Shown here piece after piece: positions 1 to 64,000 of a stretch of DNA of 64,000 bases; position 1 is the first letter of the stretch; each line of letters opens with the position of its first letter. Origin of the DNA: Roseovarius indicus (lineage in GTDB: Bacteria; Pseudomonadota; Alphaproteobacteria; Rhodobacterales; Rhodobacteraceae). The translations under genes were made by a program, and so were the position numbers. The DNA is taken from assembly GCF_008728195.1 (NCBI RefSeq), contig NZ_CP031598.1, forward strand, positions 1,798,001 to 1,862,000. The letters run 5' to 3'. A model generated the notes under the pieces. That model had not been told where the DNA came from. It ran no database searches and was given only the letters and a program-made list of their open reading frames with translations.

Positions 1-414
1 CTTGTGATGCGGCAGGGGGTAGAGATAGGTGTAGGCGCGGATGCGCTCGTTCATCTTTCCGCCGAGCAGGGCCCAGACCGGGCGGCCGCGGGCCTTGCCG
101 AGGATATCCCAGCAGGCAATCTCCAGCCCCGAAAAGGCGCCCATGACGGTCAGGTCGGGCCGCTGGGTGAAGCCCGAGGAATAGGCCCGGCGGAACATAA
201 GCTCAATGTTTTCAGGGGTTTCGCCGGCCATGTGCCGCTCGAACACGTCGCGGATCACCGGCTTCATCGCCTCTGGCCCGACCGAGGCGGCATAGCATTC
301 GCCCCAGCCGGTGATGCCGGTATCGGTGGTCAGTTTCACCAGGATCCAGTAGCGCCCACCCCAGCCCGGGGCAGGCGGCGAGGTGACGATGATGTCGAGG
401 TCTTGCAGCTTCAT
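1..414 (-). CDS. Mandelate racemase/muconate lactonizing enzyme family protein, N-terminal part (runs off window)
   Basis: Only the first 138 codons are present; the gene continues past the left edge. The protein opens with the enolase-superfamily capping-domain pattern: a strand leading to WILVKLTTDTGITGWGE at about residues 22-38, then a helical region and the conserved ALLGGK turn near residue 120 that leads into the barrel. The catalytic lysines and metal ligands lie outside the window, so the substrate cannot be read. The family abstracts a proton alpha to a carboxylate, often in sugar-acid catabolism. It is transcribed in the same direction as the alcohol dehydrogenase just upstream, but the 84-bp gap between them holds a four-unit 11-bp repeat. 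Confidence 0.85.
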   Translation of the reverse strand, partial: MKLQDLDIIVTSPPAPGWGGRYWILVKLTTDTGITGWGECYAASVGPEAMKPVIRDVFERHMAGETPENIELMFRRAYSSGFTQRPDLTVMGAFSGLEIACWDILGKARGRPVWALLGGKMNERIRAYTYLYPLPHHK

Positions 415-441
415 GGCGGGCCTCCCGAAGGGGGTTTTGCA

Positions 442-485
442 ACGTCGGTATTACGTCGGTATTTTGTCGGTATCACGTCGGTGCG
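442..485 (+). repeat. Four-unit 11-bp tandem repeat (GTCGGTAT array), copy A
   Basis: Four consecutive 11-bp units read ACGTCGGTATT, ACGTCGGTATT, TTGTCGGTATC and ACGTCGGTGCG. The array fills half of the gap between the alcohol dehydrogenase and the racemase-family gene. Copies B (43063-43106) and C (56996-57039) have the same length and unit size. There are no spacers, so it is not a CRISPR array. Function unknown. Confidence 0.9.
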
Positions 486-498
486 GCATCGGCGCGGC

Positions 499-1584
499 CT
501 AGCGCAGCATGATCACGTTGCGCCGCGCGCTGCCGGTGTTGGTGTCGGCGATGGCCTCGTTGATCTGGTCGAACGACCAGCGGTTCGAGATCAGCTCGTC
601 GAGCTTGAGGCGGCCCTGGGCGTAGAGGTCGATCATCCACGGAATGTCGCGCTTGACCACCACGTCGCCCATCAGCGAGCCGGTGATGCCCTGCCCGTAG
701 GCGGCCAAATTCACCGGCTCGTAGGACGACATGTCGCCGGAATGGGGCATGCCGACCGCGATGATCCGGCCGCCGCCCGCAAGGTAGCGCGGCGCCTGGT
801 CATAGGCGGGGATCGCGCCCACGGTCACGAAAACGGCGTCGGCGCCCCGGCCCATGGCCTTTTTCGCGGCGCGCCAGGGTTTTTCTTGGGTGGCCAGCAC
901 GCCGTCGGTCGCGCCGAAGGCCTTGGCGTCTTCCAGCTTGCCCTCGCTCATGTCGACGGCGACGATACGGCGGGCGCCGGCGATGCGCGCGCCCTGGATG
1001 GCGTTGAGCCCGACACCGCCGGCGCCGATCACGACCACGTCCTGCCCGGCGCGCAGCTTGGCGGCGTTGACCACCGAGCCGATGCCGGTGATCACTCCGC
1101 AGGCCAGCAGGCAGGCGGCGTCCATCGCCATGTCCTCGGGGATCTTCGCGACCTGGCTGTGATGCACGACGACCTTCTCGGCAAAGGCGCCACAGGCCAT
1201 CGCCTGATGCAGCACACCGCCATCGGCCGTGGTCAGCGGCCCGTGATCGCCATCATAGGGCGTGTCGCAGCCGGTGGGCCGGCCGCTGCCGCAGCTGGCG
1301 CATTCGCCACAGGCGCGGATCAGCGTCACGACCACCGGGTCGCCCTCGGACAGCCCGTTGACCCCGGCGCCGACGGAGGTGACGCGGCCCGCCGCCTCGT
1401 GGCCGTAGACGGCGGGCAGGGTGCCGCCCCAGGCGCCCTCGGCATAGGAAATGTCGGAATGGCAGATCGCCACGGCATCGAGCGTGACCTCGATCTCGCC
1501 CATCTCGGGGGCGCGCAGCCTGACGTCTTCGATGACAAGGGGTTTGCCGAATTCGTGGCAGACGGCGGCCTTGATGGTTTGCAT
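499..1584 (-). CDS. Zinc-dependent alcohol dehydrogenase (medium-chain, class III-like)
   Basis: A 361-residue medium-chain dehydrogenase that should interconvert an alcohol and an aldehyde with NAD(H). The catalytic zinc ligands are visible as Cys41 (CHSD), His62-Glu63 (GHE) and Cys162. A structural zinc lobe is formed by Cys92, Cys95, Cys98 and Cys106. The nucleotide-binding GAGGVG sits at 187-192. The chosen ATG has a clean GGAGGG six bases upstream; a longer open frame exists but has no such site. The layout resembles glutathione-dependent formaldehyde dehydrogenases and their relatives, but the substrate is not readable. The racemase-family enzyme downstream suggests a carbohydrate- or acid-catabolism role (inference). 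Confidence 0.9.
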   Translation of the reverse strand: MQTIKAAVCHEFGKPLVIEDVRLRAPEMGEIEVTLDAVAICHSDISYAEGAWGGTLPAVYGHEAAGRVTSVGAGVNGLSEGDPVVVTLIRACGECASCGSGRPTGCDTPYDGDHGPLTTADGGVLHQAMACGAFAEKVVVHHSQVAKIPEDMAMDAACLLACGVITGIGSVVNAAKLRAGQDVVVIGAGGVGLNAIQGARIAGARRIVAVDMSEGKLEDAKAFGATDGVLATQEKPWRAAKKAMGRGADAVFVTVGAIPAYDQAPRYLAGGGRIIAVGMPHSGDMSSYEPVNLAAYGQGITGSLMGDVVVKRDIPWMIDLYAQGRLKLDELISNRWSFDQINEAIADTNTGSARRNVIMLR

Positions 1585-1668
1585 GATGATCCCTCCGGCA
1601 GGTTTTGAGGGGCAGCCTGACCCGGATTCTTTCACCGGTGCAAGCGGGAAAAAGGCGGCTTCGGCCTC

Positions 1669-2880
1669 TTACGGGGCGGAAACGGGGCGGCGCGTGGTAA
1701 GGAACAGCACGAGCGCCGCCAGGGTGAGCAGAAGCGCGGCGAGGAAGGGCGCGCCGGGCAGGTAGATGGCGCCGCCCGGCATGGTGGCCGCGGCGAAGAC
1801 GCCGGTCATCAGCAGGGGCGAGAGGATCATCGCCAGCGCGTTGACGGAGGTGAGGATGCCCTGCAGCTCGCCCTGCGCGTCATCCGGCGTCTGCTGCGAC
1901 ATCATCGCCTGCAGCGCGGGCACCGCCATGGCGGCCATCGCGGCGACCGGCGTGAGGATCAGGGCGAGCGGGCCATTGGTGATGAAGGCCAGCACCGGGA
2001 AGGCGAGGATGGAAAAGCCGAAGCCCAGCACCACGGTGCGCAGCTCGCCCAGCCGCGACAGCGCCAGCCGGATGACGCCGCCCTGCACGACCGCCATCGA
2101 GATGCCGAAGACGGCCAGCGACAGGCCGATCATCCGCGGATCCCAGCCAAAGCGGGCCTGGGTGAAATAGGCCCAGATCGCCGGGTAGACATGGGTGGCC
2201 AGCTGGTAGAGCAGCAGCACGGTCAGCAGCCGCCCCATGCCGGGCAGCGCCCGGATCTGGCGCGCGGCGCCGAACGGGTTGGCGCGGCGCCAGATGAAGG
2301 GACGGCGTTTGTCGGGGGTGACGGTTTCGGGCAGGATGACGAGGCCGAAGAGGAAATTGGCAAAGGCCAGCGCCGCGGCGGCATGGAACGGCGCGCGGGT
2401 GCCCAGGTCGCCCAGCACCCCGCCGATCACCGGCCCCAGCACGAACCCGAGGCCAAAGGCGGCGCTGACCATGCCGAACCCCGCGCCGCGTTTCTCGGGC
2501 GGCGAGATATCGGCCATGAAGGCCGAGGCGGTGGAATGGGTCGCCCCGGTGATGCCACCGACGATGCGGCCCAGAAGCAGCAGCCAGATCGAGCCCGCCA
2601 GCGCCATGACCACGTAATCGATGGCCATCACGAAGAGCGAAATGAGGAGTACCGGCCGCCGCCCGAACCTGTCGGAGAGGTTGCCCATCACCGGCCCGAA
2701 GAGGAATTGCATCACCGCGAAGGCGGTCGACAGCACCCCGCCCCAAAGCGCCGCGCGGGCCAGGCTGCCGCCCTCGACCTCGAGGATCAGCGCCGGCATG
2801 ACCGGCAGGATGAGCCCGATGCCCATCGCGTCGATCATCACGGTCATCAGGATGAAGATGGTGGGCAGCCGCCGCCGCAT
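1669..2880 (-). CDS. MFS exporter of the TetA/TCR type
   Basis: A 403-residue major facilitator protein with about twelve hydrophobic segments. The first helix carries the DAMGIGLILPVMP pattern typical of the TetA-like drug/proton antiporter branch. The loop between helices 2 and 3 has the MFS motif A, GNLSDRFGRRPVLL. The open frame extends upstream, but residues before MRRRLP are low-complexity and Arg/Gly-rich, so that ATG is taken as the start. Many alphaproteobacteria carry such a chromosomal TCR-family gene without tetracycline resistance, so the substrate stays open. It is monocistronic, between the dehydrogenase and the toxin-immunity island. Confidence 0.85.
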   Translation of the reverse strand: MRRRLPTIFILMTVMIDAMGIGLILPVMPALILEVEGGSLARAALWGGVLSTAFAVMQFLFGPVMGNLSDRFGRRPVLLISLFVMAIDYVVMALAGSIWLLLLGRIVGGITGATHSTASAFMADISPPEKRGAGFGMVSAAFGLGFVLGPVIGGVLGDLGTRAPFHAAAALAFANFLFGLVILPETVTPDKRRPFIWRRANPFGAARQIRALPGMGRLLTVLLLYQLATHVYPAIWAYFTQARFGWDPRMIGLSLAVFGISMAVVQGGVIRLALSRLGELRTVVLGFGFSILAFPVLAFITNGPLALILTPVAAMAAMAVPALQAMMSQQTPDDAQGELQGILTSVNALAMILSPLLMTGVFAAATMPGGAIYLPGAPFLAALLLTLAALVLFLTTRRPVSAP

Positions 2881-3144
2881 CGGCCTCTCCGGTCTGGCGG
2901 GGCCGGGCCCCTGTCTGCCGACCATAGACGCGCCACGCCCCCCTGCAAAGCGCCCCCCCGTGCTTCTTCTTGGGTCAAATATCCAGTCCGTTACGGATGT
3001 GCGATCATGGGTGCGGGCGGGAGCTTGTAAATATCCAGATGTGAAGACATCGTCTCCGCGCCGGGGCCCCGGCCGCATTGGTTTGTCCTGCACACTTGAT
3101 TGGAGCGGTTGGCGCTGACCCCATGCGACTGGAACAGGAGTATC

Positions 3145-3378
3145 ATGATGGATGATCAAGGGGGCCACATGGTTGCAGCCAACGGTCCTCGTGCAGAGTT
3201 AGGTGGGCACTTGTTGTCAGAGGCAGGTCAATAATCCCGCGAATGGTGTGGTATTGCCAACCACACGAAATTCCCCAATCCCAATAACAAGTTCCTTCGC
3301 CGGGGGAGTGGCATCCACCGTCAACGGTACTATGACTATCTGAACAAGCGGTTGAAAAATGTTCTTCCCAGCCAATAG
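3145..3378 (+). pseudogene. Remnant of an AHH-type nuclease toxin C-terminus
   Basis: One reading frame, broken by a single TAA at 3232-3234, reads like the end of an AHH-domain nuclease toxin. Before the stop comes GGHMVAANGPRAE then HLLSEAG. After it come WCGIANHTKFPNPNN, LRRGSGIH and RYYDYLNKRLKN. In intact AHH toxins the first block is (A)HHIVA and the last is a GxxH...YY..(L/V)N..L helix. Here the signature His pair has become GGH, and no 5' part of the gene is present. The segment and the following immunity-like gene are visibly less GC-rich than their surroundings. This assignment rests on remembered family patterns, not a search. Confidence 0.6.
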
Positions 3379-3431
3379 TCGAAGACGACTCGGCAACTTG
3401 CAGATGAAATTGAGCGCGGCGAAATTAACTG

Positions 3432-4031
3432 GTGACTATGATGGCATATTACGAATTGAAGTATCCAGATGACGTTAGTGCTTGGGTTGCCACCTTGGGC
3501 CGACACCCAGGTCAAAAGTTTGATCCTAAGACCGGCGCGGAAGACTTTTCGGAGCACAGAAAAGTTGCTCATTATCTGGCGTCTTGGCGACCGGGAGAAG
3601 ATTGGCGTCCAGCGCCGGTTTGCCTACATTTCAGGGCACGAGGGCGAAAGCTCGTCAAAAAAGATCGCATTTTCAACGATGTGGTCGGGCCTTTCATTTC
3701 GCAGAATGCTGTTGAAAGAATGCGAAATCTTCTTGAGCGGCAAGGTCATGTCCTGCCACTTGATGTGGTAAACAGCGACGAGCGATTTTTCTTATGGTGG
3801 GTGCCCTGTATCGAAGACAGCGTTGACTATACGCGTTCGGAAAAATTTCCAGATGGAACAGTAAAGAAAATTGCGCTTGATGTCCAAAAAGTTGCTGGCA
3901 TCACAGCGTTCAGGCCGCATTATACAGGTATGTACAATCCAAGTTCACAAGGCATGGTTCTGGTCGATGAGGAGTTCAAATCCGCATGGAATGATGCAAA
4001 GCTAACAGGAATAGATTTTAGCCCAGTTTAG
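3432..4031 (+). CDS. Imm11 (DUF1629)-like immunity protein
   Basis: A 199-residue soluble protein in a low-GC stretch. Its architecture matches Imm11/DUF1629 immunity proteins: an N-terminal YYELKY strand, a central hydrophobic VLPLDVVNSDERFFLWWV segment, and a C-terminal FKSAWNDAKLTGIDFSPV tail. In the family the tail is typically FK.A....LTG..F.PV. It starts 53 bp after the broken AHH toxin reading frame, the usual toxin-then-immunity order of polymorphic toxin loci. It therefore looks like an orphan immunity gene kept after its toxin decayed. Low GC and the absence of any secretion gene nearby point to horizontal acquisition. Confidence 0.7.
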   Translation: MTMMAYYELKYPDDVSAWVATLGRHPGQKFDPKTGAEDFSEHRKVAHYLASWRPGEDWRPAPVCLHFRARGRKLVKKDRIFNDVVGPFISQNAVERMRNLLERQGHVLPLDVVNSDERFFLWWVPCIEDSVDYTRSEKFPDGTVKKIALDVQKVAGITAFRPHYTGMYNPSSQGMVLVDEEFKSAWNDAKLTGIDFSPV

Positions 4032-4147
4032 CCGTCTTTTGGCGTGTTCTCACTGGCAGCCTGAAAGTCATTTAAACACTTGTATTGCCCGAACATCTGA
4101 GTGCCATTGGTGATGGCCTGCTCCACTTGGAGTCCGCATTTGTCAAT

Positions 4148-4186
4148 GAAATCCCTTAAGGATTTCAACGTGGGGGCAGCGCCCCC
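4148..4186. repeat. Two adjacent short palindromes between convergent genes
   Basis: GAAATCC/GGATTTC (4148-4166) is followed by GGGGGC-AGC-GCCCCC (4172-4186), just past the 3' end of pcaD. There is no U-tract of note. They resemble the paired palindromes seen elsewhere in the window and may end transcripts from either side. Confidence 0.6.
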
Positions 4187-4197
4187 TTACCCCGTTG

Positions 4198-4986
4198 TCA
4201 GATATGCCCCGTCTCGCGCAGGAAATCCGTCAGCAGCCCGGCATATTCCTCGGGTTTCTCGACGCAGGGCAGGTGCCCCGCGCGGCGCATCAGGTGGAAG
4301 CTCGACCCCGGCACCAGCTCGACCGTCTCGCGCACGAGGTCGGGCGGCGTGGCGCCGTCTTCCGAGCCGGCGATGCCCATGAGCGGCAGTCGCAACCCGC
4401 TGGTGGGGGTATAGAAATCGGTGCCCGCGATGGCCGCGCCGCAGCCCATGTAGCCCTCGGCGGGCTGGCTCACCAGCATGTCGCGCCAGTAGGGCAGGGC
4501 GTCGGAGGCCAGGAAGTCGCGCGAGAACCAGCGCTCCATCACCGAGTCCGCCATCGGCTCGAGGCCACCTTCGCGGATCGCGGCGATCCGGTCCTCCCAC
4601 ATCTCCTTGGTGCCGATCTTGGCCGCCGTGTTCGACAGCACCAGCGCGCGGACCTGGTCGAGCCGCTTGACCGCCAGCCCCTGGCCGATCAGCCCGCCGA
4701 TGGAGAGGCCCACGAAGACCGCATCGCGCACGTTCAGGTGGTCGAGCAGCTGCTCGGCATCCCGCACCAGCGCGCCCATCGCGTAAGGTGCGGGCGGCAC
4801 CGAGCTTTTGCCGTGGCCGCGCTTGTCGTAGCGGATGATCCGCAGCCCCTGCGGCAGGTAAGGCAGGATCGGGTCCCACAGGTGCAGGTTGGTGCCCAGC
4901 GAATTGGCAAAGACCACCGGCGCACCGGCCGGATCGCCGTCTTCTTCGTAATGCAGGGTCACGTCGTCGAGTTGCAGCTCGGGCAT
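4198..4986 (-). CDS. pcaD: 3-oxoadipate enol-lactonase
   Basis: A 262-residue alpha/beta hydrolase that would hydrolyse beta-ketoadipate enol-lactone to beta-ketoadipate in the protocatechuate branch of the beta-ketoadipate pathway. The nucleophile elbow GLSIGG places the serine at residue 95. The catalytic His is in RAGHLPC (about His238), and the N-terminal half has the FANSLGTNLHLWD oxyanion-loop pattern typical of PcaD. The ATG is preceded by GGAGGCCCC. It lies downstream of pobA on the same strand, which makes protocatechuate the likely common intermediate. Other pca genes are not in the window. Confidence 0.9.
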   Translation of the reverse strand: MPELQLDDVTLHYEEDGDPAGAPVVFANSLGTNLHLWDPILPYLPQGLRIIRYDKRGHGKSSVPPAPYAMGALVRDAEQLLDHLNVRDAVFVGLSIGGLIGQGLAVKRLDQVRALVLSNTAAKIGTKEMWEDRIAAIREGGLEPMADSVMERWFSRDFLASDALPYWRDMLVSQPAEGYMGCGAAIAGTDFYTPTSGLRLPLMGIAGSEDGATPPDLVRETVELVPGSSFHLMRRAGHLPCVEKPEEYAGLLTDFLRETGHI

Positions 4987-5058
4987 GGGGCCTCCGGTGG
5001 TCTTGTGGGTCGCGCGCCCCGGGCCTGGGCCCCGGGGCCTCCTTGTCGGCTGTGCGAG

Positions 5059-5079
5059 GTCCCGGGTCAAGCCCGGGAC
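5059..5079. repeat. GC-rich palindrome between pobA and pcaD
   Basis: GTCCCGGG and CCCGGGAC form an 8-bp inverted repeat around a 5-base loop, immediately after the pobA stop. Related CCCGGG(N)CCCGGG text lies nearby at 5013-5040 and again at about 30389-30412. It may be an intercistronic hairpin that modulates pobA-pcaD read-through. Confidence 0.6.
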
Positions 5080-5082
5080 GGA

Positions 5083-7505
<2,423 letters not shown>

Positions 7506-7633
7506 GGCGGACCTGTGGGTTTGTTTGGGCGGAGGTTGCGTTATGGAAAGCACTTGGTTGGTTTTTGGGTGTTTTTCCGGGCGCTAAGTCGGATTGATGC
7601 AAGAATGGGGGCTGGAAAGCGTGAGGCAAGCGG

Positions 7634-7701
7634 CCGTTTTCCGCGCGGAAAACGGGATAGAAAATGCGTATTTTCTATCCCGGAATTTGCGCAAATTCCG
7701 G
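7634..7701. repeat. Triple perfect-palindrome cluster
   Basis: Three abutting inverted repeats: a perfect 22-bp palindrome at 7634-7655, a 12-bp stem with a GCGT loop at 7654-7681 (arm GGGATAGAAAAT), and a perfect 22-bp palindrome at 7680-7701 (half CCGGAATTTGC). They lie downstream of the dehydratase gene, about 75 bp past its stop codon. They belong to the paired-palindrome family also found near 20.5, 25.2, 43.0 and 51.8 kb. Confidence 0.9.
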
Positions 7702-7775
7702 GGCCGCACAGGGGGAGAGCGATGCGCGGGACCCGGTCCTGTGGACCGTCCCGACGGGTCAGGGGAAGGGCGCCG

Positions 7776-8762
7776 TTAAGGCGCATCGTCCAGCGTCGCC
7801 AGCGCCCGGCGAAACACCTGCGCGTCGACATTGCCGCCCGAGATGGTGCAGATCACCGTGTCCCCCTCGATCTCGTCGCCGTGGTAGAGCGCCCCCGCCA
7901 GCGCCGCCGCGCCGCCCGGTTCGGCCACCAGTTTCAACCGTTGGAAGGCCACGCCCATGGCGCGCAGGCACTCGTCTTCGCTGACCGCGATGCCGGGGCC
8001 GCAGAGGCGTTGCATGATGGGAAAGGTGATCTCGCCCGGGGCGGGGGTGAGGATGGCGTCGCAGATATTGCCCGAGGCGCGGGCGTTGCTCTCGCGCTGG
8101 CCGGATTCGAGCGAGCGGGTGACGTCGTCGAAGCCTTCCGGCTCGACCGGGCGCACCCGGAAGCCCGGCGCGTCCGCTTCCAGGGCCATGGCGACGCCCG
8201 CAGTGAACCCGCCGCCGCCGCAGCAGACCAGCACGTCGCCGGTTTCGATGCCTTCCTCGCGCGCCTGTTCGGCAATCTCGAGCCCGCAGGTGCCTTGGCC
8301 GGCGATCACCAGCGGCTCGTCGAAGGGCTTGACGAGGGTGAGGCCCCGCTCGGCCTTGAGCGCCTCGCCCACCGCCTCGCGGCTTTCGCCGTTCTCGCGG
8401 TCGTAGAGCACCACCTCGGCGCCCAATGCGCGGGTGTTGTCGATCTTCAGCTTGGGCGCGTCGGCGGGCATGATGATGACCGCCGGCACGCCGTATTCCG
8501 CCGCCGCCTTGGCGACGCCCTGCGCGTGGTTGCCGCTGGAATAGGCGAGGACGCCCTTGGCACGCGTCTCGCCGTCGAGCGCCGAGAGCGCCGAACGCCC
8601 GCCGCGATACTTGAAGCTGCCGGTGTGCTGAAGGCATTCGGGTTTGACGAAGACGCGGCGGCCGGCGATCTCGTCGAGGAAGGGGGAAGAGAGCAGGGGC
8701 GTGCGCCGGGCGTGGCCCTTCAGCCGGTCGGCCGCGGCGCGGATCATGGTGATATCGCTCAA
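7776..8762 (-). CDS. Threonine/serine dehydratase (PLP-dependent, fold type II)
   Basis: A 328-residue PLP enzyme. The Schiff-base lysine is Lys51 in GSFKYRG, and a CGGGGFTAG phosphate-binding loop lies near 183-192. The SSGNHAQGVA signature is typical of threonine dehydratase and serine racemase relatives. There is no C-terminal ACT regulatory domain, so it resembles a catabolic rather than biosynthetic (IlvA) enzyme. Its ATG overlaps the stop of the upstream alpha/beta hydrolase by four bases (ATGA). This makes translational coupling likely and ties it to the hydrolase and HAD gene as one operon. Confidence 0.88.
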   Translation of the reverse strand: MSDITMIRAAADRLKGHARRTPLLSSPFLDEIAGRRVFVKPECLQHTGSFKYRGGRSALSALDGETRAKGVLAYSSGNHAQGVAKAAAEYGVPAVIIMPADAPKLKIDNTRALGAEVVLYDRENGESREAVGEALKAERGLTLVKPFDEPLVIAGQGTCGLEIAEQAREEGIETGDVLVCCGGGGFTAGVAMALEADAPGFRVRPVEPEGFDDVTRSLESGQRESNARASGNICDAILTPAPGEITFPIMQRLCGPGIAVSEDECLRAMGVAFQRLKLVAEPGGAAALAGALYHGDEIEGDTVICTISGGNVDAQVFRRALATLDDAP

Positions 8763-9595
8763 GTCACTCTCTCCAGAAGGGCGCGGATCGCGGTCAGGGA
8801 TTCAGCCTCGTCGAGGAAGGGCACATGGCCCCGGTCGGGCACGACGGCGGTGATCATGTCGGGGTGGCGGGCGTGCATTTCGGCCTGCGTCTCGGCCGTG
8901 AAAAGGTCGGAATTCTGCCCGCGGATCGAGGCGAGCGGCTGATCCTTCAGCCCGTCGAACAACTGCCAGAGGTCGGGCGCGTCGCCCGCGCCGGCCTGCC
9001 CGATCATGGCGTCGCGCAGGCGCGAGTCGTAGCGGATGCCGATGCCGCCATCGTCGGGCTTCTCGAACCACATGAACTCGGCCTGTTCGCGCCAGCGCTC
9101 CAGCGGCACGCCCGGGAAGCCCGCCTCGTTGCCCTTCTTCAGCGCCTCGGCCGCGCTGTCGAGATCGGGGAAGGGGGGCGTCTTGCCGACGTAATCCATG
9201 ATCCGCTCTATGCCGATGGGGGCGACCTCTGGCCCGATATCGTTGAGCACGACGCCATTCAGCCGGTCGGGATGCGTGTGGGAGAGCGCCATGGCGATCA
9301 GCCCGCCGCGCGAGGTGCCGATGATGGTGGCCTTGTCGATCCCCAGGTGATCGAGCAGTTCGACCGCATCCTGCCCTTCGCGCAGGATGTTGTAGCTCAT
9401 GTAATCCTCGGCATAATCCGACTGCCCCCGGCCGCGATAATCGAGCCGTATCAGGCGCGTATCGGTCATATGCGGCACGAGATAGGTGAAATCGGTGGTG
9501 TTCCGGGTGAGCCCCGCAAGGCAGAGAACGGGCGGGCCGTCGCCCTGATCCTCGTAATGCAGGGAAAGGCTGTCGGAGGTGGTGAACTTGGGCAT
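8759..9595 (-). CDS. Alpha/beta hydrolase
   Basis: A 278-residue cytoplasmic alpha/beta hydrolase. The nucleophile is Ser95 in GTSRGG and the oxyanion region is CLAGLTRNTTDF. The catalytic His lies in the C-terminal VPDRGHVPFLDE segment. It overlaps the dehydratase downstream by four bases and the HAD gene upstream by one base (TGATG), so all three are probably translated from one mRNA. The substrate is not readable; the neighbouring dehalogenase-like and dehydratase enzymes suggest a small-acid or ester degradation route (inference). Confidence 0.88.
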   Translation of the reverse strand: MPKFTTSDSLSLHYEDQGDGPPVLCLAGLTRNTTDFTYLVPHMTDTRLIRLDYRGRGQSDYAEDYMSYNILREGQDAVELLDHLGIDKATIIGTSRGGLIAMALSHTHPDRLNGVVLNDIGPEVAPIGIERIMDYVGKTPPFPDLDSAAEALKKGNEAGFPGVPLERWREQAEFMWFEKPDDGGIGIRYDSRLRDAMIGQAGAGDAPDLWQLFDGLKDQPLASIRGQNSDLFTAETQAEMHARHPDMITAVVPDRGHVPFLDEAESLTAIRALLERVT

Positions 9596-10278
9596 CAGGC
9601 AGCGATCTCCGGTATGCCGGTGAGGTCATTCAGGGTGGTGTCGGGGGTGGCGGGCAGCCGGTCCATCGGCTGGCCCGCGCGGTTGACCCAGGCGGTGCGG
9701 AAGCCGTAGCCCGCGGCGGCCGCGGCATCCCAGCCGTTGGACGAGACGAAGAGCACCTCGCTCTTGGCACAGCCGAAGCGGTTGCCGACGAGGTCGTAGA
9801 CCACGTGGGCCGGTTTGAAGACGCCCACGCTTTCGACAGAGAGCACGTCGTCGAGCAGGTCGCCGATGCCGGCGGATTGCACGGCGCCGTCCAGCATGTC
9901 GGGCGAGCCGTTCGAGAGAATGGCGGTGGTTTTCCCCGCCTCCTTGAGGGCGCGCAGCATGGCGGGCACCTCCGGAAAGGCCTCGAGCTCCCAGTAGAGT
10001 TGCAACAGGCGCTCGCGCAGGTCTGCGTCACCGCCCAGCCCCTCGGCCTCGAGCGCCCAGTCGAGCCCGTCCTGCGTGACCTGCCAGAAATCGGTGTGAT
10101 GCCCGGTGATCGCCCGAAGCCAGGTGTATTGCAGCTGTTTCAGCCGCCAGTGCTCGGCGATGGCGGGCCAGTGATCTCGGAACCCCTCGCGCCCCGGTTC
10201 GGCGGCGGCGTTGCGGGCGGCGGCGGCCACGTCGAAGAGCGTGCCGTAGGCGTCGAAGATGCAGGTCGTGATGGCCAT
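9595..10278 (-). CDS. Haloacid dehalogenase type II (HAD superfamily)
   Basis: A 227-residue HAD hydrolase with the type II dehalogenase pattern. The nucleophile is Asp9 in FDAYGTLFD, followed by the Thr/Ser motif ILSNGSPDML and the late motif FVSSNGWDAAAA, which is diagnostic for L-2-haloacid dehalogenases. The family replaces the halogen of short 2-halo acids with a hydroxyl group through an aspartyl-ester intermediate. The ATG is chosen because GGAGGG lies five bases upstream; a start six codons earlier has no such site. It is the first gene of the three-gene overlapping cluster. Confidence 0.9.
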   Translation of the reverse strand: MAITTCIFDAYGTLFDVAAAARNAAAEPGREGFRDHWPAIAEHWRLKQLQYTWLRAITGHHTDFWQVTQDGLDWALEAEGLGGDADLRERLLQLYWELEAFPEVPAMLRALKEAGKTTAILSNGSPDMLDGAVQSAGIGDLLDDVLSVESVGVFKPAHVVYDLVGNRFGCAKSEVLFVSSNGWDAAAAAGYGFRTAWVNRAGQPMDRLPATPDTTLNDLTGIPEIAA

Positions 10279-10335
10279 GATGTCCCTCCCCGTCACGAGC
10301 GGCAGGTTTGCATGTCTCGCGGGCGGGTGAAAGGC

Positions 10336-10351
10336 CCATTTCTTTCAAGAA
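10336..10351. repeat. Single short palindrome in the HAD/FKBP divergent gap
   Basis: ATTTCTT-TC-AAGAAAT, with the same CTT...AAG centre as the paired palindromes elsewhere but standing alone. It sits in the divergent promoter region between the HAD gene and the FKBP gene. Confidence 0.5.
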
Positions 10352-10489
10352 ATATTGGTTTTATCGTCGCGCGCGGGCGCGCGGCGGTTTGCAATCCGGG
10401 TTCGGCGTTGCTACGTTGAGGTTTGTCGAGACAAGCACCCGCCTAGGACGCGGCCTTGTAAACCCATTCCCAAACCGATCGGATTCCAT

Positions 10490-10918
10490 ATGACCCAGGC
10501 AAAGACGGGCGACACAGTACGTATTCACTACACCGGCACGCTGACGGACGGTTCCACCTTCGACAGCAGCGAAGGGCGTGACCCGCTCGAGTTCACGGTT
10601 GGCTCGGGCCAGATCATTCCCGGCCTCGACGCGGCCCTTCCCGGCATGGAAGAGGGCGAGAAGAAAACCGTCGAGGTTCCGGCGGACGAGGCCTATGGCC
10701 AGCCCGACCCGAACGCCAAGCAGGCCGTGCCGCGCACCGACATCCCGGAAGACATTCCGCTCGATATCGGCACCCAGCTGCAGGTTCAGACGCCGCAGGG
10801 GCAGGTGATGCCGGTGACCGTCGCGGAAGTGACCGAAGAGCAGGTCATCCTCGACGCCAACCACCCGCTGGCGGGCAAGGACCTGACGTTCAACATCGAG
10901 CTGGTCTCGGTGGCCTGA
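10490..10918 (+). CDS. FKBP-type peptidyl-prolyl cis-trans isomerase (SlyD-like)
   Basis: A 142-residue FKBP. The FKBP core is split by an insert-in-flap domain, with GDTVRIHYTGTLTDG at about 7-21, then FDSS and GSGQIIPGLDAALPGMEEGEKK, as in SlyD and FkpB. It should catalyse prolyl isomerisation and act as a folding helper. It lacks the His/Cys-rich metal-binding tail of E. coli SlyD and has no signal peptide, so it is cytoplasmic. The ATG follows a long open frame with no recognisable protein before it. A strong intrinsic terminator follows the gene. Confidence 0.93.
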   Translation: MTQAKTGDTVRIHYTGTLTDGSTFDSSEGRDPLEFTVGSGQIIPGLDAALPGMEEGEKKTVEVPADEAYGQPDPNAKQAVPRTDIPEDIPLDIGTQLQVQTPQGQVMPVTVAEVTEEQVILDANHPLAGKDLTFNIELVSVA

Positions 10919-10947
10919 ACGGCTTTTCCGGACAAGTCCGGTAATTG

Positions 10948-10987
10948 AAAACGCGCGCAAGGCCTCGTGGCCTTGCGCGCGTTTTTT
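10948..10987 (+). terminator. Rho-independent terminator after the FKBP gene
   Basis: A 17-bp stem (arm AAAACGCGCGCAAGGCC) closes on a TCGT loop and runs into six Ts. It is one of the strongest intrinsic terminators in the window. Confidence 0.93.
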
Positions 10988-11049
10988 GTATGGTATCCTC
11001 TTGGTCCAGGGACGGGGCCGCCCGTGCCGGCCCGGGAAGAGAGGGTGAC

Positions 11050-11661
11050 ATGAGCACGTATACCGAGGCGCTCCTGGAGCGGATCCGCCAGCTTCAGGAC
11101 GAGATCGAGGCCGAGATCCACCGCGGGCGCGAGCGCTTCCGCTACCGGCTGGAGAATGGCCGCGTGGTGTTCGAGGCGGAGATGCGCCAGCGGCACCGGG
11201 CCTTCCGGGTGAAGCTCTCGACCTTCCTGCGGCAGGCCCGGCCGATGGTGATCGTCACCGCGCCGGTGATCTACGCAATGATCGTGCCCTTTGCGCTGCT
11301 CGACCTCTTCGTGACCGTCTATCAACGGGTCTGTTTCCCCGTCTACGGGATCGAACGGGTGAAGCGGGGCGATTTCATCCGCCTCGACCGGCACCACCTG
11401 GCCTATCTGAACGGGGTGCAGAAACTGAACTGTATCTATTGCGGCTATGCCAACGGGCTGATCGGCTACGTGCAGGAGATCGCGGGCCGGACCGAGGCCT
11501 ATTGGTGCCCGATCAAGCATGCTGCACGGGTGGGCGGGCACCATGCCTATTACGCGCAGTTCGTGGATTACGGCGATGCGGAAGGCTACGGCCCGGGGCT
11601 GGAGGCGTCGCGGGCGCGGATCACGAAGGTGGGCCTGTCGGGCCACGAGGTGGGGGAGTAG
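11050..11661 (+). CDS. Conserved hypothetical membrane-associated protein
   Basis: A 203-residue protein of unknown function. It starts with a charged, probably coiled helix (about 1-55), followed by one hydrophobic stretch at about 70-90 (MVIVTAPVIYAMIVPFALLD) that likely inserts in or lies on the membrane. The C-terminal half carries NCIYCGYANGL and YWCPIKHAARVGGHHAYYA, a CxxC plus Cys/His pattern that could bind metal or heme. I cannot name the family. GAGGGTGAC precedes the ATG. It stands alone between the FKBP terminator and the convergent quinone oxidoreductase. Confidence 0.8.
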   Translation: MSTYTEALLERIRQLQDEIEAEIHRGRERFRYRLENGRVVFEAEMRQRHRAFRVKLSTFLRQARPMVIVTAPVIYAMIVPFALLDLFVTVYQRVCFPVYGIERVKRGDFIRLDRHHLAYLNGVQKLNCIYCGYANGLIGYVQEIAGRTEAYWCPIKHAARVGGHHAYYAQFVDYGDAEGYGPGLEASRARITKVGLSGHEVGE

Positions 11662-11683
11662 AGGGAGCCCCGCCCGGTGGCTC

Positions 11684-12679
11684 TCAGTCCTGACCGGTGC
11701 TCAGCAGAACCGCCCCAGCCCGGCCCGGCGCCAGCACGATATCCTGCGCCTCGGCCGCTTTCTCCAGCGGCAGCACGTGCTCCACATCCGGCTTCAGCGA
11801 CCCATCGGCCAGCGCCGCGTGCAGGCGCTCGATCGCCTCGGACCGGGGGCCGTCGGGCAGGATGTAGATGAGCGAAATGTCGAGCTTCAGCGCCTTGAAC
11901 AGGAACGGGCCGAAGGGCAGTTCAGGCGTCATGTTCTTGACCGAGCCATAGGCGGCGATGGTGCCGAGCGGCTTCATCACCTCGGCCAGAAGCGGGGCGT
12001 TCACGCCGAATTCCACCTCGACCGCGCGGTCGATGCCGGCGCCGCCGGTGATCTCGGTGATCTTGGCGGCCAACTCGGGGTCGGCATAGTCGAGCACGTG
12101 GTCGGCGCCCGCCGCTTTCACGCGGTCGATGCCGCCTGACGAGCAGGTGGCGATGACCGTCGCGCCGCCGGACTTGGCCAGTTGCACCGCGTTATGGCCC
12201 ACGGCCCCCGCACCGCCGCTGACGAGCATGGTTTGCCCGGCCACGTCGCCGCCGCCGAAGACGGTCTGCGCGGCGGTCAGGCCCGGAATGCCGAGCGTGG
12301 CGCCCGCTTCGAGCGAGACACCCTCGGGCAGGGCGACGGCCTGTGCCTCGGGCAGGGCGATATACTCGGCCGCGGTGCCGAAGGGGCGCTGCCACTGGCC
12401 GTTCCAGATCCACACGCGCTCGCCCACGCGGGCGGCATCGACGCCGTCGCCCACCGCCTCGATCACGCCGCTGCCGTCGGAATGGGGGATGATTCGGGGG
12501 TAGGCGGGCTTGGTGACCCCGGGGCGCGAGCCCGCGCGGGCCTTGGCATCCGACGGGTTCACACCGGAAAAGGCGACGCGCACGAGCACCTCGCCCGCTT
12601 GCGGGGCGGGCGTGTCGAGCTCGCCCGTTTCGAGAACCTCGGCAGCGGGGCCGAAGCGTTCATACCAGACGGCGCGCAT
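11684..12679 (-). CDS. NADPH:quinone reductase-like MDR oxidoreductase (zinc-independent)
   Basis: A 331-residue medium-chain reductase without zinc-ligand cysteines. The N-terminal GroES-like part has FSGVNPSDAKARAG, and the Rossmann motif GGAGAVGHNAVQLAK begins at 155. This layout matches quinone oxidoreductase (QOR) and zeta-crystallin relatives that reduce quinones or enones with NADPH. The real electron acceptor is unknown. It is convergent with the hypothetical membrane gene and divergent from the small lipoprotein gene. Confidence 0.9.
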   Translation of the reverse strand: MRAVWYERFGPAAEVLETGELDTPAPQAGEVLVRVAFSGVNPSDAKARAGSRPGVTKPAYPRIIPHSDGSGVIEAVGDGVDAARVGERVWIWNGQWQRPFGTAAEYIALPEAQAVALPEGVSLEAGATLGIPGLTAAQTVFGGGDVAGQTMLVSGGAGAVGHNAVQLAKSGGATVIATCSSGGIDRVKAAGADHVLDYADPELAAKITEITGGAGIDRAVEVEFGVNAPLLAEVMKPLGTIAAYGSVKNMTPELPFGPFLFKALKLDISLIYILPDGPRSEAIERLHAALADGSLKPDVEHVLPLEKAAEAQDIVLAPGRAGAVLLSTGQD

Positions 12680-12796
12680 GACGCTCTCCTTCTCGCTGAA
12701 TTTCCAAGTGGAACACTGGCTTGCAAGTGCTTGTAAAGAATTTGTTTACCATGCGCACCTAATGCTCGGGGCCGTGAAAGTAAACGGAGGGGGCAT

Positions 12797-13120
12797 ATGA
12801 TCCTTGGAAAAAAACCTGCATTTTACATCGCGGCCTTGGCCGTTTCGGCCGGGCTGGCCGGCTGCGGCACGCCCGAAAGCATGACCGAGCCGATCGTGTC
12901 ATCCTTCAACGAGGCGAGTGTCGAGATCCAGGTGGGGGAGGGCGACATGGGGTTCATGAGCGAAGAGATGCGCGCGCAGGCGGTTCAAAAGGCAGACGCA
13001 AAGGCGGTGGAAATCTGCGCGCGCGGGCCGAACCGGCGGGCAGAGTTCGCAAGCCAAAGGCGTGTGCCGATCAGCCAGTATCTCGCCGTGACGAGGCGGC
13101 TATATCTCTGTCTCAAATAG
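12797..13120 (+). CDS. Small lipoprotein, unknown function
   Basis: A 107-residue protein with a typical lipoprotein signal: positively charged start (KK), hydrophobic core, and lipobox LAGC with the acylated cysteine at residue 23. The mature part is about 85 residues and contains two further cysteines (CARGPNRR and YLCLK) that may pair. I do not recognise the family. GGAGGGGGCAT places a good ribosome site just before the ATG. It is divergent from the quinone reductase; a 10-bp inverted repeat follows it. Confidence 0.78.
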   Translation: MILGKKPAFYIAALAVSAGLAGCGTPESMTEPIVSSFNEASVEIQVGEGDMGFMSEEMRAQAVQKADAKAVEICARGPNRRAEFASQRRVPISQYLAVTRRLYLCLK

Positions 13121-13129
13121 CTCGGTGTC

Positions 13130-13177
13130 CCTTGCGTCAGGCGACTGTTCGATGTTGACCCGACGTTTGACGCAAGG
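13130..13177. repeat. 10-bp inverted repeat after the lipoprotein gene
   Basis: CCTTGCGTCA at 13130-13139 is the exact complement of TGACGCAAGG at 13168-13177, leaving a 28-base loop. It sits just after the lipoprotein stop codon. There is no U-tract, so it is a weak terminator candidate or possibly a binding site. Confidence 0.6.
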
Positions 13178-13263
13178 ACGCCCATAATCGCGCCCCGGGC
13201 ATGGATCCGGGGCGTAAGCTGCCCGTGACGCGACAGCATTCGAAAGATCTTGTCGAAAAACTC

Positions 13264-13689
13264 TTATTTCCCGGTGCGGCGCAGGCGGATGACCACGTCG
13301 ACGCTGGCCACCTCGGCCCCGTCGGGGGCCTTGGGCAGGCGGGCGATCTCGAGCTCTTCGGCGGGAGCGTCGGTCAGTTTCTGGTCGTCTTCCCAGAAGA
13401 AATGCGGGTGGTCATGGGTGTTGGTGTCGAAATAGCTTTTCGAGCCGTCCACGGTGATCTCCTGCACGAGGCCGGCGTCGCAGAACGCCTTGACGGTGTT
13501 GTAGACCGTGGCGAGCGACACTTTCTCGCCCGTCTCCTGGGCCGAGGCGAACAGGCTTTCCGCGGTGAAGTGGCGATGACGGCCGTCGCCAACGAGCAGC
13601 GTCGCGAGAGCCACGCGCTGTCTTGTCGGTCTCAGGCCCGAGCCTGCTAGCCACGCCGTGCCGCGTGTGATCGCTTGCGTTTCGGTCAT
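13264..13689 (-). CDS. irr: Iron response regulator, Fur family
   Basis: A 141-residue Fur-superfamily repressor of the Irr branch. The winged helix contains GLRPTRQRVALATLL, then the HRHFTAESLF helix and the DNA-reading VSLATVYNTVKAF. The dimer and metal/heme region contains NTHDHPHFFWED. Irr in alphaproteobacteria controls iron uptake and heme synthesis according to heme status. I see no CP-type heme regulatory motif near the N-terminus. It is divergent from fabA, a pairing often found in Rhodobacterales. AGAGGTGCAGT precedes the ATG. Confidence 0.92.
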   Translation of the reverse strand: MTETQAITRGTAWLAGSGLRPTRQRVALATLLVGDGRHRHFTAESLFASAQETGEKVSLATVYNTVKAFCDAGLVQEITVDGSKSYFDTNTHDHPHFFWEDDQKLTDAPAEELEIARLPKAPDGAEVASVDVVIRLRRTGK

Positions 13690-13858
13690 ACTGCACCTCT
13701 CAGTCAGGCGTAATATAAGCAGTGCCACAGGGGGATTTCAAACAAATTTCATGGCGCTGGCGAGCGATGCGGGGGGTGTCGCGGGCTTGCAAGGCGCTTT
13801 GTCGCAATGATACAGGACTTGGGACTGAGCCGCATCCAACATGAAAGGGCCGCGTTGC

Positions 13859-14368
13859 ATGGCCGACTACCCGAGCAGCTTCGACCGAGATGACCTGCTG
13901 AAATGCGCACGGGGCGAATTGTTCGGGCCGGGCAATGCCCAGCTGCCCGAACCGCCGATGCTGATGATGGACCGGATCACCGACATTTCCGGGGATGGCG
14001 GGCCGCATGGCAAGGGGCACGTGATCGCCGAGTTCGACATCAAGCCCGACCTGTGGTTCTTCGAGTGCCACTTTCCCGGCAACCCGATCATGCCCGGCTG
14101 TCTCGGCCTTGACGGGCTGTGGCAGCTGACCGGCTTCAACCTCGGCTGGCGCGGCTGGCAGGGGCGGGGCTATGCGCTGGGCGTGGGCGAGGTGAAGCTC
14201 AAGGGCATGGTCCGGCCCGACCGCAAGATGCTGACCTATTACGTGAATTTCACCAAGGCCGTGCAGACCCGCCGGCTGACCATGGGCGTCGCCGACGGCG
14301 TGGTCGAGGCCGATGGCGAGGTCATCTACGAGGTCAAGGACATGAAAGTGGCCCTCAGCGAGAGCTGA
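13859..14368 (+). CDS. fabA: Beta-hydroxydecanoyl-ACP dehydratase/isomerase
   Basis: A 169-residue hot-dog fold enzyme that dehydrates 3-hydroxydecanoyl-ACP and isomerises the trans-2 product to cis-3, the branch point to unsaturated fatty acids. The active site is visible as His71 in [19 protein letters not shown] and Asp85 in the same helix, matching His70/Asp84 of E. coli. An in-frame ATG six codons earlier exists, but [12 protein letters not shown] matches the usual FabA start. Its partner fabB normally follows at once; here a 2.3-kb opposite-strand block intervenes. Confidence 0.96.
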
Positions 14369-14382
14369 GCGCCGGACCTGTC

Positions 14383-14805
14383 CTAAAGCAGGAAGTCGAA
14401 TCCGTCCGTCAGGTCGGGGGGCACGTTGCCCTCCCACTCCGGTTCGATGTCTTTCGGGTCCGGGGCGGGGCTGGCAAAGCCGGTATGTCCGTTCAGGCGA
14501 TCTTCCAGGATTTCCTGGATTGAAAGCGGCCGGGGCGGCACAGCGGGGCCCGGGCCCGTGTCCGGGAATTCCCTGTCGAGTTCCTCGCGCAATTGGTCGA
14601 TGAAGAAAGAGGGGCGGCCACCGGGGTTGGGGATATCCGGCCCGTCACCGCCGGGAGGGCTGTCGCCATGGCCGAAAAGGATTTCGAAAAAATCTTCCCG
14701 GGTCGTATCGCCCGGGTATGTCGGGCCGGTCGGGTCGGAGCCCTGGCCGCCAAACTCCTCGATTAATCTTCGCAACGCGTATCCGGGCGAAAGGTCTTCC
14801 GGCAT
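14383..14805 (-). CDS. Gly/Pro-rich protein with conserved DGFDFLL tail (paralogue A)
   Basis: A 140-residue acidic protein of unknown function. It begins MPED and ends WEGNVPPDLTDGFDFLL; paralogue B just upstream begins MPED and ends in almost the same 17 residues. Between them it is rich in Gly, Pro and Asp with short hydrophobic patches (EDFFEILFG at 37-45, SFFIDQLREEL at 66-76, SIQEILEDRL at 95-104). There is no signal peptide or membrane segment. The extreme C-terminus, an Asp followed by three hydrophobic residues, resembles type I secretion signals (inference). GGAGGATACGATC precedes the ATG. It is convergent with fabA, only 14 bp away. Confidence 0.8.
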   Translation of the reverse strand: MPEDLSPGYALRRLIEEFGGQGSDPTGPTYPGDTTREDFFEILFGHGDSPPGGDGPDIPNPGGRPSFFIDQLREELDREFPDTGPGPAVPPRPLSIQEILEDRLNGHTGFASPAPDPKDIEPEWEGNVPPDLTDGFDFLL

Positions 14806-14966
14806 GATCGTATCCTCCTCGAAATTCGATCGTTTAGCCCGGGCGCGATGCCGGAGCCGAAAAATGCGCTTTCATTATAGCAGATTTTCCCGGTTCTGCT
14901 GAGCCAAAGATTCCGAGCGGAAAGGTGGTGGCGACGGTCGAGCTGCCCCGACCGCCGCCCTGTTCA

Positions 14967-15494
14967 CTACAGCAGGAAATCGAACCCGTCGGTCAGGTCG
15001 GGCGGCACGTTCCCGTCCCAATCCGGTTCGGCCTTGACCTCCGGTTCGGCGGGGGCCTGTTCCACGACGCCCGGGTGGCGAAGGTTCAGGATGTCTTCCA
15101 GAACCACCTCGGGCGGTGATCCCGGCGGGCCCATCGGATAGGAGCCGGGGCCGGAATGACCGTTGCCGAAGAGCCCGGAAATCAGATCCCCGAGCGGGTT
15201 GTCCGAGCCCGGCGGTATCGGAGGAAGCCCACCCGGGCCGCCATGCCCCGGGCCTTCGCCAAAGAGGCCGCCAAGAAGCTCGGCCAACGGGTTGCCGGGC
15301 GCGGGCGGTCCGGACGGGTAGCCGCCGGGGCCACCGTGACCGGGCCCGTCGCCGAAGCCGCCGCCGAACAGGTCTTCGAAGATCTGGTCAGGCGGACCCG
15401 ATGGCCCCGGGCCCGGCCCTGGGCCGGGCAGGCCGTGCCCGCCGCCAAATATCTCATCGACAAAATCGAACCCTGGAATTCCATCTTCTGGCAT
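14967..15494 (-). CDS. Gly/Pro-rich repeat protein with conserved DGFDFLL tail (paralogue B)
   Basis: A 175-residue low-complexity protein of unknown function. It holds three tandem units of about 31 residues starting near 36, 68 and 99. Each has a short hydrophobic helix (such as NPLAELLGGLFG or NPLGDLISGLFG) followed by a GPGHGGPGG-type linker. A partial fourth unit, PEVVLEDIL, follows at 129. The last 16 residues, DGNVPPDLTDGFDFLL, match paralogue A except for one Asp/Glu change. No Sec signal. GGAGGATTAG lies before the ATG. The repeats suggest multivalent binding or a scaffold, and the tail an export signal; both are inference. Confidence 0.8.
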   Translation of the reverse strand: MPEDGIPGFDFVDEIFGGGHGLPGPGPGPGPSGPPDQIFEDLFGGGFGDGPGHGGPGGYPSGPPAPGNPLAELLGGLFGEGPGHGGPGGLPPIPPGSDNPLGDLISGLFGNGHSGPGSYPMGPPGSPPEVVLEDILNLRHPGVVEQAPAEPEVKAEPDWDGNVPPDLTDGFDFLL

Positions 15495-15617
15495 AATCTA
15501 ATCCTCCCTCAATGCCTTTTGGGTGTCCCCTGGGTGACCCGACGTAAAGTCGGATTGAAGAGTTTGTACAGTATAGCACAATATTCGCCATTTTCGTCAG
15601 AAAGAGTTTCGGAAGGA

Positions 15618-16535
15618 TTAAGCCTGCCAGGCCGGGGGCAGCTCTGCGCCGAAACGCTCGCGGCAGAAGGCGTATTGGGGGCCGAGATGCGCGCGGAAGG
15701 CCTCACGCGCGGCGTCGGGCAGGGGCAGGGTGACGGTGGTTTCGTTGCGCCGCTCCGACAGGGCCGCGGGCCGGTAGGGCGCATCGGCGAAAGCACAGAG
15801 CCGGCGAAGCGTCTCTTCGCGGAAGAGCGTTTCGTAGAACAGGTAGAGGATATCCCCGGCGGGGAAGGTCGCGTCGAGCGCGGTGACGATGGCACGGTAA
15901 TCGGCGCGGGCGGCGATGGCGGGATTGGCCAGCGCCCGGGGCCACTTGGTGGCGGCATCGTTCGACGCGCTGAGCTGTTGCAGGTGGCGCAGCTGTGACC
16001 AGAGCCGCTCGACCGGGTCGCGCATCACGAAGAGGAGGCGCAGGCGCGCGTTCTGCGTGGCGCAGAAGCGTTTCATCCAGGCAAACCCCTCGGCCCCGAT
16101 GACCGAATAGGACGGGGTCAGATCGCAGACGGTGCGGGTATCCGGCCCGCAAAGCCGGGCGAGATGGTCGAAATAGGCGCTGTCGTCGTAAAGCATCTGC
16201 GCCCGGTCGAGGCTGGCGCGGAAGGTGGGGCGCGCGCGCAGGTTGGCCGCCTTGTCGCCCGGCTGATCAAGGTGATAGGCGAGGCGCGAGAGCGCCAGCG
16301 CCTCCATGTCGCCAAGCGCGAGGGCGGGGAATTTCGCGTCGAAGAAATGCACCTCCTTCAGCGGCGAGGGGGCGACGCCCGGCAGCGTGCCGAGATAGTG
16401 GAACAGCCAGCTGGTCGCGCATTTGGCGGCGCCGACGCAGATCAGCAGCGTCTTGTCGTCGAGCTCCGGCATGCGGCGGGGGAGGGGGCCGGTTTCCGGC
16501 CCCGGTCCATCGGCACTGGGCGCGTCGCTGGTCAT
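15618..16535 (-). CDS. Sulfotransferase family protein
   Basis: A 305-residue cytosolic sulfotransferase-fold protein that would move sulfate from PAPS to an unknown acceptor. The 5'-phosphosulfate loop is VGAAKCATSW at 34-43. The 3'-phosphate motif is FVMRDPVERLWSQ at 169-181. The first 21 residues are Pro/Gly-rich, and an alternative ATG at residue 22 (MPELDDKTLL) is possible. It is the first gene of the minus-strand block that separates fabA from fabB, upstream of the two Gly/Pro-rich paralogues. A link between sulfation and those proteins is only a positional hint. Confidence 0.88.
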   Translation of the reverse strand: MTSDAPSADGPGPETGPLPRRMPELDDKTLLICVGAAKCATSWLFHYLGTLPGVAPSPLKEVHFFDAKFPALALGDMEALALSRLAYHLDQPGDKAANLRARPTFRASLDRAQMLYDDSAYFDHLARLCGPDTRTVCDLTPSYSVIGAEGFAWMKRFCATQNARLRLLFVMRDPVERLWSQLRHLQQLSASNDAATKWPRALANPAIAARADYRAIVTALDATFPAGDILYLFYETLFREETLRRLCAFADAPYRPAALSERRNETTVTLPLPDAAREAFRAHLGPQYAFCRERFGAELPPAWQA

Positions 16536-16711
16536 CTGTCACATCCCCGGCCCGGGCGGGCCCTGACGCAACGTTGCCACAACGGCGCGGGCCGCTCAAC
16601 GTCAAGGCAGGCGGGGCCTGCGCATAAGTGCCTGTCGCGATTGCCCTCCTGCCATCTTGCACCACCCTCCCCGCATGCCCTACAAGGCGATAAGACAGCT
16701 AGGGAGGCAAT

Positions 16712-17941
16712 ATGCGCCGCGTCGTCGTCACCGGGCTGGGGATCGTCTCCAGCATTGGCAACAATGCCGAGGAAGTCCTTGCGTCGCTCAAGGGCGGAAA
16801 ATCCGGAATCACCGCCAATGAAGAGATGGCCGAGCACGGCTTTCGCAGCCGGATCGCGGGCGATCTGAAGATCGACGTGTCCGAGCATGTCGACAAGCGG
16901 ACCCTGCGTTTCATGGGGCCCGGGGCGGCCTATGCCCATATCGCCATGCAACAGGCGATTGCCGATGCCGGGCTCGAGGAAGGCGATATCGTCAACCCGC
17001 GCACCGGGCTTGTGGCCGGGTCCGGCGGGCCGTCGACATCCGCCATGCTGAGCGCGCACCAGACGGTTCTGAAAACCGGCGGGACCAAGCGGATCGGGCC
17101 GTTCGCGGTGCCGAAATGCATGTGCTCGACCGTGTCGGCGAACCTGTCGACCGCCTTCAAGATCAAGGGAATCAACTATTCGATCACCTCGGCCTGCTCC
17201 ACCTCGCTGCATTGCATCGGCAACGCGGCCGAGCAGATCATGATGGGCAAGCAGGACGTGATGTTCGCCGGCGGCGGCGAGGAGCTGGACTGGACGCTGT
17301 CTTGCCTCTTCGACGCGATGGGCGCGATGTCCTCCAAGCGCAACGACACGCCTGAGGCGGCCAGCCGGGCGTTCGATGCCGACCGCGACGGGTTCGTGAT
17401 CTCGGGCGGCGGCGGGATGCTGGTGCTGGAAGACCTAGAACACGCCAAGGCGCGTGGCGCGAAGATCTATGCCGAGGTCACGGGTTATGCCGCCACCTCT
17501 GACGGGCATGACATGGTGGCCCCCTCGGGCGAGGGCGGCGAACGGGCGATGCGGCTGGTGCTCGACCAGCTGGGCAACGATCACAAGGTCGGCTACATCA
17601 ACGCTCACGGCACCTCGACCCCCGTGGGCGATGCCGGCGAGGTGGCCGCGGTGCGGCGCATTTTCGGCGAGGGGCACGTGCCGCCGATCAGCTCGACCAA
17701 GTCGCTGACGGGCCACGCGCAGGGCGCGGCCGGCGCGCTCGAGGCGATCTTCTGCCTTCTGGCGCTGGAGCACGACTTCATTATCCCGTCGATCAATGTC
17801 GACACCCTGGATCCGGAGATCAACCCGGGCGAGATCGCCACGGAATGCGCCGAGAATGCCGGGCTCGACACGGTGATGACCAATTCCTTCGGCTTCGGCG
17901 GAACCAACGGCTCGATGCTGCTGAGCAAGTACCACGGATAG
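16712..17941 (+). CDS. fabB: Beta-ketoacyl-ACP synthase I
   Basis: A 409-residue condensing enzyme that elongates unsaturated acyl chains after FabA. The Cys-His-His triad is Cys162 (SACSTS), His299 ([11 protein letters not shown]) and His335 (GHAQGAAG), with Lys330 in SSTKSLTG. The N-terminal [16 protein letters not shown] and the [21 protein letters not shown] region are FabB-like rather than FabF-like. GGGAGGCAAT precedes the ATG. It is followed by fabI after seven bases, so fabB-fabI form an operon that needs its own promoter upstream, in the gap after the divergent sulfotransferase. Confidence 0.96.
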
Positions 17942-17948
17942 GTAACAG

Positions 17949-18740
17949 ATGAACAATTCGATGAAGGGCATGCGCGGGCTGGTCATGGGCGTGGCGAACG
18001 AGCGCTCGATCGCCTGGGGCATTGCCAAGGCCATGCACGAGGCGGGCGCCGAGCTGGCGTTTTCCTACCAGGGCGAGGCCTTTGGCAAGCGCGTGCAGCC
18101 GCTGGCGGCGACGCTGGGCTCGGACCTGCTGCTCGATATCGACGTGACCGACGAGGAGTCGCTCGACGCCGCCTTCGCCAAGCTGGGCGAGACATGGCCG
18201 ACCATCGATTTCCTGGTGCATGCGATCGCCTATTCGGACAAATCCGAACTGACCGGGCGGTTCCTGAATACCAGCCGGCACAACTTCAAGCATTCGATGG
18301 ATATCTCCTGCTATTCCTTCATCGAGGTGGCCCGGCGGGCCTATCCGCTGATGAAGGACAATGGCGGCACCATGCTGACGCTGACCTACCAGGGCTCGAA
18401 CCGGGTGGCGCCGAATTACAACGTCATGGGCGTGGCCAAGGCGGCGCTGGAGGCGACGACGCGCTACCTCGCCAACGACCTCGGGCCCGACAAGATCCGG
18501 GTGAACGCCATTTCGCCGGGTCCGATGAAGACGCTGGCGGGCGCGGCCATCGGCGGCGCGCGGCGCACCTTCCGGCATACGGAAGAGAACGCGCCGCTCA
18601 GGGCCAATGCCACGCTCGAGGCGGTGGGCGGCACCGCCGTCTACCTTGCCTCGCCGGCGGGGGCCTTCACCACGGGCGAGATCATCCGCGTCGATGGCGG
18701 CTATCACGTGCTGGGAATGCCACAGGCCGAGAACCTTTAA
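17949..18740 (+). CDS. fabI: Enoyl-ACP reductase (NADH)
   Basis: A 263-residue short-chain-type enoyl reductase that finishes each elongation cycle by reducing trans-2-enoyl-ACP. The cofactor site VMGVANERSIAWGIAKA starts at 12. The FabI active-site pattern is Tyr147, Tyr157 and Lys164 (LTYQGS...NYNVMGVAKAALEA). The IRVNAISPGPMKTLA segment closes the substrate pocket. It is translated directly after fabB. A GC-rich hairpin (18748-18764) follows the stop. Confidence 0.96.
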   Translation: MNNSMKGMRGLVMGVANERSIAWGIAKAMHEAGAELAFSYQGEAFGKRVQPLAATLGSDLLLDIDVTDEESLDAAFAKLGETWPTIDFLVHAIAYSDKSELTGRFLNTSRHNFKHSMDISCYSFIEVARRAYPLMKDNGGTMLTLTYQGSNRVAPNYNVMGVAKAALEATTRYLANDLGPDKIRVNAISPGPMKTLAGAAIGGARRTFRHTEENAPLRANATLEAVGGTAVYLASPAGAFTTGEIIRVDGGYHVLGMPQAENL

Positions 18741-18747
18741 GAGATTT

Positions 18748-18764
18748 CCGGGCCGGCGGCCCGG
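18748..18764 (+). terminator. GC hairpin after fabI (weak terminator candidate)
   Basis: CCGGGCC-GGC-GGCCCGG forms a 7-bp stem eight bases after the fabI stop, but only mixed sequence follows instead of a U-tract. Confidence 0.45.
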
Positions 18765-18818
18765 ATTCCGCCACGCCTTCGCCGTGCTTTGGCCAAACCG
18801 GCCTGTTACGCGACAGGC

Positions 18819-19136
18819 ATGGATTACATTCAGAAAGCCCAGGAAAAACATCAAGAGCGGCCCCATGCCGCGCGTGCCGTCAGGGCGCGGCGCTGGTCGC
18901 GGCGAGTGTTCGCGCTTCTGATCCTCGTGTTCCTCTACGCCGTCTGGCAGGACAGGGCGCTCGCGCCGCCGATCCACGACGGAATGCAGAAAACCGTAAG
19001 TCTTGCGACCGGTTTCGTGGAAAACTCGGACGATATCCGCTCCTATGTGAAACAGACCTTCGGCAGTTCCTCGGGCACGAGCGTCGAGCAGCAATACGAT
19101 CCGATCACGCGGTGGCTGCTGAAATGGACAAGCTGA
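18819..19136 (+). CDS. Small single-pass membrane protein, unknown function
   Basis: A 105-residue protein with a very basic N-terminal segment (HAARAVRARRWSRR), one transmembrane helix at about residues 30-46 (VFALLILVFLYAVW), and a soluble C-terminal part of about 55 residues presumably outside the inner membrane. I do not recognise the family. The ATG chosen (MDYIQKAQEK) gives a compact N-terminus; no strong ribosome site is seen. It sits alone between fabI and the GcvT-family gene on the same strand. Confidence 0.65.
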   Translation: MDYIQKAQEKHQERPHAARAVRARRWSRRVFALLILVFLYAVWQDRALAPPIHDGMQKTVSLATGFVENSDDIRSYVKQTFGSSSGTSVEQQYDPITRWLLKWTS

Positions 19137-19209
19137 GCCGGCGCCTCTGAGCGGCGGTCCGCGCGCCGGGCTTGACGCGTCGGGAACGCGACCCCACCTC
19201 CCGTGGGTT

Positions 19210-20505
19210 ATGCCTATGCAAAAACGCTCCCACCCGAACGTTCCGGGCATCGATCAGAGCGATCGCCTTGTTCCCGCCAACCTGCGCCAGAGCGGTCAGA
19301 CGCCCGTGCAGATGCTCATTTCCACGAGGGTCCGGAAATCGGCCTTCTGGCACCTGTCGATCGAAGCGGGCGCGTGGCGGGCCTCCGTCTACAACCGCAT
19401 GTACCACCCGCGTGGCTATATCCGGCCCGAGGATGGCGGCGCCATGGCCGAGTACCGGGCGCTGGTGCACGGTGTGACCCTGTGGAACGTCGCCGTCGAG
19501 CGCCAGATCCGGGTGAAGGGCAAGCAGGCGGAAGATTTCGTGAACTACGTCATCACCCGCGATGCCAGCCGCATCAAGGTGATGCATGGCAAATACTGCA
19601 TCCTTTGCAACGAGAAGGGCGGCATCCTGAACGACCCGGTCGTCCTGCGGCCGGCGCGCGACGAATTCTGGTTCTCGCTGTCCGACAGCGACCTCATGCT
19701 GTGGCTTCAGGGGGTGAACACGCCCAAGGCCTGGGACGTTGAGATCGACGAGATCGACGTCGAGCCGCTGCAGGTTCAGGGGCCGCTCTCGGAAGACATG
19801 ATGGCCGAGCTGATTGGCGAGGACCTGCGGAAAATCCCCTATTACGGCCTGATGGAGGCCGAGATCGGCGGCGCGCCCGTGCTGATCAGCCAGACCGGGT
19901 TTTCCGGCGAGAAGGGCTACGAGGTCTATGTCTACAACGCCCACGAGACGGCCGAGCAGGTGTGGTACGCGCTGCGCGGCGTCGGCGCGCGCTATGGCCT
20001 GCGGGTGATCGCCCCCGGACACCACCGCCGGATCGCCGCCGGCATCCTGAGCTGGGGCCAGGACATGGATCACGAGACCTCGCCCTTCCAGGTGAACCTG
20101 GCCTTCCAGGTGCCGAAGAAGAAAAAGGCCGAGTACATCGGCAAGGCGGCGCTGGAAAAACAGCGCGACCAGATCGAGGCGGGCAGCTATCCGTTCAGCC
20201 TCAAGCTTGTCGGCATGAAGCTGGGCGGGCGGCCCATCACCGATTACGCGCCCGATTTCTGGCTGATCCAGAACCGCGAGGGCACGCGCTGTGGCTATGT
20301 CACCTCGCCCTGGTGGTCGCCGGAGCTGGAGACGAACATCGCGCTGGGCTACGTGCCCTGGGCGCTGTCGAAGCTGGGGACCGAGCTCAGGGTGGAACTG
20401 CCCGAAACCTATGCCGAACAGTCGGGCGAACCGGTGCAAGCGGTCGTGTCGGAGGTGCCGTTCGTGGCCTCGGAACACCCGAGCGCCCGCGAACAAGGCA
20501 AGTAG
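19210..20505 (+). CDS. GcvT-family aminomethyltransferase, DmdA-like
   Basis: A 431-residue folate-binding protein of the GcvT family. The central part (LWNVAVERQIRVKG, VNYVITRDASRI, ILNDPVVLRPA, FWFSLSDSDLMLWLQGV) closely follows the pattern of DMSP demethylase DmdA, with a GcvT C-terminal barrel after about 330. DmdA is about 365 residues, so this protein is some 60 longer, partly at the N-terminus. It probably transfers a one-carbon unit to tetrahydrofolate, but whether the donor is DMSP cannot be decided here. The first ATG is used; a start at 19312 is possible because no clear ribosome site is seen. Confidence 0.75.
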   Translation: MPMQKRSHPNVPGIDQSDRLVPANLRQSGQTPVQMLISTRVRKSAFWHLSIEAGAWRASVYNRMYHPRGYIRPEDGGAMAEYRALVHGVTLWNVAVERQIRVKGKQAEDFVNYVITRDASRIKVMHGKYCILCNEKGGILNDPVVLRPARDEFWFSLSDSDLMLWLQGVNTPKAWDVEIDEIDVEPLQVQGPLSEDMMAELIGEDLRKIPYYGLMEAEIGGAPVLISQTGFSGEKGYEVYVYNAHETAEQVWYALRGVGARYGLRVIAPGHHRRIAAGILSWGQDMDHETSPFQVNLAFQVPKKKKAEYIGKAALEKQRDQIEAGSYPFSLKLVGMKLGGRPITDYAPDFWLIQNREGTRCGYVTSPWWSPELETNIALGYVPWALSKLGTELRVELPETYAEQSGEPVQAVVSEVPFVASEHPSAREQGK

Positions 20506-20508
20506 GGG

Positions 20509-20554
20509 CGTTTTCTTGAAAAGAAAACGGTCCGAAATCTTTTAAAGATTTCGG
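20509..20554. repeat. Paired palindromes between convergent genes
   Basis: CGTTTTCTT-GAA-AAGAAAACG (20509-20529) and, after two bases, CCGAAATCTT-TTA-AAGATTTCGG (20532-20554). They lie between the DmdA-like gene and the convergent glycosyltransferase-like gene and could end both transcripts. Confidence 0.9.
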
Positions 20555-20564
20555 GGCGTTGCGC

Positions 20565-21434
20565 CTAGAACCACTGGCCCGGCTCCATCAGTCCGAGGTC
20601 GAGCAACTGGCGCGAATGCCACTCGAACGGGGCCGAGTTGTGCCATCGGAAATCGTGGATGTCGAAGGTCGAGCCCGGGTTGGTCTTGAGCGCCTTGGCG
20701 GTGCGGAACGACACCACCGCCGCCGTCAGGTTGTTGTGCCACGGACAGGCATAGGTGTTGTATTCCTCGTCCGAAAACGTGTGGGTGTCGCGCAGGGTCA
20801 GGCCGGGCTTGGCCTTGAACAGCGAGATCCGGTCGATCTTGCGGCGTGCTGGCGGGATATGTTCCTCGTAGCGCCAGCGCAGGCCGCCGAAGAAATCGAG
20901 CTGGCGGTCCTTCGGGTGGTTGTGATTGTCGGGGTCCTTGCGAGCCAGCGCGTAATAGCCCGACTTGTCGAGATTGGCATCTTCCAGCGCGACGGCGTTC
21001 TTGTGCTGGCGCAGGTCGCCGGCATAGATGTCGATCACGTAGGTCAGCATGGCGTCGCGCCGTTCCTCGCCGTGGAACGTGGCAAGCTCCCCCACGGTGC
21101 GCGTCTCGCAGAAGGGGAAGAACAGGTACTCGGCATTGAAGCAGTAATACAGCCAGATGCCCGGCGCCGCCTCGATCACGCGGTTCACCAGGTCGGGGAA
21201 GCCGGCCTCGCGCTTGACGTCGTGGTCGACACGGATGACGGCCTCCTCCACGTCGGGCGCAAGGTCGAAGGCCGGCGGCATGAAGGCCACCACCTGCCTG
21301 AACCGCAGGTCGAGGTGATGGCGCAGGGTGCTGTCGGTCTCGACATCGTCCTCGACAAGGACAAGCGCCACCGGCCCCTTGGCCAGCGCCGTCTTGCCCT
21401 CCGCCAGAAACGCATCCAGGCTGGAATACCGCAT
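20565..21434 (-). CDS. Glycosyltransferase-like hypothetical protein
   Basis: A 289-residue cytosolic protein, not confidently recognised. The start ALVLVEDDVETDSTLRHHL and the later VIRVDHDVKRE and WLYYCFNAEYLFFPF segments resemble nucleotide-sugar glycosyltransferases with an acidic metal-binding motif. No membrane helix or signal is seen. The C-terminal half contains several His/Trp-rich stretches (YACPWHNNLTAA, FDIHDFRWHNSAPFEWHSRQ). The ATG at 21434 is chosen because the extra upstream frame is not protein-like. It is divergent from miaB and convergent with the DmdA-like gene. Confidence 0.65.
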   Translation of the reverse strand: MRYSSLDAFLAEGKTALAKGPVALVLVEDDVETDSTLRHHLDLRFRQVVAFMPPAFDLAPDVEEAVIRVDHDVKREAGFPDLVNRVIEAAPGIWLYYCFNAEYLFFPFCETRTVGELATFHGEERRDAMLTYVIDIYAGDLRQHKNAVALEDANLDKSGYYALARKDPDNHNHPKDRQLDFFGGLRWRYEEHIPPARRKIDRISLFKAKPGLTLRDTHTFSDEEYNTYACPWHNNLTAAVVSFRTAKALKTNPGSTFDIHDFRWHNSAPFEWHSRQLLDLGLMEPGQWF

Positions 21435-21555
21435 TGTCACCCTCAAACTGCCCGGCCGCGAGAGTCGGCCAATTCGCGACGCATTGCAAGTGACCCCGGC
21501 CTTGATGTAGGGAAACGCCCTGATCACTCACACAAGCTTTCCGGAGCGCGACGAG

Positions 21556-22890
21556 ATGGCCGAGGCGAAGAAGCTCTACATCAAGACCTATGGATGCCAG
21601 ATGAACGTCTATGACAGCGAGCGCATGGCCGAGGCCATGGGCGGCGCGGGCTATGTCGAGACGCAATCGCCTGACGATGCCGACATGATCCTGCTGAACA
21701 CCTGTCACATCCGGGAAAAGGCGGCCGAGAAGGTCTATTCCGAGCTGGGCCGGTTCCGCGGGCTGAAAGAGGCGCGCCCCGATCTCAAGATCGGCGTGGC
21801 GGGCTGCGTGGCCCAGGCCGAGGGCGAGGAGATCATGCGCCGCCAGCCGATGGTCGACCTTGTCGTTGGCCCGCAAAGCTATCACCGCCTGCCCGAGCTC
21901 GAGGCCAAGGCGCGGGCCGGGACAAAGGCGCTCGACACCGACTTCCCGCTCGAGGACAAGTTCGACGCGCTGAAGAACCGCCCCAAGGCCAAGCGCGGCC
22001 CGACCGCCTTCCTGACCGTGCAGGAAGGCTGCGACAAGTTCTGCGCCTTCTGCGTGGTCCCCTATACCCGCGGCGCCGAGGTCAGCCGGCCGGCGACGCG
22101 CGTGCTCGACGAGGCGCGCGACCTGGTCGAGCGGGGCGTGCGCGAGATCACCCTGCTGGGCCAGAACGTCAACGCCTACCACGGCGAAGGCCCCGACGGC
22201 AAAGACTGGTCGCTGGCGCGGCTGATCTGGGCCCTCAACGATATCGACGGGCTGGAGCGCATCCGCTTCACCACCTCGCACCCCAACGACATGGATGACG
22301 ACCTGATCGCGGCCCATGGCGAATGCGAGAAGCTGATGCCCTACCTGCACCTGCCCGTGCAGTCGGGCAGCGACCGCATCCTCAAGCGGATGAACCGCAG
22401 CCACACCGCCGAAAGTTACCTGCGGTTGATCGAGCGGATCCGCGCGGCGCGGCCCGATATCCTGATGTCGGGCGATTTCATCGTCGGCTTCCCGGAAGAG
22501 ACCGAGGCCGATTTCCAGGCGACGCTCGATCTCATCGAGGAAGTTCAGTACGGTTACGCCTTTTCCTTCAAGTATTCCCCGCGTCCCGGCACGCCGGCCG
22601 CCGAGCGGTCGATGGTCGACGAGGCCGAGGCCTCGGAGCGGCTGCAACGGCTGCAGGCGCTGATCACCAGGCAGCAGCGCGCGGTGCAGGATTCCATGGT
22701 CGGCCGCCGGGTCAAGGTGCTCTTCGAGAAACCGGGCCGTCTGCCCGGCCAGATGGTGGGCAAGTCGGATTACCTGCATGCCGTGCACGTGGCCGAATCT
22801 GATGCGCAGCCGGGCGAGCTTTCGGAGGTCGAAATCATCGAAAGCGGGGCCAATTCATTGGCCGGCCGGCCCGTGCAGGGCCTCTCTTAA
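21556..22890 (+). CDS. miaB: tRNA-2-methylthio-N6-dimethylallyladenosine synthase
   Basis: A 444-residue radical-SAM methylthiotransferase that modifies A37 of tRNAs reading UNN codons. Auxiliary-cluster cysteines are Cys14, Cys50 and Cys84. The radical-SAM cluster is Cys159, Cys163 and Cys166 in [16 protein letters not shown]. The C-terminal TRAM domain (about 380-440) includes [21 protein letters not shown]. Length and domain order are standard. It is monocistronic, divergent from the glycosyltransferase-like gene. The 230 bp after it, before the OmpA gene, hold no gene I can see. Confidence 0.97.
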
Positions 22891-23121
22891 ACCGGTGATT
22901 CAAGACTGTCGGCTAAGGCCGTATTGTCAATGAATAAACCCTGAATCGCCCCTTCCGGCCCCGGATCGGAACGGGGTTGTTTCCGGTGCTGCGACAATGT
23001 GGCTTCATTTAGGCTTCACAACAAAGCGAAACTTGTTACACTCAAACAATAATTTCATTTCGCATGGATTCTCTGCTCATTTCACCGTGCGATCTGGGGG
23101 GTTAACATAAGGACAGTGGCT

Positions 23122-23700
23122 GTGACCGAATATCTTTCGAAAACAGTTCGCGGCATCCTCGGCGGGCTTGCTGCCGCCGTCATTGGTATTTCAGTGACGG
23201 CAAGTTATGCCGAGGCCCAGAGCGGCCAGCGCGTGGTTGTCGGCGAACGGTACGTTCCTACGATCTGGGTCGACCCGGACGGGTGTGAACACTGGGTGAT
23301 GGACGATGGCTGGGAAGGCTACATGTCGCCCCACGTGACGCGTCAGGGCATCCCGGTCTGCCGCCGCGGCAACGTGTGTGGCGTGATGAACTCGGATCAG
23401 CTCTTCGCCACGGACAGCGCGCATATCAACGCCTCCGGGCGCCAGCGGCTGGCCAGCTTCTTCCAGCAGACGCAGGCGATTTCCTACATCATCGTCGGGC
23501 ACACCGACAGCCGGGCGTCGGACGAGTACAACCTCGACCTGTCTCTGCGTCGCGCCAATTCGGTCGCCCAGATCGCGGCCTCGACCGGTGCGCGGATCGC
23601 GGATGTGCGCGGGTATGGCGAACGCATGCCGAAGGCGCCGAACTCGACGGCCGCCGGGATGCAGCAGAACCGCCGCGTCGAAATCATCTGCATCCGCTAG
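23122..23700 (+). CDS. OmpA-family protein with an N-terminal WVDP-GC-HW module
   Basis: A 192-residue exported protein. A signal peptide (cleavage near ASYAEA-QS) is followed by a short module IWVDPDGCEHWVMDDGWEGY. The C-terminal OmpA peptidoglycan-binding domain includes YIIVGHTDSRASDEYNLDLSLRRA and the closing QNRRVEI. It should sit in the periplasm or outer membrane and grip peptidoglycan. A GTG start at 23122 is preferred to the one at 23116 because AAGGA then lies eight bases upstream. The lipoprotein gene that follows after nine bases repeats the same N-terminal module. Confidence 0.88.
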   Translation: MTEYLSKTVRGILGGLAAAVIGISVTASYAEAQSGQRVVVGERYVPTIWVDPDGCEHWVMDDGWEGYMSPHVTRQGIPVCRRGNVCGVMNSDQLFATDSAHINASGRQRLASFFQQTQAISYIIVGHTDSRASDEYNLDLSLRRANSVAQIAASTGARIADVRGYGERMPKAPNSTAAGMQQNRRVEIICIR

Positions 23701-23709
23701 GGGGATACC

Positions 23710-24009
23710 ATGAAGATCGTCAAAATCTGTGCCGTTCTCGGCGCTGCCCTGCTGGTCACCGGCTGTGTCGGATCCAAGCAGAACAAGACCGTCGACCGCT
23801 TTATCGACAGCAAGCACCTGAGCCAGCTTCAGGCCGGCATCTGGGTCGACCCGAACGGCTGTGATCACTGGATCATCGACGACGGGATCGAAGGCTACCT
23901 GTCGCAGCGTCTCGACCAGTACGGCAAGCCGGTCTGTTCGGGCGTCGCACCGCCGAACGTGGCCACCGGCGCCTTCAAGCGCGGCTCGCCGGTCTCCGAC
24001 CCGATCTGA
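23710..24009 (+). CDS. Lipoprotein sharing the WVDP-GC-HW module
   Basis: A 99-residue lipoprotein with lipobox VTGC (Cys19). Residues about 44-73 read IWVDPNGCDHWIIDDGIEGYLS and then GKPVC, closely matching the module in the OmpA-family protein upstream. The module has two cysteines that could form a disulfide in the periplasm. The nine-base spacing and an intrinsic terminator right after it show a two-gene operon. Function is unknown; a cell-envelope pair in which a lipoprotein and a peptidoglycan binder share a domain is the simplest reading. Confidence 0.82.
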   Translation: MKIVKICAVLGAALLVTGCVGSKQNKTVDRFIDSKHLSQLQAGIWVDPNGCDHWIIDDGIEGYLSQRLDQYGKPVCSGVAPPNVATGAFKRGSPVSDPI

Positions 24010-24034
24010 TCCGGGCGCCAGCGTACCAAAAATC

Positions 24035-24065
24035 AGCCGCAGGCAAGGCGCCTGCGGCTTTTTTT
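24035..24065 (+). terminator. Rho-independent terminator after the OmpA/lipoprotein operon
   Basis: AGCCGCAGGC pairs with GCCTGCGGCT around a five-base loop, followed by seven Ts. Confidence 0.93.
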
Positions 24066-24156
24066 GTACCAGCCCGGTGACATTTGATCCCTTTATCTTG
24101 CAGTTGTCTCGCCGTCTTGGCACCATATATACGACACGCTGGTTCAGGAGATCTGT

Positions 24157-25170
24157 TTGGCTACAACCGCGCTGCCCCCGATGGACGACTCTTCCGCGCT
24201 GCATGAAGAGACCGTTGAATTTCCCGATAATTTCCTCCTCATTGACCTGTGCGGCGAGCATGACCGCAACCTGGCCGAGATCGAGCGTCAATTGGGCGTG
24301 CAGATCATGCGGCGCGGGAATCAGTTGTCGGTGGTGGGCGAAGAGCCCCTGGTCAAGGAAGGCGTCGGCGTCCTGACCGCGCTCTATGCCCGGCTCGAGG
24401 CGGGGCGGTCGGTCGAGCCGGCCGATATCGACCGCGAGCTGCGGATGGGCGGCAGCGGGCCCGAGCCGCAGTCGGAACCCTGCGACGGCGACCAGCTCGA
24501 AATGTTCAAGGGCGGGCCGGTCGAGATCAAGACCCGCAAGAAGCTCGTCGAGCCGCGCACCGACGCCCAGAAGGCCTATGTGCTGTCGCTCTTCAACAAC
24601 GAGATGGCCTTCGGCATCGGCCCGGCGGGCACCGGCAAGACCTATCTTGCGGTGGCGGTGGGCGTTTCGATGTTCATCGAAGGCCATGTCGACCGGATCA
24701 TCCTTGCGCGCCCCGCGGTCGAGGCGGGCGAGAAGCTGGGCTATCTGCCCGGAGACATGAAGGAGAAGGTCGACCCCTACATGCAGCCGCTCTACGACGC
24801 GCTGAACGATTTCTTCCCGGCCAAGCAGGCGGCCAAGCTGATCGAGGAGAAGCGGATCGAGATCGCGCCGCTCGCCTTCATGCGGGGCCGGACGCTGGCC
24901 AATGCCTTCGTGGTGCTCGACGAGGCGCAGAACGCGACCTCGATGCAGATGAAGATGTTCCTGACCCGCCTGGGCGAGGGCAGCCGCATGGTCATCACCG
25001 GCGACCGCAGCCAGGTCGACCTGCCGCGCGGCGTGACGAGCGGGTTGCACGACGCCGAGCGGCTGTTGCGGGATATCCCCAACATCTCGTTCAACTACTT
25101 CACCTCGAAGGACGTGGTGCGCCACCCGCTGGTGGCGAAGATCATCGAGGCCTATGAAAAGGACGTGTGA
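24157..25170 (+). CDS. phoH: PhoH family ATPase
   Basis: A 337-residue PhoH-type P-loop ATPase. An N-terminal KH-like segment (about 25-80) precedes the ATPase domain with Walker A GPAGTGKT at 155-162 and Walker B FVVLDEAQNAT. The start is read as TTG at 24157, because CAGGAG lies a few bases upstream; an ATG eight codons in is the alternative. It heads a four-gene run phoH-ybeY-corC-lnt, an order widely conserved in proteobacteria and tied to RNA and ribosome quality control. A paired palindrome separates it from ybeY. Confidence 0.95.
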   Translation: MATTALPPMDDSSALHEETVEFPDNFLLIDLCGEHDRNLAEIERQLGVQIMRRGNQLSVVGEEPLVKEGVGVLTALYARLEAGRSVEPADIDRELRMGGSGPEPQSEPCDGDQLEMFKGGPVEIKTRKKLVEPRTDAQKAYVLSLFNNEMAFGIGPAGTGKTYLAVAVGVSMFIEGHVDRIILARPAVEAGEKLGYLPGDMKEKVDPYMQPLYDALNDFFPAKQAAKLIEEKRIEIAPLAFMRGRTLANAFVVLDEAQNATSMQMKMFLTRLGEGSRMVITGDRSQVDLPRGVTSGLHDAERLLRDIPNISFNYFTSKDVVRHPLVAKIIEAYEKDV

Positions 25171-25179
25171 GGCGGGGCG

Positions 25180-25224
25180 CCGTTTTCTTCGAAGAAAACG
25201 GACCGGAAAATTCGAATTTTCCGG
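25180..25224. repeat. Paired perfect palindromes between phoH and ybeY
   Basis: Two perfect 22-bp palindromes with one base between them: 25180-25201 (half CCGTTTTCTTC) and 25203-25224 (half CCGGAAAATTC). Unlike the other copies, this one sits inside a same-strand operon, 10 bases after the phoH stop, so it may be a processing or partial termination site. Confidence 0.9.
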
Positions 25225-25240
25225 CCTGCGACGGTAGGCG

Positions 25241-25729
25241 ATGCAGATCGACATTCTCTACGAAGACGACCGCTGGGACTCGGCGGATTTTGCCGCGCTG
25301 GCCGACCGCGCGGCAGAGACGGCGCTCCGCCATGTCGGGCTGGACCCCGACGCATGGGAAATCTCCATCCTCGCCTGCGACGACGCCCGCATTGCCGTGC
25401 TGAACGAGGACTTCCGCGACAAGCCCACGCCGACCAACGTGCTGTCCTGGCCGTCCGAGGAACGCGCGCCGGAAGAGCCGGGTGCGATACCCGACCTGCC
25501 AGAGCCGGGCCTCGACCCGGAACTGGGCGACATCGCCATCGCCTACGACACCTGCGCGCGGGAAGCCGAGGCCGCGGGCAAGCCGATGGCCGATCATGTC
25601 ACGCACCTCGTTGTTCACGCGCTGTTACATCTTCTGGGCTATGATCATGTGCGTGACCAAGATGCCACTTTGATGGAAGCAACCGAGGTGGCGATACTTG
25701 GCAAGCTGGGTCTGCCTGACCCATATTGA
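25241..25729 (+). CDS. ybeY: Endoribonuclease YbeY (16S rRNA maturation)
   Basis: A 162-residue UPF0054 metalloenzyme acting in 16S rRNA 3'-end maturation and ribosome quality control. The zinc site HxxxHxxxxxH is visible as His126, His130 and His136 (VVHALLHLLGYDH). The upstream LNEDFRDKPTPTNVLSWP is the other family signature. It sits between phoH and corC as in most proteobacteria. A linker of about 20 residues rich in Glu and Pro (EERAPEEPGAIPDLPEPG) is somewhat longer than in E. coli. Confidence 0.96.
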   Translation: MQIDILYEDDRWDSADFAALADRAAETALRHVGLDPDAWEISILACDDARIAVLNEDFRDKPTPTNVLSWPSEERAPEEPGAIPDLPEPGLDPELGDIAIAYDTCAREAEAAGKPMADHVTHLVVHALLHLLGYDHVRDQDATLMEATEVAILGKLGLPDPY

Positions 25730-25784
25730 AACCTGTCAGGGCCGCGTGTATGCACGGCCCCACCTTTTTTTGGACCTAAGGACA

Positions 25785-26669
25785 ATGGGCGACAGCACAG
25801 ACGCATCTTCTAACGCGGCGCGTTGCGCGCAGGCGGATAGCCAGGACAGCGAAGAAGAGCAGGGCGGTTTTTTCCGCCGCATATTCGATGCATTCAGCAC
25901 GGGCGAGGATGAAGACGAGGAAGACGGGGCAAACAGGCCGCGCTCTGGCGCGTTGGGCCTTGGTAACCTGCGCACCCTCACGGTCGAGGATGTTTCGGTT
26001 CCGAAAGCCGATATCGTCGCCGTACCCATCGACATCACCAAGGACGAACTTGTCAGCGTCTTCCGCGAAAGCGGCAAGACCCGGCTGCCGGTCTATGACG
26101 GCACACTCGATTCGCCCGTGGGCATGGCGCACCTGAAGGATTTCGCGCTCAGCCACGGATTCAACGGCAAGGGTGGCAGGTTTTCGCTCAAGCCGCTGGT
26201 GCGGCCGCTGCTCTACGTGCCGCCCTCCATGCCGATCGGCGTGCTCCTCCAGAACATGCAGAACGAACGCCGCCACATGGCGCTGGTGATCGACGAATAT
26301 GGCGGGGTCGACGGGCTGGTGACGATCGAGGACCTGATCGAACAGGTCGTGGGCGAGATCGAGGACGAGCACGACACCGAAGACGACACCTACTGGGTGC
26401 AGGAAAAGCCCGGCATCTACCTCGCGCAGGCCAAGACCCCCCTCGACGAGTTCGAGGAGGAGATCGGCCAGTCGCTGACCGAGGCCGAAGAGGTCGACGA
26501 GGAAGAGATCGACACGCTGGGCGGTCTGGTCTTCATGCTGCTGGGCCGGGTGCCGGTGCGCGGCGAGATGGTCGAACACCCCGGCGGCACGGTCTTCGAG
26601 GTGGTCGAGGCCGATCCGCGCCGCATCAAGCGGCTGCGCGTCCGCCTTCCCGGACATTCGGACAGCTAG
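25785..26669 (+). CDS. CorC/YbeX-type CBS and transporter-associated domain protein
   Basis: A 294-residue cytosolic protein. A short acidic N-terminus is followed by two CBS domains (about 75-195, including [21 protein letters not shown] and [20 protein letters not shown]) and a C-terminal CorC_HlyC domain. The N-terminal membrane DUF21 domain of hemolysin-like relatives is absent, so it is the short CorC/YbeX form, linked to magnesium/cobalt efflux or ribosome biogenesis. AAGGACA precedes the ATG. It is five bases upstream of lnt, so the two are co-translated. Confidence 0.92.
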
Positions 26670-26674
26670 GATAC

Positions 26675-28183
26675 ATGCGCGCCCCCGGGATCGTTCAGGC
26701 GCTCGGGCCGCGTGCGCAACTGGCGCTCGCCGCGCTGGCGGGCGCGCTGGGCGCGCTGGGGCAGGCGCCGGTCGCGTTCTGGCCGGCGACGGTGCTGTCG
26801 CTGGCGGTGGTCTTCGGGCTGGGGCGCCTGGCGCCGGGCTGGCGGCGGGCCGGCTGGCTGGGGCTCTCGGCGGGCACCGGCTATTACATGCTGGCGCTCT
26901 TCTGGATCGTCGAGCCCTTCTTCGTCGACGCCGCCCGGCATGGCTGGATGGCGCCCTTCGCGCTTTTCTTCCTCGCGCTGGGGCTCGGCCTCTTCTGGGG
27001 CGGCGCGCTGGCGATCACCCGCGCGCTCGGCGGGCGAGTCGCGCCCTTCGTCGCGATGGTCATGCTGATCGAAGCGGCCCGCACCTATCTGCTGACCGGG
27101 TTTCCCTGGGCGCAGGTGGGCCATGCCCTGATCGACACGCCGCTGCTGCACTGGTCGTCCTGGGGCGGCTCGCTTGCGCTGACCGGGCTCGTGGTGTCCG
27201 GCGGGGCAGGGCTCTGGCTGCTGGCCGAGCGGCGCTGGGCGCCGGGCGGCGCGCTTCTGGCGCTGCCGGCTGTGCTCTGGGCCGCGGCCATTCCCCTCAC
27301 GCCAGAGGCACCGGCCGGGCCCGACGCGGCCACCGTGCGCCTCGTGCAGCCCAACGCGCCGCAGCACGAGAAATGGGACCCCGAGAAGGCTCTGGGCTTC
27401 TTCGAACGGCAGATCGACTACACCGCCGCGCCGCCAGAGGGGCCGGCGCCCGACCTGATCGTCTGGCCGGAAACCGCGATCCCGTGGGTGCTGGAACGGG
27501 CGCGGCCGGCGCTCGACGCGATCTCGGACGCCGCCGGTGACACGCCGGTGGTGCTGGGCCTGCAACGCTTCGAGGGGCGGCGCTATTACAACTCGCTGAT
27601 CCGGCTCGACCGCGGGGGCGCGGTGTCGGCGCTCTACGACAAGCACCACCTCGTGCCCTTCGGGGAATACATGCCGTTGGGGGATTTCCTTGCGAATTTC
27701 GGCATTTACGGCCTCGCCTCGAACGAGGGAAACGGCTATTCCTTCGGCCCCGGCCCGCAGGTGATCGACCTTGGCAAGCTGGGCCTTGCCTTGCCGCTCA
27801 TCTGCTACGAAGGGGTCTTCCCGCAGGATGTGGGCGCCTATGACAGGCGGCCCGACATGCTGCTGCTCATCACCAACGACGCGTGGTTCGGCAATATCCT
27901 CGGACCCTACCAGCACCTCGCCCAGGCGCGGCTCAGAAGCGCCGAACAGGGCCTGCCGATGATCCGCGTGGCCAATACCGGCGTCTCGGCAATGATCGAC
28001 GCGACGGGGCGCGTGACCACCTCTCTGCCCCTTGGCGAGGCAGGATGGACCGACACCCCCCTGCCACCGCCGCTGCCGCCCACGCCCTATGCGCGCACCG
28101 GCGATTGGCCCATCGCCGGGTTTGCCCTTTTTTTGCTCGTTCTGTCCCTTCTGTACCACAAGCGTACAAACCGCAGTTTTTAA
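26675..28183 (+). CDS. lnt: Apolipoprotein N-acyltransferase
   Basis: A 502-residue inner-membrane enzyme that adds the third acyl chain to bacterial lipoproteins. An N-terminal block of about six to seven hydrophobic helices (1-210) is followed by a periplasmic nitrilase-like domain. Catalytic motifs are LIVWPETAIPW (Glu), YDKHHLVPFGEYMP (Lys) and LPLICYEGVFP (Cys). A last transmembrane helix is near 480. It closes the phoH-ybeY-corC-lnt operon. The metK promoter starts four bases after the stop. Confidence 0.95.
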   Translation: MRAPGIVQALGPRAQLALAALAGALGALGQAPVAFWPATVLSLAVVFGLGRLAPGWRRAGWLGLSAGTGYYMLALFWIVEPFFVDAARHGWMAPFALFFLALGLGLFWGGALAITRALGGRVAPFVAMVMLIEAARTYLLTGFPWAQVGHALIDTPLLHWSSWGGSLALTGLVVSGGAGLWLLAERRWAPGGALLALPAVLWAAAIPLTPEAPAGPDAATVRLVQPNAPQHEKWDPEKALGFFERQIDYTAAPPEGPAPDLIVWPETAIPWVLERARPALDAISDAAGDTPVVLGLQRFEGRRYYNSLIRLDRGGAVSALYDKHHLVPFGEYMPLGDFLANFGIYGLASNEGNGYSFGPGPQVIDLGKLGLALPLICYEGVFPQDVGAYDRRPDMLLLITNDAWFGNILGPYQHLAQARLRSAEQGLPMIRVANTGVSAMIDATGRVTTSLPLGEAGWTDTPLPPPLPPTPYARTGDWPIAGFALFLLVLSLLYHKRTNRSF

Positions 28184-28186
28184 GCG

Positions 28187-28215
28187 TTGACGCCCTCATG
28201 GGCGCGGCCTAAGCA
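28187..28215 (+). promoter_or_regulatory. Putative sigma-70 promoter for metK
   Basis: TTGACG (28187-28192) and TAAGCA (28210-28215) are 17 bp apart. The predicted start, about seven bases further on, falls at 28222, one base before the first paired base of the riboswitch. That fit supports the call. Confidence 0.65.
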
Positions 28216-28222
28216 GTTTCGA

Positions 28223-28270
28223 CCCGTCACAACGGCTACCTGACGTGACGGGAAAATCTTAATGGAGCAA
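28223..28270 (+). ncRNA. SAM/SAH riboswitch upstream of metK
   Basis: CCCGTCAC pairs with GTGACGGG around the loop AACGGCTACCTGAC, followed by AAAATCTT and AATGGAGCA. This matches the SAM/SAH riboswitch consensus: a short hairpin whose loop forms a pseudoknot with a downstream strand containing the GGAG ribosome site. Ligand binding hides the GGAG of metK, giving translational feedback. The class is known only upstream of metK in Rhodobacterales. The metK ATG is six bases beyond. Confidence 0.93.
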
Positions 28271-28275
28271 CATTC

Positions 28276-29457
28276 ATGTCCCGTCAGAACTATATCTTCA
28301 CCTCCGAGTCCGTTTCGGAGGGGCACCCCGACAAGGTGTGCGACCGAATTTCCGATGCCGTGCTCGACGCCTTCCTGGCCGAGGATCCCCTCGCCCGGGT
28401 GGCCTGTGAGACATTCGCCACCACCAACCAGGTCGTCATCGGCGGCGAGGTGGGCCTGACGGATCAGGACAAGCTGCGCGATTACATGGGCAAGATCGAG
28501 GGCATCGCCCGCGAGTGCATTCGCGACATCGGCTACGAGCAGGAGAAGTTCCACTGGGACACCTGCAACGTCATGAACCTGCTTCACGAACAATCGGCGC
28601 ATATCGCCCAGGGCGTGACCGGGGCCGACAACCGCGACGAGGGCGCGGGCGACCAGGGCATCATGTTCGGCTTCGCCACCAACGAGACCGACGCGCTCAT
28701 GCCGGCGCCGATCCAGTTCTCGCACGCGATCCTGCGCCGCCTGGCCGAGGTGCGCAAATCGGGGCAGGAACCGGCGCTGGGCCCGGACGCCAAGTCGCAG
28801 CTTTCGGTGCGCTACGAAGGCGGCAAGCCCGTGGGCGTGACCCAGGTCGTGCTGTCGACCCAGCACCTCGACGAGGACCTGACCAGCGACGACATCCGCG
28901 AGATGGTCGAGCCTTACATCCGCGAAGTGCTGCCCGCCGACTGGCTGTCGGATGAGACCGTCTGGCACGTGAACCCGACCGGCAAGTTCGTCATCGGCGG
29001 CCCCGATGGCGACGCGGGCCTGACCGGCCGCAAGATCATCGTCGACACCTATGGCGGCGCCGCGCCGCACGGGGGCGGGGCCTTCTCGGGCAAGGACCCA
29101 ACGAAGGTGGACCGCTCGGCCGCCTACGCCGCGCGCTACCTCGCCAAGAACGTGGTCGCCGCCGGCATGGCCGAGCGCTGCACCATCCAGCTCTCCTACG
29201 CCATCGGCGTGGCCGAGCCGCTGTCGATCTATGCCGAAACCCACGGCACCGGCGAAGTGCCCGAAGAGCAGATCGAAAAGGCGATCCGCGCCTCGATGAG
29301 CCTGACGCCCCGCGGCATTCGCGAGCAGCTCGAGCTCAACAAGCCGATCTACCAGCGCACCGCGGCCTATGGCCATTTCGGCCGTGAGCCGGATGCCGAT
29401 GGCGGCTTCAGCTGGGAACGCACCGACCTTGTCGAGGCGCTGAAGAAAGCGATCTGA
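28276..29457 (+). CDS. metK: S-adenosylmethionine synthetase
   Basis: A 393-residue enzyme making SAM from methionine and ATP. The start [23 protein letters not shown] carries the first conserved motif. [16 protein letters not shown] (about 118-133) and [16 protein letters not shown] (about 258-273, the phosphate-binding loop) are also clear. Translation is controlled by the SAM/SAH riboswitch. An intrinsic terminator follows. trmB, a SAM-using enzyme, lies downstream, as in other Rhodobacterales. Confidence 0.98.
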
Positions 29458-29476
29458 TCACAGAATGCAGGTTGCG

Positions 29477-29505
29477 AAGGGCGGCGCCGGGCGCCGCCCT
29501 TTTTA
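29477..29505 (+). terminator. Rho-independent terminator after metK
   Basis: AAGGGCGGCG pairs with CGCCGCCCTT around CCGGG, running into a T-rich tract. Confidence 0.9.
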
Positions 29506-29632
29506 TGTGGGTGATGCATGGGTCAAGCTGTCAAACATCAAGGAAACCGCGCCGATTTGCGGAAAGCTGCGCCGTTGATGTACGATTTCGGCAAGGCTGT
29601 ACCGATGATGTCGTACCTTGGAGGGCCTCAAA

Positions 29633-30349
29633 ATGACCGATAAATCCCATCCGTCCGGCGCGCCGTGGCGCAATTTCTACGGCCGGCTCAAGGGCAAGTC
29701 TCTGCGCAAGTCGCAGAAGATCTATATCGACGAGGATCTGGCCGCGCTGTCGCCCGGCAAGGTCGACTGGGATGTGAACCCCGAGCGCGAAGCGATTGAC
29801 CTGAAAGGGCTTTTCGGCGACCGGCCCCTGTGGCTCGAGATCGGCTTCGGCGGGGGTGAGCACATGGTGCACCAGGCCGCCCGGAACCCCGGCACGGGGT
29901 TCATCGGCTGCGAGCCTTACATCAACGGGGTCGCCATGCTCCTGGGCAAGATCCGCGACGAGGGCTGCGAGAATATCCGCATCCACCCCGGCGATGTGCG
30001 CGACCTGTTCGATGTTTTGCCCGAGAAATCGGTGGATCGCGCCTTTCTCCTCTACCCCGATCCCTGGCCCAAGAAACGCCACCACCGGCGCCGCTTCGTC
30101 ACGCCCGAGCACCTCGAGCCGCTGGCGCAGGTGCTCAAGCCGGGGGCCATTTTCCGGGTGGCGACGGATATTCCCGATTACGTCCGCCAGACCCTGCAAC
30201 AGGTGCCGAAGCACGGGTTCGAATGGCTGGCCGAGGGCCCGAAGGACTGGCGCGAGCCGTGGGATGACTGGCTCTCGACCCGTTACGAACAGAAGGCCCT
30301 GCGCGAGGGCCGCGTGCCCCACTACCTGACCTTCCGCCGGGAAGGTTAG
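29633..30349 (+). CDS. trmB: tRNA (guanine-N7-)-methyltransferase
   Basis: A 238-residue class I methyltransferase that makes m7G46 in tRNA. The SAM site is LWLEIGFGGGEHMVHQA, and LLYPDPWPKKRHHRRRF is the TrmB signature with catalytic Asp and tRNA-binding basic residues. The C-terminal TRYEQKALREGR is also typical. TTGGAGGGCC precedes the ATG, which is preferred to one five codons upstream. A terminator after metK lies between the genes, so trmB probably has its own promoter. Confidence 0.96.
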   Translation: MTDKSHPSGAPWRNFYGRLKGKSLRKSQKIYIDEDLAALSPGKVDWDVNPEREAIDLKGLFGDRPLWLEIGFGGGEHMVHQAARNPGTGFIGCEPYINGVAMLLGKIRDEGCENIRIHPGDVRDLFDVLPEKSVDRAFLLYPDPWPKKRHHRRRFVTPEHLEPLAQVLKPGAIFRVATDIPDYVRQTLQQVPKHGFEWLAEGPKDWREPWDDWLSTRYEQKALREGRVPHYLTFRREG

Positions 30350-30452
30350 GGTTTTCCATCAAGGCGTTGCAGGGCGGTCTTGAACACCCGTCCCGGGCTT
30401 GCCCCGGGGCCTCCGCGGTCCCACGAAAGGCCCCGGATCAGGCGGCGGCCCG

Positions 30453-31622
30453 TCAGGCCGCCAGTTTCCCGCCCAGCCGGTCGAGCATGTCGAGGCATTG
30501 CTGCAACTGCCCGATCGAGACAAACTCGTCGGGCTTGTGCGCCTGATCGATCGAGCCCGGCCCGCAGATCACCGACGACATGCCGAAGCTCTGGAAGATC
30601 CCGGCCTCCGTCCCGAACGGCACCACGTCGACCGAGTTGGCGCCGGTCAGCTCCATCACGATGTCCTTGGCCTCGTTTTCGTCAACCGGTTCGAGGCCTT
30701 CCACCTCGCCGATCACCTCGGTGACGATATCGGCGTCGGGGCAGACGGCCTTCATCGCGGGAAGCAGCTGGTTGAAGCAATAGTCGCGCAGGTCGTCCTT
30801 GACGAAATCGGCGTCAGAGGTCTGCACGGGCCTCATTTCCCACTGCACCTCGGCATGGCCGGCGATCACGTTATGGGCCACGCCCCCCTGCAAACTGCCG
30901 GTGTTGATCGTGGTCCAGGGCGGGTCGAACCGGCTGCCGGCCGGGGCCCGGGCCCGCAGCGCATCCTTCAGTTCCAACAGGCGGTTCACGTAGCGCACCG
31001 CATATTCCACCGCGTTCACCCCCCGGTCGGGTGCCGAGCCATGGCCGGCAAGCCCGGAAAACCGCGTCGTGTACTCATAGCAGCCCTTGTGCCCCTCGAT
31101 GATCCGCATCGAAGTGGGCTCTCCGATCACCGCAACACCGGGCCGCAAGCCCTTGGATTTCAGGCTTTTCACCAGCGATTGCGCCCCGAAACAGCCGACC
31201 TCCTCGTCATAGGTGAAGGCAAAATGCACCGGCCGGTCCTTGACCCGCTCGGCAAAGATCGGCGCCATGGCGGTGGCGGCGGCGATGAACCCTTTCATGT
31301 CGCAGGTGCCGCGCCCGTAAAGCCGGCCCTCGTGCTCGATCATCTCGAACGGGTCCGACACCCAGTCATTTGCGTCGGCCGGCACCACGTCGGAATGACC
31401 CGACAGCACGATGCCCCCGTCAACTTCGGGGCCTATGGTCGCGAAAAGATTGGCCTTATGCCCGATATCGTCATGGTAGATGTCGACCCGCGCCCCGGCC
31501 TCTTCGAGGCGGTACGCCAGGTACGAGATCATGTCGACATTGCTGAATTCGGAAACGGTGGGAAAGGCGATCAGGTCGCCCAGAAGCGCCACCGTATCGG
31601 AAAGCTGTGTTGTCACGCGCAC
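30453..31622 (-). CDS. argE: Acetylornithine deacetylase
   Basis: A 389-residue M20 metallopeptidase-family enzyme. Zinc ligands are His76 and Asp78 (SGHSDVVPAD), Asp108 (GRGTCDMKGF) and the catalytic Glu140-Glu141 pair (YDEEVGCFG), with a C-terminal His in the CGPGSIDQAHKPDEFV segment. This pattern fits ArgE, which releases ornithine from N-acetylornithine, better than DapE. It is monocistronic on the minus strand, convergent with trmB. The 295 bp upstream of it hold no gene, only the leader of the divergent M24 gene. Confidence 0.9.
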   Translation of the reverse strand: MRVTTQLSDTVALLGDLIAFPTVSEFSNVDMISYLAYRLEEAGARVDIYHDDIGHKANLFATIGPEVDGGIVLSGHSDVVPADANDWVSDPFEMIEHEGRLYGRGTCDMKGFIAAATAMAPIFAERVKDRPVHFAFTYDEEVGCFGAQSLVKSLKSKGLRPGVAVIGEPTSMRIIEGHKGCYEYTTRFSGLAGHGSAPDRGVNAVEYAVRYVNRLLELKDALRARAPAGSRFDPPWTTINTGSLQGGVAHNVIAGHAEVQWEMRPVQTSDADFVKDDLRDYCFNQLLPAMKAVCPDADIVTEVIGEVEGLEPVDENEAKDIVMELTGANSVDVVPFGTEAGIFQSFGMSSVICGPGSIDQAHKPDEFVSIGQLQQCLDMLDRLGGKLAA

Positions 31623-31917
31623 CCTCCCGGCTGTTGGAAAACCTGATCGACTGTGTTGAGGCGGGGCTGCCCCGTCAAGTCAATTCTGGACAGAATGCGC
31701 TGTCAGGCCGTGCTGACGGCGCTCGGTGATGGAAGATCACTCGCCGGGCGCGGTTTCTGACCGGCCTGTGCCCCGTTTCGCCCGGCTCATGTCGCATGAC
31801 GCGTCGTGCGGTGTCGATCTGGGATAAGCGCCGCCGCCCCGGGCCTGTTACACCAAGGCCAACTTCCCTGAAACGTTTGACCGAATTGACGCGCGTCGCC
31901 GCGCGAAAGGAGATATC

Positions 31918-33174
31918 ATGGCAGAGTTCGACTGGCACGCCGAGCGGGGCGACCTTGCAGGCCTCGCCCAGCTGGATCGCAGCCCCGACGACGAAGGCAT
32001 CGACCTGAAAGCGGTCCGGCAGTACCGCCAGGCGCAGGTGCGCCGCGAGATGGGCCGCCACGGCATCGACGCGGTGATCCTGAGCGACCCGGTGAACATC
32101 CGCTACGCCACCGGCACCCGCAACATGCAGGTGTTTTCCATGCGCAACGGCCCGGCGCGCTACCTGCTGCTGACGGCCGACCGGTCGATCCTGTTCGAGT
32201 TCACCGGCTGCCTGCACCTGGCCGAGGGGTTCGAGACGGTCGACGAGGTGCGCCCCGGCAAGACGGCGAGCTTCGTCGCGGCCGGCCCGGACATCGCCGC
32301 GCGCGAGATCGGCTGGGCAAAGGACATGGCGGCGTTGGTCGAGGAGGTCGCGGGCAAACGGGCCACCGTCGGCATCGAACGGATGAACGCCGGTGCAGCG
32401 CTGGCCCTCCGCGATGCGGGCGTGCACGTGGTCGATGCCCAGGCCCCGGTCGAGATGGCCCGCGCGATCAAGTCCGCCGAGGAGATGAAATGCATCAACG
32501 CCTCCCTGCGCGCCACCGAGCGGGGCGTGGCAAAGCTGCGCGAGGCCATCCGCCCGGGCCTGACCGAGGCCGAGCTCTGGTCGGTGCTGCACCAGTCGGT
32601 GATCGCCCAGAACGGCGATTACGTCGAAACCCGCCTGCTGAACGCCGGGGCGCGCACCAACCCGTGGTTCCAGGAGACCAGCGACAACGTGATCGGAGAA
32701 AACGAGCTGATCGCGCTGGATACCGACGTGGTCGGCTGCCACGGCTATTACTCCGACTTCTCGCGCACCTTCCATAGCGGGCCGGGCAACCCCACGGCCG
32801 AGCAGAAGGAACTCTACCGCGTGGCCCATGAGCAGGTGTCGCACAATATCGGCATCCTGCATCCGGGCATGTCGTTCCGCGATTATGCCGAGGCCGCGTG
32901 GGACATCCCCCAGAAATACCACGCCAACCGCTATTACCTGTCGGCGCATGGCTGCGGGATGACGGGGGAGTATCCCTATCTCTACCACCGGGGCGATTTC
33001 CCCGATGCGGGCTACGATGGCGAGATCAAACCGGGCATGACGCTCTGTGTCGAAAGCTATATCGGCGCCGAAGGCGGCAAGGAGGGCGTGAAGCTGGAGC
33101 AGCAGGTGCTGATCACCGAAACGGGTGTCGAGCTGTTGTCGCGCTTCCCTTTCGAGGAGGCATTGCTGGGGTAG
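31918..33174 (+). CDS. M24-family metalloprotein, DddP-like
   Basis: A 418-residue creatinase-type N-domain plus pita-bread protein, closely resembling DMSP lyase DddP (DPVNIRYATGTRNMQ, ETRLLNAGARTNPWFQE). Metal ligands fall at Asp268/270, Asp280, His344, Glu379 and Glu394, with the same spacing as the DddP ligands (295/297/307/371/406/421). However, the position matching the proposed DddP catalytic Asp377 is Gly350 (HGCGMTGEYP). It also lacks about 30 N-terminal residues of DddP. So it is either a divergent DddP or an M24 peptidase paralogue; I favour the latter. AAAGGAGATATC precedes the ATG. Confidence 0.82.
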   Translation: MAEFDWHAERGDLAGLAQLDRSPDDEGIDLKAVRQYRQAQVRREMGRHGIDAVILSDPVNIRYATGTRNMQVFSMRNGPARYLLLTADRSILFEFTGCLHLAEGFETVDEVRPGKTASFVAAGPDIAAREIGWAKDMAALVEEVAGKRATVGIERMNAGAALALRDAGVHVVDAQAPVEMARAIKSAEEMKCINASLRATERGVAKLREAIRPGLTEAELWSVLHQSVIAQNGDYVETRLLNAGARTNPWFQETSDNVIGENELIALDTDVVGCHGYYSDFSRTFHSGPGNPTAEQKELYRVAHEQVSHNIGILHPGMSFRDYAEAAWDIPQKYHANRYYLSAHGCGMTGEYPYLYHRGDFPDAGYDGEIKPGMTLCVESYIGAEGGKEGVKLEQQVLITETGVELLSRFPFEEALLG

Positions 33175-33197
33175 GGGGCGCGTCAACGGGCGGCGGC

Positions 33198-33245
33198 GCG
33201 CTCCGGTTTCGTGGCATGCGTCATTCTCATGCGATACCGGAGCGC
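33198..33245 (+). terminator. Long hairpin after the M24 gene (terminator candidate)
   Basis: GCGCTCCGGT (33198-33207) pairs with ACCGGAGCGC (33236-33245), with an inner GCATG/CATGC pair. There is no U-tract. Confidence 0.5.
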
Positions 33246-33349
33246 CTGCCGGCCACGCCGCAGGGCTCCCCCGCACGAGCCACGTAAACCGCAAGGTACA
33301 ACGACGCCGCCTCTACCCTCGTGCCAGTGACACACACGCGCGATGGCCT

Positions 33350-34147
33350 TCAATCCAGGCTGACACACCCGCTGCGCAGGTCGAACCGCAGCCGGTCGGG
33401 GAAGGCGAAGATCCCATCGCTTTCAAGCAGCGCGCGTTCGGGGTCTATCGAGCCATCTTTCTGATATCCGAACAGCGCCATTTCCGTGCGAAAACGGAAC
33501 AGCAAACGGTTCGTCAGGTCCGGGTTTGTCACGTACCGGTTGCGATAGGCCCCGATGTTTCTGGGCTTTGCCACAAGCGCGGCCTCGTGGCCGAGAAGCT
33601 TTGAAAAGACGCTAATGGCGTCGTTGAGCCGCTCCTTGTACACAAGGAAGTCGACCTGGCATTTCCCGTTGCGGTCAAAACATTGGGCAATCTGGAAATC
33701 CCTGATCGGGCGACAGTGCCATTCAAAGTCATGGTCAAGGAACGACTCCGCGAACTGTTCGAAGCTTTGAAACCCGTGGTACTCCACGGCAGAGGCCCAT
33801 CCCCAGCCGTCCAGGTTGGGCCTTTGGTTGTGGTAGTAGTAGCTGAACAGCCACTCGGTGGGCGAACGTATCACCGCGAAGCGGATGCATTTCCGGAAGT
33901 TCCTGTCGTAGATGTAGGTGGGCCAAGTCTTCCACCCGCGTTCAAAATGCGCAATGTGCCCCACGTGCACGACATCATCCACGCCGAAAGCGTGTCCGGA
34001 ATTGAAGTAATTCGGAGCTCCCTTGAAGGCATTGTTCAGGGTGCTGCCGCCAGTCTTGGGGATGTGGACGTGGAAAATGCCGTTTTCCAAACTTCTCAGG
34101 CCGACTCCCGCCACAGCCTCGATGCGATCTTCGAGCCTTTCTGTCAT
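33350..34147 (-). CDS. Sulfotransferase family 2-type protein
   Basis: A 265-residue protein with the carbohydrate-sulfotransferase PAPS loop HVHIPKTGGSTL at about 26-37 and a second phosphate-binding stretch RFAVIRSPTEWLFSYYYHN. Such bacterial enzymes usually sulfate surface polysaccharides. Its base composition is clearly lower in GC than the flanking genes, which suggests acquisition. It is unrelated in sequence to the sulfotransferase at 15.6-16.5 kb. No polysaccharide genes are adjacent. The start used is followed by a plausible N-terminal helix; no strong ribosome site is seen. Confidence 0.82.
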   Translation of the reverse strand: MTERLEDRIEAVAGVGLRSLENGIFHVHIPKTGGSTLNNAFKGAPNYFNSGHAFGVDDVVHVGHIAHFERGWKTWPTYIYDRNFRKCIRFAVIRSPTEWLFSYYYHNQRPNLDGWGWASAVEYHGFQSFEQFAESFLDHDFEWHCRPIRDFQIAQCFDRNGKCQVDFLVYKERLNDAISVFSKLLGHEAALVAKPRNIGAYRNRYVTNPDLTNRLLFRFRTEMALFGYQKDGSIDPERALLESDGIFAFPDRLRFDLRSGCVSLD

Positions 34148-34289
34148 GGGCGTCCCTCAAGCGATTGAACCGACAATTGCCTTCGCGATCTAATGCCATT
34201 GAATTTGCGCCCCGGGGTGAGTCGTGTCAAGAAACGGGCGCGGATGGGTGAGGGCTGGTTGGCCTCTTTGCCGGAAATGTCCGGAAAAT

Positions 34290-34666
34290 GCGCGGAGGGC
34301 CTGTAAGCCGGATTCTGTCCCGGGTTGCCCCGGGGATGACCATTCATCTGGGCCTGCTGTTACCAACAGGCTCGTGCTGCCAACCCGGACCGCGGGGCCA
34401 AGGCCGGCCCAAAATGCGGTCCCTATTCGGCATTGCTCCCGGTGGGGCTTGCCGTGCCGGTCCGGTTGCCCGTCCCGCGGTGGGCTCTTACCCCACCGTT
34501 TCACCCTTACCCCGCGTGGTTCGCCGAAACGAATGGCAGGGCGGTCTGTTTTCTGTGGCGCTTTCCCTCGGGTTGCCCCGGCCGGGCGTTACCCGGCACC
34601 GTCGCCTTGTGGAGTCCGGACTTTCCTCGCCACCTTGCGGTGGTGCGGCCATCCGGCCCTCCGCGC
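34290..34666 (-). ncRNA. rnpB: RNase P RNA (class A)
   Basis: Read on the minus strand, the ends pair as helix P1 (GCGCGGAGGGCC with GGCCCTCCGCGC). The universal GAGGAAAGTCCGGACTCCAC block follows near the 5' end. Other conserved parts are GGGTAACGCCCGGC, AGGGAAAGCGCCACAGAAA, GGGTAAGGGTGAAA, GGTAAGAGCCCACC and the 3' GACAGAATCCGGCTTACAG. The length of about 377 nt is normal. It is the catalytic RNA that trims tRNA 5' leaders. The exact ends are set by P1 and may be off by a few bases. Its promoter probably overlaps the 3' end of the amidase gene. Confidence 0.97.
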
Positions 34667-34677
34667 ATCTGTGGCAA

Positions 34678-35367
34678 TTAGGCGCTCGGCGCCGCCCGGT
34701 CAACGGGAAACCGGCTTGCGAGGTCGGCGGCGAGGCTTGCGTCGATGGCATCCGCCGGGCCGCTGGCCCAGGAGCGGAAGCGCAGGCGGAAGGCGTGCAG
34801 GATTTCCTCCGGGGCGGCCTCGGGCGGGTAGCCGAAGCGGCGGGCGCTCTCAAGGAAATTCCCCTCCGCACCGGGGCAGGGCCACACCGACAACCCCGAC
34901 AGCGCCAGCCGCCGCCAGTCGAACCGCGGGCCCGGGTCGAACTTGCGGTCGGGCGCCATGTCGGAATGGGCGATCACCCGGTGGGGCTCAATGGACCAGC
35001 GGCCCATGACCCCCCGCATCAGCCCCTCCAGCGCCGCCATCTGCGGTTCAGGGAAGGGGGCGGTGCCGGTATTGACCAGCTCGATGCCGATGGAGCGGGA
35101 ATTGACGTCGTCCGTGCCGGCCCAGTGCCCGGCCCCCGCATGCCACGCCCTGAGCGCCTCGGGCACCAGTTGCCAAAGCGCCCCCGTTTCCGAAATCAGG
35201 TAATGCGCCGACACCTCGGCGCCAGGGTCGCACAGCCGCTCATGCGCGGCGGCGCAGCTGTCCATGCCGGTGTAATGCAGCACGATCATGTCGGGCAGAA
35301 CGCCACCCCGCCGCTCGCCGCAATTGGGCGATGGGGTCACAGTGGCCGACGGGTGGTCGGGGGTCAC
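34678..35367 (-). CDS. N-acetylmuramoyl-L-alanine amidase (amidase_2/AmpD-like)
   Basis: A 229-residue zinc amidase of the AmpD/AmiD fold that would cleave the bond between N-acetylmuramic acid and the stem peptide. Ligands and signature are visible in IVLHYTGM, VSAHYLISETG, SIGIELVN and VIAHSDMAPDRKFDPGP. No signal peptide is seen, which favours a cytosolic AmpD-like recycling role. The gene ends 12 bp before the rnpB 5' end and starts one base after the excalibur lipoprotein stop, so it is co-transcribed with that gene. Confidence 0.92.
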   Translation of the reverse strand: MTPDHPSATVTPSPNCGERRGGVLPDMIVLHYTGMDSCAAAHERLCDPGAEVSAHYLISETGALWQLVPEALRAWHAGAGHWAGTDDVNSRSIGIELVNTGTAPFPEPQMAALEGLMRGVMGRWSIEPHRVIAHSDMAPDRKFDPGPRFDWRRLALSGLSVWPCPGAEGNFLESARRFGYPPEAAPEEILHAFRLRFRSWASGPADAIDASLAADLASRFPVDRAAPSA

Positions 35368-35368
35368 C

Positions 35369-36130
35369 TCAGCCGTTCACCGCGATGCGGAAAGGCGCGG
35401 GGTTCCAGCCGCAGGCATAGCCGTCGCCATCGGGGTCGAGCCCCATCTTGTCGCGGTTCGGCCCGCCATTGGCGAGAAAGTCGATCTGGGCCCGGTCGGC
35501 CGAGGAATACTTGGCGCAGTTCCGCTCGAAGCGCGACTGCTTGTTGATGCCGATCCGGCTGTAGATCTTGGCGCCCACCGGGTGCTTGGTCGACAGGGCA
35601 TATTCGACGATGTTCGGCCCGGTATTGCCCGAGCGCGAGGGCAGGGCGGTGGGCTGCACCACCTGGTACTGCTCGCGGTTGCGGGCGATCAGCTCGGCAT
35701 CGCTCTCGATCGAGCGGGCCTCGCCCACGGCGTCGAAATCGTTCTCGGTCGAGATGCCCGAGGCGGTTTCCACGGTCTCGGGCGCCGGGTTGTTGGGATT
35801 GGCGCGCAAGGGCTGCTGGCTGGAATTGGCACGGGTCGCGGCCAGCGCGGCCTGGGTTTCGCGGGCCAGCGTCTCGCTGTCGGTGTCGTCGGCCGACGCG
35901 GTTGTCGTGGCGCTCAGAGGCTGGGTCGTAACCGCCGTGGTCGAGACTTCGTCGGACATTGCGCCGGCGGGCGGTACGGCGGTGGCGCCGGTCTGCGCGG
36001 CGGCGCTTGCCTGCCGTCTGCTCTCGTACTCGGAATAGTCGTCAAACCCCACGCCAGCCGCGCTGTCGGGGATGCTGGGCGAACAGGCCGAAACGGCCGC
36101 CAGGGCCGCGACGAGGATCGTGATACGCAT
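35369..36130 (-). CDS. Lipoprotein with C-terminal excalibur-like domain
   Basis: A 253-residue envelope protein. The signal ends in a lipobox near VSAC (about residue 16). The middle, about 25-150, is Ser/Thr/Ala-rich and probably unstructured. The C-terminal 50 residues contain RFERNCAKYSSADRAQ and GLDPDGDGYACGWNP, the Cys...DxDxDGxxC pattern of excalibur calcium-binding domains. It immediately precedes the amidase gene, so a role at the cell wall is plausible. The start MRITIL is preferred to one six codons upstream because the signal peptide then begins at once. Confidence 0.85.
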   Translation of the reverse strand: MRITILVAALAAVSACSPSIPDSAAGVGFDDYSEYESRRQASAAAQTGATAVPPAGAMSDEVSTTAVTTQPLSATTTASADDTDSETLARETQAALAATRANSSQQPLRANPNNPAPETVETASGISTENDFDAVGEARSIESDAELIARNREQYQVVQPTALPSRSGNTGPNIVEYALSTKHPVGAKIYSRIGINKQSRFERNCAKYSSADRAQIDFLANGGPNRDKMGLDPDGDGYACGWNPAPFRIAVNG

Positions 36131-36165
36131 CTGCTTATGTCCTGCCATCTATCGTTTTGGACAGT

Positions 36166-37653
36166 TTACCACCATTTGGCGGGTTTTGCCACATATCCCG
36201 CCGCCTGTTCGAGCGCATAGGCCGTGTTGAGCAGATCACCCTCTTCCCACGGCCGCCCGATCAGCTGCAGGCCAAGCGGCAGCCCCTGCCGGTCGAGCCC
36301 CGCCGGCACGGCGATCCCCGGCAGCCCGGCCAGGTTCACGGTCACGGTGAAGACGTCGTTGAGATACATCTGCACCGGGTCCGCCTCGGCCATCTCGCCC
36401 AGCCCGAAGGCGGCCGAGGGGGTGGCCGGCGTCAGGATCGCATCGATCCCCTCGGCAAACACATCCTCGAAATCCTTCTTGATCAGCGTCCGCACCTTCC
36501 GCGCCTTGTTGTAATAGGCATCGTAGAACCCCGCCGACAGCACGTAGGTGCCGACCATCACCCGGCGCTGCACCTCGTGCCCGAACCCCTCGGCGCGGGT
36601 CTTCTCGTACATCTCTGTGATGCCGTCGCCCTGTTCCAGCTTGGCGCGATGCCCATAGCGCACGCCATCATACCGGGCGAGGTTCGAAGACGCCTCCGCC
36701 GGCGCGATCACGTAATAGGCGGGCAGGGCGTATTTCGTATGCGGCAGGCTGATATCGCGGATCTCGGCCCCCGCATCCTTCAGCATCGCCGTGCCGTCGG
36801 CCCACAGGGTCTCGATCTCCTCGGGCATTCCGTCCATCCGGTATTCCTTGGGAATCCCGATGACCTTGCCCTTGATGTCACCCGTCAGCATCGCCTCGAA
36901 ATCCGGCACGGCCAGATCGGCAGAGGTCGAATCCTTCGGGTCATGCCCGCACATCGCCTCCAGCATGATCGCCGCATCCCGCACCGACTTGGTCATCGGC
37001 CCCGCCTGGTCGAGCGACGAGGCAAACGCCACGATCCCCCAGCGCGAGCACCGCCCATAGGTGGGCTTGATGCCGGTGATGCCGGTAAAGGCGGCAGGCT
37101 GGCGGATCGAGCCGCCGGTATCGGTGCCGGTCGCGGCCAGGCAGAGGTCGGCGGACACGGCGCTCGCCGAGCCGCCCGAAGACCCGCCCGGCGTCAGCGC
37201 CGTCTCGTCATTCCCGCGCCGCCACGGGTTCACCGCGTTGCCGTAAACCGACGTCTCGTTCGACGAGCCCATCGCGAACTCGTCCATGTTGAGCTTGCCC
37301 AGCATCACCGCGCCCGCGTCGAACAGGTTCTGCGTGACGGTCGATTCGTATTCCGGCTTGAACCCTTTCAGGATCCCGCTCGCCGCCTGGCTCGGCACGC
37401 CCTTGGTGCAGAACAGATCCTTGATCCCCAAGGGAATCCCGCACATCGGCGCATCGTCGCCCTTCTGCAGCCGCGCATCGGCGAACTTCGCCTGCTCCCG
37501 CGCGATCTCCGGCGTGTTGTGCACGAAGGCATTGAGCGCGCCCGCGCTCTCGATCGCCTTCAGGCAGGCCTCCGTCAGCTCGGACGACGTCACTTCGCCG
37601 GCACGCAGCTTGTCGCGCGCCTCGGCGATGGTGAGGGTGTTCAGGTCGGTCAT
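36166..37653 (-). CDS. gatA: Aspartyl/glutamyl-tRNA amidotransferase subunit A
   Basis: A 495-residue amidase-signature protein, the glutaminase subunit of GatCAB that converts Glu-tRNA(Gln) (and Asp-tRNA(Asn)) to the amide. The Ser-cisSer-Lys triad is visible in [10 protein letters not shown] (Lys) and [15 protein letters not shown] (serines). GGAG lies five bases before the ATG. gatC ends two bases upstream, so the two are co-translated; gatB is not in the window. Confidence 0.96.
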
Positions 37654-37655
37654 GC

Positions 37656-37943
37656 TCACTCCACCACTTTGGGAACCGCGAAAAAGCCTTCGCGCGCGTC
37701 GGGGGCGTTCGACAGCACCTTCTTCTGCTGGTGCCCGTCGGTCACCTTGTCCTCGCGCCGTTTCAGGCGCATGGGCGTGACGCTGGTCATCGGCTCGACG
37801 CCGTCCACATCCACCTCGCCCAGCTGTTCGATGAAGCCGAGGATGGTGTTGAATTCATTCGCCAGCGCCGGCAGGTCGTCTTCATCCACGCGGATGCGGG
37901 CGAGCTTGGCCACGCGGGCGGCGGTTTCCAGATCGATCGACAT
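37656..37943 (-). CDS. gatC: Aspartyl/glutamyl-tRNA amidotransferase subunit C
   Basis: A 95-residue GatC with the usual pattern: [18 protein letters not shown], then [22 protein letters not shown] and the C-terminal [27 protein letters not shown] tail ending in FFAVPKVVE. It clamps GatA to GatB in the amidotransferase. It starts the gatC-gatA operon. Confidence 0.96.
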
Positions 37944-37981
37944 GTGATGCCTCTTGCGGTGCTCGGGTCTGACGCCAGCGT

Positions 37982-38644
37982 TTACCCCCCGTGCGGGCGG
38001 CGCGCAAGCATGTGACGGCGGTAGACCTCGATCATCCAGCCCAGCAGCACGCCATTGAGCAGGTGCCAGGCGAAATGCGTGCCCAGGGGCCAGCTGTCAC
38101 AAAGCGGCATGTCGAGGCTGCGCAGGGTGATCGAGCCCAGAAGCAGCCCCGCGCCGATGGCCAGGCCCCGGGCGGTTTCGGGCGCGCGGCGGGCCAGTAT
38201 CGCGGCATAGCCGGCGACCAGCACGACAACGGGCATGTACCCGGCCGAGCTCGACAGGAACGGCACCTGCCGGAAGATCGGCACCAGCAGCGCCGCGAAG
38301 GGAAAGAACAGCCCCACCGAGACCAGCGACCAGAGCTTCGACAGGCCAAGGTAATCGCGGCTGGAGGCATAAAGATAGACCAGGATGAAGGCGAGAATCG
38401 GCGTCGTATCCGCCAGCGCCGACCAGCCCTGCGCATGGGTATGAAACAGGTAGCTGCCGATCCCGATGATCGCCAGCAGCACCACCATCGCGTTGGCGCG
38501 CGGCAGATGCGCCCCGCGCAGCCGCCATGCCATCACCGCAGCCGACAGGATAAAGGCAAGGTTGGTCACCGCGTTCACCGGCTCGGCCCAGTAAGCGGGC
38601 CCCAGCCGTTCGCAATATCCGTCGATTGACGCAAACAGGTCCAT
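37982..38644 (-). CDS. Ceramidase-like (CREST family) membrane protein
   Basis: A 220-residue inner-membrane protein with about seven hydrophobic segments. Conserved polar sites fit the alkaline ceramidase/CREST hydrolase family: DGYCER and YWAEPVNAVTN near the N-terminus, GSYLFHTHAQGWSALADTTPI in the middle, and PLGTHFAWHLLNG at the C-terminus (the zinc-binding His and Asp residues). A lipid amide is the expected substrate class; the true one is unknown. It is divergent from the metallohydrolase gene. Confidence 0.82.
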   Translation of the reverse strand: MDLFASIDGYCERLGPAYWAEPVNAVTNLAFILSAAVMAWRLRGAHLPRANAMVVLLAIIGIGSYLFHTHAQGWSALADTTPILAFILVYLYASSRDYLGLSKLWSLVSVGLFFPFAALLVPIFRQVPFLSSSAGYMPVVVLVAGYAAILARRAPETARGLAIGAGLLLGSITLRSLDMPLCDSWPLGTHFAWHLLNGVLLGWMIEVYRRHMLARRPHGG

Positions 38645-38700
38645 CGGGCTTTTCTCTCTCGCGCGAGTTGCTAGGTTACGATCAAACATAGGAGTACATC

Positions 38701-39393
38701 ATGCAAATCACATGGCTCGGACACGCCTCTTTCAAGATCGCCATCGGGGGGCAGGTTCTGCTGATCGACCCGTGGCTGACCGGCAACCCCATGCTGACCG
38801 AGGATCAGCACGACGCGGCGGTCGAGGGGGCGACGCATATCCTTCTCACCCATGCCCATTTCGACCACGTGTCAGATACGGTGGGGCTGGCCCGCAAACT
38901 CGATATCCCCGTCGTCGGGCAGTTCGACCTGATGGGCTACTGGGAAGAGAAAGAGAAAATCTCGACCGTCGGCTTCAACAAGGGCGGCACGGTCGACCTT
39001 GGCGGCGTGAAGGTCACGATGGTCCACGCCGTGCACTCCACCAGCTTCGGCACCGAAAACGGCCCGCATGTGCCCGGCACCGAATGCGGTTTCATGATCG
39101 AGGCCGACGGCCACACCATCTATGTCTCGGGCGACACCGACGTGATCGCCGACATGAAAATCTTCAACGACCTGCACGAACCCGATATCGGCATCCTCTG
39201 CGCCGGCGGCCATTTCACCATGGACATGCGCCGCGCGGCCTATGCCGCCAAGACCTTCTTCAATTTCAAGACGGTCATCCCCTGCCACTACAAGACCTTC
39301 CCGATCCTCGAACAATCGGCCGAGGAACTGGCAAAGGCGCTGCCGGGCGTGAACGTGATCGAAGCGGACGTCATGGAGCCGTTCGAGCTCTGA
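38701..39393 (+). CDS. UPF0173-type metal-dependent hydrolase (MBL fold)
   Basis: A 230-residue cytosolic metallo-beta-lactamase-fold protein, the standard size for UPF0173/YtkL-like hydrolases. The metal site is THAHFDHVSD (His51, His53, Asp55, His56). The YVSGDTDVIADM motif supplies another Asp, and IPCHYKTFP a late His. The substrate is unknown; related enzymes act on lactones or phosphodiesters. GGAGTACATC precedes the ATG. Confidence 0.9.
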   Translation: MQITWLGHASFKIAIGGQVLLIDPWLTGNPMLTEDQHDAAVEGATHILLTHAHFDHVSDTVGLARKLDIPVVGQFDLMGYWEEKEKISTVGFNKGGTVDLGGVKVTMVHAVHSTSFGTENGPHVPGTECGFMIEADGHTIYVSGDTDVIADMKIFNDLHEPDIGILCAGGHFTMDMRRAAYAAKTFFNFKTVIPCHYKTFPILEQSAEELAKALPGVNVIEADVMEPFEL

Positions 39394-39402
39394 CCGACCC
39401 CC

Positions 39403-39480
39403 CCGGGGCGCTGCCCCGGACCCCGGAGTACTTACGGCAAGATGAAGCCCAACCCGAGCTTCATCTTGCCAAAAATACTC
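39403..39480. repeat. Compound hairpin element of Roseobacter type
   Basis: CCGGGGC-GCT-GCCCCGG (39403-39419) is followed by a long stem in which GAGTA pairs with TACTC and GGCAAGATGAAGC pairs with GCTTCATCTTGCC around a nine-base loop (39426-39480). Read on the minus strand it carries GAGTATTTTTGGCAAGATGA, text I have seen between genes in many Roseobacter genomes. It lies between the convergent hydrolase and tadA genes and may terminate both. Confidence 0.75.
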
Positions 39481-39493
39481 AAATCCCCACGCT

Positions 39494-39943
39494 TCAACGC
39501 CGCGCGGCGAAGAAGGTTTTCAGCAACCCCTCCGCCTCTTCCGCCGCGATCCCGTCATAGACCTCCGGCACATGGTGGCACTGCGGATGCGTGAAGATCC
39601 GCGGCCCCTGTGCCACGCCCCCCGATTTCGGGTCGGCCGCGCCGTAGTAGAGCCGCGCGATCCGGGCATAGGAGATCGCCGCCGCGCACATCGGGCAGGG
39701 CTCCAGCGTGACGTACAGGCTGTGGCCCGGCAACCGCTCGCTGCCCGCCAGCAGGCAGGCCGCGCGCAGGGCCAGTATCTCGGCATGGGCCGTGGGGTCG
39801 TTCATCTCGCGCGTCCGGTTGCCCGCCTGCGCCACGATCGCCCCCGACGCATCGGCAATCACCGCGCCCACCGGCACCTCGCCCCGGTCGCCCGCCGCGC
39901 GGGCCTCGGCCAGTGCCGTGTCCATATGGCTCTTGAACGTCAT
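39494..39943 (-). CDS. tadA: tRNA-specific adenosine deaminase
   Basis: A 149-residue cytidine-deaminase-fold enzyme that makes inosine at A34 of tRNA(Arg). The zinc site is His53-Ala-Glu55 (TAHAEI) and Cys83/Cys86 (PCPMC). The DPTAHAEILALR and LEPCPMCAAAI patterns are TadA-like rather than guanine-deaminase-like. The open frame runs much further upstream across rluB, but the ATG at 39943 gives the normal length and leaves a divergent promoter region for rluB. Confidence 0.93.
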   Translation of the reverse strand: MTFKSHMDTALAEARAAGDRGEVPVGAVIADASGAIVAQAGNRTREMNDPTAHAEILALRAACLLAGSERLPGHSLYVTLEPCPMCAAAISYARIARLYYGAADPKSGGVAQGPRIFTHPQCHHVPEVYDGIAAEEAEGLLKTFFAARR

Positions 39944-40006
39944 TCCCCCTGCATGCCCCGCGCATGACGCTTTCGCAAGCGCGGCTTTTGCGGTAAGCGC
40001 CATGCC

Positions 40007-40813
40007 ATGAACAGCAAGACCCCAGACGGCGACCGGATCGCCAAGGTGATCGCCCGGGCCGGCGTGGCCAGCCGGCGCGAGGCCGAGCGCATGATCGAGG
40101 CCGGCCGCGTGAGCGTGAACGGCAAGGTGATCGACCGCGCCGCCCTCAACGTTACCGAAAAGGATGCCGTCACCGTCGACGGCAAACCCCTCGACGCGCC
40201 CGAGCCGCCGCGCCTCTGGCTTTACCACAAGCCCACCGGCCTCGTGACCACCACGAAGGACGAGCAGGGCCGGCCCACGATCTTCGACGACCTGCCGGAA
40301 GAGATGCCGCGCGTGCTGAGCGTCGGCCGGCTCGACATCAATTCCGAAGGGCTCTTGCTGCTGACCAACGATGGCGGGGTGAAGCGCAAGCTGGAATTGC
40401 CCTCGACCGGCTGGATGCGCCGCTACCGCGTGCGGGTGAAGGGCCGGCCCAAGGACGAGACATTTGAGCCGCTCCGCAAGGGGCTCGACCTCGATGGCGA
40501 GAAATTCCAGCCGATGACCGTGACGCTCGACCGCCAGCAGGGCGCCAACGCCTGGGTCACCGTCTCGATCCGCGAGGGCAAGAACCGCGAGGTCCGCCGC
40601 GCGATGGAGGCCGTCGGCCTCTCCGTCAACCGCCTGATCCGCGTCTCCTACGGCCCCTTCCAGCTGGGCCAGCTGAAGCCCGGAGAGGTCGAAGAAGTGC
40701 GCCCCCGCGTGATGCGCGAACAGCTGGGGCTGAAGGAAGACCGGCCCGGCAAGAGCGGCAAGGGCGAGGCCAAGCCCGTCCCCCAACGCACCCGCCGCCC
40801 GAAACGCCGGTAA
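40007..40813 (+). CDS. 23S rRNA pseudouridine synthase, RluB/RsuA family
   Basis: A 268-residue enzyme. An N-terminal S4 RNA-binding domain ([21 protein letters not shown]) leads to a catalytic domain with the nucleophile in [19 protein letters not shown]. The [14 protein letters not shown] motif is also typical. A basic C-terminal tail of about 25 residues is probably flexible. The RluB type, which modifies U2605 of 23S rRNA, is most likely, but RluE or RsuA cannot be ruled out by eye. It is divergent from tadA and convergent with the GlxA-type regulator, two bases apart. Confidence 0.9.
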
Positions 40814-40814
40814 T

Positions 40815-41837
40815 TCAGCCTCCGGCGACCGGCTGCGTCCACCCCTTCCGGTACACGCTCGGGCTCTTCCCGTACCGCTTCCGGAACCGCTGCGAGAGCT
40901 GCGTGGAACTGGTGAACCCCGTTGCCGCCGCCACCTCCGCCACCGTCATGTTGGTCTCGTTCAGCAGCGCATGCGCCCGGGTCACCCGCAGGTCGAGGTA
41001 GAACTGCGCCGGCGTCGCCCGGATATACCGCTGGAACAGCCGCTCCATCTGCCGCTTCGACAGCCCGATATGCCCCGCCACGTCCCGCATCTCGACCGGG
41101 TCCTCCAGATGCGCCTTCATGTACTCCACCGCCGCAATGAGCCGCGGGTTCCGGCTCCCGATGGCCGAGGCATAGGCCGACCGCTGCGGCACCGCCCGGT
41201 TCTCCGATCGGCTGTGCAGGCACATGTCCGCCACGATCGTCGCCAGCTCACTGCCGAAATCCGCCTCGATGATCGCCAGCATCATGTCCGTCGCCGCACT
41301 CCCCCCGCCACAGGTCAGCAATCCGTCGTCGTTCTCGTAAAGGTTCTCGGTCGGCTCCAGGTCCAGGAACGTCTCGACGAAGGCCGGCTGGTTCTCCCAG
41401 TGCAGGGTAAACCGCCGCCCGTCGAGCAGCCCGGCCCGCGCCAGCGCAAACGCCCCGGTGCAGATGCCGCCCACCCGCGCCCCGAAGGCCCGCTGCCTCG
41501 TGATCCACCCCACCGCCCGCCGCGAGGTGCTCTCGTTCGGCTCGATCCCGCCACAGACAAACGCCGCCCCGTCCCGCGGCACATCGCGCAGGGCCGTATC
41601 CGGCGTGATGGTGACCCCGCAGGAACAGGTGACCGAGGCATCGTCCTCCGTCATCACGTACCAGCGGTAGAGCTCCTTGCCGGTCACCTGGTTGGCCACC
41701 CGCAACGGCTCCAGCGCCGAGGTGAAGGCCAGAAGCGTCAGCTTCGGCAGCAACAGGAAATGATAATCCCGCGGCGGCCCGTCATAGACCACCGAAAGGC
41801 TGGCCGCACCGCGGGGAACGAAAGACCGGTCTTGCAT
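40815..41837 (-). CDS. GlxA-type AraC family regulator with amidotransferase-like domain
   Basis: A 340-residue transcription factor. The N-terminal DJ-1/PfpI-like domain (about 15-190) includes [23 protein letters not shown] and [20 protein letters not shown], with the Cys of the elbow retained. Two AraC helix-turn-helix units follow from about 230 ([23 protein letters not shown] and [30 protein letters not shown]). GbdR and ArgR-like relatives control betaine or amino-acid catabolism; the target here is unknown. It is divergent from dtd. Confidence 0.88.
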
Positions 41838-41939
41838 GACGACCGGCTTAGCACCGCGCGGGTCGATTGTGCAAAATTCCTTGCGCCCGGCCTGCTGCTT
41901 GGCCAAGGTCCGGCCCGGAACATCGAAGGGGAGAAAGCG

Positions 41940-42377
41940 ATGCGCGCATTGCTGCAACGGGTGGCCCATGCCTCGGTCAGGGTCGAGGGCGAGGTAATCG
42001 GTCAAACCGGCCCCGGCCTGCTGATCCTCGTCTGCGCCATGCAGGGCGATGCCGAGGCGCAGGCCGACCAGCTCGCCGCCAAGATCGCGAAACTGCGCAT
42101 CTTCCCCGACGAGGCCGGCAAGATGAACCTCTCGGTCCGCGACATGGGCGGGGCGGCGCTGGTGGTCAGCCAGTTCACGCTGGCCGCCGACACCAGCCGG
42201 GGCAACCGCCCCGGCTTCTCCGCCGCCGCACCCCCGGCCGAAGGCGAGCGGCTCTACGAGTATTTCGCCGACCAACTGGCCGCACAGGGCATCCCCGTCC
42301 AGAAAGGCCAGTTCGGCGCCGACATGAAGGTCGAGCTGCTCAATGACGGGCCGGTGACGATCTGGATGGAAAGCTGA
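41940..42377 (+). CDS. dtd: D-aminoacyl-tRNA deacylase
   Basis: A 145-residue enzyme that frees tRNAs mischarged with D-amino acids or glycine. It begins [15 protein letters not shown]. The active-site motifs are [17 protein letters not shown] and the C-terminal [11 protein letters not shown] with the Gly-cisPro element. AAGGGGAGAAAGCG lies before the ATG. The open frame extends far upstream, antisense to the regulator, and is not coding there. Confidence 0.95.
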
Positions 42378-42431
42378 GCCCGCGCGCATCGGCGCGGTTT
42401 TCCTTTCCGCGATCCACGCTAGGATAGGGGC

Positions 42432-42932
42432 ATGCCGTACGAGTGGAACGCATCGTCTAAGCCGACAGGCACCGTGCGCCGCCTGCGCCTGTGGCCGCAC
42501 CGGTCACTGCCGCGCCGGGGGTTTGCCGCGTTCATCCTCGCGACCTTCACGCTGATCACCATCCCGCTCTACCCGCTGCTTGGCACGATCGTGCTCTGGG
42601 GGCTGCTGCCCTTCCTGCTGCTGGCCGTGGCCGGGCTCTGGTGGGGGCTCGAGCGGTCCTATCGCGATGGCACCCTCGAAGAGGAACTGACCATCGACGC
42701 CGAGCAGATCCGCCTGACTCGGACAGACCCGAAAGGCGCGAGGAAGGAATGGGAATGCCAGAGCTACTGGGCCAAGGCCACGATGCACGAGAAAGGCGGG
42801 CCGGTGCCGCATTACGTCACGCTCAGCGGCAAGGGCCGCGAGGTCGAGATCGGCGCCTTCCTGTCGGAGGACGAGCGCAAGGCGCTCTACGGCGAACTAT
42901 CGGATGCGCTGCGCCAGGCGACCAGGCCGTAG
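42432..42932 (+). CDS. DUF2244 domain membrane protein
   Basis: A 166-residue protein with two adjacent transmembrane helices (about 32-75), a WWGLERSYRDG loop and a C-terminal cytosolic part (RKEWECQSYWAKATMHE, HYVTLSGKGREVEIGAFLSEDERKALY) characteristic of DUF2244. It is often found near cytochrome oxidase or envelope genes in alphaproteobacteria; function unknown. Its TAG stop codon lies inside a dispersed GTAGGGTGGGT repeat, so the repeat supplies the end of the gene. Confidence 0.85.
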   Translation: MPYEWNASSKPTGTVRRLRLWPHRSLPRRGFAAFILATFTLITIPLYPLLGTIVLWGLLPFLLLAVAGLWWGLERSYRDGTLEEELTIDAEQIRLTRTDPKGARKEWECQSYWAKATMHEKGGPVPHYVTLSGKGREVEIGAFLSEDERKALYGELSDALRQATRP

Positions 42933-42957
42933 GGTGGGTGAAACCCACCATTCACCC
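42927..42957. repeat. GTAGGGTGGGT inverted repeat, copy 1
   Basis: CCGTAGGGTGGGTGAAACCCACC forms a 7-bp stem around a short loop, followed by ATTCACCC. Copies 2 (58061-58086) and 3 (62318-62343) share it in reverse orientation. It provides the DUF2244 stop codon. Related elements are common between proteobacterial genes. Confidence 0.85.
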
Positions 42958-42991
42958 GCGCCCCGCACCTGAGCCTAGGGTAACAACGCAT

Positions 42992-43036
42992 CGAATTCTT
43001 TAAAAGAATTCGACCCGATATCTTTTCAAGATATCG
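42992..43036. repeat. Paired palindromes between convergent genes
   Basis: CGAATTCTT-TAA-AAGAATTCG (42992-43012) and, three bases on, CGATATCTT-TTC-AAGATATCG (43016-43036). They lie in the convergent gap between DUF2244 and yqeY. Confidence 0.9.
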
Positions 43037-43062
43037 CCCCAAACCGCCACGTCTCGGGAAAA

Positions 43063-43106
43063 AACACCGACAAAATACCGACGTTATACCGACGCGATAC
43101 CGACGT
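43063..43106 (-). repeat. Four-unit 11-bp tandem repeat (GTCGGTAT array), copy B
   Basis: On the minus strand the units read ACGTCGGTATC, GCGTCGGTATA, ACGTCGGTATT and TTGTCGGTGTT. The array is 48 bp after the yqeY stop codon, in the convergent gap. Confidence 0.9.
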
Positions 43107-43153
43107 CGCGTTTGCCGCCGAATTCGTTAACGCAGCACGACGCGCGGCCCCGG

Positions 43154-43618
43154 TCAGGCCAGCCGTTCCTTAACCTTCGGACCGACCATGCCGAAATCCA
43201 TCTGGCCGGTGTATTTCTCTTTCAGCCGGCCCATGATCTTGCCCATGTCGCGGATCGACGTGGCGCCGGTATCCTTGATCGCCTTGTCGATGGCGGCGTC
43301 CACCTCAGACTCGTCAAGCGGGCGGGGCAGGTACTCGGCGATGATCTCGATCTCGCGCTGCTCCCGCTCTGCCAGGTCGAGCCGGCCGCCTTCTTCATAG
43401 GCGCGCACGCTTTCCTGCCGCTGCTTGGTCATCTTGCCGAGAATGGCCATGATGTCGGCATCGGTCAGGTCGGTATCGCCATCGGCGCCGCGGCGGGCGA
43501 TGTCCTGGTCCTTGATGGCCGCATTGATCAGCCGCAGCGTCGCCAGACGCGCGGTGTCTTTTTCTTTCATGGCCTGTTTCAGCGCAGTGTTGACCTGCTC
43601 TCTCAATCCCATCGACAT
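43154..43618 (-). CDS. GatB/YqeY domain protein
   Basis: A 154-residue YqeY-type protein: an N-terminal helical bundle (LREQVNTALKQAMKEKDTARLATLRLINAAIKDQ) and a C-terminal tail domain like that of GatB (IIAEYLPRPLDESEVDAAIDKAI, IRDMGKIMGRLKEKYTGQMDFG). It may bind tRNA, but the biochemical role is not settled. The ATG at 43618 has GGGG just upstream; one two codons later is possible. It is divergent from carA. Confidence 0.9.
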   Translation of the reverse strand: MSMGLREQVNTALKQAMKEKDTARLATLRLINAAIKDQDIARRGADGDTDLTDADIMAILGKMTKQRQESVRAYEEGGRLDLAEREQREIEIIAEYLPRPLDESEVDAAIDKAIKDTGATSIRDMGKIMGRLKEKYTGQMDFGMVGPKVKERLA

Positions 43619-43809
43619 TTTTCCCCATGGCCGCTGGCAAGGCTCCCAAACTATCGGAAAGCGCCGGAGGTGACAACCGCGCGCGACGCAACGGCACAAC
43701 CGCCGGGCGCGTGGATGGCAGCCGCGCAACAGCGGGCGCTTGTCCCTTGACCCTCGGGGTCCGCGACCATAGTTTCCGGCCAATTTGCACCCCCGGAGAT
43801 TCTTTCGCC

Positions 43810-44958
43810 ATGGCTCACTCGCAGCAAAAGCGCCCGACCGCCTGTCTGGTTCTCGCCGACGGTTCCGTCTTCTATGGCAAGGGGTTCGGGGCGACCGGCC
43901 AGGTCACGGCCGAGCTTTGCTTCAACACCGCCATGACCGGCTACCAGGAAATCATGACCGACCCCTCCTACGCGGGTCAGGTGGTGACCTTCACCTTCCC
44001 CCACGTGGGCAACGTCGGCGTGAACCCCGAGGATGACGAAACCGCCGACCCGGTGGCCGAGGGCATGGTGGTGAAATGGGATCCGACCGAACCCAGCAAC
44101 TGGCGCTCGGCCGAGACGCTGTCGGAGTGGCTGGCGCGGCGTGGCCGCGTGGCGATCGGCGGGGTCGACACCCGCCGCCTGACCCGGGCGATCCGCCAGC
44201 AGGGCGCGCCGCATGTGGCGCTGGCCCATGATCCGGACGGCAATTTCGACGTCTCGGCGCTGATCAGCCACGCCCGCGGCTTTGCCGGGCTCGAAGGCAT
44301 GGACCTCGCCAAGCGGGTGAGCTGTGCGCAATCCTATCGCTGGGACGAGATGCGCTGGGCCTGGCCCGACGGCTATGCCCGCCAGAAAGAGGCGAAGCAC
44401 AAGGTCGTGGCCGTGGATTACGGCGCCAAGCGCAACATCCTGCGCTGCCTTGCGAGTGCGGGCTGCGAAGTGACGGTGATGCCCGCCACCTCGACCGCCG
44501 AGGACGTGCTGGCGCAGAACCCCGACGGCGTGTTCCTGTCGAACGGCCCGGGCGATCCGGCGGCGACGGGCGAATATGCCGTGCCGATGATCCAGGGTGT
44601 GATGGACAAGGGCCTGCCGATCTTCGGCATCTGCCTCGGCCACCAGATGCTGGCGCTGGCTGTCGGGGCCAAGACGGTGAAGATGAACCACGGTCACCAC
44701 GGCGCCAACCACCCGGTGCAGGAGCTCGAGACCGGCAAGGTCGAGATCACCTCGATGAACCACGGCTTCGCGGTCGACAGCCAGACCCTTCCCAAGGGCG
44801 TGACCGAGACGCATGTGTCGCTCTTCGACGGCTCGAACTGCGGCATCCGGCTCGACGGCCGGCCGGTCTTCTCGGTGCAGCACCACCCCGAGGCCAGCCC
44901 GGGCCCGCAGGACAGTTTCTACCTCTTCGAACGCTTCGCGGCCTCGATGAACCGTTAA
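43810..44958 (+). CDS. carA: Carbamoyl-phosphate synthase small subunit
   Basis: A 382-residue glutaminase subunit that feeds ammonia to CarB for arginine and pyrimidine synthesis. The N-terminal CPSase_sm_chain domain (LCFNTAMTGYQEIMTDPSYAGQ) precedes a class I amidotransferase with Cys275 (GICLGHQM) and the His-x-Glu of VQHHPEASPGP. The open frame extends upstream through yqeY, but MAHSQQKRP gives the usual N-terminus. carB is not nearby. Confidence 0.97.
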   Translation: MAHSQQKRPTACLVLADGSVFYGKGFGATGQVTAELCFNTAMTGYQEIMTDPSYAGQVVTFTFPHVGNVGVNPEDDETADPVAEGMVVKWDPTEPSNWRSAETLSEWLARRGRVAIGGVDTRRLTRAIRQQGAPHVALAHDPDGNFDVSALISHARGFAGLEGMDLAKRVSCAQSYRWDEMRWAWPDGYARQKEAKHKVVAVDYGAKRNILRCLASAGCEVTVMPATSTAEDVLAQNPDGVFLSNGPGDPAATGEYAVPMIQGVMDKGLPIFGICLGHQMLALAVGAKTVKMNHGHHGANHPVQELETGKVEITSMNHGFAVDSQTLPKGVTETHVSLFDGSNCGIRLDGRPVFSVQHHPEASPGPQDSFYLFERFAASMNR

Positions 44959-44977
44959 CCATTCGACGCCGTGTGCG

Positions 44978-45003
44978 TTAACGTGTTGTTTACCCATAAT
45001 TAA
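44978..45003. promoter_or_regulatory. Double CtrA-like binding site
   Basis: TTAA-N7-TTTA-N7-TTAA: the pattern gives two overlapping CtrA half-site pairs (consensus TTAA-N7-TTAA), each with one mismatch in the shared middle box. It lies 49-74 bp upstream of the glycosyltransferase start. A third TTAACC is at 44955-44960. CtrA is the cell-cycle and motility master regulator of alphaproteobacteria. Confidence 0.6.
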
Positions 45004-45051
45004 CCATCTGCTGCCACCCTCGCGGTCATTCGAGACCGCAAGGAGCGGCAC

Positions 45052-46971
45052 ATGGGCATTTCAGAGCTACGGCACCTGACCACCTCCCCCCGCACCGGAG
45101 ACGGTGCGCCGTCGGCGCTGGAGCGGGATCTTCTGGCCCGCGGGACAGTCGAGCCCGGGGACCTGGACCGGGCGGCATGGGTTCAGGCACGATCGGATGC
45201 CACGCTCGACCGTATTCTCAGCGCCGAAGGGTTGGTCGGCGAGGAGGATCTGCTCGATGCCCATGCGCGGGCGTTCAAGTCGCGGCGGCTCTCGGCAAAG
45301 GACCTGGGAGAGTTGCAACAATTCCGGGTCGATACCGATGTCGAGCGTCTGATCCGCCACGCCGCGCTGCCGGTGGTGGACCGGGACGGAAAGGCAGCCA
45401 TCGTATGCTGCGACCCGCAAAGCTTCGATGCCATCAGGCCTGATCTGCCCGAGGCGCTCAGCCCGGCGCGCGTGCTGTTCGCGCCGCGCCGCGCGATCCA
45501 GGACCGGCTTGCCGCGCTGCACCGGTCCGAACTGGTGCAGGCGATGGTCACCCGCGTTCCGGATGTCGAAAGCTGCCGGACCTGGAGCCAACGACAAGAC
45601 CGGCGGTTGTTGGTTGTGGCCGGTGTGCTGCTCGGGTTGGTGCTGCTGACGTTTCTCTTTCCCCGGCTGGTCTTTGGGCTATTGGCGGGGTGGGCGGTGT
45701 TCACGCTGCTCGTTTCGGCATGCTTCAAGATCGCGGCCTTTGTCGCGCGCATGGCCGCGGGTCCGCCCGCGCCGGCGCCGGCGCAGCCCTTGCGCAAGCT
45801 GCCACTGCCGCGGGTGTCGGTGCTGGTGCCGCTCTACAGGGAAACCGAGATCGTGCACGAGCTGGTCGCGCGGCTGACGCGCCTGACCTATCCCAAAAGC
45901 CTGCTCGACGTGATCCTCGTGCTGGAGGAGGAGGATGGCGAGACGCGCGACGCGCTGGCGGAAATTGACCTGCCGCCATGGATCAGACCGGTCGTCGTGC
46001 CGGATGGCGAGCCGAGGACCAAGCCGCGCGCGATGAATTACGCGCTGGATTTCTGCGATGGCGACATCATCGGCATCTACGACGCCGAGGATGCGCCGGC
46101 GCCCGACCAGATCATGCAGGTTGTGCGCGGCTTCGGCGCGGCACCGCCTGAGGTGGCCTGCATCCAGGGATATCTCGACTATTACAACCCGCGTCAGAAC
46201 TGGCTGGCGCGGTGTTTCACCATCGAGTACGCCACGTGGTTCCGCATGATGCTGCCGGGCATGGCGCGGATGGGGCTGGCGATTCCGCTTGGGGGGACAA
46301 CGGTTTTCATGCGCCGGCGCGCGCTGGAGAAGCTGGGCGCGTGGGATTCGCACAACGTGACCGAGGATGCCGACCTGGGGTTCCGGCTGGCGCGCCACGG
46401 ATACCGGACGCAGATGCTGGCCACGGTGACGGCCGAGGAGGCCAATTGCCGGCCCTGGCCCTGGATCAAGCAGCGCTCGCGCTGGCTGAAGGGATACATG
46501 ACCACCTATCTCGTGCATATGCGCCGGCCGCGCGAGTTGTGGCGGCAACTGGGCGCCTGGCGGTTTCTCGGCTTTCAGGCGCATTTCCTGACCGCGCTTT
46601 CGCAGTTCTTCCTGGCCCCGTTCCTGTGGTCGTTCTGGCTTGTGCTGCTGGGGGCGCCGCACCCGCTCGACACGTTCATTCCGCACGGCGCGATGGTGGC
46701 GCTCGGCTCGCTTTTCCTGACGATCGAGGTGATCAACATGACGATCCACGCCACGGCCGTTTCCGGGCCACGGCACCGACACCTCATGTTGTGGACGCCG
46801 ACGATGCATTTCTATGCCCCGCTGGGGGCGGTCGCGGCGTACAAGGCGCTCTACGAACTGGTGCTGAAACCGTTTTTCTGGGACAAGACCCAGCACGGCC
46901 TGTCACTGGGAGGCGCGCAGGGACGGCGGTCGATCAGGCCCATGTCAGACGGTGCTTTCGACTTCTCCTGA
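45052..46971 (+). CDS. Family 2 glycosyltransferase with N-terminal MshEN/GspE-N-like domain
   Basis: A 639-residue inner-membrane glycosyltransferase. Residues about 20-160 look like a GspE-N/MshEN nucleotide-binding module (LSAEGLVGEEDLLDAHARAFKSRRL). Two transmembrane helices follow at about 186-232. The GT2 domain from about 252 has the metal site YDAEDAP (344-350), the catalytic TED at 437-439 and QRSRW at 474-478. Two or three more helices follow. This is the layout of processive polysaccharide synthases, possibly gated by a nucleotide or c-di-GMP bound to the N-domain (inference). A CtrA-like double site lies upstream. Confidence 0.85.
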   Translation: MGISELRHLTTSPRTGDGAPSALERDLLARGTVEPGDLDRAAWVQARSDATLDRILSAEGLVGEEDLLDAHARAFKSRRLSAKDLGELQQFRVDTDVERLIRHAALPVVDRDGKAAIVCCDPQSFDAIRPDLPEALSPARVLFAPRRAIQDRLAALHRSELVQAMVTRVPDVESCRTWSQRQDRRLLVVAGVLLGLVLLTFLFPRLVFGLLAGWAVFTLLVSACFKIAAFVARMAAGPPAPAPAQPLRKLPLPRVSVLVPLYRETEIVHELVARLTRLTYPKSLLDVILVLEEEDGETRDALAEIDLPPWIRPVVVPDGEPRTKPRAMNYALDFCDGDIIGIYDAEDAPAPDQIMQVVRGFGAAPPEVACIQGYLDYYNPRQNWLARCFTIEYATWFRMMLPGMARMGLAIPLGGTTVFMRRRALEKLGAWDSHNVTEDADLGFRLARHGYRTQMLATVTAEEANCRPWPWIKQRSRWLKGYMTTYLVHMRRPRELWRQLGAWRFLGFQAHFLTALSQFFLAPFLWSFWLVLLGAPHPLDTFIPHGAMVALGSLFLTIEVINMTIHATAVSGPRHRHLMLWTPTMHFYAPLGAVAAYKALYELVLKPFFWDKTQHGLSLGGAQGRRSIRPMSDGAFDFS

Positions 46972-47589
46972 ATCGAGCTTCAGCCGGGTGACAAATGCCT
47001 TGGAAATATGGGCCCTGAGCGCCTCGCCGGCGGTCGTGGCATCGCGCTTTTCGATCGCCGAGACGATGGCGTCATGTTCACGCAGGGCATCCTCGTCCCG
47101 GCCCACCGCGGCCAGCGAGGTGGTCGCCATCAGCGCCATCGAGCGATGCACCAGATCGAGCTGCTGGACCAGGAACCGGTTGTGCGAGGCAAGGTGGATC
47201 TGCTTGTGAAAGCGCCGGTTGGCGCGGGCCATCGCCTGCGGGTCGCCGATCAGGGAACGGTCGTCGTCGACCATGTCGCGCAGCACGCGCACCTCTTCCT
47301 CGGTCGCGTGGCGGGCGGCAAGGCTGGCAGCCAGCCCCTCGAGCTCGGCCCGCACGACGTAGAGCTCGGCCAACTGGTTGTGATCGAGCGAGGCCACGAT
47401 GAGGCTGCGCCCGTCGCGGGCCAGCAAAGACTGGGTTTCTAGCCGCTGCAACGCCTCGCGGATGGGCGTGCGCGAGACGCCGAACCGCTCGGCCAGATCG
47501 CTTTCGACCAGCCGGTCGCCGGGCTTGAACACACCCATGTCGATGGCTTCGAGAATGAGCGTGTAGGCGTCTTTCATCGGCGCTTTCAT
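46945..47589 (-). CDS. GntR family transcriptional regulator (FadR/FCD type)
   Basis: A 214-residue regulator. The winged helix reads GDRLVESDLAERFGVSRTPIREALQRLE (about 24-51). An all-helical FCD effector domain follows with metal-binding residues in RAELEGLAASLAARH, FHKQIHLASHN and EHDAIVSAIEKRD. The effector is probably a carboxylic acid. Its last nine codons overlap the end of the convergent glycosyltransferase gene. An ATG four codons in is an alternative start. Confidence 0.9.
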   Translation of the reverse strand: MKAPMKDAYTLILEAIDMGVFKPGDRLVESDLAERFGVSRTPIREALQRLETQSLLARDGRSLIVASLDHNQLAELYVVRAELEGLAASLAARHATEEEVRVLRDMVDDDRSLIGDPQAMARANRRFHKQIHLASHNRFLVQQLDLVHRSMALMATTSLAAVGRDEDALREHDAIVSAIEKRDATTAGEALRAHISKAFVTRLKLDSGEVESTV

Positions 47590-47705
47590 GAGCGGTTGTG
47601 TCCCTGTCGCGTGCTTTTCCTTATCCGCGAGAGCTTACGCACGGGCCTTCACGGCAATCAACCCTTGCCGTTGCACGCAATGTCGCAGGCGCCTATCCTG
47701 CCGCC

Positions 47706-48350
47706 ATGCCAAAGCAGCACTTCACACATGTCGAAACTTGGGTCTTCGATCTGGACAATACGCTCTATCCGCCGCGGGCGCGGCTGTTCGACCAGATCGA
47801 GGTGCGGATGACGCAGTTCGTCATGGATGCGCTGAAGGTGAACCGAGGGGAAGCCGACCGGTTGCGGAAGAAATACTGGGCCGAGCACGGCACCACGCTG
47901 GCCGGGCTGATGCGGGTGCACGGGGTCGACCCGGGGCCCTACCTGACCCATGTGCACGACATCTCGCTCGATCACCTGGAGGCGGATGTGGACCTGAATT
48001 CGCATATCCGAAGCCTGCCGGGGCGGAAGATCGTCTATACCAACGGCACCGCGCCCTATGCGCAGAGAGTCGTGGAAAAACGGGGGCTTGGCGGCGCGTT
48101 CGATGCGATCTACGGGGTGGAGCATGCAGGTTTTCACCCCAAGCCCGACCGGGCGGCCTTCGATGCGGTCTTCGCACTGGACGGGGTGCGCACCGACCGC
48201 GCGGCGATGTTCGAGGACGACCCCCGTAACCTGGCCGAGCCGCACGCCATGGGCATGCGCACCGTGCACGTGGCCGAGGCGCCGCATAAGGCCGACCATA
48301 TCCACCATCACACCGATGACCTGACCGGGTTCCTGGCGCGGCTGATCTGA
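47706..48350 (+). CDS. Pyrimidine 5'-nucleotidase-like HAD hydrolase
   Basis: A 214-residue HAD phosphatase. Motif I is VFDLDNTLYPP (nucleophile Asp15 and proton donor Asp17), motif II is IVYTNGT, and motif III/IV is HPKPDRAAF with MFEDDPRNL. This is the SDT1/PPM1-like pyrimidine 5'-nucleotidase pattern common in alphaproteobacteria. The ATG at 47706 is chosen because the longer frame is not protein-like before it. It is divergent from the GntR regulator. Confidence 0.88.
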   Translation: MPKQHFTHVETWVFDLDNTLYPPRARLFDQIEVRMTQFVMDALKVNRGEADRLRKKYWAEHGTTLAGLMRVHGVDPGPYLTHVHDISLDHLEADVDLNSHIRSLPGRKIVYTNGTAPYAQRVVEKRGLGGAFDAIYGVEHAGFHPKPDRAAFDAVFALDGVRTDRAAMFEDDPRNLAEPHAMGMRTVHVAEAPHKADHIHHHTDDLTGFLARLI

Positions 48351-48437
48351 CCGTGCCCCTGCGTCGAATTGCGCGTTTCGCGCGCGCTCAAAGTGCCTAT
48401 CTGTCCCCCTGAAGACAGCGCGAACACGGAGAATGAC

Positions 48438-48650
48438 ATGGCGTATCAGGACACGGCCAGCGAGGCCGAACTTCAGCAGCATGGCGAGGAAAAAGAGGTC
48501 AACGTGGCCTATATCTATCTTGCCCTGGCTCTGGCGGTGGCGGCATGGGCCGCGGCGGTTGTAATCTTCGGGCTGCCGGGGCTTTATATCCCTGCCGTGG
48601 CGATGGTGCCGGTCTGCATGCTGACCATCGTGCGGATCACATTGGGCTAG
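48438..48650 (+). CDS. Small two-helix membrane protein
   Basis: A 70-residue protein with an acidic cytosolic N-terminus (about 1-22) and two hydrophobic segments (VAYIYLALALAVAAWAAAVV and LYIPAVAMVPVCMLTIVRIT). Function unknown. The ATG lies after GGAGAATGAC. It precedes the UbiH-family gene by 24 bp, so the two may be co-transcribed. Confidence 0.7.
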   Translation: MAYQDTASEAELQQHGEEKEVNVAYIYLALALAVAAWAAAVVIFGLPGLYIPAVAMVPVCMLTIVRITLG

Positions 48651-48674
48651 CCAGCCCGCAAGGGCGGAGGACGC

Positions 48675-49868
48675 ATGGACGCGGATATCATCATCTCGGG
48701 CGGCGGCGTGGCCGGGCTTTCGGCCGCGGCCATCTTCGGCAATGCCGGGTTCAGGGTGATCTGCGTCGACCCCGCCCCGCCGGTGACCGAGCGGGATGTC
48801 GAAGGGTCCGACCTGCGGACGACGGCTTTTTTGCAGCCTGCTCAATCGCTTATGGAAGAGGCGGGGCTCTGGGCAAGGCTGGCGCCCCATGCCGAGCCGT
48901 TGCAGGTGATGCGGATCGTCGATGCCGGTGGCGAGGTGTCGGAACCGCGGATCATCAAGGAATTCGATGCCGGCGACATCTCGGAAAAGCCGTTCGGGTG
49001 GAATCTGCCGAATTGGCTTTTGCGGCGCGAGATGGTGGCGCATCTGGAGAGGCTGGAGAATGTCGAGTTCCGGCCCGGAACCGGGGTGTCTTCGCTGTTC
49101 ACGCGGGAAGCCGAGGCGCGGGTTGGGCTGTCGGATGGGTCGAAGCTGCGCTGTCGACTGGTGATTGCCGCGGATGGACGGAATTCGCCGGTGCGCGAGG
49201 CGGCGGGGGTATCGGTGAAGACCACGCGCTATGGGCAGAAGGCGCTGGCCTTTGCCGTGACGCATCCCATTCCGCATGAGCATGTGTCGACCGAAATTCA
49301 CCGCTCGGGCGGGCCGTTCACGCTGGTGCCCTTGCCGGACTATGACGGGCGGCCGTCTTCGGCCATCGTGTGGATGGAAGAGGGGCCCGAGGCGATGCGG
49401 CTGAAGGACCTGCCCGAGGCGGAGTTCGAGGCGGCGATGAATGAGCGGTCTTGTCTGCTCTTCGGGCCTTTGAAACTGGCCTCGCGGCGCACGGTCTGGC
49501 CGATCATCAGCCAGGTGGCGGAGCGGATGTATGCCGAGCGGGTGGCGCTGGTGGCCGAGGCCGCGCATGTGGTGCCGCCGATTGGCGCGCAGGGGCTGAA
49601 CATGAGCCTGGGCGATATGCGGGTGCTGCTGGAACTGGCGCAGGCGGCGCCGGAACGGCTGGGGGACCGGGCGATGCTGGAGACCTATCACAAGCGGCGG
49701 CACGGGGAAGTGAAGCTGCGAGTGACGGGGATCGACGTGTTGAACCGGGCCTCGATGGTGCATGCGCAGCCCTTGCGGGATGCGCGGGCGATGGGGCTCA
49801 ACGCGATCTATTCGCTGGCGCCGGTGCGCAAGACGCTGATGCAGATCGGGCTGGGGGCGCGGGGCTGA
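48675..49868 (+). CDS. UbiH/UbiF-family FAD-dependent monooxygenase
   Basis: A 397-residue flavoprotein hydroxylase of the ubiquinone-biosynthesis type. The FAD site is IIISGGGVAGLSAAAIF (about 5-21). The GD-type second motif is VALVAEAAHVVPPIGAQGLNMSLGD. The DG motif is RLVIAADGRNSPVREA. UbiH, UbiF and UbiL hydroxylate different ring carbons, and the sequence alone does not tell which. GGCGGAGGACGC precedes the ATG. Confidence 0.9.
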   Translation: MDADIIISGGGVAGLSAAAIFGNAGFRVICVDPAPPVTERDVEGSDLRTTAFLQPAQSLMEEAGLWARLAPHAEPLQVMRIVDAGGEVSEPRIIKEFDAGDISEKPFGWNLPNWLLRREMVAHLERLENVEFRPGTGVSSLFTREAEARVGLSDGSKLRCRLVIAADGRNSPVREAAGVSVKTTRYGQKALAFAVTHPIPHEHVSTEIHRSGGPFTLVPLPDYDGRPSSAIVWMEEGPEAMRLKDLPEAEFEAAMNERSCLLFGPLKLASRRTVWPIISQVAERMYAERVALVAEAAHVVPPIGAQGLNMSLGDMRVLLELAQAAPERLGDRAMLETYHKRRHGEVKLRVTGIDVLNRASMVHAQPLRDARAMGLNAIYSLAPVRKTLMQIGLGARG

Positions 49869-49909
49869 GCCTGCGGGGCGGCATAGGTCTGCTGAAGGGG
49901 CATTGGCAG

Positions 49910-50554
49910 TTGCTGGTGCTGGTCGGGCTGATTGCCGCGCTGTGGCAGACGACGGCGGTCATGCCGTTGAAACTTCTCGTTGTTTTCCTGCACGAGCTGT
50001 CGCACGCGGTGGCGACGGTGCTCACCGGCGGGTCGGTGGTGGGGATGACGCTGGACCCGATGCAGGGCGGCTCGGTGACGTCGCGCGGGGGGTGGCGGTT
50101 CGTCATTCTGAGCGCGGGATACCTCGGGTCGCTGCTCATCGGCGTGGGATTGTTTCTGACGGCCGTTCGCACAAGGTGGGATCGGGTGATCCTTGGGGGT
50201 CTGGGCGTGGTGCTTCTGGTCGTGACGGTTTTGTACCTGCGGAGCCTTTATGCCATCGGGTTCGGAGTGGTGACGGGCGTGCTGATGATCGGGGCGGCCA
50301 GATACCTGCGGCGGGACTTGAACGACCTTGTTTTGCGGGTGATCGGGCTTGCCAGCATGATCTACGTGCCGCTCGATATCTTCAGCGACACCATTGCGCG
50401 GGCGCATCTGCGGTCGGATGCGCGGATGCTGGCGGAGGAGTTTGCCGGCCCCACCCTGTTCTGGGGCGGGGCGTGGCTTTTGCTGAGCCTCTGGGTGATC
50501 TGGCTGTGCCTGCGCCGGGGGCTGGGGCGCAGCAGCAATATCGCGTGGCGGTAG
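49910..50554 (+). CDS. M50B-like membrane metallopeptidase
   Basis: A membrane protein of about 214 residues with roughly five hydrophobic helices. The zinc motif HELSHAVATVLTGG and the following GGSVTSRGG match peptidase M50B-like proteins, in which the protease faces or cuts within the membrane. No ATG lies near the natural N-terminus. A TTG at 49910 is used because AAGGGG sits nine bases upstream; a GTG two codons later is also possible. It starts 41 bp after the monooxygenase stop, so coupling is likely. Confidence 0.72.
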   Translation: MLVLVGLIAALWQTTAVMPLKLLVVFLHELSHAVATVLTGGSVVGMTLDPMQGGSVTSRGGWRFVILSAGYLGSLLIGVGLFLTAVRTRWDRVILGGLGVVLLVVTVLYLRSLYAIGFGVVTGVLMIGAARYLRRDLNDLVLRVIGLASMIYVPLDIFSDTIARAHLRSDARMLAEEFAGPTLFWGGAWLLLSLWVIWLCLRRGLGRSSNIAWR

Positions 50555-50555
50555 C

Positions 50556-51683
50556 CTAGAGCACCTTGTCGATCACGGCCTGAAGGCGGGATTTGGCGGC
50601 GTCGACGTCGTAGAGCTTGTCGAGGCCGAAGAGGCCGAGGCGGAAGGTCATGAAGCCCTCGGGCTCGTCGCAGGCCAGCGGGACGCCGGCGGCAATCTGC
50701 ATGCCCTGCTGGCTGAATTTCTTGCCGTTCTGGATGTCGGGGTCGCTGGTGTAGCTGACCACCACGCCCGGTGCGCCGTAGCCTTCGGCGGCGACGGAGG
50801 TGACGCCCTTTTCGGCCAGCATGGCGCGGACGCCGTTGCCGAGATCCCATTGCGCCTGGCGGAGTTTCTCGAAGCCGTACTCTTTCGTTTCCAGCATCGT
50901 GTCGCGGAAGGCGCGCAGCGCGTCGGTGGGCATGGTGGCGTGGTAGGCATGGCCGCCGTTTTCATAGGCCTGCATGATCTGGTGCCATTTCTTCAGGTCG
51001 ATGGCGAAGCTGTTGGAGGTGGTTTTCTCCAGCCGTTCCAGGGCCTTGTCGGAGAGCATCACCAGCCCGGCGGAGGGGGAGGCGGACCAGCCCTTTTGCG
51101 GGGCGGAGATCAGGACATCGACGCCGGTTTTCTCCATGTCGACCCAGGCGCAGCCTGAGGCGATGCAGTCGAGCACCATCAGCGCGCCGACCTCGTGGGC
51201 GGCCTCGGCCAGTTGGGTGATGTAGTCGTCGGGCAGGATGATGCCGGCGGAGGTTTCGACGTGGGGGGCGAAGACGGCGTCGGGTTTCGCTTCGCGGATC
51301 TTGGCGGTGACCTCCTCGATGGGGGCCGGGGCGAAGGGGGATTGGGCGCCGTTGCCGGTCTGGCGGGCCATGCAAACGGTTGTTTCGGCGGTGAATTTGC
51401 CCATGTCGAAGATCTGCGACCAGCGGTAGGAGAACCAGCCGTTGCGGACGATGAGGGCGTGGGCGTTGGTGCCGAACTGGCGGGCGACGGCCTCCATCGC
51501 GTAGGTGCCGCCGCCGGGGATGATGGCGGTGGAGCGGGCGTTGTAGACCTCTTTCAGCATGCCGGAGATATCGCGCATGACATGCTGGAAGGTCTGGCTC
51601 ATGTGGTTGAGCGAGCGGTCGGTGAAGACGACGGAATATTCGAGCAGGCCGTCGGGGTCTATGGTGTCGAGAAGGGCAGTCAT
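50556..51683 (-). CDS. Class V aminotransferase (alanine-glyoxylate type)
   Basis: A 374-residue PLP enzyme. The cofactor lysine is in ISAPQKGWSASPSAG, the phosphate-binding stretch is IPGGGTYAMEAVARQF, and the acidic ring contact is VLDCIASGCAW. The family includes serine-glyoxylate and alanine-glyoxylate aminotransferases; the donor is not readable. Its stop codon lies one base after the M50 gene (convergent). Paired palindromes lie upstream, beyond its start. Confidence 0.88.
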   Translation of the reverse strand: MTALLDTIDPDGLLEYSVVFTDRSLNHMSQTFQHVMRDISGMLKEVYNARSTAIIPGGGTYAMEAVARQFGTNAHALIVRNGWFSYRWSQIFDMGKFTAETTVCMARQTGNGAQSPFAPAPIEEVTAKIREAKPDAVFAPHVETSAGIILPDDYITQLAEAAHEVGALMVLDCIASGCAWVDMEKTGVDVLISAPQKGWSASPSAGLVMLSDKALERLEKTTSNSFAIDLKKWHQIMQAYENGGHAYHATMPTDALRAFRDTMLETKEYGFEKLRQAQWDLGNGVRAMLAEKGVTSVAAEGYGAPGVVVSYTSDPDIQNGKKFSQQGMQIAAGVPLACDEPEGFMTFRLGLFGLDKLYDVDAAKSRLQAVIDKVL

Positions 51684-51802
51684 TTGCAGGCTCCTGTCTG
51701 GCAAGAGGGATTTGTCGCAGGGCTTAGCAGAGGGCGGGGGAAACCACATCCGAAAAAAGGCGGCAGGGGTGGGGTGGTTTTCGACAGCGGGGGCGGTGGG
51801 GG

Positions 51803-51849
51803 CGAAATCTTGAAAAGATTTCGGATCGATTTCTTTTGAAGAAATCGAT
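51803..51849. repeat. Paired palindromes downstream of the lrp pair
   Basis: CGAAATCTT-GAA-AAGATTTCG (51803-51823) and, after one base, ATCGATTTCTT-TTG-AAGAAATCGAT (51825-51849). They lie 13 bp past the stop codon of the second Lrp gene. Confidence 0.9.
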
Positions 51850-51862
51850 GCGGGTCAGATAG

Positions 51863-52321
51863 TTAGCCGATGGGGCCGGGGCGGCGTTCTTCCGACAGCA
51901 TGACGTTGGCTTCGACGTCGCCCACGCCGGGCAGCATCATGATGCGGCGGCGCAGGACGCGTTCGAAATCGGAGATGTCGCGGGCGACGATGCGCAGGCG
52001 GTAGTCGAAGAGGCCGAGGATGTGTTCGACCGTCTGCACCTCGGGGATGGCCGAGACGGCGCGTTCGAAGACGTCGATGCTGACCCGGCCCTTGGTGGCG
52101 AGTTTCACGCCGAGGAAGACGGTGACGCCGAAACCCAGCCTGTCATGGTCGAGATCGAGGCGCTGGCCCTTGATGACGCCGCTGTCGTAGAGCCGGCGGA
52201 TGCGGCGCCATGTGGCGGGTTGGGACAGGCCGAGCTTGCGGCCAAGGGTGCTGGCCGGTTGGGTGGCGTCCTGGACCAGTTCGCGCAGGAGGCGGCGGTC
52301 GGTGGTGTCGAGCTCGATCAT
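51863..52321 (-). CDS. Lrp/AsnC family regulator (second of tandem pair)
   Basis: A 152-residue Lrp-type regulator: winged helix (TDRRLLRELVQDATQPASTLGRKLGLSQPATWRRIRRL) followed by an AsnC/RAM ligand-binding domain (VQTVEHILGLFDYRLRIVARDISDFERVL). Its ATG overlaps the stop of the other Lrp gene by four bases, so they are made together and could form mixed oligomers. Both lie divergent from ilvC. Confidence 0.92.
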   Translation of the reverse strand: MIELDTTDRRLLRELVQDATQPASTLGRKLGLSQPATWRRIRRLYDSGVIKGQRLDLDHDRLGFGVTVFLGVKLATKGRVSIDVFERAVSAIPEVQTVEHILGLFDYRLRIVARDISDFERVLRRRIMMLPGVGDVEANVMLSEERRPGPIG

Positions 52322-52773
52322 ACCGGCAGGATCTCGTCTGTCTTGATGCGGGCGACGTGCATCAGCCCCTCGATATCGGCGATATGGGGCAGGGCGAGGA
52401 TGGCGGTGCGGTAGAGCTCCTGGTAATGGGTCATGTCGCGGGCGATGACCGAAAGGCGCAGGTCGACACGGCCGAGGAAGGTCTGGATTTCCACGACCTC
52501 GGGCACCTCGCGCGCGGCGGCGAGGAATTCGTCGAAGGCGCGCGGCTCGGATTTTTCGAGCGTGACGCGCAAGCTGACCTCGACCTCGTAGCCAAGCGCG
52601 CGCCAGTCGATCACCGCGCGGTTGGCGCGGATGATGCCCGCGCCTTTCATCCGGTCGAGCCGGCGGGCGCAGGTGGCGGGCGTGACGCCCGCGGCCTCGG
52701 CCAGGTCGGCCACGGGCTGGGCGGCGTCGTGCTGATAATGGCGCAGGATGCGCCTGTCGATGTCGTCGAGCAT
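52318..52773 (-). CDS. Lrp/AsnC family regulator (first of tandem pair)
   Basis: A 151-residue Lrp-type regulator with DNA-binding part DDIDRRILRHYQHDAAQPVADLAEAAGVTPATCARRLDRM, in which the recognition helix differs from its partner, and a RAM domain ending in PHIADIEGLMHVARIKTDEILPV. It shares only moderate similarity with the downstream Lrp, so the pair is not a recent duplication. The 130-bp gap to ilvC holds palindromes that may be its operators; branched-chain amino acids are likely effectors (inference). Confidence 0.92.
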   Translation of the reverse strand: MLDDIDRRILRHYQHDAAQPVADLAEAAGVTPATCARRLDRMKGAGIIRANRAVIDWRALGYEVEVSLRVTLEKSEPRAFDEFLAAAREVPEVVEIQTFLGRVDLRLSVIARDMTHYQELYRTAILALPHIADIEGLMHVARIKTDEILPV

Positions 52774-52808
52774 GAAAATTCACATATCCGGGTTAACGGA
52801 GAATGAAT

Positions 52809-52828
52809 ACCACGTGGTTTTTCGAAAA
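52809..52828. promoter_or_regulatory. Palindromic operator candidate in the lrp/ilvC gap
   Basis: A perfect ACCACGTGGT (52809-52818) abuts a perfect TTTTCGAAAA (52819-52828). They lie between the divergent lrp pair and ilvC, 75-94 bp before the ilvC start. Confidence 0.5.
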
Positions 52829-52899
52829 GCACGGGCAAATGATGTGATTTTCCACCCCAACAGGCAGATTGTGCGCCCAGAAACGTTAAAGGAGACTGA

Positions 52900-53925
<1,026 letters not shown>

Positions 53926-53947
53926 GGGCTATCCCTTGGACGAGCAG

Positions 53948-53975
53948 AGGGGCGCCCCGCCGGGCGCCCCTTTTT
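53948..53975 (+). terminator. Rho-independent terminator after ilvC
   Basis: AGGGGCGCCC pairs with GGGCGCCCCT around CGCC, followed by a run of five Ts. Confidence 0.92.
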
Positions 53976-53992
53976 CATTCGCGGGGAGGGGA

Positions 53993-54910
53993 ATGATGCA
54001 GGATATCAGGCCGGTCAACTGGCTTCGGATCGTCGTGCTGGCGGCGATCTGGGGGGCGTCGTTCATGTCGGTGTCAGTTGCGCTGGAGGGCGTCGGGCCG
54101 CTGACGGTGGTGGCGGTGCGGCTGGGATTGGGGGCGGCGTTTCTGGTGGTGCTGTCCTTTGCGCTAGGGCATGGGCTGCCGCCGGTGAGGGGAAGGCCGG
54201 CGGGGCGCGTCTGGGCCTTCGTGCTGGCGATGGCGGTGTTTTCCAACGCGTTGCCGTTCCTGCTGTTGAGCTGGGGGCAGCAGGTGGTGGCCTCGGGGTT
54301 TGCCGGCGTTTGCATGGCGGTGGTGCCGCTGTTGGTTTTGCCCTTGGCGCATGTGTTCGTGCCGGGGGAGGTGATGACGTTCCGGCGGCTCATCGGGTTC
54401 TGTATCGGGACGGCGGGGGTGATTGTGCTGATCGGGCCGGAGGCGTTTGCGTCGACGGGGGAGAGTTTCGAGAGTCTGGCCAAGATGGCCTGCGTGGGGG
54501 CGGCGTGTTGTTACGCGATTGGCGGGATCTTCACGCGGCTTTGCCCGGCGGTGGACCTGCTGGCGCTGGCGGCGGCGGTGCTGCTGGTGGCGGCGGTGCT
54601 GTTTGCGCCCTTGGCGTTGGTTGTCGAGGGGTGGCCCCGGGACGTGCCGGGGTTGAGTTTGGCGGCGCTGGTGTATCTGGGGCTGTTGCCGACGGGGGTG
54701 GCGCAGATCCTGCTGGTGATGGTGATCCGGGATGCGGGGCCGGTGTTTCTGGGGCTGGTGAATTACCAGGTGCCGGTGTGGTCGGTGATCTTTGGCGTGG
54801 TGCTGTTGGCTGAGCCGTTGCCGCCGAGTTTGGTGCTGGCGATGGCGTTGATCCTGGCCGGGGTGGCGCTGAGCCAGTGGGGGGCGTTGAGCCGGTTGTT
54901 CCGGCGTTAG
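53993..54910 (+). CDS. EamA/DMT-superfamily transporter
   Basis: A 305-residue inner-membrane protein with ten predicted helices in two EamA repeats (about 10-140 and 160-300). The conserved AAIWGASFMSVSVAL near helix 1 and the final LAGVALSQWG helix are typical. Exporters of this type carry small metabolites or amino acids; the substrate is unknown. GGGGAGGGGA directly precedes the ATG. Its stop overlaps the folP stop by four bases (convergent). Confidence 0.9.
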   Translation: MMQDIRPVNWLRIVVLAAIWGASFMSVSVALEGVGPLTVVAVRLGLGAAFLVVLSFALGHGLPPVRGRPAGRVWAFVLAMAVFSNALPFLLLSWGQQVVASGFAGVCMAVVPLLVLPLAHVFVPGEVMTFRRLIGFCIGTAGVIVLIGPEAFASTGESFESLAKMACVGAACCYAIGGIFTRLCPAVDLLALAAAVLLVAAVLFAPLALVVEGWPRDVPGLSLAALVYLGLLPTGVAQILLVMVIRDAGPVFLGLVNYQVPVWSVIFGVVLLAEPLPPSLVLAMALILAGVALSQWGALSRLFRR

Positions 54911-55917
54911 GGCAGGCGGCCCAGGGTGGCGGCCTGCCAGAGGCGGAGGGCCTCGGCCGTTTCGCGGACGTCGTGGATGCGGAGGAGCTGGACGCCCTGG
55001 GCCACACCTGCCAAAGCCACGGCGACGGAGCCGGGGGCGCGGTGGCGGGCGGACTCGGCGCCGCCGATGGTGCCGATGAAGCGCTTGCGGGAGGCGCCGA
55101 GGAGGACGGCGCAGCCGAGCCCGTGGAAGAGGGCGAGGTTCTGCAGGAGCGTGAGGTTGTGTTCGAGCGTCTTGCCGAAGCCGATGCCGGGGTCGACGAT
55201 GATGCGTTCACGCGGGATGCCGAGGGTTTCGAGCGCCGTCACGCGGGCGGCGAGGTGGTCGTAGACGTCGAGGGCGACGTTGTCGTAGCGGGGGTCCTTC
55301 TGCATGATGTCGGGCGTGCCCTGGGCGTGCATGACGCAGACGGGCAGGCCGTTCTCGGCGCAGTAGGGGGCGAGGGCCGGGTCGAAGGTGAAGCCGGCCA
55401 CGTCGTTGACGAGGTCGGCGCCGTCTTTGTGGGCGGCGCGGGCGACGGGGGCCTTGCGGGTGTCGATGGAGATGGGGGTGGCCATCTCGGCGCGAATGGC
55501 ACCGATGACCGGGGCGGTGCGGCGGATTTCCTCTTCGATATCGACTTCCGTCGAGCCCGGACGGGTGGATTCACCGCCGATGTCGAGGATGTCGGCGCCC
55601 TGTTCGGTCATGGCGCGGGCATGGGCGAGGGCGGCGTCGGGGGAGAAGTGCTCGCCGCCGTCGGAGAAGCTGTCGGGGGTGACGTTGAGGATGCCCATGA
55701 GGCGCGGCGTGTCGAAGGTGAGGCCGGCGATGGGGGCGCGGGGTTTCGTCAGGTTTTCAAGGGCGTCGGCGGGGATATCGGCCGCGGGGATGAGGCGCGA
55801 GGGGGCGTCGCGGTGGAGCGCCTCGACCGTGTCGAACCACGCCCAGCCGCCGGCAAGGGGGAAGGCGCCGGTGGGGCGGGCGCGGTCGGTGCTGGGGATG
55901 GGGCGGTAGTAGGTCAT
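54907..55917 (-). CDS. folP: Dihydropteroate synthase
   Basis: A 336-residue folate enzyme joining 4-aminobenzoate to hydroxymethyl-dihydropterin pyrophosphate. Signatures are LMGILNVTPDSFSDGG, ILDIGGESTRPG, DLVNDVAGF and LLGASRKRFIG. About 65 residues precede the first motif, a longer N-terminus than in E. coli. It follows folB by six bases on the same strand, so the two pathway genes are co-transcribed. Confidence 0.95.
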   Translation of the reverse strand: MTYYRPIPSTDRARPTGAFPLAGGWAWFDTVEALHRDAPSRLIPAADIPADALENLTKPRAPIAGLTFDTPRLMGILNVTPDSFSDGGEHFSPDAALAHARAMTEQGADILDIGGESTRPGSTEVDIEEEIRRTAPVIGAIRAEMATPISIDTRKAPVARAAHKDGADLVNDVAGFTFDPALAPYCAENGLPVCVMHAQGTPDIMQKDPRYDNVALDVYDHLAARVTALETLGIPRERIIVDPGIGFGKTLEHNLTLLQNLALFHGLGCAVLLGASRKRFIGTIGGAESARHRAPGSVAVALAGVAQGVQLLRIHDVRETAEALRLWQAATLGRLP

Positions 55918-55923
55918 GGGCCC

Positions 55924-56853
55924 TCAGAGGCCGGATTGGGCGATATCCTGAACCAGCACCGGAACGGGCGGGTTGGCGGGGGGCGTTTCGCCGATCAGGA
56001 GCAGGTCGGAGGCGTCGATATGGCCGGCGAACCACGAGGCGAGCGCGACCGGGTCGTCGGGGCCTGTGGTGGGGCCGTCGACCGCGTCGAGGACGATTTT
56101 CGAGGGGGCCCAGACACTTATCTGGCCGTTCTTCATGGACCAGTCGAGCTCGGTACGGCTGCCCACGACGACGCAGCGGTCGTCGCGGCCCGCGAGCACC
56201 CAGGCGTTCTGTTCGAGCGCCAGAAGGTCGACGCGGCGTTGGGTCATGCGGTGGCCGGTTTGCGGCGCGGCGGTGTCGGCATGGCCGACGCAGAGGATCA
56301 CCGGCTCGGCGCGGGCTTCGAGCTGGTCGAGCCAGCGGGCGAGGTTGGGCGAGCGGATGGCGGCGTTGGTGAGGTAGACGACATGGGGGTGGGGCGCGGT
56401 GTCGTGGTGGGGCGTGACCGGCTTGGTTTTCAGGTCCGAGACGGAACGGACGATCTCGACGCCGAGGGCGCCGGGGCCGCGGTCGAGTTTCTCGATGCGG
56501 ACGAAGGTGCGGACGGCCTGCGGCTCCCACAGGATGCGTTCGGCGATGCGGTCTGCGAGTGTTTCCAGCAGGTTCAGGCGTTCTTCGGCCAGCGCCGCGT
56601 GGATCGCCTCGGTCACCTTGTCGTAGCTGAGGATGCGGTCGACATCGTCGTCGATCGGGTCGGTGAGGGGCCGGACCTCGACCACCACGTTGAAGGAGAC
56701 GCGCTGGGTTGTGCCGCGCTCGGCCTGGAAGGCGCCGATCTCGACCTCGACCACATGATCGCGCACGGAAATGCGGTCGAGCGGCCCGTCGGGGGCCGTG
56801 GCATCGGCGCGGGCCGAGGGGTGGGCGAAAGCGAGGCGGATTTCGTTGGACAT
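55924..56853 (-). CDS. folB: Dihydroneopterin aldolase with C-terminal extension
   Basis: A 309-residue protein. The first 125 residues are a FolB aldolase (DRISVRDHVVEVEIGAFQAERGTTQRVSFNVVVEV, LSYDKV, LNLLETLADRIAERIL). The other 180 or so form an unrecognised second region with strands such as PHVVYLTNAAIRSPNLARWLDQLEA. Typical FolB is about 120 residues, so more than half of this protein is extra. The extension is, to my knowledge, usual in Rhodobacterales, but its job is not known. It is upstream of folP. Confidence 0.88.
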   Translation of the reverse strand: MSNEIRLAFAHPSARADATAPDGPLDRISVRDHVVEVEIGAFQAERGTTQRVSFNVVVEVRPLTDPIDDDVDRILSYDKVTEAIHAALAEERLNLLETLADRIAERILWEPQAVRTFVRIEKLDRGPGALGVEIVRSVSDLKTKPVTPHHDTAPHPHVVYLTNAAIRSPNLARWLDQLEARAEPVILCVGHADTAAPQTGHRMTQRRVDLLALEQNAWVLAGRDDRCVVVGSRTELDWSMKNGQISVWAPSKIVLDAVDGPTTGPDDPVALASWFAGHIDASDLLLIGETPPANPPVPVLVQDIAQSGL

Positions 56854-56995
56854 GGCGCGTCCTCCGGCAAGGTCAGTGGGGCGGGGGATAGCATGGGCCG
56901 AGACGAGGGGGGAAGGGCGAATGCGACGGGGCAGGGCGCGGAGGCGGCAGGGTTGGCGATTCGATGGTTAACGGCGTTGATTTGCTGGGATCGGG

Positions 56996-57039
56996 ACGTC
57001 GGTATCACGTCGGTATTTTGTCGGTATCGCGTCGGTATC
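56996..57039 (+). repeat. Four-unit 11-bp tandem repeat (GTCGGTAT array), copy C
   Basis: Units read ACGTCGGTATC, ACGTCGGTATT, TTGTCGGTATC and GCGTCGGTATC. Here the array lies in a divergent promoter region, 143 bp from the folB start and 229 bp from the metallohydrolase start. The rest of this 414-bp gap holds nothing else I recognise. Confidence 0.9.
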
Positions 57040-57267
57040 GGCGTCTGTGGGGGCGGGGGTAAATGTGGCGCGCGGTGCGCAACGGGCCAGATGTGGGGTG
57101 GGGCGCAACGGGGATGGGGCGGCGCGGTGGACGCGGGATGTGCAAAATTCCTCTGTCCGTCGGCCGTGACACTCGCCGCGCCGGGCGAATGCACTATTCT
57201 CTCTGCGGACAGTCGAAGACATGTCGACGTCTGACGACGCCACGCAACAAACCCGGGAGGTTCCCAC

Positions 57268-58050
57268 ATGACGACCAGACGCAATTTCCTGATTGGCAGT
57301 GCCGCTGCCGGAACGGTGACGGTTCTGCCCTCGCTCGCACTTGCGGCCGAGGACGGCGCCAGCATGAGCTTCATGGATGGCAAACTGACCATTCACCCGA
57401 TTTCGCACGCTTCCTTTGTCATGGAGACGCCGGCGGGCGTGATCTATGTCGATCCGGTGGGCGAGGTCACGGATTACGAAGGCATGCCGGACCCGGAGCT
57501 CATCCTCGTGACGCACCGGCATGGCGACCATTTCAACGCCGAGTTGCTGGGCATGATGCCCGACGTGCCGATCCTGACCAATGCGGATGTGATGGGCATG
57601 ATGCCCGAGGAGATGCAGGGCCAGGCGCAGAGCATCGCGGCGGGCGAGAGCACCGAGATGATGGGTGTCGGGATCGAGGCGGTGCCGGCCTACAACATCA
57701 CCGAGGGGCGGATGGATTTTCACCCGCAGGACCGGGGCGATATCGGCTTTGTGCTGACGATCGACGGGAGCCGGGTGTATATCTCGGGCGACACGGAAGG
57801 CACCGACGAGATGCGCGCGCTCGAGGATATCGACGTGGCGCTGGTGTGCATGAACCTGCCCTTCACCATGACGGCGGAGCAGGCGGCGGAGGCCGTGGCC
57901 GAGTTCAATCCGGGCGTGGTGATCCCCTATCACTATCGCGGCCGGGATGGCGGCACGCAGGACCCGGAAGCCTTCGCGCAGATGCTGAACGATGCGGGGG
58001 CCGAGACCGAGGTCAAGCTGCATGACTGGTACAACGGCGAGCTGAGCTGA
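57268..58050 (+). CDS. Tat-exported MBL-fold metallohydrolase
   Basis: A 260-residue metallo-beta-lactamase-fold hydrolase. The N-terminus has a twin-arginine signal (TTRRNFLIGSAAAG, cleavage after ALA near 26), so it is exported folded to the periplasm. The metal site is THRHGDHF (His83, His85, Asp87, His88), with a late VYISGDTEG and VIPYHYRG. The substrate is unknown. GGGAGGTTCCCAC lies before the ATG. A repeat and terminator follow. Confidence 0.9.
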   Translation: MTTRRNFLIGSAAAGTVTVLPSLALAAEDGASMSFMDGKLTIHPISHASFVMETPAGVIYVDPVGEVTDYEGMPDPELILVTHRHGDHFNAELLGMMPDVPILTNADVMGMMPEEMQGQAQSIAAGESTEMMGVGIEAVPAYNITEGRMDFHPQDRGDIGFVLTIDGSRVYISGDTEGTDEMRALEDIDVALVCMNLPFTMTAEQAAEAVAEFNPGVVIPYHYRGRDGGTQDPEAFAQMLNDAGAETEVKLHDWYNGELS

Positions 58051-58060
58051 GCCGTTAAGA

Positions 58061-58086
58061 GTGGTGGGTTGGCACCCACCCTACGG
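58061..58086. repeat. GTAGGGTGGGT inverted repeat, copy 2
   Basis: Reverse orientation: GGTGGGTTGGCACCCACCC within 26 bp that are identical to copy 3 at 62318-62343. It lies 11 bases after the metallohydrolase stop and just before its terminator. Confidence 0.88.
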
Positions 58087-58118
58087 AAGGGCTCCGGCGT
58101 TGGCCGGGGCCTTTTTTT
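58087..58118 (+). terminator. Rho-independent terminator after the metallohydrolase
   Basis: AAGGGCTCCGGC pairs with GCCGGGGCCTT (two wobbles) around GTTG, followed by seven Ts. Confidence 0.85.
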
Positions 58119-58289
58119 GTTGGTCGGTGCAGTGCGGAGCTGAGAGCCGTTCAGGGTCACCCGATGCCAAGCAACCGGTTCCCGAAGATATCCTCGGGAG
58201 TTGGGTATGATGGATGTCGGTTGCGCGGGACGAAGCGGTCATCGCTCACGCGCGTTTCGAGGTCGGCTTTGATCTCTGCCGCTCGTTTC

Positions 58290-59339
58290 TCAGATGTCCG
58301 AATTTAGCCAAGCGATGTTGTGAGCGTAGCCTTCGCTGCACCATGCTTGCTGCAATTCGAGGTCCAATACGCAAAAGTAGTGTTCATAACGGTATTGATG
58401 AGTTTCCGAGAATGGCTGTCCGACAGAGTTACAGAATGCTTTGGCTTCCTCTAAGTCTTTGCCGGTCAGTTTCTCGCGACCTGTCAGTCTGGCCAGTCCA
58501 TAGCGTGCGTCTGGGCTGAAGACTACGGGCTGAGCGTAACTGCCGCATTTGCCGGAACTTGTATCCAGCCCCGAAAGCTCAACAATCACTTCAAAACTGC
58601 CATTCTTAGAATTCAGTTTCGCCAGTACTCCGTCTTTGAGATCAAACCAAACGTCACCTTTGCCATCAATCGCAGGGTACTTTCCATGTTCGCAAAGACG
58701 ACTGGTCGAGCCGCTTACCGTATCCCATCCCCAAAGCCCGTCACCTCCGAGGATTATTCGGCGCTCATCCGTGTCAAAAGCACCACCTAGCACCCAAGGC
58801 GACAGTTCAATCGAAGCCAAGGTGCTGACTTCGTTCGCTAAATGGTAGACAGCCGCGCCCTGTCGGTTGCTGTATAGAACCTTTTCACATGTGCCACTGA
58901 GCGCGAGAGGAACGAACGCTCCTTCCGGAAGTTGCAGTCTTTGGATACTTCCATTCTCAAGGTTCAGACGGGCGATGAAGCTTTGCATCGGTTCTTCGCC
59001 GCGCAAATGCATCAATAAATCGGGCCCCTTCGGATTATGCGAAAGCATCCAAACCGGAGATGCATTTTCACTGATCTTGCTTTCTTCCTCGGCGCTACCA
59101 TGAAGCTCATAAGATACAATTCCGTCGACCGATACAAAGACCCGCCTCGTGGTTTCATCGACAGCAATGGGACAGTTGCTTCCACCAGAGAAACCAATCT
59201 CTTGTTTATGTCGGAACGCTGTATCCGTCGAAATCAAGCATTGTCCGGGAGACTGTCCCGATATCAGGAGTTCAAAACCCGTTTCCATTGGTTCGACCTG
59301 CGTCCAACCATCGGCCAAGGACAAATTCATACTAGACAT
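58290..59339 (-). CDS. Low-GC orphan protein, possible beta-propeller
   Basis: A 349-residue protein of unknown function with clearly lower GC than its surroundings. It is built of short beta-strand-like repeats with Trp/Gly turns (RVFVSVDGIVSYEL, RIILGGDGLWGWDTVSG, GDVWFDLKDGVLAKL), suggestive of a WD40-like beta-propeller. No signal peptide is evident. It carries several cysteines near the C-terminus. It is flanked by two terminator-like hairpins with the same GCCGGGGCCTTT text and by a short direct repeat, consistent with an inserted piece of DNA. I cannot name its family. Confidence 0.7.
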   Translation of the reverse strand: MSSMNLSLADGWTQVEPMETGFELLISGQSPGQCLISTDTAFRHKQEIGFSGGSNCPIAVDETTRRVFVSVDGIVSYELHGSAEEESKISENASPVWMLSHNPKGPDLLMHLRGEEPMQSFIARLNLENGSIQRLQLPEGAFVPLALSGTCEKVLYSNRQGAAVYHLANEVSTLASIELSPWVLGGAFDTDERRIILGGDGLWGWDTVSGSTSRLCEHGKYPAIDGKGDVWFDLKDGVLAKLNSKNGSFEVIVELSGLDTSSGKCGSYAQPVVFSPDARYGLARLTGREKLTGKDLEEAKAFCNSVGQPFSETHQYRYEHYFCVLDLELQQAWCSEGYAHNIAWLNSDI

Positions 59340-59470
59340 GGATTTAACCTAGAGAGTCCAAAAGCACATGAAAAGCTGCCATTCGCGCAAGCCGCAGCAT
59401 CCGTCACTTTGGGCTCGAAGCGGTCATTGCGATCAGGACCCACTGCTGGTTCCCACGTAAGCCAGTTGCG

Positions 59471-59502
59471 GCAAAGGCCCCGGTATGTGCCGGGGCCTTT
59501 GC
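59471..59502. terminator. Perfect 13-bp hairpin upstream of the orphan gene
   Basis: GCAAAGGCCCCGG pairs perfectly with CCGGGGCCTTTGC around TATGTG. It has only a short T tract either way and lies 24 bp beyond the 5'-nucleotidase stop, which is where a terminator for that gene would be. Confidence 0.75.
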
Positions 59503-59525
59503 TGTCATGTTGTCGGTGAGTGCCG

Positions 59526-62120
59526 TCAGACGAACATGAACTCGTCGATGGCGGTGTCGAGGGCCAGCCCGTCCTGGAAGTCGAGGTTCTGGATGCGGGT
59601 GTCTTCGGCGGGGCCGGTGTCGGCCATGTCGAAGGCGGTGTCGGGCGTGGCGTGGGTGTCGAGCAGGTATTCGGCCAGCGCGTCCTGTTCGGTGCCGTCA
59701 TCGGCGAAGGTGGCGTCGCCCGTCTGCACGCCTTCCTGTTCGAGGGGGACGTAGTCGAAATCCTCGGGGAAGGGGTAGCCGTCGCCGCCGCCGATGAAGG
59801 TGCCGTTCTCGTCGTAGCGGGGTTCGGCGAGGAAGCCGAGGGTGACGACACCGTATTCGGCGTCGGGGTTGACGATCTCGCCGTCCTTGACCAGCACCGC
59901 GCGGATTTCGCCGGTCTCGGGATCGACGAAGGCGGCGTCCTCGATGCGCTGGCCTTCGGGGGCGTCGGGGTCGAAGCTGAAGACCACGCCGGAAACCTGG
60001 ATGAACTGGCCTCCGGCCTCGGGGTAGGCGGCGATGCCGTGTTCCAGGAGGGCCACGATCTCGGCGCCGGTGAGCGTGCCCACCACGAGGTCGTTGTTGA
60101 AGGCGAGCGTGGTCTGGATGTCGTTCTGGCTGATGCCGCCCTCGGGTTTGACGACGTTGCCGTCCTCGTCGAGGATTTCCTCGTTGACGCCGCGCACCGG
60201 CTCGGAGCCGCCCGGGGGCACGATGGTCTGGCCGATGGAGGCGCGGATGCCGCCGCCGTTCTTGACCGAGAGCCAGATGTCGTCGCCGTCGCCGTACATT
60301 TCATTGGCATAGGCGAGGTTGGCGTCGGCGGTGAGGTTGCCGAGGTTGGTTTCCTGGGTGCGGACGCCGTCGGGGTCGTCAGCGGTGCCGGTGCCGGAGC
60401 GTTCGCCGTTGAGGAAGACGTCGGAGACGCCGAAGACATTGCCCTCGGTGGCGAGGATCTGGTCCTGGATGGCGTCGGCGATGGCCTGGATTTCCGGGTC
60501 GATGTCGTCTTCGGCGTCGAGGTCGGCGACGCCCTGGTCGTCGGTGGCGTAGGCGCCGGAGATGTCGGGGTCGTAGCTTTCGGGGATGATGTTGCCGTAG
60601 GCGTCGAACTCGATGACCAGCCGGCCCACGTATTTGTAGGAGCCGTCGGTATTGACCACGGCGGTCATGGTGCCGCCGGCGTTTTCGACGAATTGCGGGT
60701 AGTCGCCCTGGTCGCTGTCGCCGTCGCGGGGGCGGTCATTCTCGTCGAAGAGGCGGGTGTTGGAGCCGCCGGCGACGATGATGTCGACATCGGTGAGGCG
60801 CTCGGCCAGTTCGAGCTCGATATCGATCTGCTGCATGTGGGAGAGCAGGATGACCTTGTCCATGGTCGGGTTGGCGGCGAGCAGCGCGTCGACCTCGGCC
60901 TGGATCTCGGCGGCGAGCGCGTCGAGCTCTTCGTCGGTGGGGGTGGTGCCGGCCCAGCCCGGGTGGGCGGTGACGCCCTCGGGCGAGGAGATCGAGCCGA
61001 GCGTGGGGGTGGTGGCGCCGACGACGCCGAAGATCTCGCCATCCTGCTCGATCACGGTGGAGGAGGTGACGACGCCGCCCTGGGGCGCCTGGCCGCCCTC
61101 GGTTTCCAGCGGGGCGAGGTTGGGGTCGCCCGAGAAGTCGAGGTTGGTGGAGAGGTAGGGGAACATGGTGCCGCCGAAATCCTCGCCCGCGAGTGCGGTG
61201 CCGTCGAGCGACGAGAAGTCGCCGGGGGCGGTGCCGTCGATCAGGCCGCCGAGCGGGGCGGTGCCGAAGTCGAACTCGTGGTTGCCGAGGGCGATGGCCT
61301 GCACGCCGAGCTCGTTCTGGATCTGGATGTCGGCGATGCCGGCGGAGCCGAAGACGGCGGCCGAGGCATCGTAGAAGAGGCCGGGGATGAAGGCGTCGCC
61401 CGAGGAGAGGGTGAGGGTGGCGTCGGCGCCCACGTCCTCGTCGCGCAGGACGTTGAGCACGCCCGAGAAGTTGGGCGCGTCGGTGACGGCGCGGGTGCCC
61501 GCTTCCTGGTCGGCGAAGTGCAGCAGGATGAGGGTGAAGGTGTCGGCGGGGTCGAGCACCTCGATCTCGACCGAGGCGAGATCGCTTTCGAAGGCGCCGT
61601 TGGAGATGCGGTAGTCGAAGGAGATGTCGCCGCCATCGAACCAGCGGGTCTGGGTGACTTCGACGGTGCCGTCTTCGGTCACCATGACATAGGCTTCGGG
61701 GAAGATGAAATTGCCGCCGACGCCGATCATCTGGCCGGGGCGGACGTCGCGGCCGTTGATTTCGGAGATATGCAGGTCTTCGGCCTCGGCGCCGTCGCCG
61801 GGCAGGTCGTTGCCGATCAGGTCGAGGGTGACGGGGTCGCCTTCGACGGTGCGTTCCATGTCGTCATTCGCGGTGGGGGTGCCGGCCGGGGCGGGGGTGG
61901 TCGGACCGTCGCCGCCGCCATCGCCGCCATCGTCATCGCGCAGGTTGCGCAGGACTTCGAGCAGGCGGGCGAGACCGGGCCCGTAGCCGTCGGTCGGGCC
62001 GGCGGGCGGCGTGGGCTGGCCGGGCATGTCGGGGAAGCCGGGGAAACCGGGGAGCCCGGGAAGGGCTTCGGCGCCGGGTTGGGGCTGGGGTTTGGGCTGG
62101 GGAAGGAAAGGTAAGGACAT
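59526..62120 (-). CDS. Large secreted 5'-nucleotidase/metallophosphatase with Pro-rich and cadherin-like N-terminus
   Basis: An 864-residue modular protein. A Pro-rich lead (about 1-50) and a Gly/Asp linker precede a cadherin/Ig-like domain (about 80-185; TPTANDDMERTVEGDPVTLDLIGND). The metallophosphatase core has LSSGDAFIPG, ALGNHEFDFG and LLSHMQQ. The 5'-nucleotidase C-domain has TNLGNLTADANLAYANE and NGGGIRASIG. There is no Sec signal. The acidic protein ends in DEFMFV, which with its acidity suggests type I secretion. It would release phosphate from extracellular nucleotides. An upstream TTG start is possible but unsupported. Confidence 0.9.
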   Translation of the reverse strand: MSLPFLPQPKPQPQPGAEALPGLPGFPGFPDMPGQPTPPAGPTDGYGPGLARLLEVLRNLRDDDGGDGGGDGPTTPAPAGTPTANDDMERTVEGDPVTLDLIGNDLPGDGAEAEDLHISEINGRDVRPGQMIGVGGNFIFPEAYVMVTEDGTVEVTQTRWFDGGDISFDYRISNGAFESDLASVEIEVLDPADTFTLILLHFADQEAGTRAVTDAPNFSGVLNVLRDEDVGADATLTLSSGDAFIPGLFYDASAAVFGSAGIADIQIQNELGVQAIALGNHEFDFGTAPLGGLIDGTAPGDFSSLDGTALAGEDFGGTMFPYLSTNLDFSGDPNLAPLETEGGQAPQGGVVTSSTVIEQDGEIFGVVGATTPTLGSISSPEGVTAHPGWAGTTPTDEELDALAAEIQAEVDALLAANPTMDKVILLSHMQQIDIELELAERLTDVDIIVAGGSNTRLFDENDRPRDGDSDQGDYPQFVENAGGTMTAVVNTDGSYKYVGRLVIEFDAYGNIIPESYDPDISGAYATDDQGVADLDAEDDIDPEIQAIADAIQDQILATEGNVFGVSDVFLNGERSGTGTADDPDGVRTQETNLGNLTADANLAYANEMYGDGDDIWLSVKNGGGIRASIGQTIVPPGGSEPVRGVNEEILDEDGNVVKPEGGISQNDIQTTLAFNNDLVVGTLTGAEIVALLEHGIAAYPEAGGQFIQVSGVVFSFDPDAPEGQRIEDAAFVDPETGEIRAVLVKDGEIVNPDAEYGVVTLGFLAEPRYDENGTFIGGGDGYPFPEDFDYVPLEQEGVQTGDATFADDGTEQDALAEYLLDTHATPDTAFDMADTGPAEDTRIQNLDFQDGLALDTAIDEFMFV

Positions 62121-62317
62121 GTGGTAACGCACCCTCGTATCCGGTTGTTGCGGTATGGAATGAAGCAATCAGGCCCATTCTTTGCGCAGGTCGGGTGACG
62201 GCTTTGTGGCGGTTTTCACAAAGTTTGGTGACGGGGGTGCGAGGGAGGTGGACGAGAGGGGAGGGCGCGAAGCGCGAGGGGGGGCGGAGGCTGCGGACCG
62301 GGGGCCGGGGTGCAGGG

Positions 62318-62343
62318 GTGGTGGGTTGGCACCCACCCTACGG
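62318..62343. repeat. GTAGGGTGGGT inverted repeat, copy 3
   Basis: Identical over 26 bp to copy 2. It lies in the 288-bp gap between the beta-barrel protein stop and the 5'-nucleotidase start; the rest of that gap is G-rich on this strand and holds no gene I can support. Confidence 0.88.
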
Positions 62344-62408
62344 TACGGCGCGAAGTGGCACGCCCCGGCGAGGGGCGTGCCGTCGTCGAGGGTCGAGGGC
62401 CGGCGGGG

Positions 62409-63050
62409 TTACTTGCCGCCGAGCTTGATGGAGACGCGCAGCAGCGCCGAGAAGGTTTCCGGCGCGACGGAGTAGGGCACGTCATAGGCCATCACGGTTC
62501 GGTCGAATTCGGCCCAGCGGGCCTCGGCGCCGATATGGACCCGGTCGTTGACGGCGTATTCGAGGCCGAGGCCCCATGTCCAGCCGCCGATATCGCTCGA
62601 GTCCGGGAAGGTTGTGACGGCGTTCCGGGTGAAGCCGGAATAATCCATCTGGGCGTAACCGGCGGTGCCGTAGACCAGCACGCGGTCGAAGGTCATGCCG
62701 GCGCGGGCGCGGATCGTGGCGATCGAGTCGATCCCGGCGTTACAGGTGAAGGCCGGGTTGAAGCAGGGCACCGTGCTCGACATGTTCGTGAAGGCCCAGT
62801 CGGCTTCGACACCCACGAGGAAACGGTTGTTGAACTGGTAATCGTAGCCGAGAAAGACGCCATACATGGCATCGTCAGAGTTGGGCTGGAACAGGTTGAA
62901 CGCGTTCGATTTCGGCTTCAGCTCGCCATAGCCGGCCATTGCGCCGGCGTGGAAGCCTGTCCAGTCATGGGTGCCCTGGGCTTCGGCCGCCTGGCCCATG
63001 AAGAGCGCTGCGGCGAGGGCAAGTGCGGTATTTCTGATTTTTGCAAACAT
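62409..63050 (-). CDS. Outer-membrane beta-barrel protein
   Basis: A 213-residue exported protein. A signal peptide (LALAAALFMGQAAEAQ) is followed by an eight-stranded-barrel pattern: WTGFHAGAMAGYGE, VFLGYDYQFNNRFLVGVEADWAF, IATIRARAGMTFDRVLVYGTAGYA, WTWGLGLEYAVNDRVHIGAEARWAEF and a closing strand SALLRVSIKLGGK. This is the OmpA-like or Omp25/31-type porin family of alphaproteobacteria. The ATG at 63050 has GGTGGAATTTAGA just upstream. Confidence 0.9.
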   Translation of the reverse strand: MFAKIRNTALALAAALFMGQAAEAQGTHDWTGFHAGAMAGYGELKPKSNAFNLFQPNSDDAMYGVFLGYDYQFNNRFLVGVEADWAFTNMSSTVPCFNPAFTCNAGIDSIATIRARAGMTFDRVLVYGTAGYAQMDYSGFTRNAVTTFPDSSDIGGWTWGLGLEYAVNDRVHIGAEARWAEFDRTVMAYDVPYSVAPETFSALLRVSIKLGGK

Positions 63051-63199
63051 TCTAAATTCCACCTTTGGTCCGTTATCGGAGTCCCCACCCCGAAGAGTCT
63101 CAGTGAACTTGAATCCGCGCAGTATGCACCGAGTCGGCGTCTTTTCCACGAAATAAGTGGGGGCCCGTCCGGGCAGGCCGGTGGATGAACCGTGGAACG

Positions 63200-63228
63200 A
63201 AAAAGGCCCCGGGCGATGCCGGGGCCTT
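63200..63228 (-). terminator. Rho-independent terminator after ctaD
   Basis: On the minus strand AAGGCCCCGG pairs with CCGGGGCCTT around a short loop, followed by a T run, 27 bp past the ctaD stop. Confidence 0.88.
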
Positions 63229-63254
63229 GATCTGGTGTCGCTGGAGGGCGGCGG

Positions 63255-64000
63255 TCAGTGCGCGTGGCCCTTGTCCCAGTCTTCCTGCTTGGGCAGGATT
63301 TCGAATGTGTGCTCGGGCGGGGGCGAGGCCACCGTCCATTCGAGCGTGTCGGCGTATTCGTTCCAGTAGTTGTTCTGGGTCACCTTCGCGCCGCGGAGGA
63401 GCGAGTAGATCACGATCCCGAAGAAGAACACGAAGGACGCAAAGGAGATGAACGCGCCGAGCGAGGACCACCAGTTCCAGACCGCGAAGGCCTCGGGGTA
63501 GTCGATGTAGCGGCGCGGCATGCCCTGGCGGCCCAGGAAGTGCTGCGGGAAGAAGGTGAGGTTGGCGCCCAGGAACATCGCCCAGAAGTGCAGCTTGCCT
63601 GCCCATTCCGGGTATTGGCGGCCCGTCATCTTGCCGAAGTAGAAGTAGATCCCGGCGAAGATGGCGAAGACGGCGCCCAGCGACATCACGTAGTGGAAGT
63701 GCGCGACCACGTAGTAGGTGTCGTGATAGGCGCGGTCGATGCCGGCCTGCGAGAGCACGATGCCGGTCACGCCGCCCACGGTGAAGAGGAACAGGAAGCC
63801 GAAGGCCCAGAGCATCGGCGTCTTGAACTCGATCGAGCCGCCCCACATCGTGGCGATCCACGAGAAGACCTTCACCCCTGTCGGCACGGCGATGACCATG
63901 GTTGCCAGCATGAAGTAGCTTTGCTGGGTCAGCGACATGCCGACGGTGTACATGTGGTGCGCCCACACGACGAAGCCGAGAAGGCCGATGGCGATCAGCG
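63255..64000 (-). CDS. ctaD: Cytochrome c oxidase subunit I, C-terminal part (runs off window)
   Basis: The last 248 codons of an aa3-type heme-copper oxidase subunit I; the gene continues past the right edge. The CuB His pair is in [10 protein letters not shown]. The heme a and a3 ligands are in [10 protein letters not shown]. The polar K-channel and helix VIII text [15 protein letters not shown] is also clear. The gene ends in EDWDKGHAH and is followed by an intrinsic terminator on its strand. It reduces O2 at the inner membrane. Confidence 0.97.

Follow-up and report, generated by a model that had tools for sequence, protein, structure and literature searches.

The stretch of DNA analysed here (the window, 64,000 nt) comes from Roseovarius indicus (assembly GCF_008728195.1, genome G000 below; contig NZ_CP031598.1, positions 1,798,001-1,862,000) and holds three arrays of 11-bp direct repeats between genes, together with a class A RNase P RNA and a SAM/SAH riboswitch (Table 1). 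All three arrays, A, B and C, are present where the first-pass annotation had placed them, and its description of their surroundings as same-strand (A), convergent (B) and divergent (C) proved right by our own gene calls. At gathering thresholds, Rfam assigned no family to the arrays. The window contains 13 copies of the motif GTCGGTAT, compared with 0.69 expected and a maximum of 4 in 100 shuffles, and the pattern GTCGGT-N5-GTCGGT-N5-GTCGGT gave 169 matches genome-wide, compared with 0 for the reversed control pattern. The motif is thus clearly commoner than in shuffled sequence, the first point on which the earlier description had been open to refutation.

Table 1. Arrays, motifs of their surroundings and structured RNAs in the window (position 1 is its first letter)
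Feature	Position	Strand	Remarks
Array A	442..485	+	four 11-bp units; between two minus-strand genes (1-414, 499-1584)
Array B	43063..43106	-	four 11-bp units; between convergent genes (42432-42932 +, 43154-43612 -)
Array C	56996..57039	+	four 11-bp units; between divergent genes (55924-56853 -, 57268-58050 +)
GTTAAC upstream of array B	43126..43131	-	offset -27; leading G of the usual motif missing; may be chance
GANTC (GATTC) of array C composite	56958..56962	+	
Upstream GGTTAA of array C composite	56966..56971	+	
GGTAAA at the downstream GGTTAA position, array C	57058..57063	+	92 bp after the upstream copy
GCGCAAC, first copy, distal part of array C composite	57077..57083	+	
GCGCAAC, second copy, distal part of array C composite	57103..57109	+	
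SAM/SAH riboswitch	28221-28269		Rfam
RNase P RNA (class A)	34288-34664		Rfam

Allowing up to two mismatches, we found 100 four-unit matches in the genome (overlapping registers counted), all of them on the main replicon C1 (5,445,172 bp) and none on C2-C5 (450,820, 125,285, 144,735 and 7,053 bp). The 1.94 Mb fetched round all 100 matches contain at least 91 arrays, about one per 60 kb of C1, a lower bound that leaves room for weaker or shorter arrays on C1 beyond the fetched DNA. Four exact GTCGGT cores are present in 79/91 arrays and four units with a core match of at least 5/6 in 87/91, with a weak fifth unit in 4. The claim that the arrays consist of exactly four units therefore holds in this genome; it fails as a wider rule, as relatives carry two- and three-unit arrays. 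The core sequence first given for the units does not usually extend to unit four, which in 83/91 arrays, including arrays A and B, is GTCGGTG and not GTCGGTAT. The spacers between units differ from copy to copy and the core stays constant, one spacer often being TTT and the others mostly ending in AC or GC, as in a binding site that is maintained, and unlike a recent duplication.

Do the arrays stand alone in their gaps? Using 640 random array-free intergenic places as controls, we found GGTTAA on the array strand within 60 bp upstream of 42/91 arrays (vs 10/640 controls), at offset -32 or -33 in 39 of these 42, and within 75 bp downstream of 30/91 (vs 5/640); GANTC lies within 60 bp upstream of 49/91 (vs 65/640). 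The same flanks were found at the 174 foreign loci, where upstream GGTTAA occurs in 47, downstream GGTTAA in 37 and GANTC in 61. At least one GGTTAA flank is present in 47/91 copies and brings the element to about 110 bp or more. The other 44/91 lack it altogether, which counts against a composite docking site as proposed below; the gaps of arrays without GGTTAA have a median length of 210 bp, compared with 354 bp for those with it. Both GGTTAA copies occur in 25 arrays, at a distance of 91-94 bp in 19, 102-104 bp in 5 and 80 bp in 1, so the two main distance classes (24/25) differ by one helical turn. About half of the copies thus show the order GANTC, GGTTAA, helically phased A/T, array, GGTTAA. 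The flanking motifs are rarely met away from arrays in the fetched DNA (32/37, 21/21 and 9/9 beside arrays), and GAGATGTTG-N(1-10)-GCGCAAC occurs 9 times in the 1.94 Mb, all 9 beside arrays and on the same strand.

The A/T content upstream of the arrays peaks near -8, -18, -29 and -38, and its autocorrelation has maxima at lags of 10-11 (0.59 and 0.56 in this genome; 0.77 and 0.73 in 171 foreign arrays). At positions -9 to -7, AAA (34) and TTT (17) exceed mixed A/T (7) in this genome, a preference that is weaker in the foreign arrays (AAA 51, TTT 19, mixed A/T 23). As an A-tract is accepted on either strand, the sequences suggest that the region upstream is read by its shape or is bent, and the constant phase would fit DNA wrapped in a nucleoprotein complex. 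The idea put forward in the first-pass annotation, that a protein could bind each unit on one face of the helix, would fit as well, because the upstream A/T is phased at 10-11 bp. Within the window, array C is a near-full composite, in which GGTAAA replaces the downstream GGTTAA, and arrays A and B have hardly any flank, or a degenerate one, beside their cores. A repeat of two near-palindromes (GAATTCTTTAAAAGAATTC and GATATCTTTTCAAGATATC) adjoins array B (window ~42993-43035), and repeats of the same kind lie downstream of at least two further arrays, at C1:281598 and C1:4988426.

By our own gene calls, 89/91 arrays are intergenic, if overlaps with genes of no more than 20 bp are tolerated. 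Junctions of 60 bp or longer show an excess of arrays where they are convergent (30/86 arrays vs 11.1 expected) and a deficit where they are divergent (14/86 vs 24.6 expected). Close pairs are scarce: there are no intervals below 5 kb (7.2 expected) and 13 below 20 kb (25.6 expected). The coefficient of variation (CV) of the intervals is 0.61, compared with a random median of 0.89, if the observed and the random sets are both stripped of their two largest gaps; when every gap is retained, the CV is not unusual (0.93 vs 0.98 random), which counts against the docking-site reading. From origin to terminus, successive 0.34-Mb bins hold 13, 17, 10, 7, 7, 14, 10 and 13 arrays, a roughly even distribution. 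The two largest array-free gaps (C1 0.94-1.21 and 1.37-1.80 Mb), in which the samples mostly show weaker skew and partly lower GC, are perhaps acquired DNA; given such long and possibly acquired stretches, arrays could mark the native chromosome. Beside two different arrays, at C1:490536 and C1:935412 (L185 and L193), we noticed predicted proteins that share the N-terminus MTLPQDVIGVDIAKDWIDVFF and look like an IS110-family transposase; from these, the gaps that hold arrays may be insertion targets.

What sets the direction of an array? C1 carries a DnaA-like motif at C1:478, and the GC skew of this replicon, as sampled, is mostly positive to ~2.75 Mb and mostly negative thereafter, with local reversals. 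The array strand agrees with the sign of the local GC skew in 89/91 arrays (±2.5 kb) and in 88/91 when ±5 kb are taken and ±300 bp round the array excluded; the test considers signs only. The majority neighbouring coding strand, in contrast, matches array direction in only 39/91, and of the 52 arrays opposed to it, 50 still match the skew. Array direction thus follows leading-strand skew and not genes. By simple replichore halves, only 67/91 arrays are in leading-strand orientation, a figure that counts against the docking-site reading; most of the exceptions sit in local skew reversals, which would represent inversions that carried their arrays along. The arrays could serve as markers of replication strand and of inversions in these genomes. 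In other genomes, which were sampled and not mapped as closely as G000, 106/117 arrays match the local skew sign (several loci per genome, not independent), as do 43/48 at titled loci outside Roseovarius, 37 of the 117 arrays being without a title. In Pseudooceanicola spongiae, the 71 two-unit matches, 34 on one strand and 37 on the other, form no clear two-arm pattern by eye, which again counts against the docking-site reading; all 10 fetched loci of these 71 matches agree with the local skew. The later units of the arrays in this species (L338-L365) are often changed (e.g. AACGGT), and the arrays are often followed by GCGATTT, which suggests that the specificity of a reader protein may have shifted.

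Are the arrays also kept in place? In the fetched part of this genome, which the junction test covers, orthologous junctions that hold a foreign array bear one here in 16/23 cases, all 16 in the same direction, compared with 0/156 for orthologous junctions without a foreign array; the 16 matches fall at 11 different junctions, come in part from near relatives (proteins 93-99% identical in some cases), are not independent and contain one repeat, as L173 and L277 have the same letters and are both counted. L197 was excluded from the counts where it overlaps the window, and L058, which is the same place as L034, from the junction test. The other 7/23 junctions with a foreign array have none here, which counts against the docking-site reading. 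At the junction of array A, we found an array at the orthologous junction in G400 (L278), two units at the same place in G417 and arrays behind the same gene in G400 and G404; the stretch inspected in G396, G398, G402, G410 and G412 has no array, and some relatives have short gaps with no array trace. At lpdA, 4/27 same-genus genomes (G454, G470, G422 and G469) carry an array of three or four units in the same antisense place, with the core intact and the flanking spacer differing by eye. On the other side of the balance, 7/11 array-bearing relatives have no array there; in G278, which has no genome-wide match, the place seems by eye to hold the decayed remains of an array. Unit number changes and single sites come and go, and many sites are long kept in place and direction. 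Of the two doubts that the first-pass annotation had raised, that unit number might vary freely and that conservation between relatives might be lacking, the former is borne out in that the number varies, whereas the latter does not apply at many sites.

How widespread are the arrays? The three-unit pattern is present in 25/394 genomes of the family, and a stricter pattern in 2/289 genomes of a class sample, both from the own family, with 0/285 outside it; among the genomes sampled, arrays were found in one family only. A named scan returned at least 117 stretches, and 80/80 titles listed were Rhodobacteraceae, Rhodobacterales or member genera (Roseovarius, Salinihabitans, Pseudooceanicola, Shimia, Silicimonas, Sulfitobacter, Boseongicola and others). 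In the genus itself (own genome included) the distribution is patchy, with arrays in 36, 39 or 41/84 genomes by three patterns and counts of 0 to 181 matches. As 43/84 genomes have no match to the relaxed pattern, any function must be dispensable or replaceable, a further point against a docking site. On an lpdA tree of 28 genomes, the array state needs 4 changes, compared with a shuffled mean of 9.3, and strongly supported branches force 2 of the 4; G396 has none, whereas two-unit matches number dozens in G404 and G400, which strongly supported branches place as its sisters. A search for diverged intergenic arrays with an 11-bp period gave none over threshold in 200 kb each of G399 and G278, two genomes in which the patterns have no match, a weak test in which only ~3 arrays are expected per genome at the density of G000. 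Beyond bacterial chromosomes, blastn with one 76-bp query gave no match in phages and plasmids. The exact pattern occurs in 6 of 2.9 million viral contigs: L412 and L413 look the same kind by eye, and L408, L409, L410 and L411 have three-unit GTCGGTAT with other flanks, L408 being equal to L411 in its letters.

Based on the observed copy number and composite geometry, together with the polarity along the skew and the conservation in place, we consider it most likely that the arrays are polar docking sites for a DNA-binding protein specific to the lineage, which would help to organise the chromosome or act in connection with its replication; to this reading we give about an even chance. The first-pass annotation had named chromosome organisation or a replication mark as possible roles, and this part of its interpretation fits the restriction of the four-unit matches to the main replicon, the leading-strand skew, the few close pairs, the avoidance of divergent gaps and again the conservation in place. 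One sequence-specific protein would bind head-to-tail on successive helical turns, at four units in this genome, and the helix-phased A/T tracts upstream would curve the DNA round the bound complex; GANTC and GGTTAA at fixed distance would extend the nucleoprotein structure in about half of the copies. With the sites kept at ~50-kb intervals in leading-strand direction, a process that runs from origin to terminus, i.e. segregation, condensation or the replication fork, would meet them one way round. Lineages without arrays would have lost the reader. More tentatively, the arrays might be a new class of polar chromosome boundary or anchor, in which phased bends and a head-to-tail array give the chromosome arm its direction every ~50 kb; here, the lineage-specific protein would act on condensin or the replication fork, in the manner of eukaryotic oriented insulators. 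This stronger version is possible but less likely than not.

Could the arrays instead be copies of a mobile element? A non-autonomous, mobile-like repeat that had spread into intergenic DNA with a bias as to replication strand and was then inherited in place would account for the dispersed intergenic copies, for flank motifs that are almost confined to arrays in the fetched DNA and for the none-or-many distribution among relatives. Transposons that target single strands at forks have such a strand bias, and the traceless short gaps at the array A junction in some relatives would also fit. We nevertheless consider this origin unlikely, as the core is intact at conserved junctions, 44 arrays have no GGTTAA flank, the spacers differ between copies, unlike those of recent duplicates, close pairs are few, and neither end repeats nor target duplications were seen by eye.

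Head-to-tail 11-bp repeats are also typical of the OmpR/PhoB family, and a regulon, in which a factor of this type binds the arrays as operators and acts on the neighbouring genes, would explain the half-sites, their conserved positions by genes and the location of some arrays just before start codons, e.g. that of lpdA. Association with promoters is, however, the opposite of what we found, since convergent gaps are enriched and divergent ones depleted; moreover, direction tracks skew rather than genes, and the neighbour genes have no common theme (by eye, from N-termini), so that a regulon is in our view distinctly improbable. Slightly less credible still are polar replication-fork barriers or restart sites (Ter-like) that are permissive to forks from the origin: the polarity of the arrays along the leading strand would suit them, as would their absence from the smaller contigs as four-unit matches, but fork traps cluster near the terminus, whereas the arrays are spread roughly uniformly from origin to terminus.

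FtsK guides (KOPS-like) or other architecture-imparting octamers would share the leading-strand bias and an octamer core with the arrays, but the sites are sparse and do not rise toward the terminus, which makes this reading very improbable. FtsK is disfavoured as the array reader because its gamma recognition segment, TSYIQRKLAIGYNKAARLVEQME, is invariant with array presence, being identical in 10 array-bearing and 10 array-free genomes save one A-to-G change (G442, array-bearing). A gamma domain above cut-off is present in 82/84 genomes, nearly all of which have one, and second matches do not track arrays (those of G400 and G431 are below cut-off; that of G448 is a fragment at a contig end). 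Another candidate reader, an AP2-domain protein (PF00847), was suggested by ACCGAC, which resembles the plant DRE core. It was rejected, as the domain occurs in only 2/84 genus genomes, G458 and G467, both array-bearing, and is absent in G000 and the other array-bearing genomes. Neither candidate thus yielded a reader protein, which counts against the docking-site reading.

The arrays bear on an open question, namely what gives bacterial chromosome arms their direction beyond FtsK-guiding octamers, and they would constitute a new class of element if the proposed docking sites proved to have a dedicated reader that organises the chromosome. The sites are rare, strongly polar, positionally conserved and of clear anatomy, and the group has cultivated members. 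Close relatives without arrays offer a natural presence/absence experiment: a reader would be expected to come and go with the arrays, and sister species could be compared in their chromosome conformation.

How do the arrays compare with known systems? Among the titles and abstract openings of open-licence literature, we found no description of an element like them. Plasmid centromeres of the ParR type consist of 11-bp direct repeats bound by ParR, with wrapped DNA, in one cluster beside the parMR genes. They have the head-to-tail 11-bp repeat in common with the arrays, but each is a single plasmid cluster, whereas the arrays amount to ~90 copies on the main replicon with varied neighbours. 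The sites of Noc, SlmA and MatP are tens of dispersed sites for one organising protein and are excluded from, or confined to, the terminus; these sites are palindromic, in contrast to the asymmetric, polar and roughly uniformly distributed arrays. Closer in form are the recognition repeats of Streptomyces TraB and clt-like sites, 8-bp direct repeats which, as the arrays, occur in clusters dispersed on the chromosome and which are read by a plasmid-borne translocase.

According to PMC5993296, AIMS are 8-bp sequences that become both more abundant and more strongly strand-biased toward the terminus. KOPS/SRS and AIMS resemble the arrays as short sequences biased to leading strands, an orientation that the arrays show in 88/91 cases by local skew and in 67/91 by replichore halves. 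The rise of KOPS and AIMS toward the terminus, however, has no counterpart in the 0.34-Mb bins: the arrays are tandem, often part of a composite of ~110 bp or more, and roughly uniform at ~1 per 60 kb. KOPS and AIMS are read by the gamma domain of FtsK, and the gamma segment does not vary here with the presence of arrays. The STAR elements of staphylococci are interspersed intergenic direct repeats with loci that differ between species (PMC3532100). They are like the arrays in forming intergenic clusters of direct repeats, with loci that grow and shrink. Whereas STAR loci vary between species, many array junctions are conserved between species together with the direction of the array (16/23 vs 0/156), and array polarity follows the skew of the chromosome.
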